NCBI GenBank assembly: GCA_013285945.1
Contig: JABDGP010000003.1
Location: 17,817-81,816 of the forward strand
DNA from: Bacteroidota bacterium
GTDB taxonomy: Bacteria; Bacteroidota; Bacteroidia; Cytophagales; Cyclobacteriaceae
Direction of reading: 5' to 3'
DNA: 64,000 nt
The notes below the pieces were generated by a model, which ran no database searches, had not been told where the DNA came from, and saw only the letters and a list, made by a program, of their open reading frames with translations. A program made the translations under genes and the position numbers. Of the stretch, positions 1-64,000 are shown in pieces. The stretch's first letter is position 1. Every line of letters begins with the position of its first letter.

Positions 1-2745
1 CTTTCGCAACGGCCATATTTTCTTCTTTTTTGTAGTTTGATGTAACAGGTCACGATAGCTGATTCTGTTATTGAGTCGGTTAAATTCAAGGTTGTCAGTG
101 GCACGTTCCCGGGCCCGAAGCAAAAGAATTTCCTCGCTCAGGCTTTGTTTAATTTCAATTTGCTCTCGCAATTCACTCTCAAGGGCGTTCATCTTTCCTG
201 ATGAGACTATCCTTAATTCAGGATGTTTTGTTTCGATATGATCGATCCATGCTAAACATAAACTGTTGAGAAATAATTGCTGCCATTCGCCGGTCTCTAT
301 ATTAGTAGACTTTTCCTTTAGTTTAGTGATGATCTGCAATTCATTTTCAGATAGTGCTTCCCGTAACTTGTCAAATTCACAAAGCGAGTCAAAGTCCTGT
401 GCCACCAAAGCCGCCAGTTCATCTGCAGGAATTCGGCCGCTGGAAAGATTATTCAACTGGCTAATTGATAAATAGGAAGACCAATGATTCAGCTTATCTT
501 GAGTCTGTACCAAAACCTGAATCAGCGCCTGCATCTTATTCTTAAATTCAGCTTCCCTCAGATGAATGGGGTTCAATAAATTTTTAAAGCCCCGAATGGC
601 ACCAAACAATAGCCTGATCTTAATTGCCTCGCGCTGCTGCTCAAACCATTCTGCAAAATGTTCCTTTGAAATGATTTCAGGAATATTAATCAGCCACTTC
701 TTATTTCTAAGTTTAGAAAGGTTATGCTCAAAATTTAATCGCTGATCCAATTTTTTTTCCAATATCTCAAATCCAGCTTTGTCACTCTGCAATTGGTTGG
801 CTACTAAAGCACGCGTGATCATGATCTTGTCTTTTGAAAATAACTGCCAGCGCAGCCAGCTCCAAAGTCCTTTTCTTGCTTTCATTCCCCGGTGGAGCGC
901 TTTTTGAAAATGCCCCAATAGCGAAGCCGGCACAGAAGCTTCAGGGCCATCGCTCGAAAAACAATCCATCATCATCCTTTCTATGTTGGATAGCCACAAG
1001 AGGCTTGTCTCGTTACTCTTCTCCGGCAACATTTTTTTTAGTGACGGGTATAACTGTTTCGCAGCAATTGTATCTGAAATGATCCTCAAGTCATTTATCC
1101 TGTCGCCGAGCTTCTTCAATTGATCGGGATCCAACGAAGCGTTAAGATTTTTCACTAGCGACTGACTAATCTCCTGATAGAACGGGAATACTTCGTTGAT
1201 AACACTTTTTATTTCAGGCAGGTCTCCAACTGAAAATTTTGCAAACGACTTTCGGTCTCTTAATAAATAAGAGTCACTCTCAAATTGATTCGCATACGTG
1301 GCATATTGCTGAATTGAACGCAAGACATGATCAATTTGATCAAACTTGAAATGACTGTACTCCTGCTTCAGTAGAATAAATGGATTATCATAACTACACT
1401 GCAAATAAAGCTCCTTCACACTTCGTCCGCATTCGGATTCATCAAATAGCGATTGCCGAAAATGTTCCAGCTCTTCGGTTATATGATCAATCCGTTTACT
1501 GGTTTGCAAAAATTTCCTGTCTAACTGAATTGCATCAAGGCTTATGTTTTTTGATTTGTATTCATCTGTAAGATTGATCTGTGCGGATACTTTTTCAAAA
1601 ATCTCTTTTCGGTCATTTTTATAATCATGTACTAGGGCCAAAAAATTTACCAGGTTCTTTTCTTTAAGCCGACCATAAACTACGTCCAGAGCTGCTCTCT
1701 TCTGACAAACCACAAGCACACGTTTCCCGTTAGCCATTGCATCGCTTACCAGATTACCTATCAGCTGAGACTTCCCTGTACCTGGTGGTCCTTGCACAAC
1801 AATCGAATGTCCAAGTTTCGATGCCTTCAAAGCATTCTCCTGCCAAATGTCGGAAGGGAAAACAGAATAGATTTTTTCTTCTTTTACCAGTGACGTGAAA
1901 TTATCGGACTGCCGAGGTGTTGAAGCTTCTCCACGCCCGGCGAAAAAATCCTCCATATCCTGAAATGAATTTTCCTCGATCAGTTGAACATAATCCTGAA
2001 CCAATGAAGAGCCCGCCTGTGGAAAAATGCCAAGCACGGCTTCGGGAAATAATTTGAGACTTCCTACCGCATGAGATTCATCAAATTGCTTTTTTGTATA
2101 GGATGCGAAGTTGATCAGTTCGTCCTGATAAGTGTCCGGATTAAAATTGAGTTCAATTGTGCTCGACTGAAGCATCCGGTATAATTCTGTGCGAAAAGCA
2201 GTTCCATCACGATTGACCTCTTCAAACGTTTCCTCTAGAAGTGAATCATCAACCTTCGTTTTGTTAAAGAATGAATATGCGAGCAGAAAAGATTTGTTAA
2301 ATAGTATTTCTTCTCGTGGGCATAAGTACCAGTTTGCGTTTTCAATTTTTAGTTCGACTGGAAAAAATAAAAGGGGGCAACGCACACCAGTTCCGTCAGA
2401 AAATTTACCCTGAACAAATGGCCAGCCAACATGCAAATCGCGCGCTCCGCTTTCTTCAAAAGTAAACTGGTCGAGTCGTAAAAGTTTTTTCAAGTTCAGG
2501 CTTGCCTCATTGGCGCTCTCCATACGCGAATCAGCCACAGGGCAAATCATCATTTTCTTTTCCTGTAAAAGAGCTTCAATAATAGAAAAAGACTTCTGAC
2601 CGTTGAGTTGGCTCAAACCTTGTAAATCAATGAATCGATCTGAAATACCTCGGAGAAAAAGTGAACGATTGTTTCCGCTCAGGTTGGTAAGTCTGCGTAA
2701 AAAAACAGCAAGTAGTTTTTTTGATGAATTGGCGGCCGGTTCCAC
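1..2745 (-). CDS. SF1-type DNA/RNA helicase / AAA-domain protein, C-terminus off the window edge
   Basis: Minus-strand reading from GTG at 2745 gives MEPAANSSKKLLAVFLRRLTNLSGNNRSLFLRGIS...; Walker A VVQGPPGTGKSQLIGNLVSDA near 1760-1800; still open at position 1, so absent from the ORF track. Confidence 0.75.
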   Translation of the reverse strand, partial: MEPAANSSKKLLAVFLRRLTNLSGNNRSLFLRGISDRFIDLQGLSQLNGQKSFSIIEALLQEKKMMICPVADSRMESANEASLNLKKLLRLDQFTFEESGARDLHVGWPFVQGKFSDGTGVRCPLLFFPVELKIENANWYLCPREEILFNKSFLLAYSFFNKTKVDDSLLEETFEEVNRDGTAFRTELYRMLQSSTIELNFNPDTYQDELINFASYTKKQFDESHAVGSLKLFPEAVLGIFPQAGSSLVQDYVQLIEENSFQDMEDFFAGRGEASTPRQSDNFTSLVKEEKIYSVFPSDIWQENALKASKLGHSIVVQGPPGTGKSQLIGNLVSDAMANGKRVLVVCQKRAALDVVYGRLKEKNLVNFLALVHDYKNDRKEIFEKVSAQINLTDEYKSKNISLDAIQLDRKFLQTSKRIDHITEELEHFRQSLFDESECGRSVKELYLQCSYDNPFILLKQEYSHFKFDQIDHVLRSIQQYATYANQFESDSYLLRDRKSFAKFSVGDLPEIKSVINEVFPFYQEISQSLVKNLNASLDPDQLKKLGDRINDLRIISDTIAAKQLYPSLKKMLPEKSNETSLLWLSNIERMMMDCFSSDGPEASVPASLLGHFQKALHRGMKARKGLWSWLRWQLFSKDKIMITRALVANQLQSDKAGFEILEKKLDQRLNFEHNLSKLRNKKWLINIPEIISKEHFAEWFEQQREAIKIRLLFGAIRGFKNLLNPIHLREAEFKNKMQALIQVLVQTQDKLNHWSSYLSISQLNNLSSGRIPADELAALVAQDFDSLCEFDKLREALSENELQIITKLKEKSTNIETGEWQQLFLNSLCLAWIDHIETKHPELRIVSSGKMNALESELREQIEIKQSLSEEILLLRARERATDNLEFNRLNNRISYRDLLHQTTKKKKIWPLRK

Positions 2746-2754
2746 GCTACGGGT

Positions 2755-3654
2755 TTATAGAGAAAGGTAGGGCTTTATTTTTTGAAACTTTTGCTCGTCA
2801 ATAAGAGTAATTTTTATCAGCTCATCCAACGACTGAAACAATCCATGTTGGGCACGATAGGCTATAATCACTTTTGCCAATTTATATTTAATGTAAGGAT
2901 GAGCGCTCAAGACTTGTTCGGATGCCAAATTGACATTGATTTGCTTAGGCTGAAAATCCTTTTCGATGAATGACTTTAGCAGCAGTTCTTTGATTACTAC
3001 AGAGTCCAGACCGTAGACTTCCCGCAACTGCGCCTCAGTAACAAACCCGCCGAGTTTCTCACGATAACTAACAATGCGACTGGAAAGCTTTGCACCAATG
3101 CCATAGATTTTTATCAATTGAGCAGTGTCTGCGTTGTTCAAATCAAATTTGATAAAGGTAGATTTCTCTTTTTCAGCAAATTTTAAAACCTGGCTTTCCT
3201 TCAATTTCTTTTCAGGCAGATCGATGAATGGCGATAGCTTATTAAACAGGACTGAATCCACTCCATAGATTTTCATCAAGTCGTTTTTTACAATAAACTT
3301 TCCTCCTTTTAATCTGTAGTTAACGATCCGATTTGCCAACGAATTAGTGAAGTTCAATTCATTCAATTGTTCTTTAGTGACCAGGTTCGGGTTGAAAAAA
3401 AATAATTTCTTGGACGAGGTCACCGGTTTGACAAACGCAGTGTCTTTTTCCGGCTCCCATTTCAAAGTAGTAATAAGGCTGTCAAGTTCTTTAGCCTCTT
3501 TTGAGAAATCATGAGGCTGTCGAATAAACCAATAGCGATAAACCGGTTCTGAAAAAATCAGAACAAGCATCAAAGGCAATAAGATTAGAAAAGCGTTAGT
3601 CTCTGTTCGGGAAAAGCCAAAGAAATTCCTGATCAAAGCTTTAAGACGATTCAT
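2755..3654 (-). CDS. Helix-hairpin-helix (ComEA-like) protein with one N-terminal TM segment
   Basis: Repeated HhH motifs: FDLNNADTAQLIKIYGIGAKLSSRIVSYREKLGGF, NPNLVTKEQLNELNFTNSLANRIVNYRLKGGKF. Confidence 0.85.
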   Translation of the reverse strand: MNRLKALIRNFFGFSRTETNAFLILLPLMLVLIFSEPVYRYWFIRQPHDFSKEAKELDSLITTLKWEPEKDTAFVKPVTSSKKLFFFNPNLVTKEQLNELNFTNSLANRIVNYRLKGGKFIVKNDLMKIYGVDSVLFNKLSPFIDLPEKKLKESQVLKFAEKEKSTFIKFDLNNADTAQLIKIYGIGAKLSSRIVSYREKLGGFVTEAQLREVYGLDSVVIKELLLKSFIEKDFQPKQINVNLASEQVLSAHPYIKYKLAKVIIAYRAQHGLFQSLDELIKITLIDEQKFQKIKPYLSL

Positions 3655-3791
3655 AGAATAAAAGAAGTAGACTGTTAATTAATGACGTAAAAAAAAACTC
3701 GCATGAGAGTAGAACGTGGACTGATTGGTACTACGCCAACATAAATTTAGAGTCCGCCTTGAAGAGCCGGCTTTCTCTAACGGTCGTACCA

Positions 3792-5033
3792 TCATATTAT
3801 AAACATCTTATTTTGAGCGAGGCATCCGCTCAGCTTGCGATAAACGCTTTTGATATTTTCGACAGAGTGATCTTTGCCAAGTGCATTGGTGATTCTGTTC
3901 GCAAGTGTTCCTTCAGTTAGTATGATATCAAGTTCAGGCTTCTCCCATTTTTCCAGCGAGGGAGTTAGTGTAATAAGTCTTTGCAAAATACTTTTCCAAA
4001 GCTCGGCAGCGCTTAGCGGAGTTCGAATTCCAAAGATCTTCAAAAACTCATCATTTGTTATTACAGCTTGCGGTCCACTTACAATGCAATCATCAAAAAT
4101 GGATACAAGCACATCGGTTTTTATTTTTACTTGTTCTTCAATCGGAATAAATTTTTCGTTGACCAACGCCTTAAGCAATTCTATCACAAGCGTTATTATG
4201 GCCATGTCAGCTGCCGGGCATTCTTGTATATCCATCACACGGATTTCAATTGAGCCGCGATCAAAACGAGGTATGGCACCGCGAGAGTTTACCCAAATAG
4301 GATTCAAAATATTGTTAGGATCAAATGGTTTGATGTCTGCCTGAATCTTGTCATACACTGTATTGATATAATTCCGTTTTGAAAAAACAGCTTCGGGTAT
4401 AACTCTGCCAGTAATCGATGGGATTTTAGCTTGGTTCGTTTTATAGAACTCCAGGCGTGTATCTAGTTTTCCTGTTAACCGGCCATCGAGGATTGGAGAA
4501 CTCGCGCACAAAGCAGGAAGTACTGGCAACAAGATTCTAACTGCCGCATGAAGTTTGGCAAACTCTTCATCATCATAAAACGGCAGATTTAAATGTGTGC
4601 TTTGCAAATTGCTCCAACCGTGACCCTTGCTATTAAAAATCCGATCGTATATTTCATACACTTCATTGCTTTCATGCGGCCACAATTTTGTTTCAATAAT
4701 CGGATCCATTAGCGGATGAGCTGCAGAAGGCATAAGCATTGCATTCCACTTGCTTAGTATTGCATTTATCTTTTTTATGTTGTCTGCAAATGCGTGCTCT
4801 AGTGCATTAAAATTTAACTCTGGTTTTGTCGATTTTAATTCAATCACATGCAATACCAATTCGTTACTCCACGTAACAATTCCGTTTTCAAAATCGCTCG
4901 CATACTCTCCCAGTTCATGCTTGAGCAATTCGTCAGTTATCGGCTTCACAGCCAATGTATCTTTGTCCACCAACATGTATTCCAGTTCGATGCCGAAAGC
5001 CTGAAATAAGTGCAGGCGCGATGGTTGATTCAT
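3792..5033 (-). CDS. Glutamate-cysteine ligase family 2 (GCS2-like) carboxylate-amine ligase
   Basis: FGIELEYMLVD N-terminus, WSNLQSTHLNLPF, RGSIEIRVMDIQECPAAD; overlaps the RimK-like gene by 4 bp. Confidence 0.8.
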   Translation of the reverse strand: MNQPSRLHLFQAFGIELEYMLVDKDTLAVKPITDELLKHELGEYASDFENGIVTWSNELVLHVIELKSTKPELNFNALEHAFADNIKKINAILSKWNAMLMPSAAHPLMDPIIETKLWPHESNEVYEIYDRIFNSKGHGWSNLQSTHLNLPFYDDEEFAKLHAAVRILLPVLPALCASSPILDGRLTGKLDTRLEFYKTNQAKIPSITGRVIPEAVFSKRNYINTVYDKIQADIKPFDPNNILNPIWVNSRGAIPRFDRGSIEIRVMDIQECPAADMAIITLVIELLKALVNEKFIPIEEQVKIKTDVLVSIFDDCIVSGPQAVITNDEFLKIFGIRTPLSAAELWKSILQRLITLTPSLEKWEKPELDIILTEGTLANRITNALGKDHSVENIKSVYRKLSGCLAQNKMFII

Positions 5034-6478
5034 TTCTCTGCTTTGATTTTATCCAAAAAAACTTCCATGATTATTGAATACAACTTGTCCTTTAAAATCT
5101 TGTCTTCGATGCCCGCATCAATATTGGGGTTATCATTGATTTCTATCACATAAAATTTTCCGTCAACTTCTTTCATATCAACACCGTACAAACTCTTGCC
5201 GATAAGTGCTGTTGCTTTGAGTGCCGTCTTCAATAAACCTGATGGCGCCTGATCTACCGGAATGCTCTCCACCTCTCCTTCGCGTGACTTTTCTTTATTC
5301 GCACTCCAGTTTACAATCTGCCAGTGCTTGGTAGCCATAAAATATTTGCAAACATAAATCACCTGACTGTCGATTACACCCACACGCCAATCAAATGGCG
5401 TTGGTAAAAATTCCTGCGCGATAAGCAAATCCGATTTTTCAAACATGGTAGCTCTCACCTTTTTAAATTCTTCTTTTGAGTTTATTTTAAAGACGCCTTT
5501 CGAAAACGCTCCATCCGGTTGCTTAAGTATAAAAGGAAAAGCCATCTTGGTCGAGATCGAGTCGCAGTTTTCTTCAGAGATCACGACCGACTTGGGTGTG
5601 AGAACTTTGTGAGAGTTGAGCAGTTCATGTAAATAAACTTTGTTCGTGCATTTTAAAATGGAGTCGGGATCGTCAATCACTGCAAGCCCGAGCGATTGTG
5701 CTTTTTTTGCAAAACGAAAAGTATGGTGATTTACATTGGTTGTTTCACGGATAAACAGTGCATCGTACTGAATCAGTTTATCAATGTCATTTTTTGTAAT
5801 GAACTCGGTATTAAATCCCGTTTCTATCGCTGCCTTATAAAAACGCTTCAATGCACGCTCATCCGAAGGCGGATTGGTATCATCCGGATCGGTGAGTATG
5901 GCGAGGTCATATTTCTTTTTATCAGGCCGGTAGTCTCGCTTCCGCAACAAATATTTTTCCAACGAGGAAACGAGAAGCGGCTTATCAACCTCTGGTACTT
6001 CATTTAAGTTAATAGGTCGGATGCTTTGCAAGACCCATTTATTTTTCTTGGAGAAAGCAGCACGGAGCGACGGAGCCTGTACCATCTGGAAAAGTTGCTG
6101 TGCAAGGCGATTGAGATTTTCTGATTGTGTAATACCAAAATAAATATTGAACTCAACGCGATCGTAAGGCTCGGTTTTAAAAGTATTTTGGATGAGCATG
6201 TCAAAATCCAAGGAGTCATCGCGCAAAATAGAAGGGAAGCGCAAATCCTGAATGGTGGAAACTTCCGGCAGTGCTTTGTGACCGCGCGCTTCCGCAAGCA
6301 ACGAAACATAGTACCCTTCACTTTGGTATTGATATGACTTACAAAGATTCAGCACTTTCAGGTTTTTCATCACCTGATATTCCTCCCCTGAAATGTATTC
6401 ATCTGCCGAAATGACTTCTACATCTTCGATTTGAAAGTTCCACGTCTCCGGTTTTTCGACGATTATTAATTTAGGCAT
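5030..6478 (-). CDS. RimK-family ATP-grasp protein with an N-terminal RimK-associated extension
   Basis: ATP-grasp motifs FPFILKQPDGAFSKGVFKI, LLIAQEFLPTPFDWRVGVID, GVDMKEVDGKFYVIEINDNPNIDAGIED. Confidence 0.88.
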   Translation of the reverse strand: MPKLIIVEKPETWNFQIEDVEVISADEYISGEEYQVMKNLKVLNLCKSYQYQSEGYYVSLLAEARGHKALPEVSTIQDLRFPSILRDDSLDFDMLIQNTFKTEPYDRVEFNIYFGITQSENLNRLAQQLFQMVQAPSLRAAFSKKNKWVLQSIRPINLNEVPEVDKPLLVSSLEKYLLRKRDYRPDKKKYDLAILTDPDDTNPPSDERALKRFYKAAIETGFNTEFITKNDIDKLIQYDALFIRETTNVNHHTFRFAKKAQSLGLAVIDDPDSILKCTNKVYLHELLNSHKVLTPKSVVISEENCDSISTKMAFPFILKQPDGAFSKGVFKINSKEEFKKVRATMFEKSDLLIAQEFLPTPFDWRVGVIDSQVIYVCKYFMATKHWQIVNWSANKEKSREGEVESIPVDQAPSGLLKTALKATALIGKSLYGVDMKEVDGKFYVIEINDNPNIDAGIEDKILKDKLYSIIMEVFLDKIKAEK

Positions 6479-6560
6479 GTCAATTAATTGATCAATTTAG
6501 CCAAGATAACAAGTTCGGTGAAATTGGATTTGACTAATTGAGGCATTAACAGGTGGCTGA

Positions 6561-7277
6561 TTATTTTTTTGGTTCAATGATCAAAAGGTTAGCATCATAA
6601 GTAACAATACCGAGCATGATGCTGTTGATGAGCCTGTCAAACGCAACACTATAGTATTGGCTTTTCAACGGATTAGGATTCATCGGGTCTGCAAGATAGA
6701 CCGTATTGGTCGTGTCATCAAATCCGTTGACTATAACAAAGTGACCCACAGGTTCCCCACGAATGCTATCAAACTTGTTGCTCGCCGGAATCTCGCGTTG
6801 AGTTCCATAAAGATAAGTTGCGCTGAGCCCGGTAAGAACTGGTACCGACTGCTTCAGGTATCTTTTAATCAGTGCTTCGTCCAATTCAGTCTGCAGAATT
6901 TTTCCGCCGGCTTCCAAAAATTTGATGTAGGCCTTCGATGCTACCTGCAGTCGTTTGCTTCTGAATTTGTAACGCATCTGCTTCTTCAAGTTGTGCACCA
7001 TCATTTTCGACGAAAGTGTAAACCACGAAGGATCAAAAATAGTGAGATTGTATGTATAGATGTGAGCGTGATAACCGCGCTGCAACGCATGGTTGCCGAG
7101 CATCACTGCGAGTGTGCCGCCCGACTTCAAGCTTTTAACTTCGTTGATTACTTCTTTTAGCGCAATAGGGTCATTGTAGTATTGATAAAGCGCGTGCAGA
7201 CACGTGGGGCCGCATGTAATATCATCAGGCTGGGCCTTGATGTCGAAATTGAGAAATAAGGCGTGGCGATTGGTCAT
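6561..7277 (-). CDS. C39-like (papain-fold) peptidase family protein
   Basis: QPDDITCGPTCLHALYQYY (catalytic Cys context), GHFVIVNGFDD (His), VYLADPMNP (Asp). Confidence 0.85.
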   Translation of the reverse strand: MTNRHALFLNFDIKAQPDDITCGPTCLHALYQYYNDPIALKEVINEVKSLKSGGTLAVMLGNHALQRGYHAHIYTYNLTIFDPSWFTLSSKMMVHNLKKQMRYKFRSKRLQVASKAYIKFLEAGGKILQTELDEALIKRYLKQSVPVLTGLSATYLYGTQREIPASNKFDSIRGEPVGHFVIVNGFDDTTNTVYLADPMNPNPLKSQYYSVAFDRLINSIMLGIVTYDANLLIIEPKK

Positions 7278-7388
7278 AAAACACGTTCCTGAAAAGAACC
7301 GCTTATCCCAAATTTAAACTTAAAATCACGCTTTGGAAATATTAATACAATCGAAAGTTCAGATATTAGCAACACAATAATTATTACT

Positions 7389-8153
7389 ATGAAACACTTT
7401 CTGATTTTTTGCCTCTCAATCCTCATTACCACGTTCTCATTTGCATGGGGCCCCACCGGTCATCGGGCGGTAGGGCTAATAGCTCAAAAGCACCTTTCGG
7501 CGAAAGCCAAAAAAAACCTGGCAAAAGTTCTGGGCCAGGAATCTCTGGCCGAAGTAGCTAACTGGATGGATGAAATCCGATCGGACTCTACTTATAAAGA
7601 CATGGCCGATTGGCATTGGGTTACTGTCGAAACCGGAAAGACGTATGATCAGTCGACCAAAAATCCCAAAGGAGATGTGATTGCAACGCTGGAAAGGATT
7701 ATTTCGGAATTGAAAAAACATACGCTCGACAAAAAAACAGAAATGGAATATGTGAAAATGCTGGTTCATCTGGTAGGAGACATTCATCAGCCGTTGCATG
7801 TAGGCTGCTGTGATGACCAAGGCGGCAACAAAGTGAAAGTAAAATGGTTTCGCAATGAATCTAACCTCCACCGAGTGTGGGATAGCGACATGATTGACGA
7901 CACCAAGCTAAGTTACAGTGAACTGGTGGAATTTCTCGACAAATCAGATGCTACTACCATGATGGCTTGGCAAAAGAATTCTGTGCGCGATTGGGCTGAC
8001 GAATCGATGGGCCTTCGCAAAACTGTCTATGAAATCGGTGATGGAAATCTGGGCTACAAATATTCATTTAAAAACCTTCCGATAGCCAAGAAAAGAGTGC
8101 TGCAGGCAGGTGTGAGATTGGCTGGTATACTCAATGAGATTTACGGTAAGTAA
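7389..8153 (+). CDS. S1/P1 nuclease family protein, secreted
   Basis: Signal peptide followed by WGPTGHRAVGLIAQKHL; LVHLVGDIHQPLHVGCCDDQGGNKVKVKWF; NLHRVWDSDMID. Confidence 0.95.
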   Translation: MKHFLIFCLSILITTFSFAWGPTGHRAVGLIAQKHLSAKAKKNLAKVLGQESLAEVANWMDEIRSDSTYKDMADWHWVTVETGKTYDQSTKNPKGDVIATLERIISELKKHTLDKKTEMEYVKMLVHLVGDIHQPLHVGCCDDQGGNKVKVKWFRNESNLHRVWDSDMIDDTKLSYSELVEFLDKSDATTMMAWQKNSVRDWADESMGLRKTVYEIGDGNLGYKYSFKNLPIAKKRVLQAGVRLAGILNEIYGK

Positions 8154-8224
8154 TCGTCGGCTAGCTGGAAAGAATCTTTTCTTTTTTGTAAATTGGATTA
8201 CGGTGGGATAAGTTGGGATAAGTT

Positions 8225-8653
8225 ATGAGTGGACGGACAATTTTACATGTGACACTCTTTGGCCTGATGCTGTATTCAACAGTTTCAGTTGCACAAATCA
8301 ATACCGGAGAGCTTCGTAAAAGCATTTTCTTCGGAGGTGGTAGTTATTATATGGACGAAGAGCAGGCAATAATGCTTTCGCGCTGGCTGGATTCCATTCC
8401 CAATCTTCTTGAGAAGTACGAAATCCAGCTTATAAGCCACACCGACAATATTGGCGGGAAAAGGTATAACCAGTGGCTTTCTGGAATGCGCAGCCAAACC
8501 GTGCATGGATTGCTGATTCAAAAAGACATTCCCGAAAGGATAATACACACCAGAGATTGGGGTTCAGAAAACCCATTATATTCCAACGACTCTTATCAAA
8601 ATGTCATTATGAACCGCCGGGTCGATGTTGTTTTGCATCCCGTAGTGTTCTGA
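8225..8653 (+). CDS. OmpA-like C-terminal domain protein
   Basis: IFFGGGSYYMDEEQAIMLSRWLDSI...YEIQLISHTDNIGGKRYNQWLSGMRSQTVHGLLIQKDIPERII...NRRVDVVL. Confidence 0.8.
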   Translation: MSGRTILHVTLFGLMLYSTVSVAQINTGELRKSIFFGGGSYYMDEEQAIMLSRWLDSIPNLLEKYEIQLISHTDNIGGKRYNQWLSGMRSQTVHGLLIQKDIPERIIHTRDWGSENPLYSNDSYQNVIMNRRVDVVLHPVVF

Positions 8654-8891
8654 TCCCTTCCTTTGCCCGTCCTATTTTTAATCAAAAACAGAAGTAATTT
8701 TTTGTTAACCTTACCATCCGTTTTCGGACATCATTTTGCATTAGCGGACGCGAATGGTGAAACAAAAACCTGTTTTCTGCGTCAAATCAAATGAATCATC
8801 ACTTGGCATTATTTTGGGCATTAGCTGATCATAAATTTAGATTTTAGGATTGTCTTTGCCCGCAAATGATGCCCTAACCCAAAAAAACCAA

Positions 8892-9569
8892 ATGATAAAG
8901 CTCCAGGACATAGACAAGTACATCGATTCCCGTTTTCAGCGCACTTTTATCTTGAAGGGCATTGATCTGGAAGTAAAGCAAGGCGAATTCCTCACCATAA
9001 TGGGTCCGAGTGGTGCAGGCAAATCATCGATCATGAATATTATAGGCATGCTCGATGAGCCGTCGGCCGGAGAATATTACTTTTTCGACGAGCCGGTGCA
9101 CAAAATGAAGGAAAAGCAGAAGAGTGAGATGCACAAAAACTACATCGGCTTCATTTTTCAGGCATACCACCTCATCGATGAGCTTACGGTTTATGAAAAT
9201 ATTGAGACACCTCTATTATATAAAGGAGTGAATGGCAACATGCGCAAAAGCATGGTGGCGGAGATGCTTGATCGCTTCAATATGGTAGCCAAAAAAGATT
9301 TGTTTCCCGAGCAATTGAGTGGTGGCCAGCAGCAATTGGTGGGCATCGCCCGCGCAATTGTAGGCGAGCCAAAACTGTTACTGGCCGATGAGCCTACAGG
9401 CAATCTGCACTCTGACCAGGGAAAACAGATCATGGATATTTTTCAAAAATTAAATGACGAAGGCATCACGATTATACAAGTGACACACTCCGAAGAAAAC
9501 GCTCAACGAGGAAAGCGCATTATTCGCTTAGCCGATGGCGCAGTAGCAGCAGATGAAATTGTACGATAA
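8892..9569 (+). CDS. ABC transporter ATP-binding protein (MacB/LolD-like)
   Basis: Walker [10 protein letters not shown], signature LSGGQQQ, Walker [12 protein letters not shown]; likely start [10 protein letters not shown] at 8892 (track ORF starts at 8850). Confidence 0.93.
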
Positions 9570-9578
9570 GACCGTAAT

Positions 9579-10925
9579 ATGAAAAAATCACTTTTAATCA
9601 CTTTAACATTAGGCTTGAGCTTTTGTTCATTGGCTCAAACAAAAGTCCTTACGTTTGAAGACGCCGTAAAAATTGCATTGCGAAACGGAGTCCTACTTAA
9701 CACGCAGAAGAACAATCTGGAGTTGAATGTGATGCAACGCAATTATAGCATTGCAGGATTAGGTCCTACATTAAATATTAATACTACAGCCCAACGGGTG
9801 TATGGAAACACATTTATTCAGCAAAAAGGCATTGTTATTAATGGTAAGGTCGACAACGTTGCCGGTTCATTAAACTCTAATATCAACTTATTCAATGGAT
9901 TTTCGCAGGTAAACAGAGTACGGCAAGCTGAAAGTGCGCTGGACGCTCAATCGTTTTATGTTAACAGAACATCGCAAGACATCATTAGCACAATCTCGTT
10001 GCAATATTTGCAGGTGCTTCTGGACATTGAATTGTTAAAAATCGCAAACGAAAATTGGGTAGCACTAAAGAAAACACTGGAACAAATAAAAGAACAAGTA
10101 GCCTTGGGCGCAAAATCACCGGTAGATGAATATAATCAGGACTCACAAGCGAAAGGCGGCGAGATACTTGCACTGCAGGCTCAAATCAATTTGCTCAACG
10201 ACAGAGCACTTCTCACACAAACCCTATTGATGGATCCGAATGAGGAATTTGATGTTGTTAAGCCAGACTGGGATGTAAATTCGGTGACTGCTGATAAAAT
10301 GGAACTGGAACCATTATTCGATACAGCGTTAAAAAATCGCGGCGACTATTTAAGAGCCAAGAAGAATGAAGAGTCTTCACGGTTTGGTATGAAGGCATTC
10401 AAGGCAACCATGTTGCCAACCTTAAGTATGTACAATACCATATATACCACCTATAACTACGTGTATCTGGATGTCAATAACAGCTTCGATCAGCAAGTCA
10501 AGAGTGATAACTTAAGAAAGTTTACCGGTTTTCAGCTCACAATTCCAATTTTAGGCGGAAACCAGAATCTTCAAAACAGGACTAATTACATTACACAAAA
10601 AATCACATACAACAACAATCAATTAGCGACCAAGAACGCAGAAATCCAGGTAAAAACAGACGTAATGAGGGCCTATCAAAATATGAAACTTTATGCTCAA
10701 TCGTATACACTTAATATTGATCAGGTAAAATCAGCTGAAAAGGCATTAGAACTGGAAACTGAGAGGTACACCTTAGGTGCCACCAGTTTTGTGGAATACG
10801 CAAACGCTAATCGGGTGCTTGTGCAAGCCCAAACCAGCAAGGCGCAGTCCGAATACCGCCTTTTGTTCCAAAAAGTATTGGTGGATTATGCTATTGGAAC
10901 GATAAAGCCTGAGGACTTCAAGTAG
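9579..10925 (+). CDS. TolC family outer-membrane efflux protein
   Basis: Signal peptide, TFEDAVKIALRNG, coiled-coil OMF pattern, AEKALELETERYTLGATSFVEYANANRVLVQAQ. Confidence 0.93.
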   Translation: MKKSLLITLTLGLSFCSLAQTKVLTFEDAVKIALRNGVLLNTQKNNLELNVMQRNYSIAGLGPTLNINTTAQRVYGNTFIQQKGIVINGKVDNVAGSLNSNINLFNGFSQVNRVRQAESALDAQSFYVNRTSQDIISTISLQYLQVLLDIELLKIANENWVALKKTLEQIKEQVALGAKSPVDEYNQDSQAKGGEILALQAQINLLNDRALLTQTLLMDPNEEFDVVKPDWDVNSVTADKMELEPLFDTALKNRGDYLRAKKNEESSRFGMKAFKATMLPTLSMYNTIYTTYNYVYLDVNNSFDQQVKSDNLRKFTGFQLTIPILGGNQNLQNRTNYITQKITYNNNQLATKNAEIQVKTDVMRAYQNMKLYAQSYTLNIDQVKSAEKALELETERYTLGATSFVEYANANRVLVQAQTSKAQSEYRLLFQKVLVDYAIGTIKPEDFK

Positions 10926-10954
10926 CCTGATTTTCAAAATTTTATTTACCTTTG

Positions 10955-10987
10955 CAGCCCCGCTGAAACCAGTCGGGCTGTTTTTAT
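10955..10987 (+). terminator. Hairpin plus T-tract between tolC-like gene and rpsA
   Basis: CAGCCCCGCTG-aaac-CAGTCGGGCTG followed by TTTTTATT. Confidence 0.55.
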
Positions 10988-11060
10988 TAACAAAACAGCA
11001 TGTTTAACAAAATTGTGGTAGTCTGCCCACTCTGCCGCATGTATCAATAGGGCAATTTGT

Positions 11061-13076
11061 ATGGCGAAAGTTCAAAAAGGCAGCGATGCCAAAATCGAAA
11101 AGAAAACAGAAGCACCCAAAAAGCCCCTTGCTATCAAAGGTGCTGAAGCCGATGTAGATGTAAAAACTGCAGAAGCGGAACTCGAACAAGATGAGTTGGC
11201 AGCCTTCAAAGCAGCCAAGAAAAGAGAAGAAGAAGAAGGCATCAGCCGGATGATCCGCGATGTAACGGCCCGCAAAGCCACAAACACCAGTGTATCTCTC
11301 GAAAATTTCGACTGGGAAGCTTTTGATAAAAAAGGATTCGGAGAAGGCTATTCTTCCAAAGACCGTCAGGAATTAGACAAACTTTACGGAGGCACTATCG
11401 CATCAGTAAATGAAAGTGAAGTAGTTCAGGGTTCGGTAGTTGGTATCAACGATCGCGATGTGATCCTGAACATCGGCTTTAAATCTGATGGTCTCGTGCC
11501 ATTAGCCGAATTCAAAGACATGCCCAACCTGAAAATTGGTGACATCGTTGACCTCTTCATTGAAGAGCGCGAAAACACCATGGGCCAATTGATCCTTTCC
11601 AGAAGGAAAGCCAAATTGGTGAAAGGATGGGAATATGTACAAACAGCTCTCGACAAAGACCAGATCATCGAAGGCTTTGTGAAACGCAGAACCAAAGGCG
11701 GGTTGATCGTGGATGTATTCGGTATTGAAGCATTCTTGCCAGGTTCACAAATTGATGTGAAACCAATCCGTGACTTTGATATTTATGTAAACAAGAATAT
11801 TGAAGTGAAAGTGGTGAAGATCAACTACACCAACGACAACGTAGTGGTATCGCATAAGGTATTGATTGAAAAAGATCTCGAACAACAAAAAGCAGCCATC
11901 CTTACCAACCTTGAAAAAGGACAAGTTCTTGAAGGTGTGATCAAAAACATGACCAACTTCGGAGTGTTCATTGACCTTGGTGGCGTAGATGGCTTATTGC
12001 ATATCACTGATATTTCGTGGGGCAGAATCAACCATCCTGAAGAATTATTGAAATTAGATCAGGTGGTGAAAGTTGTAGTGCTTGATTTCGACGAAGACAA
12101 GAGAAGAATTTCTTTAGGCATGAAGCAATTGACTTCACATCCTTGGGATTCACTCGCTGCCGACATCGCAGTTGGCTCGAAAGTAAAAGGCAGAATCGTA
12201 AATGTAGCCGATTATGGCGCGTTCCTCGAACTGCAACCAGGTGTAGAAGGCTTGATCCACGTTTCAGAAATGAGCTGGTCACAGCATTTGCGCAACCCAC
12301 AAGACTTCATTAAAGTGGGCGACGAACTGAATGCCGTTGTTTTAACTATCGATCGCGCTGAGCGCAAGATGAGTCTTGGTATTAAACAACTTACCGAAGA
12401 CCCCTGGACACGTCAGGATATATTGGCCAAGTATGCTGTTGGCACACGCCACAAAGGTATCGTTCGCAATCTTACCAACTTCGGTCTGTTCATCGAACTC
12501 GAAGAAGGTATTGACGGCCTGGTACACGTTTCTGACTTGAGCTGGACGAAAAAAATCAAGCATCCGTCAGAATTTACCAAAGTTGGCGATTCTATCGAAG
12601 TACAGGTATTGGAACTGGATGCTGTGAACCGCAGACTGGCGTTGAGCCATAAGCACCTCGAAGAAAACCCTTGGGATACTTTCGAGACGATCTTCACAGT
12701 AGGTTCAACTCAAAAAGGTACGATCATCAGCAAGAACGACAAAGGTGTTGTGATTGAGTTGCCTTATGGCATCGAAGGCTTCTGCTCGCTGAAGAACCTG
12801 GCGAAAGAAGACAACTCGAAAGCCGAAACTGGTGAATCGTATGACTTTAAAGTGCTTGAGTTTTCTAAAGAAGACAGACGCATTACGTTAAGCCTGAAGG
12901 CCATGTGGTCTGCCGAAGAAGAAAAGGTTGCACCTAAGAAAAAGGCAGCGCCTAGCAAAGGCAAGACTATCGATAAAATCAATCAGGAGTCAGAGAAATC
13001 TACCCTTGGTGATCTTGAGGCGTTAAGCGCATTGAAAGAGAAGATGAAATCCAAGCCTGCTGGCGAAGCGAATTAA
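11061..13076 (+). CDS. rpsA: 30S ribosomal protein S1
   Basis: Series of S1 RNA-binding repeats (VDGLLHITDISWGRINHPEE, VEGLIHVSEMSWSQHLRNPQ, IDGLVHVSDLSWTKKIKHPSE). Confidence 0.97.
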   Translation: MAKVQKGSDAKIEKKTEAPKKPLAIKGAEADVDVKTAEAELEQDELAAFKAAKKREEEEGISRMIRDVTARKATNTSVSLENFDWEAFDKKGFGEGYSSKDRQELDKLYGGTIASVNESEVVQGSVVGINDRDVILNIGFKSDGLVPLAEFKDMPNLKIGDIVDLFIEERENTMGQLILSRRKAKLVKGWEYVQTALDKDQIIEGFVKRRTKGGLIVDVFGIEAFLPGSQIDVKPIRDFDIYVNKNIEVKVVKINYTNDNVVVSHKVLIEKDLEQQKAAILTNLEKGQVLEGVIKNMTNFGVFIDLGGVDGLLHITDISWGRINHPEELLKLDQVVKVVVLDFDEDKRRISLGMKQLTSHPWDSLAADIAVGSKVKGRIVNVADYGAFLELQPGVEGLIHVSEMSWSQHLRNPQDFIKVGDELNAVVLTIDRAERKMSLGIKQLTEDPWTRQDILAKYAVGTRHKGIVRNLTNFGLFIELEEGIDGLVHVSDLSWTKKIKHPSEFTKVGDSIEVQVLELDAVNRRLALSHKHLEENPWDTFETIFTVGSTQKGTIISKNDKGVVIELPYGIEGFCSLKNLAKEDNSKAETGESYDFKVLEFSKEDRRITLSLKAMWSAEEEKVAPKKKAAPSKGKTIDKINQESEKSTLGDLEALSALKEKMKSKPAGEAN

Positions 13077-13097
13077 TCCAATGATTTTTTCTGAACG

Positions 13098-13128
13098 GAA
13101 AGTGGCTTTCGGGCCACTTTCTTTTTTT
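13098..13128 (+). terminator. Intrinsic terminator of rpsA
   Basis: AAAGTGGC-tttcgg-GCCACTTT followed by CTTTTTTT. Confidence 0.9.
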
Positions 13129-13158
13129 GAAAGAATCCGGTTTTGTTTTTTAGTTTTG
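13127..13158 (+). promoter_or_regulatory. Putative Bacteroidota promoter for tRNA-Cys
   Basis: TTG (13127-13129), N21, TAGTTTTG (13151-13158; TAnnTTTG), about 10 nt upstream of the mature tRNA start. Confidence 0.55.
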
Positions 13159-13168
13159 TGAATCAAAA

Positions 13169-13239
13169 GGTCTCGTGGCCGAGTGGCTAGGCTGAGCTCT
13201 GCAAAAGCTCCTACAGCGGTTCGAATCCGCTCGAGACCT
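13169..13239 (+). tRNA. tRNA-Cys (GCA)
   Basis: GGTCTCG...CGAGACC acceptor stem; anticodon arm GAGCT-CTGCAAA-AGCTC; T-arm AGCGG-TTCGAAT-CCGCT; CCA not encoded. Confidence 0.95.
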
Positions 13240-13626
13240 CTGAAAACCCGTTACATTTTGTGACGGGTTTTTGTTTTTAATGGAGCTTTTGCAGAGCTAA
13301 AATGCTCTGCCTTAAAATTGTTCTCCCACAGCGGTTCGAATCCGCTCGAGACCTCTGAAAACCCGTTACATTTTGTGTGGCGGGTTTCTGTTTTTAGTGG
13401 CGCTTTTGCAGAGCCAAAATGCTCTGCCTTAAAATTGTTCTCCTACAGTGGTTCGAATCCGCTCGAGACCTCTGAAAACCCGTTACATTTTGTGTGACGG
13501 GTTTCTGTTTTTAGTGGCGCTTTTGCAGAGCCAAAATGCTCTGCCTTAAAAACTGCTCTCCTACAGCCGTTCGAATCCGCTCGAGTCCTCTGAAAACCCG
13601 TTACATTTTGTGCGCCGGTTTTTTGT
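13208..13626 (+). repeat. Tandem array, four units including the tRNA itself, of the tRNA-Cys 3' part plus terminator-like hairpin
   Basis: CTCCYACAGYSGTTCGAATCCGCTCGAGWCCTCTGAAAACCCGTTACATTTTGTG recurs with its CAG at 13214, 13329, 13446 and 13564 (spacing 115, 117, 118). Confidence 0.95.
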
Positions 13627-13829
13627 ATTATGAGCCCAATCAAATGTGTTGCTTCATTTTCAGGTACTTCATTCTATCCTTTCTCATTCTAAGCCCTCAT
13701 TTAATAAATGGATGATTAGGTTTAATAAACCTCTCGAATTCTAAGCTAGTAAAAGCTTTACTTGATCTCAACTCTTACTGATCGTGAAAGCGCGAGGCAG
13801 AGAATCCAAGTGAAAAAAAATCTAATTTT

Positions 13830-16800
13830 ATGAGACGCCACCAATTACACCTGTTAGTTATTACTCATTGCCTGATTTTGACCTTTCCGAGATTTGCCAA
13901 TGCGCAACAGGTCTCCCAAACTCCTCCGCCCGGATGGGAGAAAATTGTTAAGCAGAAAGCGGACGCTTTGGATCATAATTTTCCGCTTGATAAAAGGGCA
14001 CATAGATTGCAAAATGCTGCTGAACACAAACCTCTTTTGCAGTCGGCTCTGAAAAATAAGGTAAATCAATCAAAACAGGCTCGGGTAATTGGATCGAATT
14101 ACCAGTGGGAAAAACTACATACGGAATCAGAAGGAGGCTTTACCAATGACATTGTATCAGTGAACAATGTACTTTTTATGAGTCATTATGATGAATTGTT
14201 TAAGTCAAGCGATGGAGGATACACTTGGAACTTTGTTTTGAAAGCTCCTTCAGATGTTTATGGCAACGCAAATTTTAATTCGGATGATGTCAAAATTTTT
14301 ACTTCTGGTACTAACATACTCTTTGGCGATCATTTATCTAAAGACAATGGAGATACATGGCAGGTAGTTATGCTTGGTACTAATCCAAGACCTTCCTTTT
14401 ATGTTCCATTGAGTCATGGCCTTCTTGGAAGCGATATATATACTGGCACTTATTACCACGGAATATATAAGTCTACTGATTTAGGTAATTCCTATGCCAC
14501 TTTAAACAATGGCCTTTTTTTTGATGGTTCATTTTATTCAGGTATTGAATCCATTCAGTTTTATAATAATCAACCCGTTATCAGTGTAAACGGTAATGGA
14601 TTAGGTGGTGGAGGAATTTGGAAATTCGACGGGTCTTCATGGATTAAATGTGTCGGTAATGGTCTCCCCATGGGAAGCTGGAATGGAGGGACTACGAATT
14701 TTTATTACATCACCAATATTGGCTTTTTAAATTCTGCTTGGTACGCAAGTACAAACAATGGGGTCTATGTTAGTAATGATCAAGGAACGAACTGGACCAA
14801 ACTAAACCTACCGGATGTATTCACTGCTCCTTGGCCCCCAGTTTATTATAAGGTCAATATTGTAAATGGTAAGATTTACGCTGCTTATTATAATGATTTG
14901 TACATCAGTGTTGATGGAGGTGTAACATGGATTCACCGTCAACTGCCTTATAACGCAGATATCAAAAGAGTTACCGAAAGCGGTAATGACATTGTAGCGG
15001 CTACTTCCAATGGGGTATACCGATCAGCAGATTCGGGAATATCCTGGCAGCCAAGCAACAAGGGTTTTGAACGAAGGTATTATAACGCATTTAACACATT
15101 TAAAGATTATGGAAACAATTCCTTTGCATCCTCAAATCCCGGAGGAGTAATCTCTTCAACGGACAAAGGAAGTACTTGGGTTCCATTTAATAATGGCCTT
15201 AATACATTAAATAGTACTATTGGGCTTTACTCCTCGAATTCTGATTTATATGTGAACGATGCAGGTGTCTACAAAGCCGACTTATCCAATAATGCTTGGT
15301 CTCCAATCGGTCAGAATTTTCCTGTAACATACATTACTGATATGAAAACAACGTCTGCTGGGACGTATGTCCTGGGCAGTAGTTTATTTTTTTCAGCCAA
15401 CGGATCAACCTGGACAAATATTTTTCAAGGCGTTAAGGACAGTAACGGTGATTTGCTTCCTGACGGAGAAGTAAGCGCAATTTTAATTGACCAATGTGTG
15501 TTTTATTTAGGCACTTATGATTATGGCTTCTATCGCTCTACAGATAATGGAGCTAGTTGGCAAACATTGAATTTTAATGGCGGTGGAATTTATCAGATTG
15601 AAAAGATAGCAAGTACATTTTATCTAATCAGCGATGCAGGCTTATACAAATCATCAGACAATGGAAATACTTGGACGTTAATTGATTTCTCCAGCTACAA
15701 TACATCAACTTCAATATGTTACCCTTCATCAATTATCAATGATAATGGGAGAGTAATTTTGGGCCTAAGCCTTGTTTATAGCTATAATCAATTTGAAAAG
15801 GCTTTCATCCTTGTTTCTGATGACGGCGTCACCTGGGACCAATACGGATCTGATTTAAGCAGTGAATATGGCTCTGCCTACCAGTTAATTGGTAACTATA
15901 TATACTTAGGTTCTTTGCATGGCCTTTGGAGAATTCCTTTTTCATTGCCTGATCCAATTCCATTCTCCACTAATATCACATATAGAAGTTTCACCGTCAA
16001 TTGGAATTATTCATCAAACAAGGCCAATGACGCTGTCCAATTATTCATTTCAGAAACGAGTGATTTCAGCAAATTTGTCGAATACGATGTAGTGGAATCG
16101 GGCAAATCATTTACGGTATACGGACTCAAGCCCAGTTCGACCTACTATTGGAAAATATCTTCGCCTGCTGGCAACTCACAGGTCATGAGTATAACCACAA
16201 CACTCAATCCAAAACCAGACAACACGCAATTGTGGGGTGTAACAGCAATTGGATCTTCAAGCGGTGATGGCACTAATATTTTTAGTATAGATGCAGATGG
16301 TTCTGATTTTAGGGAAATTTATAGTAATCTTTTTACTTATGGTTTCGGAATAATTCAGGCAAGCGACGGCTATGTTTATTCGATTGGAGTTACTGATACA
16401 CAGGGAGCTGGAGGTATTGCTGAATTAGCAGCTATTTATAAGACTAAGCCAGACGGTTCTGGGGCTGTGCTGTTTTACTCTGACCCATCTTTTAATCCCA
16501 ATAATGTTGGAATTATGGAGGCATCAGATGGAAATTTTTATGGCACCAATGGGTTTGGTATTTATAAGATTACCAAGTCAGGCATTTTTCAGCAAATATT
16601 TAGTTTGCCAGCACGTGCACTTAGCCAGACTCTTACAGAGGGCAATGATGGATATTTATATGGGGTCTGTGGCTCAACCGTTTATAAAATTGACAAAAAT
16701 GGAAATGGATATAGTGTGCTTTATACCTTTTCAATAGGAAATGGTACTACTGGAACTTTTGTAAAAGATTTAAACGGTGATCTTTATGGCAAATATTATT

Positions 16801-18938
16801 TTGCGACTGATAATAAAGCAAGGATCATTAAAATATCGAACGGCACAACGGTCAGTGTAATAGCTACGTTGCCAACGCTGAACGATGGGAGCAGAGCATT
16901 AACGATTGGCTCGGATGGGTATTTATACAGCACCGTGGCTGAAGGCCTTAGTAGTTTTATAAGGATGGGAGCAATTATTAAAATGGCCAAAGATGGAAGT
17001 AATTATCAAAGCCTTTATACCTTTCCCTACATCGGAGGATCAATTCCATATCCGAATGGGAAAGACCCCGAAGCCTCACTACTTGAGTACAAGGGCAAAC
17101 TGTACGGTACTTGCTATTCAAACGGTTCTACCACAAATGACGATGGCACTATTTTCTCAATCAACATGGATGGCACGGGATTCATAAAGCTTTATGATTT
17201 CCCTGATAACACTCCAAATAGTCCACGTCAACAACAACTTATTATTGTAGACCCTAACGCTGTAAAAGCATCGATTACTCTTACTGCCGGCAGCGCTATC
17301 GCTAAAAGAAATACAGAGGTACTCGTTCCTGTTTCAGTGCAGCATTTCCAAAACATCGTCTCTTCTCAATTCGAAGTAAGTTGGGATCCGGCCGTAGTCA
17401 CTTTTGCCGATGTAGAAAATTTTGGATTGAACGGCATGGATCAATCTGCTTTTGGCATCACTCAAGTTTCTTCGGGCAAATTAATAGTGTCGTGGGTGGA
17501 GCCCAATTTGGTTCCTCAATCCAAAGCCGATGGAAGTTCACTTTTCAGTATTCGTTTCAAACTTACAGGTAATTATGGAGCCACCACGCCCATCACCATT
17601 CGCAATGTAGAGTTGGGCGAGCCTGGCGTTCCCACCTATCGGCCAGTTGCTAATGTAATTACCCAGGCCGGAACTGTAACTATCGACCCTGCCGTAACAA
17701 TAAGCGGCAATGTTTTATATAGTAATAATGAGGGCATCCAAAATGCGCAACTTAACTTGAGTGGCTCTTCAACATCAAGTACTACTAGCAATGCGACAGG
17801 CCAGTACACTTTTACAGTAGCGCCTGACACGTTAACTGACACGTACACGATCACTCCTTCCAAAACCAACGATCCCAATCCGTTGAATGGTATTGATGTA
17901 CAAGACATCGCGCTGATTAGAAGACAGATATTGCAAACACAACCGTTCACCAGCCCATATCAATGGATTGCAGCTGATGTAAACCAAAACAAAACGGTAA
18001 CTACACTTGATATTGTCTTCATTCAGGCATTAATACTGGGCATGCAAAGTGACTTTCCCAATGGCGTCCAATGGACATTCCTCCCTAATGATTTTATTTT
18101 AGATCCTAATGATCATTTTACCTATCCGCAAGACAAAACATTGACACTAAACGATCTGGAGTTTTCTCCCTCCGTTGATTTCATCGGCATAAAACTGGGT
18201 GACGCAAATAACAGCCGCGACAACAGTCAGTCGGGAAGAATAGCATCTGGTGATGAATTAATTTTTGATATCCGCCAGGAAGTACTGGTTGGTGATGCCG
18301 CCCAAAAATTAATAGAAATACCCATTCGAGTAAAGAACTTCAACTCTATCTCGGGGTACCAATTCACATTGACATGGGATAATCAAAAACTGGAATATGT
18401 AAGTGTTACGAATAAAAATACCGTCTCTTCGTTTGGCGATAATAAGATAGCTAATGGAAAGCTGACCGTCCTGTGGGATGACCTGTTGGGAAAATCGACA
18501 AGTTTAAATGATAAAGAAGAGCTTTTTGATGTGCGCTTCAAATCCACTACAGGCAATTATAAAGATGTCAATATCAATGGCGCTGTAACTGAAGTCAAAG
18601 TCTACGATACAGAACTAAATTCTAAGCCCTATATCGTGACTTGGAGCGAACTGGATAAAATAGATTACTCGAGGTTAACAAGCATCTACCCCAATCCATT
18701 TGAGGAAAAGGTCTTTATCGAGCTTTACTCGGAAACAGCTGAAGAAGTACTAATAAACATAACAGACATTATGGGAAAGAATATTCGACAAATGAAGTGG
18801 GAAGTAACCTCAGGCAAAAACACCCTTCAATGGGATGGTCAGGATATGGGCGGAGCAAGGCAGGCACCAGGCATATACATCTTTACTATTCAAAGGAGCC
18901 AGGACATTGTAAATGCTAAGGTTATCATGGTGAAGTAG
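13830..18938 (+). CDS. Large secreted T9SS cargo: BNR/sortilin-like propeller, GloVer-type repeats, cohesin-like, dockerin-like, cohesin-like, T9SS type A sorting domain
   Basis: Repeated SxDGGxTW motifs; cohesin-like VLVPVSVQHFQNIVSSQFEVSWDPAVVTF and IEIPIRVKNFNSISGYQFTLTWDNQKLEYV; dockerin-like NGIDVQDIALIRRQILQ...AADVNQNKTVTTLDIVFIQALILG; C-term SIYPNPFEEKVFIEL...GIYIFTIQ. Confidence 0.9.
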   Translation: MRRHQLHLLVITHCLILTFPRFANAQQVSQTPPPGWEKIVKQKADALDHNFPLDKRAHRLQNAAEHKPLLQSALKNKVNQSKQARVIGSNYQWEKLHTESEGGFTNDIVSVNNVLFMSHYDELFKSSDGGYTWNFVLKAPSDVYGNANFNSDDVKIFTSGTNILFGDHLSKDNGDTWQVVMLGTNPRPSFYVPLSHGLLGSDIYTGTYYHGIYKSTDLGNSYATLNNGLFFDGSFYSGIESIQFYNNQPVISVNGNGLGGGGIWKFDGSSWIKCVGNGLPMGSWNGGTTNFYYITNIGFLNSAWYASTNNGVYVSNDQGTNWTKLNLPDVFTAPWPPVYYKVNIVNGKIYAAYYNDLYISVDGGVTWIHRQLPYNADIKRVTESGNDIVAATSNGVYRSADSGISWQPSNKGFERRYYNAFNTFKDYGNNSFASSNPGGVISSTDKGSTWVPFNNGLNTLNSTIGLYSSNSDLYVNDAGVYKADLSNNAWSPIGQNFPVTYITDMKTTSAGTYVLGSSLFFSANGSTWTNIFQGVKDSNGDLLPDGEVSAILIDQCVFYLGTYDYGFYRSTDNGASWQTLNFNGGGIYQIEKIASTFYLISDAGLYKSSDNGNTWTLIDFSSYNTSTSICYPSSIINDNGRVILGLSLVYSYNQFEKAFILVSDDGVTWDQYGSDLSSEYGSAYQLIGNYIYLGSLHGLWRIPFSLPDPIPFSTNITYRSFTVNWNYSSNKANDAVQLFISETSDFSKFVEYDVVESGKSFTVYGLKPSSTYYWKISSPAGNSQVMSITTTLNPKPDNTQLWGVTAIGSSSGDGTNIFSIDADGSDFREIYSNLFTYGFGIIQASDGYVYSIGVTDTQGAGGIAELAAIYKTKPDGSGAVLFYSDPSFNPNNVGIMEASDGNFYGTNGFGIYKITKSGIFQQIFSLPARALSQTLTEGNDGYLYGVCGSTVYKIDKNGNGYSVLYTFSIGNGTTGTFVKDLNGDLYGKYYFATDNKARIIKISNGTTVSVIATLPTLNDGSRALTIGSDGYLYSTVAEGLSSFIRMGAIIKMAKDGSNYQSLYTFPYIGGSIPYPNGKDPEASLLEYKGKLYGTCYSNGSTTNDDGTIFSINMDGTGFIKLYDFPDNTPNSPRQQQLIIVDPNAVKASITLTAGSAIAKRNTEVLVPVSVQHFQNIVSSQFEVSWDPAVVTFADVENFGLNGMDQSAFGITQVSSGKLIVSWVEPNLVPQSKADGSSLFSIRFKLTGNYGATTPITIRNVELGEPGVPTYRPVANVITQAGTVTIDPAVTISGNVLYSNNEGIQNAQLNLSGSSTSSTTSNATGQYTFTVAPDTLTDTYTITPSKTNDPNPLNGIDVQDIALIRRQILQTQPFTSPYQWIAADVNQNKTVTTLDIVFIQALILGMQSDFPNGVQWTFLPNDFILDPNDHFTYPQDKTLTLNDLEFSPSVDFIGIKLGDANNSRDNSQSGRIASGDELIFDIRQEVLVGDAAQKLIEIPIRVKNFNSISGYQFTLTWDNQKLEYVSVTNKNTVSSFGDNKIANGKLTVLWDDLLGKSTSLNDKEELFDVRFKSTTGNYKDVNINGAVTEVKVYDTELNSKPYIVTWSELDKIDYSRLTSIYPNPFEEKVFIELYSETAEEVLINITDIMGKNIRQMKWEVTSGKNTLQWDGQDMGGARQAPGIYIFTIQRSQDIVNAKVIMVK

Positions 18939-18959
18939 ACAGTAACCAAGAAATAACAC

Positions 18960-18996
18960 CAACCCGTTTGCGCAACTGTGCAGCGGGTTTTTTTAT
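18960..18996 (+). terminator. Intrinsic terminator
   Basis: AACCCG...CGGGTT followed by a T-tract, 20 bp after the 1702-aa CDS. Confidence 0.75.
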
Positions 18997-19094
18997 GAAG
19001 ATTCCTTCCAATTGACTCGCTACCTAACATTCCGGCAGATCGAATTATATTTGCCTTCGGTTAACTCACCGCCAAATTTGAATCTTAGCGTATC

Positions 19095-19472
19095 ATGCGT
19101 ACCCTGATCTTTAAGCGAATCACCGCTATCGTCTTTTTTATACTTATCATCATGGGGTCTTCAATTCCAGGAGGAAAAATTCCATATGTATTTCAGCTTA
19201 CACCCGACAAATTAATCCACTGCGTGGAATACATGATTATGGGGTTTCTAATTGTACGATGGGTAGCTGCCGAATTTAGCTCCTCGTCTTGGGCAAAAGT
19301 TATTTTATTAACTCTGGTAATTGGTGCCCTTTGCGGAATGACCGATGAACTTTACCAGCATTTAACACCTAATCGCACACCAGACTTCTACGACTGGTGT
19401 CTGGACTTTACCGGAGTAGGTCTAAGCATTCCGGCGTTTTCATTTTGGAGAAAGAAAATTTTCATTGAATAA
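19095..19472 (+). CDS. VanZ family protein
   Basis: DKLIHCVEYMIMGFLIVRW and MTDELYQHLTPNRTPDFYDWCLDFTGVGL. Confidence 0.85.
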   Translation: MRTLIFKRITAIVFFILIIMGSSIPGGKIPYVFQLTPDKLIHCVEYMIMGFLIVRWVAAEFSSSSWAKVILLTLVIGALCGMTDELYQHLTPNRTPDFYDWCLDFTGVGLSIPAFSFWRKKIFIE

Positions 19473-19478
19473 AATTAA

Positions 19479-20678
19479 ATGGCAACTAATCAAAGCTCTA
19501 TCAAAATAGGAACACCACTTACCTCGTCTGCTATCAAAGTGATGATGCTTGGCTCTGGTGAGCTGGGCAAAGAAGTTGTCATTGAGTTTCAGCGGTATGG
19601 AGTGGAAGTAATTGCCGTTGACCGCTATGACACTGCACCAGCCATGCAGGTGGCACATCGCAGTTATACCATTTCTATGCTGGATGGTGAAGCGCTTCGC
19701 AATCTTATTTATAAAGAGAAACCGGATTTTATTGTTCCCGAAGTGGAAGCTATTGCCACAGATACATTAGTTGAACTAGAGAAAGAAGGTTTTCGGGTAA
19801 TCCCTACGGCCAACGCTGCCAGGCTTACAATGAATCGCGAAGGTATCCGAACTTTAGCTGCTGAAAAGCTGAAACTAAAAACTTCACCCTATCGATTTGC
19901 CGCCTCAAAGGAAGAATTCATCGTGGCCGTAAAATTCATCGGAATTCCGTGTGTCATAAAACCGATCATGAGTTCATCGGGCAAAGGCCAGAGTTTAATA
20001 AAATCAGAAGCCGACATAGACAAAGCGTGGACCTACTCACAGGAAGGATCGCGAAGTGGCGGTGGGAAAGTAATTATAGAAGGTTTTATCGATTTTGATT
20101 TTGAGATTACACTGCTCACAATCAAGCACAAAGATGGCGTTTCGTTTTGCGAGCCAATCGGGCACCGGCAAGAGCATGGCGACTATCAGGAGTCGTGGCA
20201 GCCGCACCCCATGACCGGAAAAGCTTTGCGCGCCTCGCAAGACATTGCAATGAAAGTGGTCAATGAATTAGGCGGAGCAGGAATCTTTGGCGTTGAGTTT
20301 TTTGTCAAAGGTGACGAAGTTTATTTTAGCGAGCTCTCCCCTCGTCCACACGATACCGGCATGGTCACGATGATCTCTCAAGATCTGTCAGAATTTGCTT
20401 TGCATGTGCGCGCAATTTTAGGATTACCTATTCCGGTGATCCGGCAATATGGACCTTCTGCATCAAGTGTGATACTTGTAAAAGGCAAATCTCAAAATGT
20501 AATCTTCTCAGGATTAGAAGAGGCTTTAAAAGAACCCGACACGCAACTTCGATTGTTTGGCAAGCCTGAAGTGAACGGTGAGCGCAGAATGGGTGTTGGC
20601 CTTGCCAAAGGAAAGTCAATTGAGGAAGCAAGAGCAAAAGCTAATAAAGTAGCGGCAAGCATCAAATATTCCCTTTGA
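19479..20678 (+). CDS. purT: Formate-dependent phosphoribosylglycinamide formyltransferase
   Basis: [67 protein letters not shown]. Confidence 0.96.
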
Positions 20679-20774
20679 TAACAACCCCCTTGCAACTGTC
20701 GAAAATAACAATTAAACTTTCTCTATCGTTATATAGTCTAACCATCAATGCTAAAAATGCATTTTCTAAAAATT

Positions 20775-22295
20775 ATGAAAACAAAATCGAAAATTATCAA
20801 ATTGACTTGTTTGGTTTTATTGCTTTTTCAAGGCGGACTCTCTTTTTCGCAATCATATCAGGATAGCCTGAAAAAAGATGACGACGACATCATTACTTCC
20901 ATCGCTCCGTATCCGGCCGATGTGCGTAATGCGATTCTAGATGTATCGCAATATTCACAGAAACTGGTGAAAATCGAACGGATTCAGGCACGCACCAGCC
21001 AGTCTTTTCAAGATCAATTATCTTCTTATCCTCGTGAAGACCAGGAAAAATTCTATGAACTCGCTCGTTATCCTGAACTTATACATCAGTTGGTAGACGG
21101 ACCACCTCAAACTTTGGAGCAGGTTAAACCAACATTAACTAAATATCCACAAGAAGTTTCAGCTGCAGTGAGCGCGCTGTTTCCAATGCACCTGGCAGAT
21201 TTGCAGGCGATGGACAAAACTTACCAAACGTCTCAAAAAGCATTAAATGATATCATTCACGGCTTGCCAAGCGATGCACAAGCTGATTTTAATAAAGTTA
21301 TAAGCATGCCCGAAGTGATGAGTTTGCTCACTGAGAGAATCGACTTGGCGGTAAGCCTTGGTGATGCGTATAAAAACGATCCACAGGGAACCAAAAGAAA
21401 GCTTGACTCCTTGAGCACCCAAATCAATGCTCAGAATCAAAAAGATTTGGACGACTACAAGAAACAGGTGGAGAGTGATCCTAAGATGCAGGAAGAAATG
21501 AAGAAATCGGCTCAGGATTTTGCCGACAGCTATTCTGCAGACGGTGAACAAGGACCATCAGATGCCGTTCTTCCTCAAGATCCAAACGCGCAACAAGCGG
21601 CTCAGCAAAATCAGCAGCCACAAGTTGTGAACAACTACTATGGCTCTAATTATAATCCAAATCCTTATCCATATTGGTTTGGTTATCCCTACTGGTATGC
21701 AAGCCCAATCTGGTACCCACAACCATTATATTATCATACCGGATTTTATATAGGCGCGGGTGGTGCCGTTGTAGTTCTCGGGTTGCCTTCAAGAGCTTAT
21801 TCAGGATGGTTTTTCAACTATGGTTATCACCGATACCCACGCTACTATAACTATTGCAACACATATTATAATGCGCATCGGGTTTATGTCAACCACATTA
21901 ACAACGTCTACCATGGATTTAATAATTCGGTGAACAGGCATTTTGGCGGAATAGGTCGTCAGGGCAGAGAGGCAAATGTTCGTCGCGAAGCTGCTGCTAA
22001 CCGTAATGTGAATCGCAATGTAGAGCGCAATGTAAATCGTAACACAAACATAAATCGCAATACGAGTGTTAATCGTAACGTAAATGTCAATCGAAGCGCC
22101 CCTGCCAGCAACTTCCGTAATTCAATTAATACCAATACTGTTAATCATCAGGCCTACAATAATTTCCACGCCACACAGTTTCATCAACAAAGTTGGGGTG
22201 GCGTAGGTGGTGGTGGCAGTCGCCCAGCAGGAGGCGGAGGTGGTGCTGCTCATTTCGGTGGAGGTGGAGGTGGTGGTGGCCACAGGGGTCGATAA
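20775..22295 (+). CDS. Secreted protein of unknown function with Asn/Arg-rich and Gly-rich C-terminal tracts
   Basis: Signal peptide from MKTKSKIIKLTCLVLLLF; YYGSNYNPNPYPYWFGYPYWY; NRNVNRNVERNVNRNTNINRNTSVNRNVNVNRS; GGGGGGGGHRGR. Track start is 20748. Confidence 0.7.
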   Translation: MKTKSKIIKLTCLVLLLFQGGLSFSQSYQDSLKKDDDDIITSIAPYPADVRNAILDVSQYSQKLVKIERIQARTSQSFQDQLSSYPREDQEKFYELARYPELIHQLVDGPPQTLEQVKPTLTKYPQEVSAAVSALFPMHLADLQAMDKTYQTSQKALNDIIHGLPSDAQADFNKVISMPEVMSLLTERIDLAVSLGDAYKNDPQGTKRKLDSLSTQINAQNQKDLDDYKKQVESDPKMQEEMKKSAQDFADSYSADGEQGPSDAVLPQDPNAQQAAQQNQQPQVVNNYYGSNYNPNPYPYWFGYPYWYASPIWYPQPLYYHTGFYIGAGGAVVVLGLPSRAYSGWFFNYGYHRYPRYYNYCNTYYNAHRVYVNHINNVYHGFNNSVNRHFGGIGRQGREANVRREAAANRNVNRNVERNVNRNTNINRNTSVNRNVNVNRSAPASNFRNSINTNTVNHQAYNNFHATQFHQQSWGGVGGGGSRPAGGGGGAAHFGGGGGGGGHRGR

Positions 22296-22332
22296 GTAAC
22301 GCTGAGTTCTATAACTTGATGTAATCATCAGT

Positions 22333-22965
22333 ATGAAAAAAAAATGCTCCATTGTAATAGTTGCCGTAATGATTTTGGCGGGCTGTCAGCCTAAGCCTGA
22401 TGCGGGGGACCTTGTGAAGAATATGGTGGTTTCCACGCAATATGACAATACAACTGACTTCACGAAGTATTCAACATACTATCTTGCATTGGACACCGTC
22501 AGTTACTTTAATAGCGACGACCCATATGCGGCCGATACACTGCAGTGCGATGCTTGCAACGGATACTCAAATCAGCTCGGAAGTTACCCCGGAGTAATAA
22601 CAAGCGAGGTAAAAGCCAGATTGGACGCAATTGGTTATAAGCAAGTTCCGAGAAATCAGAATCCCGACTTAAAAATCTATGTATTCATCATAGAAAATTA
22701 TAATGTTTCTCAATCGTACAACTACAGCCCTTACGGATATGGTTACGGGTATGGATTTGGGTACGGAGGTGGCTATTACCCTACAGTCAGTGTTTCTGAT
22801 CAGGCCGATTTATATATTGAGATTTTTGATTTAACGAACCACAGCAAACCTCTGTGGTTATGTGATATAGGTGATCTTGTTTCCTCGCCAGATCCAAATG
22901 GTTCTATTACTATACGTTCCATTGACCAAGCCTTTCAACAATCTTCTTACATCAAGAAAAAATAA
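22333..22965 (+). CDS. DUF4136-like lipoprotein
   Basis: Lipobox MILAGC; TDFTKYSTYYLA; SEVKARLDAIGYKQVPRNQNPDLKIYV; C-terminal SIDQAFQ. Confidence 0.8.
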   Translation: MKKKCSIVIVAVMILAGCQPKPDAGDLVKNMVVSTQYDNTTDFTKYSTYYLALDTVSYFNSDDPYAADTLQCDACNGYSNQLGSYPGVITSEVKARLDAIGYKQVPRNQNPDLKIYVFIIENYNVSQSYNYSPYGYGYGYGFGYGGGYYPTVSVSDQADLYIEIFDLTNHSKPLWLCDIGDLVSSPDPNGSITIRSIDQAFQQSSYIKKK

Positions 22966-22966
22966 T

Positions 22967-23704
22967 ATGAAGAAGCTTCTTTTAATATTCGTACTTAGCT
23001 CAGCTTGCTTCGTTAGTGGGAAGGCACAGTACTATTATGATCGTTCAAAAAATCCGGATAGAGTTGTCAGTCCAAGGGCAGAAAAAAAATCAAGAACAGA
23101 TAATAAATCAGACAGGGACTTTGACAAATTCTTTTTCCTATCGTGGGATACCAATAAGCCAATGTCTAATACTGACTTTATCGGCCAGTCAAGTTCACTT
23201 GGAACCAAATTGGGGTTTCGCAAAAGGCTAAATGATGAAGACAAGCTATGGGTTGGAGGAGATTTCGGCTGGGCTGTTTATAAACAGTATATGCCATTTC
23301 AGACGTATCAATACGGCACATCTGCAGTAAGTACCGACTTATACAATTACTCTTATAATTATAGCCTTACGGCAAACATCGATTACTTTTTCTTTTCTAT
23401 GGAAAAGATTGTTGTTCCCTATGCCGGTTTTGGCGTGGGCGTTGCTTATGACAAGTTCAGCCAATATTATAATATTTATGCTGGTTCGAGCGATTCATGG
23501 GGGCTTCAAATCCGGCCAGAGGTTGGGGTTTTGATAGGCTTCAAGGCGAATTCTGCCTGGAGGATCAAAGCTTCTTATCACTACGACTATGCTTCGAATG
23601 CAAGCAACCTCGTCAACAACAATTTCATAACACCCGGCAATAATAACTACACCAACTTCATCAATACAGGATTCCAGATTGGCATTGTGAAAATGGCCTG
23701 GTAA
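22967..23704 (+). CDS. Outer-membrane beta-barrel protein
   Basis: Signal peptide [21 protein letters not shown]; alternating strand pattern; start 22967 preferred over track start 22871. Confidence 0.7.
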
Positions 23705-23712
23705 AAGTTTTA

Positions 23713-23742
23713 TTGTTCTCTGGCCTTAACCTTTTATTTTTG
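23713..23742 (+). promoter_or_regulatory. Putative Bacteroidota promoter for guaA
   Basis: TTG (23713-23715), N19, TATTTTTG (23735-23742); GTTTTATT-rich context. Confidence 0.6.
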
Positions 23743-23745
23743 CAA

Positions 23746-25272
23746 ATGCCAGAGCAAATCCTCATCCTCGATTTCGGTTCGCAGTTTACCCAATTGATCG
23801 CCCGAAGGGTACGTGAGCTGAATGTTTATTGCGAAATCCACCCGTTTAACAACATTCCGGCCATTCATGAGGGAATCAAAGGTGTGATCCTTTCCGGGAG
23901 TCCATGCTCTGTGCGTGATACTGGTTCGCCGGATGTGGATATGAGCCTGTTTGGAAAAACTCCGGTACTGGGCGTGTGTTATGGCGCTCAATTGATCGCC
24001 CATAAAAACGGAGGCGAGGTTCTACCTTCACAGATTCGTGAGTACGGTCGTGCAAAACTTTCTACCGTAGATCACCACAACGAGCTACTTAAAGAGATTT
24101 CCATCGACTCTCAGGTATGGATGTCGCATGCCGATACGATTGCTTCAGTTCCCGAAAGCTTTGAAGTTACCGCCAGCACTCCATCAGTAAAAATTGCTGC
24201 TTATAAAATACGAAATCAAAAAATATACGGAATCCAGTTCCATCCGGAAGTAACCCATACACTTGAAGGGAAAAATCTGCTTCGAAATTTTGTTGTACAC
24301 ATCTGCAGCTGTGCTCAAGACTGGACTCCAGACCAATTCGTTGAAACTACTATAGCTGATTTAAAAAATAAACTAGGCAATGATAAAGTAGTCATGGCGC
24401 TTTCGGGAGGAGTTGACTCTACAGTTGCTGCCACCCTCATTCATAAAGCCATCGGGAAAAACCTTTATTGCATTTTTGTAGACAATGGGTTGCTTCGCAA
24501 AGGCGAATTCGAGCAAGTGCTCGCTTCCTATGAAGGAATGGGCCTGAACATCAAAGGCATTGACGCTAAACAGAAATTCTACTCAGCTTTGGAAAACTTA
24601 AAAGATCCAGAAGCTAAGCGTAAGGCAATCGGAAAAACATTCATTGATGTGTTTGACGAAGAGTCCCATAAACTTTCGGATGTAAAATGGCTTGGTCAGG
24701 GAACAATTTATCCGGATGTAATCGAATCTGTTTCGATTAAGGGTCCGTCGGCAACTATCAAATCGCACCACAACGTTGGTGGCCTTCCTGAGAAAATGAA
24801 ATTGAAGGTAGTAGAACCTTTAAATACTCTGTTTAAAGATGAAGTGCGCTTGGTTGGAAAAACCCTGCACATTGATCCATCTATCCTGGGCCGGCATCCA
24901 TTTCCAGGCCCGGGCTTGGGAATTCGGATTTTAGGTGACATTGATCCCGCTAAGATAAAAGTGCTGCAAGCTGCCGACCATATTTTTATAAGCGCTTTAC
25001 GCAAGCATAATCTTTACGAAAAAGTATGGCAGGCCGGCGCGATACTTTTGCCTGTATATTCGGTTGGTGTAATGGGCGATGAACGCACGTACGAGCAAGT
25101 GATTGCACTCCGTGCAGTAGTGAGTGTAGATGGGATGACAGCCGACTGGGCTCATTTGCCACATGAGTTTCTCAGCGAAGTTTCTTCAGATATTATCAAC
25201 AAAGTAAAAGGTATCAATCGGGTAGTTTACGATATCAGTTCAAAGCCTCCGGCAACCATCGAATGGGAATGA
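23746..25272 (+). CDS. guaA: GMP synthase (glutamine-hydrolysing)
   Basis: [69 protein letters not shown]. Confidence 0.98.
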
Positions 25273-27050
25273 GAAAAAATAGTAACTGGTCAATAGTCAA
25301 TAGTTGGAGTCTTAAAATTCATAAGCCACGTAGCTTTCGCTTTCAGTTGTTATTCATTGTAATCTACTTTTTCTCGGTATCAGCTGTCACAGCACAGGAC
25401 TTTAAAAAACAATACCGCAAAGCCAAAGAACTCTTCACTGATGGTAATTACAGCGCTGCTCTCGATGCATTCAAGCCTCTAGGGGTTTATGATAAAAATA
25501 ATCCATACCCTGAATACGCATCCTTCTACTATGCCTTGTCAGCTCAACGCCTTGGTTTTACTACACTAGCCAAAGAATCATTTTCGCAAATAAAGAAGAT
25601 ATACCCTCAATGGGATAAGCTTGATGAAGTGAATTATTGGCTTGCAAAAATCTACTTCGAGCAACACGAATATTTTCATGCCTTCTTATTAGCTAAGGAG
25701 ATCAACAGCACGTCTTTTGCCGAGGATTTAACAGCAATGAAAAGAGTTGCGCTTATCAGCCTTGACGATGCCGAAACATTGAAAATGCTGTTTGAGGAAA
25801 ATCCGGAAGACGAAGAAGCAGCGCGGGCATTGATGCGAGCCATCGGCAAGCAACTACCACTAACCGACACCATTCTATTAGACTCGATTTCAAAAAAATT
25901 CCGTTGGAACAAGGAAGACTTCATAAGCAACCAAACTCAAAAGCCAGTATTCAAAGACAGATATCGCATAGCGCTACTATTGCCTTTCCGTACCAGCACA
26001 CTTGATCCAGGCCCAGGGAAAAAGAAAGGCCAGTTTGTATTAGATCTTTACCAGGGAATGAAACAAGCTGCAGACTCTCTGCTCGGCGAAGGCATTCTTA
26101 TCGATTTGCTTGCTTATGATACCGACCACGATATTGAGGAAGTAAAAAGACTTCTTAAGGAAGATGAGATGAAGGGTGCAGATGTAATCGTTGGCCCGCT
26201 CTTTTCCGATGATGCCAAGCCTGTTCAGGAGTTTTCACAAGCCAATAAAATTAATCTGGTTGTGAACCCGTTGTCATTCAACAGCGATTTGCTCGGACTT
26301 AACCCAATGGCATTTCTCTTTCAGCCCAGCCATGCCACACTTGGCGAGCGATCGGCAGAAATGCTTACGTCAAAAGTCTCTAACAAAAAGTGCCTTGTCT
26401 TTTACGGAGAGAGTCCAAAGGATTCAATAATGGCATTCAGTTTTATGCGCAAGGCAATCAGTCTCGGGCTGACAATAGTTTATGCAGAAGAGGTAAGAGC
26501 TGAAACCTCAGCCAACATTCTTACAACATTAGCAACAGCCACCGAGTTTGACGAATGGAAAAACCCTAAACAATTCAAACTCAAGCTCGATAGTATTGGA
26601 AGTGTTTTCGTTGCCTCCGACGACCCGTTGATTTACACTAAAGTAATCAACAGTGTAGAAACTCGCGGAGATTCTGTAGTGGTTGTTGGTCAGGAGAATT
26701 GGCTTGAGGACAACTCCGTTGATATGTCAAAGTTTGAACGCGTTAAGATTGCGTTGGCTTCTCCCAATTTTACTTCCATATCGGATGAGCCTTATATTAA
26801 GTTCAGAAGAAAATACCTTCATACCCATGGAATCCTTCCCGGTAGTTATGCTCAAAAAGGATACGAATTCATTATGGTATTGGGCCATGCACTGAAAAAA
26901 TACGGAGTTTATTTTCAAGAAAACCTGATGAACGACAGAATACCCGGGGTGCTCACATTTGGCTATCAGATGCAGGCCACACACGACAACAAAGTAGTGC
27001 CGTTTATATCATTCCGAGGTGGTCGCTTGGAGGCTATAAACAAGCCGTGA
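25263..27050 (+). CDS. TPR plus periplasmic-binding-protein-like (LpoA/penicillin-binding protein activator-like) protein
   Basis: N-terminal TPR-like repeats; [11 protein letters not shown]...[31 protein letters not shown]...[29 protein letters not shown]. Start uncertain because the N-terminus overlaps guaA and a simple repeat. Confidence 0.75.
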
Positions 27051-27150
27051 TACCCTTATTTATTCAGATTTTGCCAAAATCCTTACACAACCAATGGCCT
27101 TCAAACGGGTTTTGATTAACTTACCGTTTAAAATATTCTATTTTTACACG

Positions 27151-28221
27151 ATGGAGTTTCTTTTGGACAAGTTCAAGTATCGATGGGTAAAAGTTATGAA
27201 GCTTTTTACCGCATTGCTGTTGGCGTCACCATCACTGGTATTGGCGCAAACCCAGAAAGAAAAACCCGCTGTCACATACGAAGAACTTTATGATGAGCCA
27301 TATTCGATCAACAAACTATTCATTGGATTTCAGCCCTTATACGGTGAAGTATTTGCCACTAACGTGAACGCCGGTTTTGGAATTGAAGGAAGCTATTATC
27401 AAAAAGATAAGTTTGATGTTAAGGCAAGTTTTAGAAAAACCTACAGCAGCGAATTCTTTGATCAAAATCGCCAGCTGGCGACTAAAAATAATAACGTATC
27501 AGACAAACCACAATCATTCGCCTACTACGAGGTTGGTGGCACTTACCACATCAAAGATTTCGATCAGGATTCCAAGACTAAGATGGTTCTTTATAAGAAA
27601 AGCCTGAAAGGTGATCGTTGGGCAGCGACTGTGCCATTGCATGCGGAAATCCCCTGTAAGGTGCGGAAAATTTATGGAGCTAGACTCGGTGGTATTTTAT
27701 GGAGCAGTACTGCGGATTTGAATCGCGCGCTTAGTAAGCAAGGACTTACAAATGCTAATTTGGTTACTTCAACAGGCACGAAGCTTCCAGATAACTATAC
27801 CGACATAAATGGTCAGGTAAACCAATTTAATGTGTTTGGTAACATCCATTCGGCCGATGTTTACGTAGGTGGCTCGATGACGTGGATCAGAAATGTAGCA
27901 GTGAGCTTCGACAAATATGATGAAGGAATGGATGATGGGATGCTGACAACCTTTTTTGACATCCTCATAGCGCCTTCAGTGAAACTTGATCCGGTCACTT
28001 ATCTTGGAGACAAATATTCTACCACCGCCTTGAAGACACATTCTCTTGGTTTTCGTGCGGGCATTGATGGTAAATTCAACCGGACATTCGGCTGGGCCTA
28101 TGGTGGCGAACTTGGCTATCGACCAAGCCTGGTAGGTCAGGGTTTCTACGCCATGTTCAAAATCTCATTCCCTCTTTACAGTACCAACCTCGATTATAAA
28201 GTAGAATCCTTCGGGAAGTAA
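27151..28221 (+). CDS. Uncharacterised outer-membrane or secreted protein
   Basis: Signal peptide MKLFTALLLASPSLVLAQ within the ORF (ATG 27196 also possible); barrel-like C-terminus FYAMFKISFPLYSTNLDYKVESFGK; track start 27094. Confidence 0.6.
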   Translation: MEFLLDKFKYRWVKVMKLFTALLLASPSLVLAQTQKEKPAVTYEELYDEPYSINKLFIGFQPLYGEVFATNVNAGFGIEGSYYQKDKFDVKASFRKTYSSEFFDQNRQLATKNNNVSDKPQSFAYYEVGGTYHIKDFDQDSKTKMVLYKKSLKGDRWAATVPLHAEIPCKVRKIYGARLGGILWSSTADLNRALSKQGLTNANLVTSTGTKLPDNYTDINGQVNQFNVFGNIHSADVYVGGSMTWIRNVAVSFDKYDEGMDDGMLTTFFDILIAPSVKLDPVTYLGDKYSTTALKTHSLGFRAGIDGKFNRTFGWAYGGELGYRPSLVGQGFYAMFKISFPLYSTNLDYKVESFGK

Positions 28222-28231
28222 TCTTTTTATC

Positions 28232-29470
28232 ATGGCCAATGATATTCTCATCACCCATATCAAAGGCCTTGCTCAGGTAAGGGAACAATCTGTTGAATTT
28301 TTGTCAGGCACAGCAATGGATGAATTGCCCGTTATTGCCGACTCCTATCTTTTGATTTCAGATGGATTCATTTCTGATTATGGGAAAATGGAAAATCTTC
28401 CCACAGTCAAAGCCCAAGAAACTATTGATGCGTCGGGGCGTTTCGTTTTTCCATCCTTCGTCGACTCACACACTCACTTGGTTTTTGCAGCTAGTCGCGA
28501 AGAAGAATTTGTGATGAAAATAAAAGGAGCTACGTATGCTGAAATAGCTGCGAAAGGCGGAGGTATACTTAACTCTGCAAAAAAACTAAGAGAGGCATCA
28601 GAAGATGAACTATTCGAAAAAGCATTGGCACGAGCCTATGAAATTATTCACCTGGGCACTGGGGCTGTTGAAATAAAAAGTGGTTATGGACTTACTGTAA
28701 AAGACGAATTGAAAATGCTGCGCGTGGCGAGGCGAATCGGAAAGGAGACGCCTTTGACCGTCAAAACAACTTTTTTAGGTGCTCATGCAATACCATTAGA
28801 AATGAAAAAACCCGATTACGTAAAGCTGGTAATTGAAGAAATGATTCCTGCAGTAGCTGAAGAAAACCTTGCCGATTATATAGATGTATTCTGCGAAGAA
28901 GGTTTCTTTTCTCAGCATGAAACCGAAATAATCGTTGAGTCGGGAAAAAAATTTGGAATGAAACCCCGTATTCATGCAAATCAACTTCATCGTTCGGGAG
29001 GTGTTCAGGCCGGAGTAAAAACCGGAGCTATTAGCGTTGATCATTTAGAAAATATTGGAGATGACGAAATACAACTCCTCAAAAAAACAGGTATCATGTC
29101 AACGGCTCTTCCTGGTGCAGCATTTTTTTTGAATCTTCCTTTCCCACCAGCGAGAAAAATGATTGCCGAAGGTTTACCCTTAGCACTCGCAAGTGATTAC
29201 AACCCCGGAAGTTCACCATCAGGTAATATGCAACTGATGCTTTCACTCGCATGTATCAAGATGAAAATGACACCTGAAGAAGTTTTCAATAGTACTACCA
29301 TCAATACTGCGTATGCCTTAGACCTTTCAAAAACTCACGGGAGCATCACCCGAGGCAAAAAAGCGAATATTTACATTACTAAACCGGCGCCATCAGTGGC
29401 TTACTTACCATACCACTTTGGAAATAATTTTGTTGGCAGTATAATTCTAAATGGAAAGAGGATAGATTAA
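28232..29470 (+). CDS. hutI: Imidazolonepropionase
   Basis: FPSFVDSHTHLVFAASREEEF; EIKSGYGLTVKDELKMLR; FLGAHAIP; ALASDYNPGSSPS. Confidence 0.96.
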   Translation: MANDILITHIKGLAQVREQSVEFLSGTAMDELPVIADSYLLISDGFISDYGKMENLPTVKAQETIDASGRFVFPSFVDSHTHLVFAASREEEFVMKIKGATYAEIAAKGGGILNSAKKLREASEDELFEKALARAYEIIHLGTGAVEIKSGYGLTVKDELKMLRVARRIGKETPLTVKTTFLGAHAIPLEMKKPDYVKLVIEEMIPAVAEENLADYIDVFCEEGFFSQHETEIIVESGKKFGMKPRIHANQLHRSGGVQAGVKTGAISVDHLENIGDDEIQLLKKTGIMSTALPGAAFFLNLPFPPARKMIAEGLPLALASDYNPGSSPSGNMQLMLSLACIKMKMTPEEVFNSTTINTAYALDLSKTHGSITRGKKANIYITKPAPSVAYLPYHFGNNFVGSIILNGKRID

Positions 29471-29480
29471 TTAGCGAAAA

Positions 29481-30014
29481 ATGCTTTTGGAAAAAACACT
29501 AAAGTCCCTTTTACGAGATGTGCAGGATTTTCCCAAGCCTGGCATTATCTTTAAAGACATCACACCGCTGTTGAACGATCCTGTTGCGAGAAAAAAAACG
29601 GTGGAAGCAATCTGTGACCATTTTTCAAAAGAGAATATTCAGGCACTCGCGGCAGTTGAAGCACGCGGATTTATTTTTGGGGCACTGATCGCCCAGGAGT
29701 TAAATATTCCGTTGATTCCGATTCGTAAAGCCGGGAAGCTTCCTTATAAAAAAATTACTGAAGAGTATGCGTTAGAATACGGACGAGCCGCTATAGAAAT
29801 GCACGAAGATGCATTTGCAACGGGATGCAGAATTTTATTGCATGATGATCTATTAGCCACTGGCGGAACAGCCACAGCAGCTGGTCATCTGGTACAGCAA
29901 TTGGGTGGCATCGTAGCCGGATATTCATTTATCATCAACCTCTCCTTTTTGCCTGGAGAGAGCTTATTGAAGGAGCGTTTCGGTGTTACTCCGCATTATC
30001 TTGTGAAGTTTTAA
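29481..30014 (+). CDS. apt: Adenine phosphoribosyltransferase
   Basis: VQDFPKPGIIFKDITPLLND; AAVEARGFIFGALIAQEL; LLHDDLLATGGTATA. Confidence 0.97.
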   Translation: MLLEKTLKSLLRDVQDFPKPGIIFKDITPLLNDPVARKKTVEAICDHFSKENIQALAAVEARGFIFGALIAQELNIPLIPIRKAGKLPYKKITEEYALEYGRAAIEMHEDAFATGCRILLHDDLLATGGTATAAGHLVQQLGGIVAGYSFIINLSFLPGESLLKERFGVTPHYLVKF

Positions 30015-30067
30015 AATCTTAAATTTAGCTGTAACATTTCGGGTCTATAAACTGTTAAAAACGGAGA

Positions 30068-30655
30068 ATGGCCGAGTTAGTGAAAATACCGATGTTTCCA
30101 CTTTCAATTTTCCCGCTGCCAGGCGAAATGGTACCGCTCCATATTTTTGAGCCCCGCTACAAACAATTACTACACGATGCTGAAACCAAAGATATTTCGT
30201 TTGGAATATTTTTTAATCATGTAGTCAACACAGACAAGATTGGGTCATTGGTAAAACTCGAAAGCATTATCAAACGCGACCCTCAAGGTGAGTCAGATAT
30301 TATAGTAAGATGTATTGACTTATTTTCTATGAGTATGCTCTACCGTGCTTTTCGTGATAAAAAATATCCAGGCGGAGAAGTTGAATTCTGGAATATTGAT
30401 TTGAATCTGCCGGCCAGCGACCGACTACAAAAGGCATTCAGGGATTACCTGCTTCATTTTCAAATTCGAAGTAGTGAAATAACTCCGTCGCTATTCACGA
30501 TCGCCAATGAGCTCTCACTCGATTTTGACGAGAAAATTCGTTTCGTAAAGCATGATGAACAGCATAAGGAAACGTTTCTGCTTTCCCATCTGGCTTACCA
30601 GGCAAAATTGCTTCATGAGGCGGAAAAAGCAAAAGACGTATTTCATCTCAACTAA
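30068..30655 (+). CDS. LON peptidase substrate-binding domain protein
   Basis: IPMFPLSIFPLPGEMVPLHIFEPRYKQLLHDA. Confidence 0.9.
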   Translation: MAELVKIPMFPLSIFPLPGEMVPLHIFEPRYKQLLHDAETKDISFGIFFNHVVNTDKIGSLVKLESIIKRDPQGESDIIVRCIDLFSMSMLYRAFRDKKYPGGEVEFWNIDLNLPASDRLQKAFRDYLLHFQIRSSEITPSLFTIANELSLDFDEKIRFVKHDEQHKETFLLSHLAYQAKLLHEAEKAKDVFHLN

Positions 30656-30810
30656 TAGAACAATTCCATTCACGACTTGAACCCTTTTACAAACGTCTCT
30701 CGTTTGCAAGCACTTCGTCATTAAATCTTCAAGATGTTTTATTCAAAGTTAAATAACATCCGCTCTGCAACTTTAGAGTAGTGTGGTTCGTCTTAACAAT
30801 AAAAAAGATT

Positions 30811-31392
30811 ATGAAAAAACTCAGCTCACTTTTGGCCGGTGTACTTATTTGTACACTCGCGTCCGCAAATGGTACAACTCTTCCTGTATCTTCAACGTCT
30901 TCTGTGGCTGTCACTAATTCGACAGGCTCGTCACTTTTTAAATTATATTATAAATCTTCGAAAAGCCAAAACGTAAAAATTTCGGTTGTTGATAACCATG
31001 GAAAGTCAATCTTCAACGAAACCATTCGAAAAGTAGACGGCTTTATTCGTCCTTATAACTTTGAAGGATCGCCGGAAGGCCTCTACACAATTATCATTGA
31101 AGATGAAAGTGGCAAGATGATAGAAAAGGTAAGTTACAAATCAGGCAAAGTGGAGGCTTTGGTTAACGTGCTGCGATTGGCCGGAGAGCAAAATAAATAT
31201 ATGCTTACAATTGCCTCGCCTGCAAAGGACGTAGTGTCAATCAATATTTTCGATGACAAAGAAAACCTGATCCACAGTGAAACAAAGGAAATTAACGGTG
31301 GCTTTGCACAAGTTTATAATTTGAAAGAAGTAAAGTCATTCACTATCCAGATAACCGATAGTAATGGAACGCTTAAGTCAGTGAAATACTAA
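30811..31392 (+). CDS. Secreted protein made of two beta-sandwich modules (T9SS-CTD-like), paralog of next gene
   Basis: Signal peptide MKKLSSLLAGVLICTLASA; VKISVVDNHGKSIFNETIRKVDGFIRPYNFEGSPEGLYTIIIED; start 30811 preferred over 30781. Confidence 0.7.
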   Translation: MKKLSSLLAGVLICTLASANGTTLPVSSTSSVAVTNSTGSSLFKLYYKSSKSQNVKISVVDNHGKSIFNETIRKVDGFIRPYNFEGSPEGLYTIIIEDESGKMIEKVSYKSGKVEALVNVLRLAGEQNKYMLTIASPAKDVVSINIFDDKENLIHSETKEINGGFAQVYNLKEVKSFTIQITDSNGTLKSVKY

Positions 31393-31414
31393 GACAATAA
31401 ATAAATTTAGTATT

Positions 31415-31446
31415 AAGCCCATCAGATACTCTGGTGGGTTTTTTTT
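31415..31446 (+). terminator. Intrinsic terminator
   Basis: AAGCCCATCAG-atact-CTGGTGGGTT plus T-tract. Confidence 0.8.
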
Positions 31447-31693
31447 ATTTAACCGATACCAGTGTTTAATCCAGGTGGCTCACATCTATGAGTCTTTTAA
31501 GTTCATTAGATCCTGTTAGACAAATTGCAAACGTTAGCATAAGAAGTTTTATTTCTCATCACTGTCTTTCAAGTCAGAATGCGATTTCATAAATCGATCG
31601 CTTCAAAAATTCCGACTATAATTTACGCAATCGATTTTTTGCTCTAAAAATCAAGTTTACTTACAACTTCCGTCTTCGCGCTGGCTACACGCG

Positions 31694-31701
31694 TACATTT
31701 G
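31694..31701 (+). promoter_or_regulatory. Putative -7 box (TAnnTTTG)
   Basis: TACATTTG 38 nt upstream of ATG 31739; no clear -33 TTG. Confidence 0.35.
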
Positions 31702-31738
31702 CATTGTAATCGAAACGAAAAAAAATAAACTAACAATT

Positions 31739-32338
31739 ATGAAAACAAAAAATGTAGTATTGACTTTGGCCGCTGTAATCGTGGCTAGCGTCTTCACCTT
31801 TGCTGCCGAACCAAGTTCACAAGTAGCGGTGATCAACCAAAACAATTCCGGAGTTTACAAATTGATCTACGTAGGTTCAATTGCCGGAAAAGTGACTGTG
31901 ACCATCTATGACAGCAACAACAATGTGCTTTTTAGCGAAAGCACAAGAGGTCTCTCTAAATTCATGCGTCCATTGAACTTTAATGGTTTAGAGCACGGCG
32001 AATATAGCATCGAAATAACGGATGCGAACGGAACACAAGTTCAAAAAGTAAACTATAATACAAGCAAAATTGCTATTGCCGAAAAGACAGCGGTCGCCAA
32101 TGAAATTGCTGTTAAAACTATTCATATCACGAAATTACAAGGAAGCGGAAAATATTTGATGTCTGCAGCAGGCAATGGAAAAATCAACGTACTCATTTTC
32201 GACAGCAACGATGAATTGATTCACGATGAAAAAGTAACAATCAATGGCAGCCTAGGCTTAGTATATAGTATGAAGGAAGTACAAGGTGAGCCTACATTCC
32301 GAGTAATTGATATTGCAAGCAACAAAAGAGTAAAATAA
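31739..32338 (+). CDS. Secreted protein, tandem paralog of 30811..31392
   Basis: VTVTIYDSNNNVLFSESTRGLSKFMRPLNFNGLEHGEYSIEITDANGTQVQKVNY aligns with the upstream protein; same two-module layout. Confidence 0.75.
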   Translation: MKTKNVVLTLAAVIVASVFTFAAEPSSQVAVINQNNSGVYKLIYVGSIAGKVTVTIYDSNNNVLFSESTRGLSKFMRPLNFNGLEHGEYSIEITDANGTQVQKVNYNTSKIAIAEKTAVANEIAVKTIHITKLQGSGKYLMSAAGNGKINVLIFDSNDELIHDEKVTINGSLGLVYSMKEVQGEPTFRVIDIASNKRVK

Positions 32339-32358
32339 TCTCAGAAATTAATCAAATT

Positions 32359-32387
32359 AAAAAAGCTCCCATTTAAGGAGCTTTTTT
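32359..32387. terminator. Intrinsic terminator between convergent genes, possibly bidirectional
   Basis: AAAAAGCTCC-catttaa-GGAGCTTTTTT. Confidence 0.85.
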
Positions 32388-32409
32388 GTGCTATAAAAAA
32401 ACATAAAAT

Positions 32410-35400
32410 CTACATATTTCTACGGTACTGCCCTCCTACTTCAAATAAGGCTTTGGTGATTTGCCCAAGTGAACACACCTTGCAGGCCTCCATCAATTCT
32501 TCAAATATGTTTTTGTTTTGAACTGCAGCCAACCGAACGCGCTCCAATATCGCAGCTGATTCATGGCCATGCACATTATGAAGGCTCCTCAGCATTTTAA
32601 TCTGGTATTCTTTCTCTTCGGTGGTGGCTCTAATTACCTCTTGCGGAATAATCGTAGGAGAACCTTTAGAGCTCAAAAATGTATTTACTCCGATGATCGG
32701 GTATTCGCCAGTATGCTTCTGCATTTCATAGTACATACTTTCTTCCTGAATCTTGCCTCGCTGATACATGGTTTCCATTGCGCCCAGCACTCCTCCTCGC
32801 TCAGTGATTCTATCAAACTCTGCAAGCACGGCCTGTTCGACGAGATCAGTCAACTCTTCAATGATAAATGAGCCTTGTAATGAGTTTTCATTTTTAGCTA
32901 AGCCCAGCTCCTTATTGATGATCAATTGAATTGCCATCGCCCGTCTCACCGACTCCTCGGTGGGCGTTGTAATTGCTTCATCATATGCATTGGTGTGCAA
33001 GGAATTGCAATTATCGTAAATAGCATATAACGCTTGCAGTGTTGTTCGAATGTCGTTGAAGTCAATTTCCTGAGCATGCAACGAACGGCCTGAGGTTTGA
33101 ATATGATATTTCAACATCTGGCTTCGGGCATTAGCGCTGTATTTATTTTTCATCGCCTTCGCCCAGATCCTTCTCGCTACTCTGCCGATAACCGAATACT
33201 CAGGATCAATTCCGTTAGAAAAAAAGAAGGATAAATTGGGAGCAAACTCGTTGATATCCATGCCGCGGCTCAAATAGTATTCCACGTACGTGAAACCGTT
33301 GGCAAGCGTAAACGCAAGCTGAGTTATAGGGTTAGCGCCGGCTTCGGCAATATGATAACCTGAAATAGAAACCGAGTAAAAATTACGGATGTTCTGCTCG
33401 ATAAAATACTGCTGCACATCGCCCATCAGTCGCAGTGCAAATTCTGTTGAAAAAATGCACGTGTTTTGAGCCTGGTCTTCCTTTAAAATATCTGCTTGTA
33501 CAGTACCACGCACTTGCTGTAGTGTCTCTGCTTTGATTTTATTGTAAACCTCTGCCGGCAAAACCTGATCGCCTGTTACTCCGAGAAGAATCAGTCCGAG
33601 GCCGTCATTGCCTTTTGGTAATTCACCCTGATAAGCTGGAGGCTCTGAAGAGATTATCGATTTGATTTTTTTTCGAACCTCGTCTTCGAGTCCGTTCTTC
33701 TTAATATAAATTTCACATTGTTGATCAATAGCTGCATTCAAGAAATAACCCAGCAGCATTGGTGCGGGTCCATTAATCGTCATAGATACAGAAGTCCGTG
33801 GATCGGCAAGATTGAAGCCACTATATAATTTCTTTGCATCATCAAGGCAGCAAATAGAAACTCCTGAATTTCCAATCTTTCCGTAAATGTCGGGACGGTA
33901 ATCAGGGTCGTTTCCATAAAGTGTCACAGAATCGAAGGCTGTGGATAATCGTTTAGCAGGCATTGACAAACTCACATAGTGAAATCGGCGATTGGTACGC
34001 TCGGGCCCGCCTTCACCGGCAAACATACGAGTGGGATCCTCTCCTTCGCGCTTGAATGGATAAATACCAGAGGTGTAAGGAAATTCTCCCGGAACATTCT
34101 CCTGCAGCTGCCACTTCAGCAAATCACCCCAAGCCTCATAGCGTGGCAATGAGATTTTAGGAATTTGTATATGAGAGAGAGATTCGGTGTGTGTTTGTAT
34201 CCCAATTTCTTTGTCACGCACTTTAAATTTAAAAATCGGCTCACGATAACTTTGCGCTTTTTCAGTCCATGATTCGATTAATTTCCAATTCTTCGGATCA
34301 AGATTTAATTTGATACGGTCAAACTCAGCCTTTAATACTTTAACTATGTCCTGATTAGATTGACCCAATGCCTCAATAGTCTGTTGAATAGAATATAGTT
34401 TCTGAGCTGTAGCCGACTGCTCATTTACCCATTGATCGTATGCCCGATTATTTTCAGAAATCTCGCTGAGGTAGCGAGTACGATGTGGTGGAATGACAAA
34501 TATTTTCTCCGACATCTCGAGTGTAATATGAAAATCTGACTTCAAATCAGCGCCTGTCTTTTCAACAACTTTATCCATCAGATGTTTATAAAGTTGATTG
34601 GTACCAGGATCGTTGAACTGGGAGGCAATTGTACCAAACACCGGCATGTCTTCCGGCTTTTTATCCCACAGGTTATGGTTTCGCTGATATTGTTTTTTTA
34701 CATCGCGTAAAGCATCGAGTGCGCCACGCTTATCAAATTTGTTAAGTGCGATGACATCGGCAAAGTCAAGCATGTCAATTTTTTCGAGTTGCGTGGCAGC
34801 TCCGTATTCGGGTGTCATTACATAGAGTGCTACATCGCTGTGATCAAGAATTTCAGTATCACTTTGTCCAATACCCGATGTTTCAAGAATGATCAAATCA
34901 AAACCAGCTGCTTTTAGAATTTGAATTGCTTCTTTTACATAGACTGACAAGGCGAGGTTGCTTTGCCGTGTGGCGAGTGAGCGCATGTAAACGCGTCCAT
35001 TGTTTATAGCATTCATTCGGATACGATCACCCAAAAGCGCGCCTCCAGTTTTTCTTTTGGATGGATCCACCGAAACCAACCCGATTTTTTTGTCTTTGAA
35101 GTCAACCAAAAACCTGCGCACTATTTCATCCACCATTGATGACTTGCCAGCACCACCAGTACCCGTGATTCCAAGTACAGGCGTTTTAGACACTGCCGCT
35201 TTTTTATTAATCTCTTCAAAAATCGTTTTGTGCTTATCGTAATAGTTTTCTGCAGCAGAAATAAGTTGAGCTATCCTTAAGTAGTTGTTCGTTGTCAGTT
35301 GCTCATCGGCCGTTAAATCATCACCGGTAGGGAAATCACTTTGCTTAACTAAATCATTAATCATCCCTTGAAGTCCAAGTGCGCGACCGTCGTCTGGTGA

Positions 35401-35817
35401 ATAAATTCTAGTGACGCCATGATTCATCAACTCTTTAATTTCTTCGGGAAGAATGACGCCACCACCGCCACCAAATATCTTGATGTGGCCTGCACCTTTT
35501 TCTTGAAGCAAGTCATGCATGTATTTGAAATACTCGTTATGGCCGCCCTGATAGCTTGTCAAGGCAATGGCCTGCGCGTCCTCCTGAATTGCCGTGTTCA
35601 CTACATCTTCCACACTGCGGTCATGTCCAAGGTGAATGACCTCACAGCCTGTCGCTTGAATAATCCTACGCATGATATTGATAGCAGCATCGTGGCCATC
35701 AAAAAGGCTGGCTGCCGTGACAATACGGACCTTATTTTTGGGTTTGTAAGGCTCAACTGGTGTATGGCTGGCCGATGGACGCGCTTGTTTTTTCTTCTCT
35801 GCAACCTCTGTGCTCAT
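32410..35817 (-). CDS. icmF: Fused isobutyryl-CoA/methylmalonyl-CoA-type mutase (B12-binding, MeaB-like G-domain, mutase)
   Basis: N-terminal B12 domain [22 protein letters not shown]...; GTPase [21 protein letters not shown]; mutase [46 protein letters not shown]. Confidence 0.93.
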
Positions 35818-35896
35818 AATCCTTGGAATTATCGAGCAAAATTACGGAGAAGGGAAGTATTTAACTAACGATGGTTAGCTTTGAAATAGTGGATAC

Positions 35897-36361
35897 TTAC
35901 TTATTAAAATGATACAGAAAAATAATCGTAGCAGTGAATGCCGGTTTGGAATTGTCTTTGATCTCCATAACAATATCCATTTCTGCTTTTGTGATTCCAC
36001 GAAGGTCATTCAATGATTTCAAACTCACTCGCAGGCGCAGTTCGTTATTCACAATCACCGGCTGGTTGAACTTCATTTTTTCAATACCATAATTCACCAG
36101 CATTTTTACGCCTTTTATTTCTGCAATTTGTTCCCATAGATACGGAACCAACGATAAGACCAGATAACCATGGGCTATAGTATTTTTAAAGGGACCGGTT
36201 GCGGCTCGAACCGGATCAATATGTATCCATTGGTGATCAAGAGTGGCATCGGCAAATTTGTTGATCTGCTCCTGCGTAACCCGGATATATTCGGAAACAC
36301 CCAACTCTTTGCCAATGTATTGCTGAAATTCAGAAAATCCATTGATGATAAGTTTTTCCAT
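35897..36361 (-). CDS. MaoC family dehydratase (R-specific enoyl-CoA hydratase-like)
   Basis: FADATLDHQWIHIDPVRAATGPFKNTIAHGYLVLSLVP. Confidence 0.93.
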   Translation of the reverse strand: MEKLIINGFSEFQQYIGKELGVSEYIRVTQEQINKFADATLDHQWIHIDPVRAATGPFKNTIAHGYLVLSLVPYLWEQIAEIKGVKMLVNYGIEKMKFNQPVIVNNELRLRVSLKSLNDLRGITKAEMDIVMEIKDNSKPAFTATIIFLYHFNK

Positions 36362-36443
36362 CCGCTGAGTTTTAAGTGACTATCTTAAAATTAAGTTAAC
36401 TTTTCCGATTCATGAAGAGCTGACAAATAATTAAAAAGAATCA

Positions 36444-37283
36444 TTAGCGGCGAACGATCTCTTCCGGAATTTTATTTATCCCTTCAATCTGAATATTTCT
36501 GTAAAAAATTTCTGCGCCTTCCGATTGGATCTGAATTTTCCCCTTACTCAATGGAACAACTTTACTTTTCTCAAGTTGACCAGAACGATACAAGATCATA
36601 ACAACAGCTCCATTCACTATGTGAACAGCAGTATCATTCAGACAATAAATCTCTACGATATTCCATTCTCCGGTTGGTTTTTCCGGATTACCCAATTTTA
36701 TACACCATCTTCCGCTTTTACTTTTTTCATTGAATACCAATCTTTCCATAGCAGGGTCATAAACAAATCCATCAGTGTTTTTCCTTGCGGGGATTTCGAA
36801 CGACCCACCGGCTACACCCCAGTAATCGCCACAATCGCCTTCCTGAATTTGAAATTCCTGTGATCTCATCCAGAATCCAAAATCAGCTCCGTGCTTACCC
36901 ACCGCATGATAAAGGATTCCACTGTCCCGTTTTTTCTCTTTTCGGGGATTCGATTTCTTTCGCCCCCATTTGAATTCTAATTTGAGATGATAATTTTTGA
37001 ACTCCGATTTCGTAGAAATACCTCCGAAGTTTTCCCCGGAAATGCGGAGCGCAGGCTGGCCATCTTCTTTTACAACTGAGAATAATCTGTTCGGATCTTT
37101 GTTAAGACCTAAGACTTTAAGTGTATCGAAAGAATTCCTTGCACTGTCAAAAGCAGGACCAATGTAGGTATCCCAGTCCTCGAGGTTCTTGCTGTTAAAT
37201 AAATTCTGCCATTGTGAGTAAACAGGCGAGCAAAAAGAAATACCAACGAAAACGCACAAAAATGAAAGCCTGAAGTTGAACAT
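36444..37283 (-). CDS. DUF1080 / 3-keto-disaccharide hydrolase-like secreted protein
   Basis: WQNLFNSKNLEDWDTYIGPA; LKLEFKWGRKKSNPRKEKKRDSGILYHAVGKHG; EWNIVEIYCLNDTAVHIVNGAVV. Confidence 0.9.
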   Translation of the reverse strand: MFNFRLSFLCVFVGISFCSPVYSQWQNLFNSKNLEDWDTYIGPAFDSARNSFDTLKVLGLNKDPNRLFSVVKEDGQPALRISGENFGGISTKSEFKNYHLKLEFKWGRKKSNPRKEKKRDSGILYHAVGKHGADFGFWMRSQEFQIQEGDCGDYWGVAGGSFEIPARKNTDGFVYDPAMERLVFNEKSKSGRWCIKLGNPEKPTGEWNIVEIYCLNDTAVHIVNGAVVMILYRSGQLEKSKVVPLSKGKIQIQSEGAEIFYRNIQIEGINKIPEEIVRR

Positions 37284-37376
37284 GCCATGAAAAGTACAAA
37301 ATTTGCATGCAATGGTAAATACTTTATGATCAGTGGCAGATCAGCGTGACAAGTTTTATTTCTCGATTTTTGCACC

Positions 37377-39869
37377 GTGCAATCGTATCCTGTTTCAGAA
37401 ATTCTTTCCGAGTTAAAAGAAAAGCTGCTTCGGCAAAGGACAGTTATCCTTCAAGCTCCTCCTGGTGCGGGCAAGTCCACCATTGTGCCACTTGAGGTTT
37501 TAAATGAGTCCTGGTTGAATGGTAAAAAAATAATCGTACTCCAACCTCGAAGACTAGCTGCTCGCTCTGTAGCTTCTCGCATGGCTGATTTATTGAATGA
37601 AAAAATCGGACTGACAGTCGGCTATCGGATTCGCTTTGAAAATGTGATTGGAAAAAACACAAGAATTGAAGTTGTAACTGAAGGTATTCTCACACGCATG
37701 CTTCAAACCGACAATGCTCTAGAAGAAGTAGGGCTGGTAATCTTTGACGAATTTCATGAGCGAAGCCTTCATGCCGATCTTGCGCTAGCACTATGTCTTC
37801 AATCACAAAGCTTACTACGGGAGGATCTGCGAATCCTGTTAATGTCGGCCACACTTGACGGAGAAAAGATTTCTTCGGTTTTAAATAACGTCCCAATTGT
37901 TACAAGTTTGGGCAGGCAATTTCCCGTTGAAATAAAATACGAAGCCGTTGACAAGAATGAACCAATAGCCGTAAGTACCGCACGTTTTGTAAAGCGGGCC
38001 TTTAAAGAGCAACGCGGTGATCTTCTTGTTTTCCTTCCAGGTGCCGGAGAAATAAGACGGGTACAAGAGATTTTGGAAACAGAAAATAGTGGAGCAGAAG
38101 TTTTCCCTCTTTACGGAGACTTATCCTTTCAACAGCAACAACAGGCAATTTTGCCCAATACAGGCGGCTCACGTAAAATTGTACTCGCTACCTCAATTGC
38201 AGAAACCTCGCTGACCATAGAAGGCATCACCACGGTAATCGACAGTGGGTATGCACGCGTCTCAAAGTTTGACCCGCGCTCGGGTCTCACCAAACTGGAA
38301 ACTGTGCGCGTAACACAGGATGCAGCCGATCAGCGTGCTGGTCGAGCTGGTCGACTTGGACCCGGGGTTTGTTATCGATTATGGCCAAAAGCCACTCACC
38401 AACATCTTCAAGCTACGCGGCTACCGGAAATTTTGGAGGCAGACCTGGCACCACTCATGCTCGAATTGTTTCAATGGGGTACGAATGTAAATGACTTAAA
38501 ATGGATTACTAATCCTCCAAGTGGTAATGTGAGTCAGGCTATTGATTTGCTAAATGAGCTTGGCGCAATTGAAGAGAATAAAATTACTGCACGAGGAAAG
38601 GAAATGACCCGAATGCCAACGCATCCGCGAATAGCGCACATGCTTTTAAGTTCTGTAACCAGTCCTGCTTCCAAATCCTTTTCGACTAGCACGGCTTTGG
38701 CAACTGACCTTGCAGCACTGCTGGAGGAGCGCGATCCCATGCCAAAAGAAACCGGTGTTGACCTGACGCTGCGAATTGAAGCGATAAGAAAGTGGCGAAG
38801 TGGTGAGCGTGTCGATGCCGAAAGAAATAGTTTGGAACGCATCGAAAAACTGGCTTTCGCCTGGCGAAAGATTTTTGGCATCGATGTCGACAATTCTGCG
38901 TTCGCCGATACAGACGTTGGAAAGTTGTTGATTGAAGCTTATCCTGAGCGAATCGCCAAGCAGACTGAAAAATTCGGTACTCGTTATAAACTCGCTAACG
39001 GTCGCTTTGCAAGAATACAAAACCACGATTCATTGATTCAAAAAACATGGCTGGCTATCGCCTCTGCCGACTTGGGCTCAAGTGAAGGGAAAATTTTTTC
39101 AGCAGCGCCTGTTGACGAAGAAGACTTATTGCCTATGGCAAAAGAAAAACAAAACGTGATTTGGGACAAGGAACGTGAAATGATTCTGGCATCAACTGAA
39201 AAGCAGATTGGTAACCTGGTATTGACTTCGCGGGTACTTCAAACCTTTGATGAATCTCTTAGAATAGAAACATTGTGCGAGGTTCTTCTCGAAGAAGGCC
39301 TGAAATTATTGAACTGGGATGAATCGCTCCGGCAATGGCAGGCACGTGTGATGTGTTTGAGGGCATGGCGACCAGAAAAGCCTTGGCCCGACGTAAGCGA
39401 TGAAACATTATTGACCACGGCTCATCACTGGCTCGCTCCTTACTTATTGGCTGTCTATAAGCGCATTGATTTTCAACGATTAGATATAAAAACAATACTC
39501 ACGGGTTTGCTGCCGTGGGAACTACAACTTTTGTTAAATAAACTCACCCCTGAAAAAATAGAGGTTCCCAGCGGTTCAATGATCGGAATAGAATATTCTC
39601 TGGGAGCGATTCCTATAATGAAAGTTCGGCTACAAGAAGTATTCGGATTACTAGAGACTCCGACTATAAATGAAGGGCGAACAAAAATCATTATGCACTT
39701 GCTTTCACCGGGCTATAAGCCGGTACAAGTCAGTCAGGACTTGAAGAGTTTTTGGACGACCACCTATCATGAGGTAAGAAAAGAGCTTCGAATGCGATAT
39801 CCAAAACACCATTGGCCCGAAGATCCGTGGACTGCAAAGGCAGTTAGGGGCGTAAAAAGAAGATCATGA
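37377..39869 (+). CDS. hrpB: ATP-dependent helicase HrpB
   Basis: LQAPPGAGKSTIVPLEVL; VIFDEFHERSLHADLALAL; LMSATLDGEKISS; QRAGRAGRLGPGVCYRLW; C-terminal RYPKHHWPEDPW. Confidence 0.97.
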   Translation: MQSYPVSEILSELKEKLLRQRTVILQAPPGAGKSTIVPLEVLNESWLNGKKIIVLQPRRLAARSVASRMADLLNEKIGLTVGYRIRFENVIGKNTRIEVVTEGILTRMLQTDNALEEVGLVIFDEFHERSLHADLALALCLQSQSLLREDLRILLMSATLDGEKISSVLNNVPIVTSLGRQFPVEIKYEAVDKNEPIAVSTARFVKRAFKEQRGDLLVFLPGAGEIRRVQEILETENSGAEVFPLYGDLSFQQQQQAILPNTGGSRKIVLATSIAETSLTIEGITTVIDSGYARVSKFDPRSGLTKLETVRVTQDAADQRAGRAGRLGPGVCYRLWPKATHQHLQATRLPEILEADLAPLMLELFQWGTNVNDLKWITNPPSGNVSQAIDLLNELGAIEENKITARGKEMTRMPTHPRIAHMLLSSVTSPASKSFSTSTALATDLAALLEERDPMPKETGVDLTLRIEAIRKWRSGERVDAERNSLERIEKLAFAWRKIFGIDVDNSAFADTDVGKLLIEAYPERIAKQTEKFGTRYKLANGRFARIQNHDSLIQKTWLAIASADLGSSEGKIFSAAPVDEEDLLPMAKEKQNVIWDKEREMILASTEKQIGNLVLTSRVLQTFDESLRIETLCEVLLEEGLKLLNWDESLRQWQARVMCLRAWRPEKPWPDVSDETLLTTAHHWLAPYLLAVYKRIDFQRLDIKTILTGLLPWELQLLLNKLTPEKIEVPSGSMIGIEYSLGAIPIMKVRLQEVFGLLETPTINEGRTKIIMHLLSPGYKPVQVSQDLKSFWTTTYHEVRKELRMRYPKHHWPEDPWTAKAVRGVKRRS

Positions 39870-39974
39870 GGTAGTTACGATACCCTCCAAATAATTTGAC
39901 AGGCGCGACAACCCAAAAATCGTTTCTGACGTTAAGAAAATTAGTTTACAGGTTAAATCGAATTTTTACATATT

Positions 39975-40005
39975 GAAAGCGCCCCGCAAAATACGGGACG
40001 CTTTC
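39975..40005 (+). other. Stable hairpin between hrpB and the DUF2911 gene, possible weak terminator
   Basis: GAAAGCGCCCCG...CGGGACGCTTTC with a short T-rich tail. Confidence 0.45.
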
Positions 40006-40050
40006 CTGTTTATCATCAAAAACCAAAAAAACAACTAACCAATCAATTCT

Positions 40051-40575
40051 ATGAAAAAACAAATGTCTCTCGTTCTGTTATTGGCTTGCTTATTTTCAAT
40101 TGCCGCTGTTGCGCAAGATGATAAAGGCGATAAAAGCAAACGTCCTAGTCCTCCAGCCAAGGCAGAAGGCACCGTAGACGGGGCAAAAATTGTTGTCGAC
40201 TACAGCACCCCTTCAGCCAAAGGACGGAAAATGCTTGGTGGCATAGAGCCATTTGGCAAAGTATGGCGCACAGGTGCTAACGAAGCCACCATTTTTGAAG
40301 TCAGCAAGAATGTAAAAATTGAAGGCAAGGATTTGGCAGCAGGGAAATATGAGTTATTTACTATTCCCGGTGAAACCGAATGGACAATCATCCTTCAAAA
40401 ATATGGTAAACAATGGGGTGCATATAGCTACAAAGAAGCTAATGATGTGCTTCGCGCTACTGTGAAACCAGGCAAGACTGACAAGTTTGTTGAGACTTTT
40501 AAAATTGCAATAGAAGGAAACAAGGTCGTGCTGCGTTGGGAAAACACCCAGGTAGCTTTTGCTGTAAAAGGTTAA
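40051..40575 (+). CDS. DUF2911 family secreted protein
   Basis: KRPSPPAKAEGTVDGAKIVVDYSTPSAKGRKMLGGIEPFGKVWRTGANEATIFEVSKNVKIEGKDLAAGKYELFTIP. Confidence 0.92.
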   Translation: MKKQMSLVLLLACLFSIAAVAQDDKGDKSKRPSPPAKAEGTVDGAKIVVDYSTPSAKGRKMLGGIEPFGKVWRTGANEATIFEVSKNVKIEGKDLAAGKYELFTIPGETEWTIILQKYGKQWGAYSYKEANDVLRATVKPGKTDKFVETFKIAIEGNKVVLRWENTQVAFAVKG

Positions 40576-40597
40576 TAAGTAATCATCCAGTATAATC

Positions 40598-40624
40598 AAG
40601 CCGGGGTTCATCTCCGGCTTTTTT
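40598..40624 (+). terminator. Intrinsic terminator
   Basis: AAGCCGG-ggttcatct-CCGGCTT plus T-tract. Confidence 0.85.
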
Positions 40625-40674
40625 CATTTTAAAACGTATCTCCGAAAATTGTATTTTGCGGATTGATTTGTTGT

Positions 40675-41724
40675 ATGACTTCACAAGGTAAATCCCCCAA
40701 AGAACTCGGCTTTTTTTTCCCCGCCGAATTTGCCAAACATTCTGCCACCTGGCTAAGTTGGCCTCACAAAGAAGAATCATGGCCGGGCAAGATTGAAACG
40801 ATTTTTCCTATCTATTCGCAGTTTGTAAAACTGGTAGCCGAAGGAGAAAATGTGAATATCAATGTGGCTGATGAAAAGATGAAACAAAAAGCCATTGGCC
40901 ATTTGCAAAAGGCTAATGCTGATCTGAGTAATATTCATTTCTTCTTCCACCCCTCCAACGATGCATGGTGCCGCGACCATGGCCCGGCGTTCTTGGTTCA
41001 TTCCAAGGAAAAAAAGAAAATGGTGGTGAAATGGAACTACAATGCCTGGGGCGGTAAGTATCCGCCATTCGATTTGGACAATCAGATTCCAATCTCAATT
41101 GCAAAACACTACGGCTTGCCACTGGCAACTCCAGGTATTATTATGGAAGGCGGCTCCGTCGATTTCAACGGGAAAGGAACTGTACTTACCTCCACAGCTT
41201 GTTTGCTTAACCCAAATCGCAATCCACACTTGTCGAAAGAGGAAATAGAAAAGCATCTCATCGATTATTATGGTGTTGAAAACATACTTTGGCTTGGCGA
41301 TGGCATTGCCGGTGACGATACTGACGGCCACATCGATGACATCACCCGGTTTGTAAATGACGATACGGTAGTCACAGTAGTTGAAGAGAACAAAGCCGAT
41401 GAAAATTATAAGCCACTCAAAGCAAACTTAGAGCTTCTGGCAAAAATGAAACTGGAAAATGGCAAATCCTTAAACATAGTTCAGCTGCCAATGCCAGCAC
41501 CAGTGTATCACGAAGGACAGCGGCTCCCCGCTTCGTATGCTAACTTTTATATCGCTAATAAGTACGTAGTTGTTCCAACCTATCGGGATAAGAAGGATGA
41601 TCAGGCATTGGATATTCTTCAAAAATATTTTCCCAACCGGAAAGTAGTTGGACTTGACTCCGCTGACATTATTTGGGGGCTGGGGTCATTTCATTGCCTA
41701 AGTCAGCAGGAACCAGCTATTTAA
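40675..41724 (+). CDS. Agmatine deiminase family protein
   Basis: FFFPAEFAKHSATWLSWPHKEESWPGK; NDAWCRDHGPAFLV; GDDTDGHIDDITRFVND; WGLGSFHCLSQQEP. Start ATG 40675; the track's TTG 40663 is less likely. Confidence 0.95.
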   Translation: MTSQGKSPKELGFFFPAEFAKHSATWLSWPHKEESWPGKIETIFPIYSQFVKLVAEGENVNINVADEKMKQKAIGHLQKANADLSNIHFFFHPSNDAWCRDHGPAFLVHSKEKKKMVVKWNYNAWGGKYPPFDLDNQIPISIAKHYGLPLATPGIIMEGGSVDFNGKGTVLTSTACLLNPNRNPHLSKEEIEKHLIDYYGVENILWLGDGIAGDDTDGHIDDITRFVNDDTVVTVVEENKADENYKPLKANLELLAKMKLENGKSLNIVQLPMPAPVYHEGQRLPASYANFYIANKYVVVPTYRDKKDDQALDILQKYFPNRKVVGLDSADIIWGLGSFHCLSQQEPAI

Positions 41725-42290
41725 AAAGTATAAATTCTTGCAGGTGTAATCGCATGAGTCAGCCTTTCATCATGAGGTTGAATATCCTTAATATTTTCAA
41801 TCGCTTCAAAAAAAGACAGCCCGATTTTTTTACAGTCACTTCTGCACTCTTTCAAGAACGCATCATAAAATCCTTTGCCGTAGCCTACCCTGTTGCCGGC
41901 CTGATCGAAGGCAAGCATAGGAACCATTACCAGATCAATCTCTTTCGTTGGTGTAGGTTCTCCATATTGAGGTTCTGGAATTCCCCATTTGTTTACCGCA
42001 ATTTGCTGTTTGTCTTTAAAGAAGAGATTTTCTAGTCTATTTGCATCATCAATTTTTGGAATCGAAACACGAATATGTGCATGTTCCTTTTTCAATCGAT
42101 CAATAATTAACCATGTGTCTGGTTCTTTTTTTGAATCGATGGGAAGAAAAATGTGGATCGTTCTAATCTTCGTGAGGTCAATTAAAGAGAAAAACGAGTC
42201 GCAAATAATTTGACTTTGTCTAGCCAGCTCTTCTGGGGAAAGTGCGAGCCGAAGTTTTAAATACTTATCTCGAAGTTCTTTTTTGTTCAA
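41721..42290 (-). CDS. 5-formyltetrahydrofolate cyclo-ligase
   Basis: KKELRDKYLKLRLALSPEE; VPMLAFDQAGNRVGYGKGFYDAFL. Confidence 0.93.
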   Translation of the reverse strand: MNKKELRDKYLKLRLALSPEELARQSQIICDSFFSLIDLTKIRTIHIFLPIDSKKEPDTWLIIDRLKKEHAHIRVSIPKIDDANRLENLFFKDKQQIAVNKWGIPEPQYGEPTPTKEIDLVMVPMLAFDQAGNRVGYGKGFYDAFLKECRSDCKKIGLSFFEAIENIKDIQPHDERLTHAITPARIYTF

Positions 42291-43849
42291 AGCTCGATAA
42301 CATTAAACCGGAAATCAAAAGGATCAAAACATTCAATAAGCTTTTTTATCAATTGAGGATCCTGCTGGTAAAAATTCAGGAAGTTATCGGTTCGTTCCTG
42401 CGGACTGCCATTGGGAAACAGGAAATCCTTTACTTTTTCGATTTGCCCAAGTTTGTCTGCATGCTTGCGCTTTTCGGCACGCATCATTTTATGTTCTATA
42501 CCCTCCAATGCATGTGCCATCCGTGATTTTTGCGCGTCAATGTGTTTCAATAATGTAATATCAATCTGAGAAGCGCGGGACTTTATTTGACCGAAGAACT
42601 CAGATACCTCGTTAATTTCTTTGCCCAGCGACAAATCGGTTTGAGAATTTTCTGCGATCCAATGATTGAAAAGGTAATTCTTCTCTTCAAAAAAATCCTT
42701 TAGCTTCAGGCCTGTCTTCAAAAACTTATTTTTTGTGGGCTCATCCAATACAGAGGCAAAGTTGCGTGGCATCAAAATGGGAAATGGTGTTTTAAAAAAT
42801 TCGAACACACCTTTCAATTGAAGCCAGTACACTACTTCGGCCGGCCCTCCGGCGTAGCCAAGGTTAGGAAGGATCGTCTCCTGGTAAAGCGGGCGAAGGA
42901 TCACATTTGGACTGAACTTCTCAGGCTCCGCATCGATCAATTTCTTAATTTCTTCGGCAGAAAAATTTAACGAAGTATCAACAACATGATAATGGTCATC
43001 CTTCTTTTCAATGCGTCCACGAATATTTTTATCGAGATAAAAAAAGTTAATGTCGCGTGCGAAAACCTGTGGATGATAGCCAAGCTCTTCCAGCTGTTTG
43101 TTCTTTTCTTCCACCAACTCCTTGCCAGAATGAGTAAACAGGTCATTGCTAATCACATCTTTAAACTGTGCTTTAAGAGCACGGTCATCTGCATCCAATA
43201 CGATTAACCCTTCACTTCCAAAAAGCTCGTTAACATAATACCGGGTTGAATCAGCAAGCGTCTTATTTTTACTGTAAGCATTTCTAAAAAGAGAAACATC
43301 TCCGGGTAATTCATCACTAAGTTTCACTAAGCTTTTCGGATCGAATCTCCCGACGGCTCCGGTTTGGTCTGTTTCCCAGGCGTATTTTTTTCCATACAAC
43401 CGAAACGATTTGATTTCATCATAGTCATGGTCTTCACTTGCCATCCAATAGACAGGCACAAAATTGTGTTCAGGGTATTTCTTTTTAAGAACTGCACATA
43501 TGTTTATGACAGTGACAATTTTGTAAATGAAATAAAGAGGGCCGGTAAAAATATTCAGCTGATGTCCCGTGGTGATGGTAAACGTTTTGGAGTCCTTGAG
43601 TGATCGTAGATTGGACGTTACTGATTCGCTTGCCTCAAGCCCCTCGTATTGGCGTTTTAACGTGTCTGATAAAATAGTACGGCTGAGTTGAGGGAACGAT
43701 TCGGCTTTTTCTGTTATCTGCAGTTTGAAATTTTCAACTGAAGGAAACCGGCGATAGAATTTTTTAAGGGATTCTTTTTTGGAGATGTAGTCAAGAAAAA
43801 ATGAAGTGAAAGAGCGTGTATCCGCCAGAGCAATTTTGTGGAGCTGCAT
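42287..43849 (-). CDS. bshC: Bacillithiol biosynthesis cysteine-adding enzyme BshC
   Basis: TITTGHQLNIFTGPLYFIYKIVTVINICAVLKKKYPEHNFVPVYWMASEDHDYDEIKSF; NVILRPLYQETILPNLGYAGGPAEVVYWLQLKGVFE. Confidence 0.96.
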   Translation of the reverse strand: MQLHKIALADTRSFTSFFLDYISKKESLKKFYRRFPSVENFKLQITEKAESFPQLSRTILSDTLKRQYEGLEASESVTSNLRSLKDSKTFTITTGHQLNIFTGPLYFIYKIVTVINICAVLKKKYPEHNFVPVYWMASEDHDYDEIKSFRLYGKKYAWETDQTGAVGRFDPKSLVKLSDELPGDVSLFRNAYSKNKTLADSTRYYVNELFGSEGLIVLDADDRALKAQFKDVISNDLFTHSGKELVEEKNKQLEELGYHPQVFARDINFFYLDKNIRGRIEKKDDHYHVVDTSLNFSAEEIKKLIDAEPEKFSPNVILRPLYQETILPNLGYAGGPAEVVYWLQLKGVFEFFKTPFPILMPRNFASVLDEPTKNKFLKTGLKLKDFFEEKNYLFNHWIAENSQTDLSLGKEINEVSEFFGQIKSRASQIDITLLKHIDAQKSRMAHALEGIEHKMMRAEKRKHADKLGQIEKVKDFLFPNGSPQERTDNFLNFYQQDPQLIKKLIECFDPFDFRFNVIEL

Positions 43850-43977
43850 ATCAACAACAGGAAAGTTTTAGGTAAACCATGGGGCGAATAACGGTTAACG
43901 AAGCAACTTGGTTCTTTAAAAAGTAAGATCGATATTTTTTCTCAGGCTGCTTTTCGATTTTAAGAACTTTTTAACAA

Positions 43978-45285
43978 CTAAATGACTTTAGCCGTCAGGT
44001 CAAATTCGGTGGCGCCTGTTATTTGGGCATTTACAAAATCACCCAACCGGAGGTAATCTTTAGTTTCCAAAATCACTTCATTGTCTACTTCCGGGGAATC
44101 AAACTCGGTGCGACCAATAAAAACTCCTTCCTCTTTTCGGTCAACGAGTACTTTATACGTATCACCAACCTTGGCTTGGTTCAACTCAAGTGATATGCCC
44201 TGCTGTAGCTCCATCAGCTGATCAACCCGCTCTTGTTTGATCTTGGCGGGAACGTCATCAGCCATCGAATGAGAGTGCGTATTCTCTTCGTGTGAATAGG
44301 TAAACACGCCAAGTCGGTCAAAACGAGACCTCTCAACAAATGACATCATCTCATCAAAGTGCATTTGCGTTTCACCAGGATGGCCGGCAATCAAAGTAGT
44401 TCTGATCGCTATACCGGGTACTTTCTCTCGAATCGTCTGCAAAAGTGCCTCCGTCTTTTCACGTGTTGTGCCGCGCCTCATAAACTGCAACATTTCTGTA
44501 GATCCGTGCTGAAGAGGGATATCCAAATACTTGCAGATATTATTTCGTTCGGCCATCACATCAAGCGCATCCATCGGGAAACCGGTTGGAAATGCATAAT
44601 GCAACCGTATCCATTCAATACCCTCAACATCAGAAAGCCGCTTGAGCAATTCGGCAAGGTTTCTTTTTTTATAGAGATCGAGTCCGTAATACGTTGAATC
44701 CTGTGCTATCAGTAACAACTCTTTCGTCCCTCCTTTGGCCAGGTTTTTTGCTTCGAGCACCAACTCTTCCATTGGTCTTGAGATATGTTTTCCCCGCATC
44801 AGCGGAATCGCACAAAACGAACACGGGCGATCACACCCCTCAGATATTTTCAAATAAGCAAAATGACTGGGATTAGTAAGGATCCGTTCGCCTACCAACT
44901 CTTGCTTGTAATTTGCATTCAGTTGTTTTAGCAGTCTTGAAAGATCACGAGTGCCAAACCAGGCATCTACCAAGGGAATTTCCTTCTCGAGATCGGCTTT
45001 GTAACGCTGCGAAAGACAACCCGTGACATACACTTTCTCGACAAGGCCTTCTTCTTTTGCATCTACATAGCGCAAGATCGTATCAATGGATTCCTGCTTG
45101 GCATTATCAATAAATCCACAGGTATTGATAACAACAATATTAGCATCGTCATTTTTAGATTCATGTATGGCATCAATATTGTTGCCCTTAAGCTGGGTAA
45201 GCAACACCTCGCTGTCTACCAGGTTTTTAGAGCAACCCAGGGTTACTATATTGACTTTATTTTTGCGATGGCCTTTTGTTTTCAA
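43978..45285 (-). CDS. rimO: Ribosomal protein S12 methylthiotransferase
   Basis: VNIVTLGCSKNLVDSEVL; LKISEGCDRPCSFCAIPLMRGKHISRP; C-terminal TRAM-like region. Confidence 0.97.
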   Translation of the reverse strand: MKTKGHRKNKVNIVTLGCSKNLVDSEVLLTQLKGNNIDAIHESKNDDANIVVINTCGFIDNAKQESIDTILRYVDAKEEGLVEKVYVTGCLSQRYKADLEKEIPLVDAWFGTRDLSRLLKQLNANYKQELVGERILTNPSHFAYLKISEGCDRPCSFCAIPLMRGKHISRPMEELVLEAKNLAKGGTKELLLIAQDSTYYGLDLYKKRNLAELLKRLSDVEGIEWIRLHYAFPTGFPMDALDVMAERNNICKYLDIPLQHGSTEMLQFMRRGTTREKTEALLQTIREKVPGIAIRTTLIAGHPGETQMHFDEMMSFVERSRFDRLGVFTYSHEENTHSHSMADDVPAKIKQERVDQLMELQQGISLELNQAKVGDTYKVLVDRKEEGVFIGRTEFDSPEVDNEVILETKDYLRLGDFVNAQITGATEFDLTAKVI

Positions 45286-45360
45286 ACCGGATAAATTAAG
45301 GCGGCAAAGTTACAAAAAAATGAGGTAGCCGATCGTTAACACTTATATTTGCAGGCGCTG

Positions 45361-45861
45361 ATGAAGTTTGTTGTCTTAATGTTTGTTTCCCTTGTTTTGG
45401 CCAGTTGTTTCAACGAGGGCGACTGTCTTATCAGCGCTACCAACTACGTTCATTTTCAATTCAAGAAAAAAACAAACATAACCACCGATACAACGGTTGC
45501 TTTTACTTCGATCACAGTCTCCAACTCTAATTCCCTTTTGTTGCAGGATTCCTTGTCGTCTGAGCTACTGATTCCATTAGATATCAGCACTGATGCAACA
45601 TCAACAACTTTCATCTTTCATAGAGCAGATGATGTTGATAACCCGACCATCACGGCAACAGATACGCTACAAGTGACCTACACTAAACAAAGCAAAGTGA
45701 TTTCAAGAGATTGTGGCGCTTTTACTTTTTATCATAATTTAAAAATCATCAGAACCAACCTGAGCAGTGCTCAAATAAAAATTATCAGCACCGATTTAAT
45801 AAAAGACCCAACAAGTTCAGGACCCTCCGCTTATGCTATCAATTATCAGATATTGTATTAG
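45361..45861 (+). CDS. DUF6452-like lipoprotein
   Basis: Lipobox VLASCFNEGDCLISATNYVHFQFKKKT; start ATG 45361 preferred over 45349. Confidence 0.7.
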   Translation: MKFVVLMFVSLVLASCFNEGDCLISATNYVHFQFKKKTNITTDTTVAFTSITVSNSNSLLLQDSLSSELLIPLDISTDATSTTFIFHRADDVDNPTITATDTLQVTYTKQSKVISRDCGAFTFYHNLKIIRTNLSSAQIKIISTDLIKDPTSSGPSAYAINYQILY

Positions 45862-46552
45862 CGTTTACCTGGCTTTACTACTGGCTCAATTTGCACAGGC
45901 GCAAGAGAAGACCACTACGACTACAAAGCCCAAAGCAATCCCAAAGCCAAAAATAGATTATTCCCCATCGGCTTTACGCGTTGGCACAGACATAATCAGC
46001 CTTGTCAAAACAGGGCAAACTTTTAAAGGCTGGGAGCTTAATGGCGACATCGATTTCTCAAGATATTATTTAGCCGTAGATGTCGGTTCGTGGGCGAAGA
46101 ATCTCACCCTAAACAATGGCAACTACACTAATGGAGGCACTTACTTCCGTATGGGAATCGATGTCAATTTTCTAACCAATGACCCTGACAGAAACATGTT
46201 TTTTCTAGGTTTTCGTGTTGGACATTCATTGTTTCATGAGACGTTAACCTACCAAGCTACTTCACCTTTATTTTCGCCGGCAAACTATCAATTGTCCAAC
46301 GGGAGCGTTAGCGGTGGCTGGGGCGAACTCACCACGGGCCTTCGGGTAAAGATCTGGAAAGGGCTATGGATGGGTTATACTGCCCGCATGAAATTTGCAC
46401 CTGGCACAAAAGGTAACAGCGCAACGCTGGCTCCTTATGATATGCCCGGCTATGGCATTGTGCAAAACAAGCCGTGGTGGGGATTTAACTATCAGGTCTT
46501 CTGGCGGTTTGCCTGGAGAAAGCTACCACCTGTCGTAGTGAAAAAAGATTAA
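45833..46552 (+). CDS. DUF6048-like outer-membrane protein
   Basis: SALRVGTDIISLVKTGQTFKGWELNGDIDFSRYYLAVDVG...MFFLGFRVGHSLFHE; overlaps upstream gene by 29 bp. Confidence 0.7.
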   Translation: MLSIIRYCISVYLALLLAQFAQAQEKTTTTTKPKAIPKPKIDYSPSALRVGTDIISLVKTGQTFKGWELNGDIDFSRYYLAVDVGSWAKNLTLNNGNYTNGGTYFRMGIDVNFLTNDPDRNMFFLGFRVGHSLFHETLTYQATSPLFSPANYQLSNGSVSGGWGELTTGLRVKIWKGLWMGYTARMKFAPGTKGNSATLAPYDMPGYGIVQNKPWWGFNYQVFWRFAWRKLPPVVVKKD

Positions 46553-46561
46553 GTAATTCAG

Positions 46562-47521
46562 TTAGTTTTTTCTAAACAGCGAATCGACAAATTCACTTTT
46601 GTTGAAAACCTGCAAGTCATCTACTTTTTCACCTACGCCAATATATTTTACAGGGATTTTAAATTCATCAGAAATACCAATGACCACGCCACCTTTGGCA
46701 GTACCATCAAGTTTGGTGATAGCTAGGCAAGTGACTTCGGTGGCTTTTGTAAACTCTCTGGCCTGAATTACTGCGTTTTGACCCGTGCTTCCGTCCAAAA
46801 CCAACAATACATCATGAGGTGCGCCTGGTAATACCTTCTCAATAGAGCGTTTTATTTTTGAAAGCTCGTTCATGAGGTTCATCTTGGTATGCAAGCGGCC
46901 CGCAGTATCAATAATGATCACATCGGCGCCAAGTTCCATTCCTTTTTGGACGGCTTCAAACGCTACCGCCGACGGGTCTGTATTCATTCCTTTTGATATA
47001 ACAGGAACACCGGTACGCTCGCCCCAAAGTTTCAGCTGATCAACGGCAGCAGCACGAAATGTATCTGCCGCGCCAAGTACTACGCTTTTGCCTTTCTTTT
47101 TAAATTGAGATGATAGTTTGCCAATTGTTGTAGTCTTACCCACTCCGTTTACGCCCACAACCATCAGTACATAAGGCTTTGCTTCTGTTGGTGTTTCAAA
47201 ATCAGTTTCGGAAACAGAATTGCTTTCGCCGAGCAGGAAGGCAATTTCCTCTTTGAGAATAGTATCAAGCTCGCCAGTGCCGAGGTATTTATCCTTAGCC
47301 ACCCTGCCTTGAATGCGCTTTATGATTTTTAAAGTTGTATCAACGCCTACATCCGATGAAATCAGGATTTCTTCGAGGTTGTCAAGCACTTCATCATCTA
47401 CCGAAGATTTGCCAATCAGAGCCTTTCCCAGCTTGCCAAAAAAGCTCTCCTTCGACTTTTGCAGGCCGTGGTCGAGCGATTCCTTTTTTTCCTTTGAAAA
47501 TAAATTACCCAGAAATGACAT
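46562..47521 (-). CDS. ftsY: Signal recognition particle receptor FtsY
   Basis: VVGVNGVGKTTTIGKLSSQFKKKGKSVVLGAADTFRAAAVDQLKLWGERTGVPV; ITKLDGTAKGGVVIGI. Confidence 0.97.
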   Translation of the reverse strand: MSFLGNLFSKEKKESLDHGLQKSKESFFGKLGKALIGKSSVDDEVLDNLEEILISSDVGVDTTLKIIKRIQGRVAKDKYLGTGELDTILKEEIAFLLGESNSVSETDFETPTEAKPYVLMVVGVNGVGKTTTIGKLSSQFKKKGKSVVLGAADTFRAAAVDQLKLWGERTGVPVISKGMNTDPSAVAFEAVQKGMELGADVIIIDTAGRLHTKMNLMNELSKIKRSIEKVLPGAPHDVLLVLDGSTGQNAVIQAREFTKATEVTCLAITKLDGTAKGGVVIGISDEFKIPVKYIGVGEKVDDLQVFNKSEFVDSLFRKN

Positions 47522-47593
47522 GAGATTTGTTCGGTACGATGCAAAAATAAAAAAGTCCCGCGTGGGGACTTTCCAAATTCAATACTTTAGCAA

Positions 47594-47752
47594 CTAGCCT
47601 TTTTTAGCCAGTGTTTCTTTTACCAAGTCAGAGGCTACAATCTCTTCTTTGAAGATGTAAGCGCCAGTTTTTTCTGATTTCACGGCACGAATCACTTTTG
47701 CAAAGTTCTTACCGTCTGTTTTCTTGAGCGATGCAACTACTTTCTTTGCCAT
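47594..47752 (-). CDS. DUF4295-like 52-aa protein, not in the ORF track
   Basis: Minus-strand MAKKVVASLKKTDGKNFAKVIRAVKSEKTGAYIFKEEIVASDLVKETLAKKG; position between ftsY and rpmG. Confidence 0.9.
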   Translation of the reverse strand: MAKKVVASLKKTDGKNFAKVIRAVKSEKTGAYIFKEEIVASDLVKETLAKKG

Positions 47753-47844
47753 GCTATTTTGTTATTAGTTAATTGTAATAAGTTAAAAGTTAGTTTGGTT
47801 ATCAGTTGGTGCGGTTTTCGACTAAAGATTAACCAATAGCTATC

Positions 47845-48027
47845 TTACTTAATTTCTTTATGAAGGGTCATTTTTTTCATCACCGGATTGTACTTCTTTA
47901 ACTCAATACGCTCGGTAGTGTTTTTTCTGTTCTTGGTGGTGATATAGCGGCTCATGCCCGGTAGCCCGCTGGTTTTATGCTCTGTGCACTCCAAAATCAC
48001 CTGAATGCGGTTTCCTTTCTTTGCCAT
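47845..48027 (-). CDS. rpmG: 50S ribosomal protein L33
   Basis: [52 protein letters not shown]. Confidence 0.97.
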
Positions 48028-48040
48028 GGTCTTTTAAATT

Positions 48041-48286
48041 TTAAATAGTGGCTGTCAGTGTGCCTTTTTGACGCGCTTCTTTCAGCACAACACTAATGCC
48101 TTTTGAACTGATTGTCTTGATCACTTTCGTGGAAACTTTCAATGTAATCCACTTATTTTCTTCAGGAATAAAAAACTTTTTTGTCTGAAGATTAGGGTAA
48201 AACCTGCGTTTCGACTTGTTGTTAGCATGCGATACCTTATTACCTACTTGCGGTCTTTTTCCCGAAATTTCACAAACCCTTGCCAT
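48041..48286 (-). CDS. rpmB: 50S ribosomal protein L28
   Basis: [39 protein letters not shown]. Confidence 0.98.
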
Positions 48287-48873
48287 ATAAATCGTTTTAA
48301 ATGAGCCCTTTCCAGAAAAAGGGAGTGCAAATATCGGTAAAACGACGAATTATACAAACAGCCATCGCATTCTTTTCTAAACGAAGTTCTTCATTTTGGG
48401 GGCTGGCCGAGGCGGCCATCGGGCTATACACTGCAAGTCCGCCCAATGCTCAAATCCTCACACTTCGGGCTTTCCGTTCCTATCCCTGCCCCAAACCATT
48501 GACTGTTACCATTCCCTACTGCGCAATAACTATTGCCCAATGACTATTGACTAATACCAATGCCTAATCTTTAATGCCTATTACCCAATCGGCATCTATC
48601 ACCAAGTATCTAATAAGCATTTACAGGCTTACGCAGATGAATTTGCATACAGATACAATATCCGCATCAGGAAAGGTTAGCAAGCATTCTAACGCACATA
48701 CAAGGCAGGTTGAAATTATAAGGATTTGATAAAGAAAAATGAGGCTGAATAAGCCTCTTTTTCTACCCATTTAACCATTTGCTAAATTTCTTAGTAAAAA
48801 ACATTGGAATTTTATGCAAAAATTTGATATTTGTGCGTTCCATAATATCCCATTACTTTAAATAGGGGCAAAA

Positions 48874-49311
48874 ATGACTGATTCAAAAACCATAGCTAAG
48901 GCAATTCTTAGCCTATACAATCCTAATAAAGGAGATACTGTTTCAAATTTAAAACTTCAAAAGCTCCTATATTATGTCCAAGGATTCAACTTGGCTAAGT
49001 TTGGGAAGCCTTTATTTAAAGAGAAAATCATTGCTTGGCAATATGGCCCTGTTGTTGAGGAGGTTTATCATCAATATAAAGATAGTGGGAGTTTAGGCAT
49101 ACCATTGGATAATATCAAAGGGGATTGGTCGATATTTAAAACGAAATCTCAATTGGAACTATTCAAGGAAGTGAATAAGGTTTATGGGCAATTTTCTGCG
49201 GTAAAATTGATGAACCTCACTCATGTTGAGCCACCATGGAAAACAACGCCAATGAATAATGAGATAACACACGATAAATTGGTTAACTATTTCAAAACCA
49301 GATTAGCCTAA
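48874..49311 (+). CDS. DUF4065 / Panacea (SocA-like) domain protein, putative antitoxin
   Basis: TVSNLKLQKLLYYVQGFNLAKFGKPLFKEKIIAWQYGPVVEEVYHQYK. Confidence 0.9.
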   Translation: MTDSKTIAKAILSLYNPNKGDTVSNLKLQKLLYYVQGFNLAKFGKPLFKEKIIAWQYGPVVEEVYHQYKDSGSLGIPLDNIKGDWSIFKTKSQLELFKEVNKVYGQFSAVKLMNLTHVEPPWKTTPMNNEITHDKLVNYFKTRLA

Positions 49312-49314
49312 ATT

Positions 49315-49755
49315 GTGGCTAAAAATCCCAATAGACACAAACAAAAATCGCTTATCCTTTCTCCCAAGGTTGATGGGGGAAAAAATATAATTGCGCCAGC
49401 AATGGTTGAATTAGAAGATAGGAACCATCCTATTTTTTGCTTCAAACATCTTCATAAGGATTATTCTATTTCTAAATGCTCTGACGATCAAAAGGCAGCT
49501 TTGCTAGACAAAATTGAGAAATGGTGTAATATGACTTGGGAAGAAATATGGGGCGCCCCAAGACATGGATTAGGTTGCGAAAAAATAGATAGAGATAGCA
49601 TTAACCAGGTGATTCCTGCATTTGTAACTAAAGACGTGGACTATTTGCTTGCACTCAGATTTCAAGGAAAAAAACCAATTCTTGTTCATCGGCATAAATT
49701 TATAATGCATGTCATTTTCATAGATCATGATTTTTCTGTGTATGACCATGAATAA
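49315..49755 (+). CDS. Uncharacterised 146-aa protein coupled to the DUF4065 gene, candidate toxin partner
   Basis: GTG start 4 nt after the upstream stop; WCNMTWEEIWGAPRHGLGCEKI...VHRHKFIMHVIFIDHDFSVYDH. Confidence 0.65.
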   Translation: MAKNPNRHKQKSLILSPKVDGGKNIIAPAMVELEDRNHPIFCFKHLHKDYSISKCSDDQKAALLDKIEKWCNMTWEEIWGAPRHGLGCEKIDRDSINQVIPAFVTKDVDYLLALRFQGKKPILVHRHKFIMHVIFIDHDFSVYDHE

Positions 49756-49858
49756 TACCTTGTCCCAAGTCCGCGATAGTTGCCCCCAATCCCTAATGCC
49801 CAACGCCTGATATGTATTGTCTATATGTGACTAATTTCCCGTACTTTCGCATCGGCGT

Positions 49859-50398
49859 ATGCAGAAAAAACTGATCCTCGATTCGAAGCACCTCGACATC
49901 ACTCTCAGCCGCCTTTGCCAACAACTCATCGAAAACCACTCAGATTTTAGCAATTGTGTCATTTTAGGGCTACAGCCAAGAGGCATATTCTTGGCCGAAC
50001 TCATTCATCAGAAGCTAAAACAGTTAAAAATCTCAGTTCCGCTTGGCTACCTCGATGCTACATTTCACCGCGATGATTTCAGACGACGCGATGCGCCGCC
50101 AAAAGCAAGCGAAACGCGGGTACCATTCGCCATCGAAGAGAAAAATGTAGTTCTTATTGATGATGTACTCTTCACCGGACGTACTGTTCGTGCAGCTCTC
50201 GATGCCATGATTTCTTTTGGACGGCCAGCCAAAGTGGAGTTGCTCGTATTAGTCGATCGGAAATTGACTCGGGATTTGCCCATTGCGGCAGATTATGTTG
50301 GCAAATATGTAGACACACTTGATACTCAGCGCGTACTGGTAGAATTGCAAGCGCAAGGTCACAAACAAAATAAAATCTGGTTAATCAATAAAGATTAA
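49859..50398 (+). CDS. pyrR: Bifunctional PyrR-type pyrimidine regulator / uracil phosphoribosyltransferase
   Basis: VILGLQPRGIFLAELIHQKL; DATFHRDDFRRRD; NVVLIDDVLFTGRTVRAALDAMISFGRPAKVELLVLVDRK. Confidence 0.95.
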   Translation: MQKKLILDSKHLDITLSRLCQQLIENHSDFSNCVILGLQPRGIFLAELIHQKLKQLKISVPLGYLDATFHRDDFRRRDAPPKASETRVPFAIEEKNVVLIDDVLFTGRTVRAALDAMISFGRPAKVELLVLVDRKLTRDLPIAADYVGKYVDTLDTQRVLVELQAQGHKQNKIWLINKD

Positions 50399-50400
50399 AA

Positions 50401-51327
50401 ATGTCAAAACTAAGTCAACGGCACTTACTCGGAATCAAAGACATCACCCGCCAGGACATAGAACTTATTTTTGAAACTGCCAGCAATTTTAAAGACGTCA
50501 TCAATCGCCCGATCAAGAAAGTACCTTCGCTTCGCGATGTGACCATTGCTAACATCTTTTTTGAAAACTCCACTCGCACCAGGCTTTCATTCGAACTGGC
50601 TGAAAAACGACTGTCGGCCGATGTAGTTAATTTTTCAGCATCAAGCAGCAGCGTAAAAAAAGGTGAAACCCTGTTAGACACAGTCAATAATATTTTGGCA
50701 ATGAAAGTGGATATGGTGGTGATGCGTCACGCCAGCGCTGGGGCGCCACACTTTCTCTCGAAACACATCAAAGCCAATATTGTCAATGCCGGAGACGGCA
50801 CGCACGAGCATCCTACACAAGCCTTGCTCGATGCTTTTTCCATCCATGAAAAGCTCGGAAGTGTGGAAGGAAAGAAAGTTGCCATTATTGGCGATATTTT
50901 ACATTCTCGAGTAGCGCTTTCAAACATTTTTGCGCTCAAAAAATTAGGAGCGGAAGTGATGGTTTGTGGCCCGCCGACACTCCTTCCAAAGTTCATCTCA
51001 TCGCTCGGTGTACAAGTCGAGCTTGAAGTCCAAAAGGCACTCGAATGGTGTGACGTGGCCAACGTGCTACGGATCCAATTGGAAAGACAACAGCTAAAAT
51101 ATTTCCCTTCGCTGCGCGAATACACGCTTTATTACGGCATCAATAAGAAAATGCTTGACGACCTGAAAAAGAAAATCGTACTCATGCATCCCGGGCCAAT
51201 CAACCGCGGTGTAGAACTTACCAGCGATGCCGCCGACTCTCACCACTCAATCATTTTGGATCAGGTGGAAAACGGCGTAGCAGTACGGATGGCTGTGCTT
51301 TACCTGCTTGCTGGCGCGCAAGGATAG
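50401..51327 (+). CDS. pyrB: Aspartate carbamoyltransferase catalytic subunit
   Basis: ANIFFENSTRTRLSFELAEKRL; NAGDGTHEHPTQALLDAFSI; LMHPGPINRGVEL. Confidence 0.98.
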   Translation: MSKLSQRHLLGIKDITRQDIELIFETASNFKDVINRPIKKVPSLRDVTIANIFFENSTRTRLSFELAEKRLSADVVNFSASSSSVKKGETLLDTVNNILAMKVDMVVMRHASAGAPHFLSKHIKANIVNAGDGTHEHPTQALLDAFSIHEKLGSVEGKKVAIIGDILHSRVALSNIFALKKLGAEVMVCGPPTLLPKFISSLGVQVELEVQKALEWCDVANVLRIQLERQQLKYFPSLREYTLYYGINKKMLDDLKKKIVLMHPGPINRGVELTSDAADSHHSIILDQVENGVAVRMAVLYLLAGAQG

Positions 51328-51517
51328 GTCCACTTAAAGTTCTTTCTTATAAAAGCGATCCGCTTTGTACAAATGTACGTGGGTAAACCGTTTCATTTCG
51401 TATGAACCCTACCCCACCGCCTCATGACATTTACCGCCAAACTTATCCCCTTTGGTTTTATTATTTTGGCCAGGTTTACTTTTGGCGTTATGATTCACGG
51501 TTAGTAAACTATTCAAA

Positions 51518-52222
51518 TTATTTGGGCTGAGTTGGCCTCACTTCAATCTTGCTGGGAAGCGTGCGGGGATTCATTTTCAGCAGATCAACAACCATTTGGC
51601 CGATATCTTCCGGCTGAATTTTCCATGCATCTTCGGGGCGAAGAGCCTGGCTATTAAATTCGGTGGCTACCGAGCCTGGCATAATTGTGGTCACCTTTAT
51701 TCCAAACTTTCTTAGGTCAAGCATCACAGCCTGTGTAAAGCCGGTCAACCCAAACTTGCTGGCATTGTAAGCCGCGCCTCCGGCAAAGAAATTGGCACCT
51801 GCCAAACTTGAAAGTGTGATGAGATAACCATGCGTTTTCTTCAAACTCTCAACAGCAGCTTTTATACTGAAAAATACACCTGTAAGGTTGGTATCGATGG
51901 TTTCATTCCACTGGTCAACAGTCATCTCATCAATTGGGCTGAAGAAACCGGCACCGGCATTGGCAACGAGCACATCAAGACGGCCCCATTTGGCCAGAAC
52001 TTGCTGAACCGCATTTTGCTGCGATTCCAGACTACGAACGTCAGCCACAATACCTAGTACTTCGCCTTTGCTGCTTAATTTTTTTACAGCTTCATTTACA
52101 GAAGCCTGCTTGCGGCCGGTGATAGCCACCTTTACTCCTTGACTTAACAATGAGGCTGCAATTCCAAAACCTATTCCTTTGGTGCCGCCGGTGATCAGTG
52201 CTGTTTGTTGTGGTAATGACAT
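51518..52222 (-). CDS. SDR family oxidoreductase
   Basis: ALITGGTKGIGFGIAASL; LVANAGAGFF; YNASKFGLTGFTQAVMLDL. Confidence 0.94.
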   Translation of the reverse strand: MSLPQQTALITGGTKGIGFGIAASLLSQGVKVAITGRKQASVNEAVKKLSSKGEVLGIVADVRSLESQQNAVQQVLAKWGRLDVLVANAGAGFFSPIDEMTVDQWNETIDTNLTGVFFSIKAAVESLKKTHGYLITLSSLAGANFFAGGAAYNASKFGLTGFTQAVMLDLRKFGIKVTTIMPGSVATEFNSQALRPEDAWKIQPEDIGQMVVDLLKMNPRTLPSKIEVRPTQPK

Positions 52223-52266
52223 AGAGTTTGATTTTTTTGTTCTCTATAAACTACACAGCCAATATA

Positions 52267-53499
52267 TCAGTTCCCCACCAATTGTCTAAGCGCAATTTCA
52301 AAAGAAGCCTGAGCAATTTGTGTTTTGGCAGGGTTGGCTTTCTTCGTTTTCTCCAGCGCTTTCCGGATTGTATTTGAAATATCATTGAAAATAGCTGAAT
52401 CATCCATGGCAGCTTCACTTTCCATAAAATAGGCAAATACGCGCGCCATTCCACAGTTGGCAATAAAATCAGGGACAATGGAAATTTTTTCGTCTGCATC
52501 GAGGCCGGTAGAACCAAAGAAAATTTCAGGATCTGCAAAAGGCACATTCGCTCCACATGAAAATACTTCAACGCCTGAAGAAATCATCTTATCGACTTGT
52601 TGTTTTGTTACTAACCGTGAGGCTGCTGCCGGAATGAAAATCTCAAAGTCAAGATCCCAGATTTTTTGATTCACAATATCAAATGGAAGCAAATCTTCTG
52701 TTACCAGCCTATTGCCTTCACGGTCAACCACAAGCTTACAAATTTCTTCATGCGAAAAGCCCGCCTGATTAATCAGTCCGCCTTCGCGAGTTAATACCCC
52801 AACTATCTTCACTCCAAGCTGGCTTAGATAAAAACCTGCCGCAGCACCCACATTACCCCACCCCTGCACAATCACACGCTTACCTTTTACTTCTCCGCCC
52901 CAGAGCTCGTAATAATGACGCACTGCCTGCGCCACACCATAGCCGGTGCACATATCTGCTACTGTATATTTTTTTTCAAGTGCGGGAGTAAATTTCTTGT
53001 CTTCAATTACTTTCACAACGCCCTGCCTCAGTTGGCCGATGCGATTCACCTTTTGAGGCTCGCTCGGCTTGAAGTGGCCTGTGAAAACACCTTCCTGCGG
53101 ATGCCAGATACCGACATCTTCTGTGTGCGGGATTACTTCATGAATTTCATCTACATTAAGATCTCCGCCAGTTCCGTAATAGTATTTCAGCAATGGCATC
53201 ACAGCCAGATACCAGCGGTGAAGCACACCGGCTTTGCGTGGATCATTGGGGTCAAAATTGATTCCTGACTTTGCGCCTCCTATTGGTGGACCCGAAACAG
53301 TAAATTTCACTTCCATCGTCTTCGCCAGCGACTCAACTTCACGTTTATCAAGGCCTTTGCGCATGCGTGTGCCACCACCTGCTGCGCCTCCACGCAGGGA
53401 ATTGATCACCACCCATCCTTCGGCTTCGGTTTCCGCATCTTTCCATTCAAAAACTATCTCGGCACGCTTATTCTCAAATTTTTGAAGAAGTTCTTTCAT
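52267..53499 (-). CDS. Glu/Leu/Phe/Val dehydrogenase
   Basis: GGAAGGGTRMRKGLDKREVESLAKTMEVKFTVSGPPIGGAKSGI; VQGWGNVGAAAGFYLSQLG; ANCGMARVFAYFM. Confidence 0.93.
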   Translation of the reverse strand: MKELLQKFENKRAEIVFEWKDAETEAEGWVVINSLRGGAAGGGTRMRKGLDKREVESLAKTMEVKFTVSGPPIGGAKSGINFDPNDPRKAGVLHRWYLAVMPLLKYYYGTGGDLNVDEIHEVIPHTEDVGIWHPQEGVFTGHFKPSEPQKVNRIGQLRQGVVKVIEDKKFTPALEKKYTVADMCTGYGVAQAVRHYYELWGGEVKGKRVIVQGWGNVGAAAGFYLSQLGVKIVGVLTREGGLINQAGFSHEEICKLVVDREGNRLVTEDLLPFDIVNQKIWDLDFEIFIPAAASRLVTKQQVDKMISSGVEVFSCGANVPFADPEIFFGSTGLDADEKISIVPDFIANCGMARVFAYFMESEAAMDDSAIFNDISNTIRKALEKTKKANPAKTQIAQASFEIALRQLVGN

Positions 53500-53538
53500 G
53501 GCTAAATTTTAAAGACTTTAAAAAATACGGCTACAAAT

Positions 53539-54621
53539 CTACCCGATTAAAACACCCGAACAAGAGTTGCGGGATGCTCCGGTTACGCTTTTCAACACGT
53601 TAATTTCATTCCTCAATCGCAGTACGCCCAAAAAAGCAAAGACGAGCGCTTCTTTGAAATTCACAATGGTTTTATCCGGTACGATAATTTTTGTTTTCTC
53701 TTGTAGCTTCTGTTGTATTAATTCTATCAAAAACTTATTGTGTGCACCGCCACCTGTTACCAATAATTTCGTTCTCTTCCTGGCATAAGGAATGGCAAAG
53801 GAAATTTCATTCGTGATTGATTCACAAACCGTACGAAGCCTGTCGTTCAATGGGATTGATTCATCATCGAGCAAGGGTTGTATTTGCTTTTCAAAACCTT
53901 CACGACCTAGGGATGGTTTCTTCTTTTGGTTGCGGGAATAGATTATATCCAAAGAGTTAAGAAGCCTTTCATTTACCGATCCGATTGAGGCGAGTTTGCC
54001 GCCGGCATCAAAATCTTTTCCTGCCTTCAATGCAAGATGATTTAGAGCGAGGTTGCAAAAACAAATATCGAAGGCTTTCCGCTCCCCTTTTACATCTATT
54101 GAAAGGTTGGCTATGCCACCCAGATTCAAGCACACATCATATTCTGAAAAAAGGAATTTATCGCCAACTGGTACTAAGGGTGCGCCTTCGCCACCGAGCG
54201 CTACATCCATGCTTCGGAAATCAAATGCTACCGGCAGCTGAGTCGCAGCATGAATTTCATTGCCATTCCCCAGTTGAAATGTAAATTTATTATCTGGTTG
54301 ATGAAAAACCGTGTGGCCGTGCGAGGCAATCAGGTCAACGTTTCTAATCTCGTTTTTTTCAATGAATTGGTTGCAGAGCTGGCCAAGGAATTTTCCGTAA
54401 CCCGAATGAAATTGCATTAATTCTTCGCCTGAAAGCAGATGGGCCTCTGAAAGTTTACTTTTCCAATGATCAGAGTATCGAAAGGTTTTGGAGGCTTCAA
54501 TAGAAAAGGAAGGCTTGTTCTTTTTAAAAGAAAATTTACAAAAGGCAATGTCTACACCATCCAATGACGTGCCCGACATAAGCCCGATGACTTTGTATTT
54601 ATTTATCGGTTTTGATTGCAT
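53539..54621 (-). CDS. anmK: Anhydro-N-acetylmuramic acid kinase
   Basis: VIGLMSGTSLDGVDIAFC; SHGHTVFHQP; GGEGAPLVPVGDKFLFSEYDVCLNLGGIANLS. Confidence 0.96.
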   Translation of the reverse strand: MQSKPINKYKVIGLMSGTSLDGVDIAFCKFSFKKNKPSFSIEASKTFRYSDHWKSKLSEAHLLSGEELMQFHSGYGKFLGQLCNQFIEKNEIRNVDLIASHGHTVFHQPDNKFTFQLGNGNEIHAATQLPVAFDFRSMDVALGGEGAPLVPVGDKFLFSEYDVCLNLGGIANLSIDVKGERKAFDICFCNLALNHLALKAGKDFDAGGKLASIGSVNERLLNSLDIIYSRNQKKKPSLGREGFEKQIQPLLDDESIPLNDRLRTVCESITNEISFAIPYARKRTKLLVTGGGAHNKFLIELIQQKLQEKTKIIVPDKTIVNFKEALVFAFLGVLRLRNEINVLKSVTGASRNSCSGVLIG

Positions 54622-54667
54622 ATTTTCGCAAACTTCAAAAATTGGATACGAAAGTAATCATTGAATC

Positions 54668-55381
54668 ATGAACTTGGCGATCGACTGCGGCAACACCAGA
54701 TTCAAGGCAGGGATTTTTTCAGGTACACACCTCGAAAAGAAGTTCATCTTTCCGGATACTGATGAGATGCACAAGTTTCTTTCCGGGCACTCTTTTGAAA
54801 ACGTAATGGTAAGTTCGGTAGGCATGCCCGGTGATCAGGTTTTAGCCTGGGCTCGGGCGAATAGAAAATTTCTATTGTCAACATCTCTCTCACTGCCCGT
54901 CACGATTCGTTACAAAACCCCAGAAACATTGGGCGTAGACAGGATTGCAGCAGTATGTGGAGCACTTGATCTTGTGCCTGAACAGGATTGTCTCGTCATT
55001 GATGCAGGCACATGCATTACTTATGATTTTGTTGACCGTAACAAAAATTATCATGGAGGGGCTATCTCGCCGGGGATTGAAATGCGCTTTAAAGCCTTAC
55101 ATACTTTTACTGAACGATTGCCGTTAGTCAAGGCGGCCAAATCAGAAAAACTGATTGGCGACAGCACCGAAAGCTGTATCCGCAGCGGAGTTTTGAACGG
55201 AGTTTTAGCAGAAATGGAAGGGACTATAGAAAAATACAAAACAGAATACCCCGGCCTGGGTGTAGTTTTATGCGGTGGCGATATTTTGTTTTTTGAAAAC
55301 AATCTGAAACCTCCCATATTTGCAACCCCCGATCTCGTATTGAGCGGTGTGAACAGGATATTGCTTCATAATGCAGTGTAG
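54668..55381 (+). CDS. coaX: Type III pantothenate kinase
   Basis: NLAIDCGNTRFKAGIF; TPETLGVDRIAAVCGA; VIDAGTCITYDFVD; YHGGAISPGIEMRFKALHTFTERLP. Confidence 0.97.
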   Translation: MNLAIDCGNTRFKAGIFSGTHLEKKFIFPDTDEMHKFLSGHSFENVMVSSVGMPGDQVLAWARANRKFLLSTSLSLPVTIRYKTPETLGVDRIAAVCGALDLVPEQDCLVIDAGTCITYDFVDRNKNYHGGAISPGIEMRFKALHTFTERLPLVKAAKSEKLIGDSTESCIRSGVLNGVLAEMEGTIEKYKTEYPGLGVVLCGGDILFFENNLKPPIFATPDLVLSGVNRILLHNAV

Positions 55382-56672
55382 TAGAAGGGTTTTTCCCGCA
55401 CTTTTCATTTTATTTTTTGTTGCACTCAGTGCAAGCGGGCAAGTTGCGTCCAGCCCTTTTTCAAAATTTGGCGTTGGCGAGCTTAACAATGGTGGCATAG
55501 CCCAGAATCAAGGTATGGGTGGACTGGGAATTAGCAACCCAACCGGCTGGTATTTGAACAACATAAACCCTGCGCTTCTGGTTTTCAATCGCGTAACCGT
55601 TTTTCAAGGCGGCATGCAGATGGAAAAAAACACGGCTTATGATGGGACAAATACACAAAGCTTTGCAAGTGGAAATCTGAATTACCTAGCCATAGCATTC
55701 CCTGTCATGGCTGGCAAGTGGACGACCTCGGTAGGTACAATGCCTTATTCATCTGTTAGTTATAACCTCAGCTACCAAACTTTAATTACGGGAAGCAGTA
55801 ACATACCGATGAATGTTCAGGAAACCGGAAAGGGTGGTATAAGTCAATTTTATTGGTCAAACGGAGTAGCCCTAAACAGATATTTTTCTTTGGGCGTTAA
55901 GGCCTCCTATCTGTTTGGCGCCATCAATATCAAAGACTTCAATACACTCAGTGGGGTTGCAGTAAATAATTACTCGGCACTTGTATCACAATATTCATTT
56001 GGTGGCACAAACTTCACCGGGGGGATTTCTTTTCACAAAGACTCACTCTTTAAAAAGAATTATCGATTAAACATTGGCTTAATTTATTCGCTGAGAACCA
56101 ATACGGGTGTCAAGCATAAAGCCACTACAGAGTCAATTAGCTTATCTGGAGTGGTCATCGACTCAACCACTATTTCCAATTTAAGTGCAAAATTTACGCT
56201 CCCGCAAAGTTTTGGAGCTGGTATCTCGTTTGGCAAAATTGACCACTGGACTGCAGGAGCTGATTTTACTCTTCTGGATTATAAGAATTATGAATCTTAC
56301 CAGATAAAATTCCCAGATTATAACCAATATTCACAGACACGGGAAGTTCCCACTACTTCTTACAGGGCTTCCATTGGCGGAGAGATTATACCTAAAGGCG
56401 AAGACTATACAAATTATCTCAATAGAGTTGCCTACCGGGTGGGTGCCACCTATGAACGATTCCCGTTCCTGGTCAATGGCAATCCTCTGACTGACATTGC
56501 CGGAACATTTGGATTTTCCTTACCGGTAAATGGCTTTTCTACCGTTGATTTGGGGGTAAGAATCGGGCAGCGCGGAATTGTTTCTCAAAATTCTCTTCAG
56601 GAAAACTATTTTAGGATTTATTTTGGCATCACTTTTAACGACCGTTGGTTTATAAAACGAAAATTCGATTAA
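55371..56672 (+). CDS. Outer-membrane beta-barrel protein
   Basis: Signal peptide; SPFSKFGVGELNNGGIAQNQGMGGLGIS; C-terminal QENYFRIYFGITFNDRWFIKRKFD; overlaps coaX by 11 bp. Confidence 0.8.
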   Translation: MQCSRRVFPALFILFFVALSASGQVASSPFSKFGVGELNNGGIAQNQGMGGLGISNPTGWYLNNINPALLVFNRVTVFQGGMQMEKNTAYDGTNTQSFASGNLNYLAIAFPVMAGKWTTSVGTMPYSSVSYNLSYQTLITGSSNIPMNVQETGKGGISQFYWSNGVALNRYFSLGVKASYLFGAINIKDFNTLSGVAVNNYSALVSQYSFGGTNFTGGISFHKDSLFKKNYRLNIGLIYSLRTNTGVKHKATTESISLSGVVIDSTTISNLSAKFTLPQSFGAGISFGKIDHWTAGADFTLLDYKNYESYQIKFPDYNQYSQTREVPTTSYRASIGGEIIPKGEDYTNYLNRVAYRVGATYERFPFLVNGNPLTDIAGTFGFSLPVNGFSTVDLGVRIGQRGIVSQNSLQENYFRIYFGITFNDRWFIKRKFD

Positions 56673-56700
56673 CCTTTACTATGATTTAACCATTACCAGT

Positions 56701-58026
56701 ATGAAGCTTAAAAATGTATTTCTAGTCTTGGCTCTTTTAACACTCAACATGAGTGCGTGGTCACAGTGTACCGAGTACAAATGGCCGCAAGACCAGACCA
56801 CCGCAGAAAAGTATGTTGATGCGTTTAAAGCCGCTATAAAAGATCAAAACTATAAGGCAGCCACCGGAAGCCTGAAGTGGATGATGACCAACGTTCCGCA
56901 GTGGCATTCGGATTTATACGTGGCCTCCATCGAAACCTATGATAAACTGGCTGGCCAGGAACTTGACCCTGCCACCAAGCAAGGATATGTAGATTCATTG
57001 ATGATTGTATATGATCTGCGTATCAAAAACTGTGGTGATGAAATGAATGTGCTCAATCGCAAAGCCATTTCCGCCTATAAATACAATGGTCAGAATAAGG
57101 ATAAAGTAGCTGATGTGCTGGCTATTTTCGATAAGACCTATGAAGTGAGTGGCAACAATGTGATGGACAACAATCTTGATGCGTACATGGGCATTGTGAA
57201 AAATAATGCAGAAATGCTCAAATCACTGAATGAAGATCAGGTGATGCAGCGCTACAATAAGTTGATGGAAGTGGTGGACAGTAAAGTAAAAAAAGCCCAG
57301 GAGCAGAATAAGACCAGTGATATTGAGAAGTATAAAAAAGTGACTTCGGCCATTGATGCTAAGCTCGCCAAGACCGTGAAAATGAATTGTGCCTTTGTTA
57401 AGAAAAACTTTGAAGCAAAATTCAAAGCTAACCCTAGCGATATAGCTTTAGCCAAAAAGATCTATAATGCAATGCTTAATGACAATTGCCGGAACGAAGC
57501 CACGTGGATTGAAGCTGCCGAAGCATTACACAAAGCCTCACCCGATTTTGCTATCACCAATGAATTGTGCTCACAATACATCCAGAACAAAAACTTTGAT
57601 AAGGCAACACCTTTGCTAGCCGAAGCACAAACTTTGGCAAAAACGCCTGCCGAAAAAGCTTCTGTTGAAATTTTGAAAGGCGATATCGAATTTCAAAAGG
57701 ACAATAAAACCGGTGCCCGCGACATCTACCGTCAAGGATTAGTTACCGATCCGACTTGCAAAGAGTGCTACGAAAAAATCGGAGACCTTTACAGGGCGTC
57801 AACTACCGATTGCTCAAAGAGTGCAGGATCAGCTGAAGAGAAGCTGGTTTATATAGCTGCATTTCAGATGTATTTGAAATCAGGAGATCGCGAAAAAATG
57901 GAGCAGACATTAGCTCAATACCCTACTGCAGCCGACTTGACCAAAGCCAACTGGAAAGCTGGTGAAATCAAGAAAATTGGCTGCTGGATAAATGAGACTG
58001 TGACAGTAAAGGCCAGGAAAGAATAG
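56701..58026 (+). CDS. TPR-like secreted protein
   Basis: Signal peptide MKLKNVFLVLALLTLNMSAWSQ; C-terminal TPR pattern EILKGDIEFQKDNKTGARDIYRQGLVTDPTCKECYEKIGDLY. Confidence 0.8.
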   Translation: MKLKNVFLVLALLTLNMSAWSQCTEYKWPQDQTTAEKYVDAFKAAIKDQNYKAATGSLKWMMTNVPQWHSDLYVASIETYDKLAGQELDPATKQGYVDSLMIVYDLRIKNCGDEMNVLNRKAISAYKYNGQNKDKVADVLAIFDKTYEVSGNNVMDNNLDAYMGIVKNNAEMLKSLNEDQVMQRYNKLMEVVDSKVKKAQEQNKTSDIEKYKKVTSAIDAKLAKTVKMNCAFVKKNFEAKFKANPSDIALAKKIYNAMLNDNCRNEATWIEAAEALHKASPDFAITNELCSQYIQNKNFDKATPLLAEAQTLAKTPAEKASVEILKGDIEFQKDNKTGARDIYRQGLVTDPTCKECYEKIGDLYRASTTDCSKSAGSAEEKLVYIAAFQMYLKSGDREKMEQTLAQYPTAADLTKANWKAGEIKKIGCWINETVTVKARKE

Positions 58027-58046
58027 ACTTTAGCACAATAGTTGCA

Positions 58047-58077
58047 AAGGCTGGCGAGGAGCCAGCCTTCTTTTTTT
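58047..58077 (+). terminator. Terminator-like hairpin with T-tract directly upstream of the lptC start
   Basis: AAGGCTGGC-gagga-GCCAGCCTT + CTTTTTTT; ATG of the next gene at 58079. Confidence 0.85.
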
Positions 58078-58078
58078 A

Positions 58079-58627
58079 ATGAGAAATTATAAAAGTCCAT
58101 TTGCTTCATTCCGAACAGCGGGTTTTCTACTAACTGTGTTGATCCCCGTTTCTTGCTCAACAAAGCAAGTTGAAAAGGTGGTTGCTTACGAAGGGCCGTT
58201 GCGCCAGGCCGAAAACATCGTTATGCACTACACCGAAAAAGAGAAGGTGAAAGTGATGCTGCAGGCTAAAAAAGTGAACGAATTTCAAAATGGCGACCGC
58301 GAATTCCCCGAAGGCATCTATCTGGAGTTTTACAATGAGCTTGGCAAAATGACGTCTACCCTGCGCGCCAACACTGCTTTCTATTTCAAAGAAGAAAAAA
58401 AATGGCGTGGCCGGGGCAAAGTAGAAGTGGTAAACCTTGAAAAAGGAGAACAATTGAACACTGAAGAGCTTTTTTGGAAACCTGATACCAAGAAAATATT
58501 CACCGACAAATTTGTTACCATCACCCAAAAAAATGACGTGATCTATGGCACCGGGCTATTGGCCGATCAGGACCTATCCCACTATTCCCTTAAAAACACT
58601 TCAGGGAATGTGGAGGTAAACGAATAG
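58079..58627 (+). CDS. lptC: LPS export ABC transporter periplasmic protein LptC
   Basis: Lipobox LIPVSC; ENIVMHYTEKEKVKVMLQAKKVNEFQNGDREFPEGIYLEFYNELGKMTSTLRANTAFYFKEEKKW. Confidence 0.88.
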   Translation: MRNYKSPFASFRTAGFLLTVLIPVSCSTKQVEKVVAYEGPLRQAENIVMHYTEKEKVKVMLQAKKVNEFQNGDREFPEGIYLEFYNELGKMTSTLRANTAFYFKEEKKWRGRGKVEVVNLEKGEQLNTEELFWKPDTKKIFTDKFVTITQKNDVIYGTGLLADQDLSHYSLKNTSGNVEVNE

Positions 58628-58666
58628 AAAGCCAGATTCTGCGAATCCTGTTATCTTTGCGCCTTC

Positions 58667-58822
58667 ATGAAATTAGTCAACTCGTTGCTGCTCTCATTAG
58701 CGACAGCTTTTATCATCATCGGCATTTATGAAATGATGGCCTTGGGCGTCGGCAAGGGCTATTGGGCAGTGATGCTTTCCATCGCCTTCTTTTTCCTCTA
58801 CCTCTATCGCAAAAGGAAATAG
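58667..58822 (+). CDS. 51-aa small membrane protein, not in the ORF track
   Basis: MKLVNSLLLSLATAFIIIGIYEMMALGVGKGYWAVMLSIAFFFLYLYRKRK, two hydrophobic segments; TATCTTTG -7-like box 7 nt upstream. Confidence 0.75.
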   Translation: MKLVNSLLLSLATAFIIIGIYEMMALGVGKGYWAVMLSIAFFFLYLYRKRK

Positions 58823-58823
58823 C

Positions 58824-60104
58824 ATGGATACCAGTCTTTTACCGCTCATTTTCGCCACCCTTGTTTTTTCCTTTTTCTTCTCAGGAATTGAGATTGCATT
58901 CCTTTCAGCCAATAAACTCCAGATTGAATTACAAGGAAAACAAGGTAAGCCATGGGGTTTGATCATGGCCAAATTTTTAAAAAACCCTTCTGCATTTATC
59001 GGCACTACACTCATTGGCAATACCGTAGCACTTGTGCTCTTCGGGATATTCATGGCTCAGCTAATCGATCCACTTCTCGATTTTTTACCTCCCAATCTGA
59101 ATGATGAGGTGATCCACCTGATGATTGAAACTTTGATCTCCACATTGTTTATTCTATTCACTGCAGAATTCCTGCCCAAAAGTCTGTTTCTCATTAATCC
59201 CAATCTCGTACTTGCTACGCTGGCAGTGCCTTTCAATATTTTTTATTGGTTGCTTTACCCTCTGACTTTCACCATTGTCGGGCTTTCTAAAATAGTGATC
59301 ACCAAAGTAATGGGTATTGAATATTCGGAAGTAAAGCCGGTGTTTGGCTTAACCGACCTCAACAACTATTTGAAGAACATGATGAAGGTGCGGCACGAAA
59401 ACGAGGATATTGAACTTGATAAAAAGATATTCCACAACGCGCTGGAGTTTAAAACTGTAAAAGTCCGCGACTGTATGATTCCACGTATGGAAATCTCTGC
59501 AGTAGGCATAGACGAGGGCATTGAAAAGCTCAGAGAAGCATTTGTAGAAAGTGGTCATTCCAAAATCTTAATTTACAAGGATACCATTGACGATTTGATC
59601 GGCTATTGTCACTCTGCTGCGCTGTTCAAAAGACCTGCTCGTATTGAAGATATCCTCACGCCATTGATAATCACCCAGGAGACGGCAATGGCTAACGCGC
59701 TGATGGTACAACTGATAAAAGAGCGCAAAAGCGTTGCGGTTGTCATGGATGAGTTTGGCGGCACGTCAGGTATGGTGAGCATGGAAGATGTTATTGAAGA
59801 GATCTTTGGCGAAATTGAAGATGAGCACGACAACGACGACCTGGTAGAACAAAAAATTGATGAGCGCACCTTCTTGCTGAGTGCACGTTTGGAAGTAGAC
59901 TACCTTAACGACCATTTCGGGCTCAACTTGCCAATTGGCGAATACGAAACCCTGGGGGGCTTGATTTTGGCTTTCACCGAAGACTTTCCCAAGCAAGGCG
60001 ACACTGTCACAATCCTTCCTTTCACTTTCATCATCTTGAAAATCGAAAAAAGGAGAATTGACACAGTGAAAGTGATCTGGGACAAGGGCAGTGCCCGTGC
60101 TTAA
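58824..60104 (+). CDS. Hemolysin-family (CNNM/CorC-type) CBS domain membrane protein
   Basis: FSGIEIAFLSANKLQIE; VRDCMIPRMEISAV; VVMDEFGGTSGMVSMEDVIEEIFGEIEDEHD. Confidence 0.95.
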   Translation: MDTSLLPLIFATLVFSFFFSGIEIAFLSANKLQIELQGKQGKPWGLIMAKFLKNPSAFIGTTLIGNTVALVLFGIFMAQLIDPLLDFLPPNLNDEVIHLMIETLISTLFILFTAEFLPKSLFLINPNLVLATLAVPFNIFYWLLYPLTFTIVGLSKIVITKVMGIEYSEVKPVFGLTDLNNYLKNMMKVRHENEDIELDKKIFHNALEFKTVKVRDCMIPRMEISAVGIDEGIEKLREAFVESGHSKILIYKDTIDDLIGYCHSAALFKRPARIEDILTPLIITQETAMANALMVQLIKERKSVAVVMDEFGGTSGMVSMEDVIEEIFGEIEDEHDNDDLVEQKIDERTFLLSARLEVDYLNDHFGLNLPIGEYETLGGLILAFTEDFPKQGDTVTILPFTFIILKIEKRRIDTVKVIWDKGSARA

Positions 60105-60292
60105 TTTCATTTGTACTAACTATCTGGTTTGCAGGAGGTTTATATTCATTGATCGTTTTGGCGAATACCAATAACGGTTTAAATTTGCACTCCTTTTTTC
60201 GGGTAAACTGACCAAAGGCGGGAACTGGTCCCGGTTTTTTGCAAAACACTGATCAGCAGTAAAAATTAGTTTAAAAATTATATTCCTGAATT

Positions 60293-62428
60293 ATGGCATT
60301 GATTGGAACTCTTAGGACTAAGATGACGAAGTTTGTGGTAGGCTTTGTTGCCCTCGCCATGGGCGCATTTATCGTGGGTAGTGATCTATTTGGAAGTGGC
60401 CCCCGGTCAATTTTCGGTGGAAACCAAAATAACGTGGGCGAAATTGCCGGCAAAGACATCTCCCGTGATGAATACCAGGCCGCCGTGCAAGAGCGTGAAA
60501 ACAATTATATCCTTTCTGTCGGCCGCCAGCCAGGCGAACGCGAAAGGCCTACTTTACAACAGCAAGCCTGGGAGATGCTTGTAGTACAGCATGCTTTGCG
60601 CAACCAGTTTGAAAAAGCAGGCGTGCAAGTGACCACCGACGAAATTTGGGATATGGTGCAGGGAAAAAATATCGATCCGGGTGTTAAGCAATCTTTTACC
60701 GATTCGGCCGGCAACTTTGATCGCAAAAAAGTCATTCAGTTCATTAATAATTTTAATTCTCCTCCTCCTGTAAACCAGCAAATGTATGCGCAGTGGTCAG
60801 AAAGCAAATACCGTTGGGATGTTTACAAGAAAGACTTAGGCTTGGGCCGCGAGCGTGTCAAATACGAAAACCTGCTTATTAAAACCAATTATGTAACAGC
60901 TGCCGAAGCTGAGCGTGATTATCACAACCAAAATGATGTGGCTGAACTAAAATTATTGTTCGTGCCATTTTTCGCGGTAAGCGACTCAAGTGTAAAACCA
61001 ACCGAGGCTGAACTTAGAGACTACTTCAACAAAAACAAGGAGAAGTATAAGGCCAAGTTTACTCGCAGCCTTAGCTATGTCTCTTTTCCTGTGGTTGCAT
61101 CGGCCGATGATTCTGCCAAGATCAAAACAGAAGCCGAAAAAATCGCAGCCGATTTCAAAACTGTATCTGACGACTCGGTCTTTGCAGTAACGAATACAGA
61201 AGGGCAGAATCCTTACAAAAAATTTAACGCCTCCAATCTTCCGTCAACTATTGCCAAGGATAAAATTGTTGCCGGCAATGTAGAAGGGCCATTTTTAGAA
61301 AACGATGGTTACAGGGTTATTAAAATTGTGAAAGTCGGCAAAGACACGGTCTTCACAGCAAAAGCATCACACATCCTCATCAAATGGGATGATGCAACTG
61401 ACGCCAAGAAAAAAGCTGCCAAAGACAAGGTCCGCAAAATTTTGAATGAAATCAAAGCAGGTGCAAGCTTCGCAGCGAAAGCGCGTGAGTTTGGCACCGA
61501 TGGAACAGCTTCCCGTGGAGGTGACTTGGGTTATTTCACGTCGGGTCAAATGGTAAAGCCTTTTCAAAACGCTGTTTTCAATGCAAAGAAAACAGGCTTG
61601 CTTGCAGATGTAGTTGAAACTCAGTTTGGTTATCACATCATTGACGTTACTGCCCTAAAAGATAATTCTTCGTACACCGTTGCTTCCGTGGAATTAAAAA
61701 TCACTCCAAGCGATGATACACACAATGCTGCTTTTTTGAAGGCACAGACTTTTGCCGCCGGCATTTCCGGAGTAGAAGCCTTTAAGGAAAAAGCAGGTAA
61801 GGAAAAATTGAATGTTTTAGAAGCCCGCAACCTGAGCACCAACGATCAGCGGGTGAATAATCTTGACGATGCCCGCAAAGTGGTGACATGGCTTTTCCGC
61901 GATGGCAGCGAAGGAAAAATATCGGAAGTATTTGATCTTGACGACAACTACCTGGTTGCAGTGATGACCGGAGAAACCGAAGAAGGATACCGCTCATTCG
62001 ACCAGGTAAAAGAAGAGATCACTCCGGCTGTGCGCAATATCCTTAAAGGAAAAAAGATCGTCGAAAAACTGAGCGCTCAAAAAGGCACATTGGATGAAAT
62101 GGCGAAAGGCTTTGGTACTGATGCTACCATAAATTCTTCAAGTGATTTAAAAATGAACAGCAACTCCCTGCCAAGCGCTGGCCTCGATCCTGCGGCTGTA
62201 GGTAAGGTATTCTCGTTGGAGAATGGGAAACGCTCCGCTCCCTTTGTCGGAGACAACGGAGTGATTATACTGGAGCTTCAAAATAAGACAACTGCCCCTG
62301 AAGTAGGCGATTATGCAATGTTCAAAAATGAACTTTTAAAAAAGCTGAACGACAAATCGGGATTTAACATTGCTGATGCTATCAAAGAGGGATCTGACAT
62401 TAAGGACAAACGTTACAAATTTTATTAA
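60293..62428 (+). CDS. PpiD/SurA-type peptidylprolyl isomerase
   Basis: SurA_N-like N-terminus; rotamase domain ASHILIKWDDATDAKKKAAKDKVRKILNEIKAGASFAAKAREFGTDGTASRGGDLGYFTSGQMVKPFQNAVF. Confidence 0.94.
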   Translation: MALIGTLRTKMTKFVVGFVALAMGAFIVGSDLFGSGPRSIFGGNQNNVGEIAGKDISRDEYQAAVQERENNYILSVGRQPGERERPTLQQQAWEMLVVQHALRNQFEKAGVQVTTDEIWDMVQGKNIDPGVKQSFTDSAGNFDRKKVIQFINNFNSPPPVNQQMYAQWSESKYRWDVYKKDLGLGRERVKYENLLIKTNYVTAAEAERDYHNQNDVAELKLLFVPFFAVSDSSVKPTEAELRDYFNKNKEKYKAKFTRSLSYVSFPVVASADDSAKIKTEAEKIAADFKTVSDDSVFAVTNTEGQNPYKKFNASNLPSTIAKDKIVAGNVEGPFLENDGYRVIKIVKVGKDTVFTAKASHILIKWDDATDAKKKAAKDKVRKILNEIKAGASFAAKAREFGTDGTASRGGDLGYFTSGQMVKPFQNAVFNAKKTGLLADVVETQFGYHIIDVTALKDNSSYTVASVELKITPSDDTHNAAFLKAQTFAAGISGVEAFKEKAGKEKLNVLEARNLSTNDQRVNNLDDARKVVTWLFRDGSEGKISEVFDLDDNYLVAVMTGETEEGYRSFDQVKEEITPAVRNILKGKKIVEKLSAQKGTLDEMAKGFGTDATINSSSDLKMNSNSLPSAGLDPAAVGKVFSLENGKRSAPFVGDNGVIILELQNKTTAPEVGDYAMFKNELLKKLNDKSGFNIADAIKEGSDIKDKRYKFY

Positions 62429-62441
62429 GCAACTTCATGAA

Positions 62442-62477
62442 AAGGCCGACAGGGCTTTGCGCCTTGTCGGCTTTTTT
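62442..62477 (+). terminator. Intrinsic terminator
   Basis: AAGGCCGACAGGGC-tttg-CGCCTTGTCGGCTTTTTTATT. Confidence 0.85.
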
Positions 62478-62488
62478 ATTACCGAACT

Positions 62489-62752
62489 ATGGACGCCACT
62501 TGGGCAGAATCTCTTCGCAAAAAACTAGACGAGCACTATATTTGGCCTGCGCTCTATACGTTCAAATTTATTGTGCCTAAAGGAAAGGAAGAAGAGGTTA
62601 AACGGCTTTTTCCTTTACATGAATCAACAGAGAGACATTCGAAGAATGGCAACTACACCAGTGTCACTATTCAGATGATGATGCCGGGCAGTGATGCCGT
62701 GATAGATATCTATCGGGCAGCATCAGGTATTGAGGGTATCATCGCTCTTTGA
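62489..62752 (+). CDS. DUF493 family protein
   Basis: WPALYTFKFIVPKGKEEEVKRLFPLHESTERHSKNGNYTSVTIQMMMPGSDAVIDIYRAASGIEGIIAL. Confidence 0.88.
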   Translation: MDATWAESLRKKLDEHYIWPALYTFKFIVPKGKEEEVKRLFPLHESTERHSKNGNYTSVTIQMMMPGSDAVIDIYRAASGIEGIIAL

Positions 62753-62796
62753 CCAACTTTCATTTTGCCTAAGTTTGTTTTATCTTTCTCTTACCT

Positions 62797-63030
62797 ATGA
62801 AATGGATTGAGCAAAACAACCGCCTTACAAAAACATTTAAGTTTAAGGATTTCTCTGAAGCCTTTGCCTTTATGACTCGCGTTGCATTGATTGCCGAAAA
62901 GATGGATCATCATCCTGTGTGGACCAATGTCTATAATACAGTAAGCCTCGAACTTTCAACGCACGATGCCGGCGATGTGGTAACAGACAAAGATCACAAA
63001 CTGGCAGAAGCGATCGATAAATTAGGTTAA
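62797..63030 (+). CDS. 4a-hydroxytetrahydrobiopterin dehydratase
   Basis: [61 protein letters not shown]. Confidence 0.95.
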
Positions 63031-63734
63031 TGGAGAAACCCCAGGTGTCGGTCTATCTTGTGCCTACTCCCATTGGCAACCTTGGCGACATTACGTTACG
63101 TGCCCTTGAGATTTTAAAATCGGTAGATGTAATCCTTGCTGAAGACACACGTACTTCCGGTTTTTTGCTAAAACATTATGAGATCACAAGACCACTGCGA
63201 AGCTTTCATATTTTTAATGAACACAGGGCGCTTCAGGCAATTATTGACAAACTAAAAAGCGGTGAGACCATGGCGCTCGTGAGTGATGCCGGCACACCAG
63301 GGATTTCCGACCCAGGGTTTTTGCTGGTGCGCGAATGCTTGAAAAATAATCTCGCGATTGAATGCCTGCCGGGTGCTACAGCATTTGTCCCTGCATTGGT
63401 AAAATCAGGATTTCCTACTGATCGTTTTGTGTTTGAAGGTTTTTTGCCGCACAAAAAAGGAAGGCAAACCCTGTTGAAAGAATTGGCTGACGAAAAAAGG
63501 ACTATCATTTTATATGAATCTCCTCATCGGTTGATAAAGACGCTGGAGCAAATGAATGAGTTTTTTGGGGCCGACAGACAGGTTTCGGTCTCCAGGGAGT
63601 TAACTAAGCTTCATGAAGAGACTTTTACAGGCGCGGTAACGGATGTTCTTTCGCATTTTAAAAAGAAAGAAGTGAAGGGCGAAATTGTAATAGTAGTGAG
63701 CGGAGTGAGTAAAAACCCGCCAAATGACGATTAA
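63030..63734 (+). CDS. rsmI: 16S rRNA (cytidine-2'-O)-methyltransferase
   Basis: VYLVPTPIGNLGDITLRALEILKSVDVILAEDTRTSGFLLKHY; LVSDAGTPGISDPGFLLVREC; GFLPHKKGRQTLL. Confidence 0.97.
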   Translation: MEKPQVSVYLVPTPIGNLGDITLRALEILKSVDVILAEDTRTSGFLLKHYEITRPLRSFHIFNEHRALQAIIDKLKSGETMALVSDAGTPGISDPGFLLVRECLKNNLAIECLPGATAFVPALVKSGFPTDRFVFEGFLPHKKGRQTLLKELADEKRTIILYESPHRLIKTLEQMNEFFGADRQVSVSRELTKLHEETFTGAVTDVLSHFKKKEVKGEIVIVVSGVSKNPPNDD

Positions 63735-63795
63735 GGAAAAATAATATCCTCTTCATAGCCAACAACGTATATTGTAATGGCCAAATAGAAACGGA

Positions 63796-64000
63796 ATGAA
63801 TTTAGTGACGATAGAAAAAGAAGTGATTGCGCTGTGCGATGAAGTTGCTGATTTCATCCGGACAGAAAGCACACATTTCGACCGTGCCCGAATTGAACAG
63901 AAAGGCAGCTTTAGCAATCTGGTCTCCTATGTTGATAAAGAGTCAGAAAAAAAATTAGTCAATACGTTAAAGAAAATTGTGCCGGGAGCCGGTTTTCTGG
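63796..64000 (+). CDS. Inositol monophosphatase family protein, N-terminal part, runs off the window
   Basis: MNLVTIEKEVIALCDEVADFIRTESTHFDRARIEQKGSFSNLVSYVDKESEKKLVNTLKKIVPGAGFL. Confidence 0.75.
   Translation, partial: MNLVTIEKEVIALCDEVADFIRTESTHFDRARIEQKGSFSNLVSYVDKESEKKLVNTLKKIVPGAGFL

Follow-up and report, generated by a model that had tools for sequence, protein, structure and literature searches.

An operon of a C39-like peptidase and two unlike carboxylate-amine ligases in Cyclobacteriaceae: a candidate pathway for a small capped peptide

The C39-like, RLAN-ATP-grasp and GCS2 genes

The window, a 64,000-nucleotide stretch of a Cyclobacteriaceae genome, contains three consecutive minus-strand genes encoding a C39-like peptidase and two ligases, with the following features.

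6561–7277, minus strand: C39-like (papain-fold) cysteine peptidase or transferase, 238 aa (PF13529/PF03412, alignment, AlphaFold model)
7212–7214, minus strand: codon of the predicted catalytic Cys22 (invariant in the C39 family alignment; sequence)
5030–6478, minus strand: RLAN plus RimK-type ATP-grasp carboxylate-amine ligase, 482 aa (PF14401, PF08443; Foldseek with a low-confidence model)
5975–6403, minus strand: RLAN domain, aa 26–168 (PF14401)
5117–5647, minus strand: RimK-like ATP-grasp domain, aa 278–454 (PF08443, conservation)
5030–5033, minus strand: 4-bp ATGA overlap of the RLAN-ATP-grasp stop and the GCS2 start, kept in most relatives
3792–5033, minus strand: GCS2-type carboxylate-amine ligase, 413 aa, divergent from known GshA/YbdK types (PF04107)
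4980–4994, minus strand: G14-x-E16-x-E18 motif of the GS/GCS2 fold, predicted Mg-ATP site (conservation; PMC2588565)

As the initial annotation had described, the open reading frames run from 7277 to 6561, from 6478 to 5030 and from 5033 to 3792 on the minus strand, the RLAN-RimK gene ending at 5030 and the GCS2 gene starting at 5033, and Pfam matches confirm two different ATP-dependent ligases together with a papain-fold peptidase. That three-gene reading was right in its genes and coordinates; it missed the RLAN domain, an N-formylglutamate-amidohydrolase-like (FGase) gene that does not lie at the window locus, and the replacement of GCS2 by a GNAT domain.

The C39-like protein matches PF13529 (1e-11) and PF03412 (6e-7), and its PF13529 score of 45.7 bits (cut-off 24), together with a Gln/Cys/His/Asp set, places it among the C39-like cysteine peptidases. 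The predicted catalytic residues Gln16, Cys22, His179 and Asp197 are invariant in 14 phylum-wide homologues and 30 close ones. No signal peptide is evident at its start, which suggests a cytosolic enzyme. In its AlphaFold model, rated good (pLDDT 80.7), the nearest PDB folds are C39 peptidase domains, xylellain, the phytochelatin synthase Alr0975 with glutathione and the pseudomurein endoisopeptidase PeiR, all of them remote matches (TM about 0.45). By sequence, the closest PDB relatives are the C39 domains of peptide exporters; PF05023 (phytochelatin synthase) is not among the Pfam matches of the protein, and its resemblance to phytochelatin synthase is one of fold only.

The second protein matches RLAN (PF14401, 7e-43) and RimK (PF08443, 1e-10), and with 146.3 bits for PF14401 (cut-off 25), joined to a RimK-like ATP-grasp domain bearing a conserved E446-x-N448-D-N450-P-N motif, it belongs to the RLAN proteins. 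Against NCBIfam, the ATP-grasp falls far under the RimK, LysX and MptN cut-offs; its highest-scoring model there is that of RimK alpha-L-glutamate ligases, and the TIGR00768 (RimK) score is 84.4 bits where 143.4 are needed. PF02955 (GshB, GSH-S_ATP) has no match in the protein, Pfam places no GNAT domain in it, and TIGR03103 (N-acetylglutaminylglutamine amide, NAGGN, synthetase) is absent among the 25 families listed for it and the 21 listed for the GNAT fusion at locus L109. Foldseek matches of its model comprise Ddl, LysX/ArgX and RimK, including RimK with RpsF, ArgX with LysW and the graspetide ligase PsnB; the model is poor (pLDDT 59) and uninformative for the RLAN domain.

The GCS2 protein matches PF04107 (6e-23) and, by sequence, has no convincing relative in the PDB. 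Its best NCBIfam GCS2 match reaches 51 bits of the 176.4 needed, all glutamate-cysteine ligase models score still lower, and it stays under the cut-off for every NCBIfam GCS2 model listed, including the YbdK types. With scores this far below the NCBIfam cut-offs, neither ligase is a plain member of those curated families. The substrate specificity of the GCS2 protein is beyond what sequence can tell. However divergent, its GhExE motif and other GCS2 active-site residues are invariant in 14 homologues, and the catalytic motifs of all three proteins are intact and conserved.

Around these genes, no precursor peptide is found: every short open reading frame conserved across relatives overlaps the long operon genes or a divergent nuclease gene, which bears out the earlier observation that no precursor lies nearby. 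The HHH/ComEA-like gene (3654–2755) and the divergent S1/P1 nuclease gene (7389–8153) accompany the operon within Cyclobacteriaceae only, and both are rejected as members on that account. A DUF155 (RMND1/Sif2) gene lies just upstream of C39 at L020:6492-7283, with the same synteny at L002, L105, L108 and L110; this adjacency in several Cyclobacteriaceae is probably lineage synteny. A phage or defence system is rejected: PADLOC returned no match, and the one PHROG match is weak and RimK-like.

Conservation, a fourth gene and the apparent exchange of GCS2 for GNAT

We compared 42 loci from Cyclobacteriaceae and neighbours. C39 is present wherever the sequence reaches upstream (39 of 39 Cyclobacteriaceae loci with an upstream flank) and GCS2 wherever it reaches downstream, the gene order is constant, and the 4-bp overlap is mostly kept. 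Across the wider phylum, RLAN occurs in 45 of 396 genomes, and the 40 loci retrieved from these fall into 26 with C39, RLAN and GCS2, four with RLAN, GCS2 and FGase but without C39, and ten with a GNAT-RLAN-ATP-grasp protein and none of the other genes. The C39-RLAN-GCS2 order, with overlaps or short gaps between the genes, is common to Cyclobacteriaceae and the phylum. The C39 subfamily is found in 27 of the 396 genomes, and RLAN adjoins it in all 27 (hypergeometric P about 3e-30, a value that ignores shared ancestry, the 27 genomes representing eight family-level groups). In G076, G111, G194 and G274, which are other genera of the window's family, C39 and RLAN are both missing and have therefore been gained or lost together. 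C39, RLAN-ATP-grasp and GCS2 are a real functional unit; their near-invariant co-occurrence across Cyclobacteriaceae and phylum loci rules out a chance neighbourhood. The initial annotation had held that its proposal would fail if the three genes were rarely found together, and they are found together almost without exception. The Pseudomonadota comparison was drawn from plasmid records. In Pseudomonas, an RLAN-RimK gene (L115:5902-7491) has no C39, GCS2 or GNAT neighbours and lies close to genes for a glutamate/aspartate ABC transporter and a gamma-glutamyltransferase on the opposite strand.

A fourth gene, the FGase-like gene (PF05013), directly follows GCS2 in 21 of 30 GCS2-type phylum loci (17 of the 26 with C39 and all four without it). 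Among Cyclobacteriaceae it follows GCS2 in 19 loci, a few of which place it one to two genes farther away, and its CEH, SH..D.G, HSFTP and GIE.E motifs are conserved. The RLAN-GCS2 locus of Legionella adelaidensis contains an FGase as well, the three genes being annotated there as RimK family, glutamate-cysteine ligase family and N-formylglutamate amidohydrolase. A search of the window's genome, which is 77.7% complete, found no RLAN-type FGase; G146, a complete genome of the same genus, has a single, high-scoring FGase located elsewhere. The window therefore presents a four-gene system in a form with three genes. Neither C39 nor FGase is strictly needed, since each of them is absent from some lineages. 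The same FGase-like subfamily also occurs apart from RLAN, in the g88 genus (L120, L121, L122), with no obvious adjoining ligase. A Pfam scan of L125:9504-13171 reveals a parallel operon of an FGase-like gene (PF05013), MATCAP (PF08014) and a glutathione-synthetase-type ATP-grasp (PF02955), again one ligase with two hydrolases, which L123, L126 and L127 resemble in position, size and sequence start.

In ten of the 40 phylum loci, from a large clade and from a distant one, an N-terminal GNAT domain is fused to the RLAN-ATP-grasp protein (for L109 and L114 a Pfam scan confirms the domain; at the other loci it was assigned from length or similarity). Genome-wide, the GNAT-fusion genomes contain no match to the C39 subfamily and no RLAN-type FGase, and their GCS2 matches are weak or of another subfamily; the strong GCS2 match of G223 scores poorly against the RLAN-type GCS2 profile. 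GNAT thus turns up repeatedly in the absence of GCS2 and FGase and looks like an alternative to GCS2. On the RLAN tree, which was built quickly and contains some long rows, at least two changes are needed to account for the fusion, both forced by well-supported branches, and a single genus, g132, has both arrangements (GNAT fusion in G223, C39 and GCS2 in G385). Azospirillum and G155 have yet another layout, in which GNAT is fused to a C39-like DUF3335 domain beside RLAN; the window's C39 profile matches the G155 GNAT-DUF3335 protein at 8e-9, and in the Azospirillum fusion the GNAT domain scores above the cut-off for RimI, a ribosomal-protein acetyltransferase. At L130:7568-10189, a GNAT-DUF3335 fusion is followed by RLAN-ATP-grasp as two open reading frames, either a split gene or a sequencing frameshift.

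Resemblance to known systems

Amidoligase neighbourhoods that bring together ATP-grasp, GS-fold and GNAT ligases were reportedly described by Iyer et al. in 2009 (cited through PMC4431377 and PMC10318531). They share with our loci the linkage of unrelated ligases, GNAT partners and GNAT-fused C39-like DUF3335 peptidases. The operon is of the generic amidoligase type, being a conserved unit in which at least two ATP-dependent carboxylate-amine ligases or GNATs are linked to a peptidase or hydrolase. Ligase-ligase-peptidase neighbourhoods are an established, largely uncharacterised kind, of which the operon is a well-supported member; we claim no novelty for the exact four-gene order.

Three characterised systems resemble the operon in part. 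Glutathione synthesis (GshA-type ligase and ATP-grasp GshB) with phytochelatin synthase likewise combines a GCS-type ligase, an ATP-grasp and a papain-fold enzyme acting on gamma-Glu peptides; however, GCS2 and ATP-grasp of the operon fail the GshA and GshB models, its C39 protein is not PF05023, and the gene organisation is different. NAGGN synthesis uses the GNAT-ATP-grasp protein Ngg (TIGR03103), an amidotransferase and a peptidase. The likeness consists of a GNAT fused to an ATP-grasp, an N-acetylated dipeptide product and a peptidase in the operon. In contrast to Ngg, the fusions at L109 and L114 have the RLAN domain between GNAT and ATP-grasp, the TIGR03103 match in the Azospirillum GNAT-C39 protein is confined to a GNAT segment and stays well under the cut-off, and the window ATP-grasp, with no GNAT fusion and no TIGR03103 match among the families listed, does not qualify as a NAGGN synthetase. 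The RimK/RimB ribosome modification switch also pairs a RimK-type ligase with a protease, but the operon differs in its C39-like cysteine peptidase instead of a retropepsin, its extra GCS2, its RLAN domain and its sub-RimK score.

A proposed pathway and its rivals

We propose, at about even odds (roughly 0.5), that the operon encodes a cytosolic pathway making, and able to dismantle, a small non-ribosomal N-capped peptide, probably a gamma-glutamyl one, along a glutathione-like or NAGGN-like route. The logic is that of glutathione/phytochelatin and NAGGN synthesis. GCS2 would activate glutamate, or a similar acid, at its gamma-carboxyl and couple it to an amino acid X or a pre-made dipeptide, and the RLAN-ATP-grasp would activate a free carboxyl and add an amino acid, giving a product of the gamma-Glu-X-Y type as in glutathione synthesis; the relative order of the two ligations is left free. 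The C39-like enzyme would then cleave or transfer the product through a Cys acyl-enzyme, comparable to phytochelatin synthase acting on glutathione, and the FGase-like enzyme, where present, may strip the N-acyl cap and so free the amino acids for reuse. Where GCS2 is missing, GNAT would supply an acetyl cap, as in NAGGN synthesis. Linked peptide ligases are expected to work in succession, and acyl capping by GNAT is possible (PMC4431377).

The conserved unit, the FGase association, the GNAT swap, the missing precursor and the likeness of the C39 model to phytochelatin synthase favour a small capped peptide. Against this reading stand the RimI-like score of the Azospirillum GNAT, the dispensability of C39 and FGase in some lineages and the remoteness of the C39 fold matches, as does the fact that proteins (RpsF, LysW) are also among the targets of RimK-type ATP-grasps. 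The earlier proposal, amide- or peptide-conjugate synthesis without a ribosomal precursor, is consistent with all findings.

The main rival, which we regard as unlikely, is a reversible tag on a protein terminus, with the RLAN-ATP-grasp and GCS2 attaching amino acids, as RimK does on RpsF, and the C39-like and FGase-like hydrolases taking them off. The best ATP-grasp model, that of RimK alpha-L-glutamate ligases, agrees with it, as do the structural matches to RimK with RpsF and ArgX with LysW, the precedent of RimK/RimB as a ligase-plus-protease switch (PMC12239564) and the resemblance of the Azospirillum GNAT domain to RimI. However, no gene for a target protein recurs beside the operon, where the recurring neighbours are the core genes only and others look like lineage synteny, and a simple tail needs no two chemically different ligases. 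Rather less probable is a strict thiol or metal-binding peptide, with gamma-Glu-Cys made by GCS2, a glutathione-like thiol by the ATP-grasp and polymers by C39 in the manner of phytochelatin synthase: the three activity classes are those of glutathione plus phytochelatin synthesis, and the C39 model matches Alr0975 with bound glutathione. Yet GCS2 lies far under every glutamate-cysteine ligase cut-off, a GNAT replacement offers no reason for cysteine, and the window contains bshC (42287–43849, TIGR03998 1e-125), so that bacillithiol is probably the thiol; its separateness from the operon, presumed earlier from this gene, is consistent with all findings.

Lower still we place the decoration of a cell-wall, O-antigen or exopolysaccharide precursor by the ligases, with the C39-like enzyme cutting the resulting isopeptide. 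Ddl-like relatives of the ATP-grasp and PeiR among the C39 structural matches would fit, but comparison across lineages shows no recurring neighbour from any one family of wall, sugar or transport genes, and C39 has no visible secretion signal. A graspetide-like or leader-peptide RiPP, in which the ATP-grasp would crosslink a ribosomally made precursor and C39 would cut off the leader, draws on PsnB among the ATP-grasp structural matches and on the exporter C39 domains as closest PDB sequence relatives; it is close to refuted, as there is no conserved intergenic short open reading frame and no transporter fusion, GCS2 stays unexplained, and a distant, unlinked precursor would be required.

For the capped-peptide pathway, a broader version can be put forward tentatively: an uncharacterised, widespread pathway to a new class of small capped peptide, whose N-cap may have alternated repeatedly between gamma-glutamyl (GCS2, with de-capping by a dedicated FGase-like enzyme) and acetyl (GNAT). 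The papain-fold enzyme would act on this product in the way that phytochelatin synthase acts on glutathione. Many family-level groups of a single phylum have the operon or a variant of it, and the Legionella record has RLAN, GCS2 and FGase. Together, the four-gene set and the GNAT/GCS2 swap lead to a concrete prediction: a small peptide with an N-cap, probably a gamma-glutamyl one, and two candidate enzymes for its breakdown.
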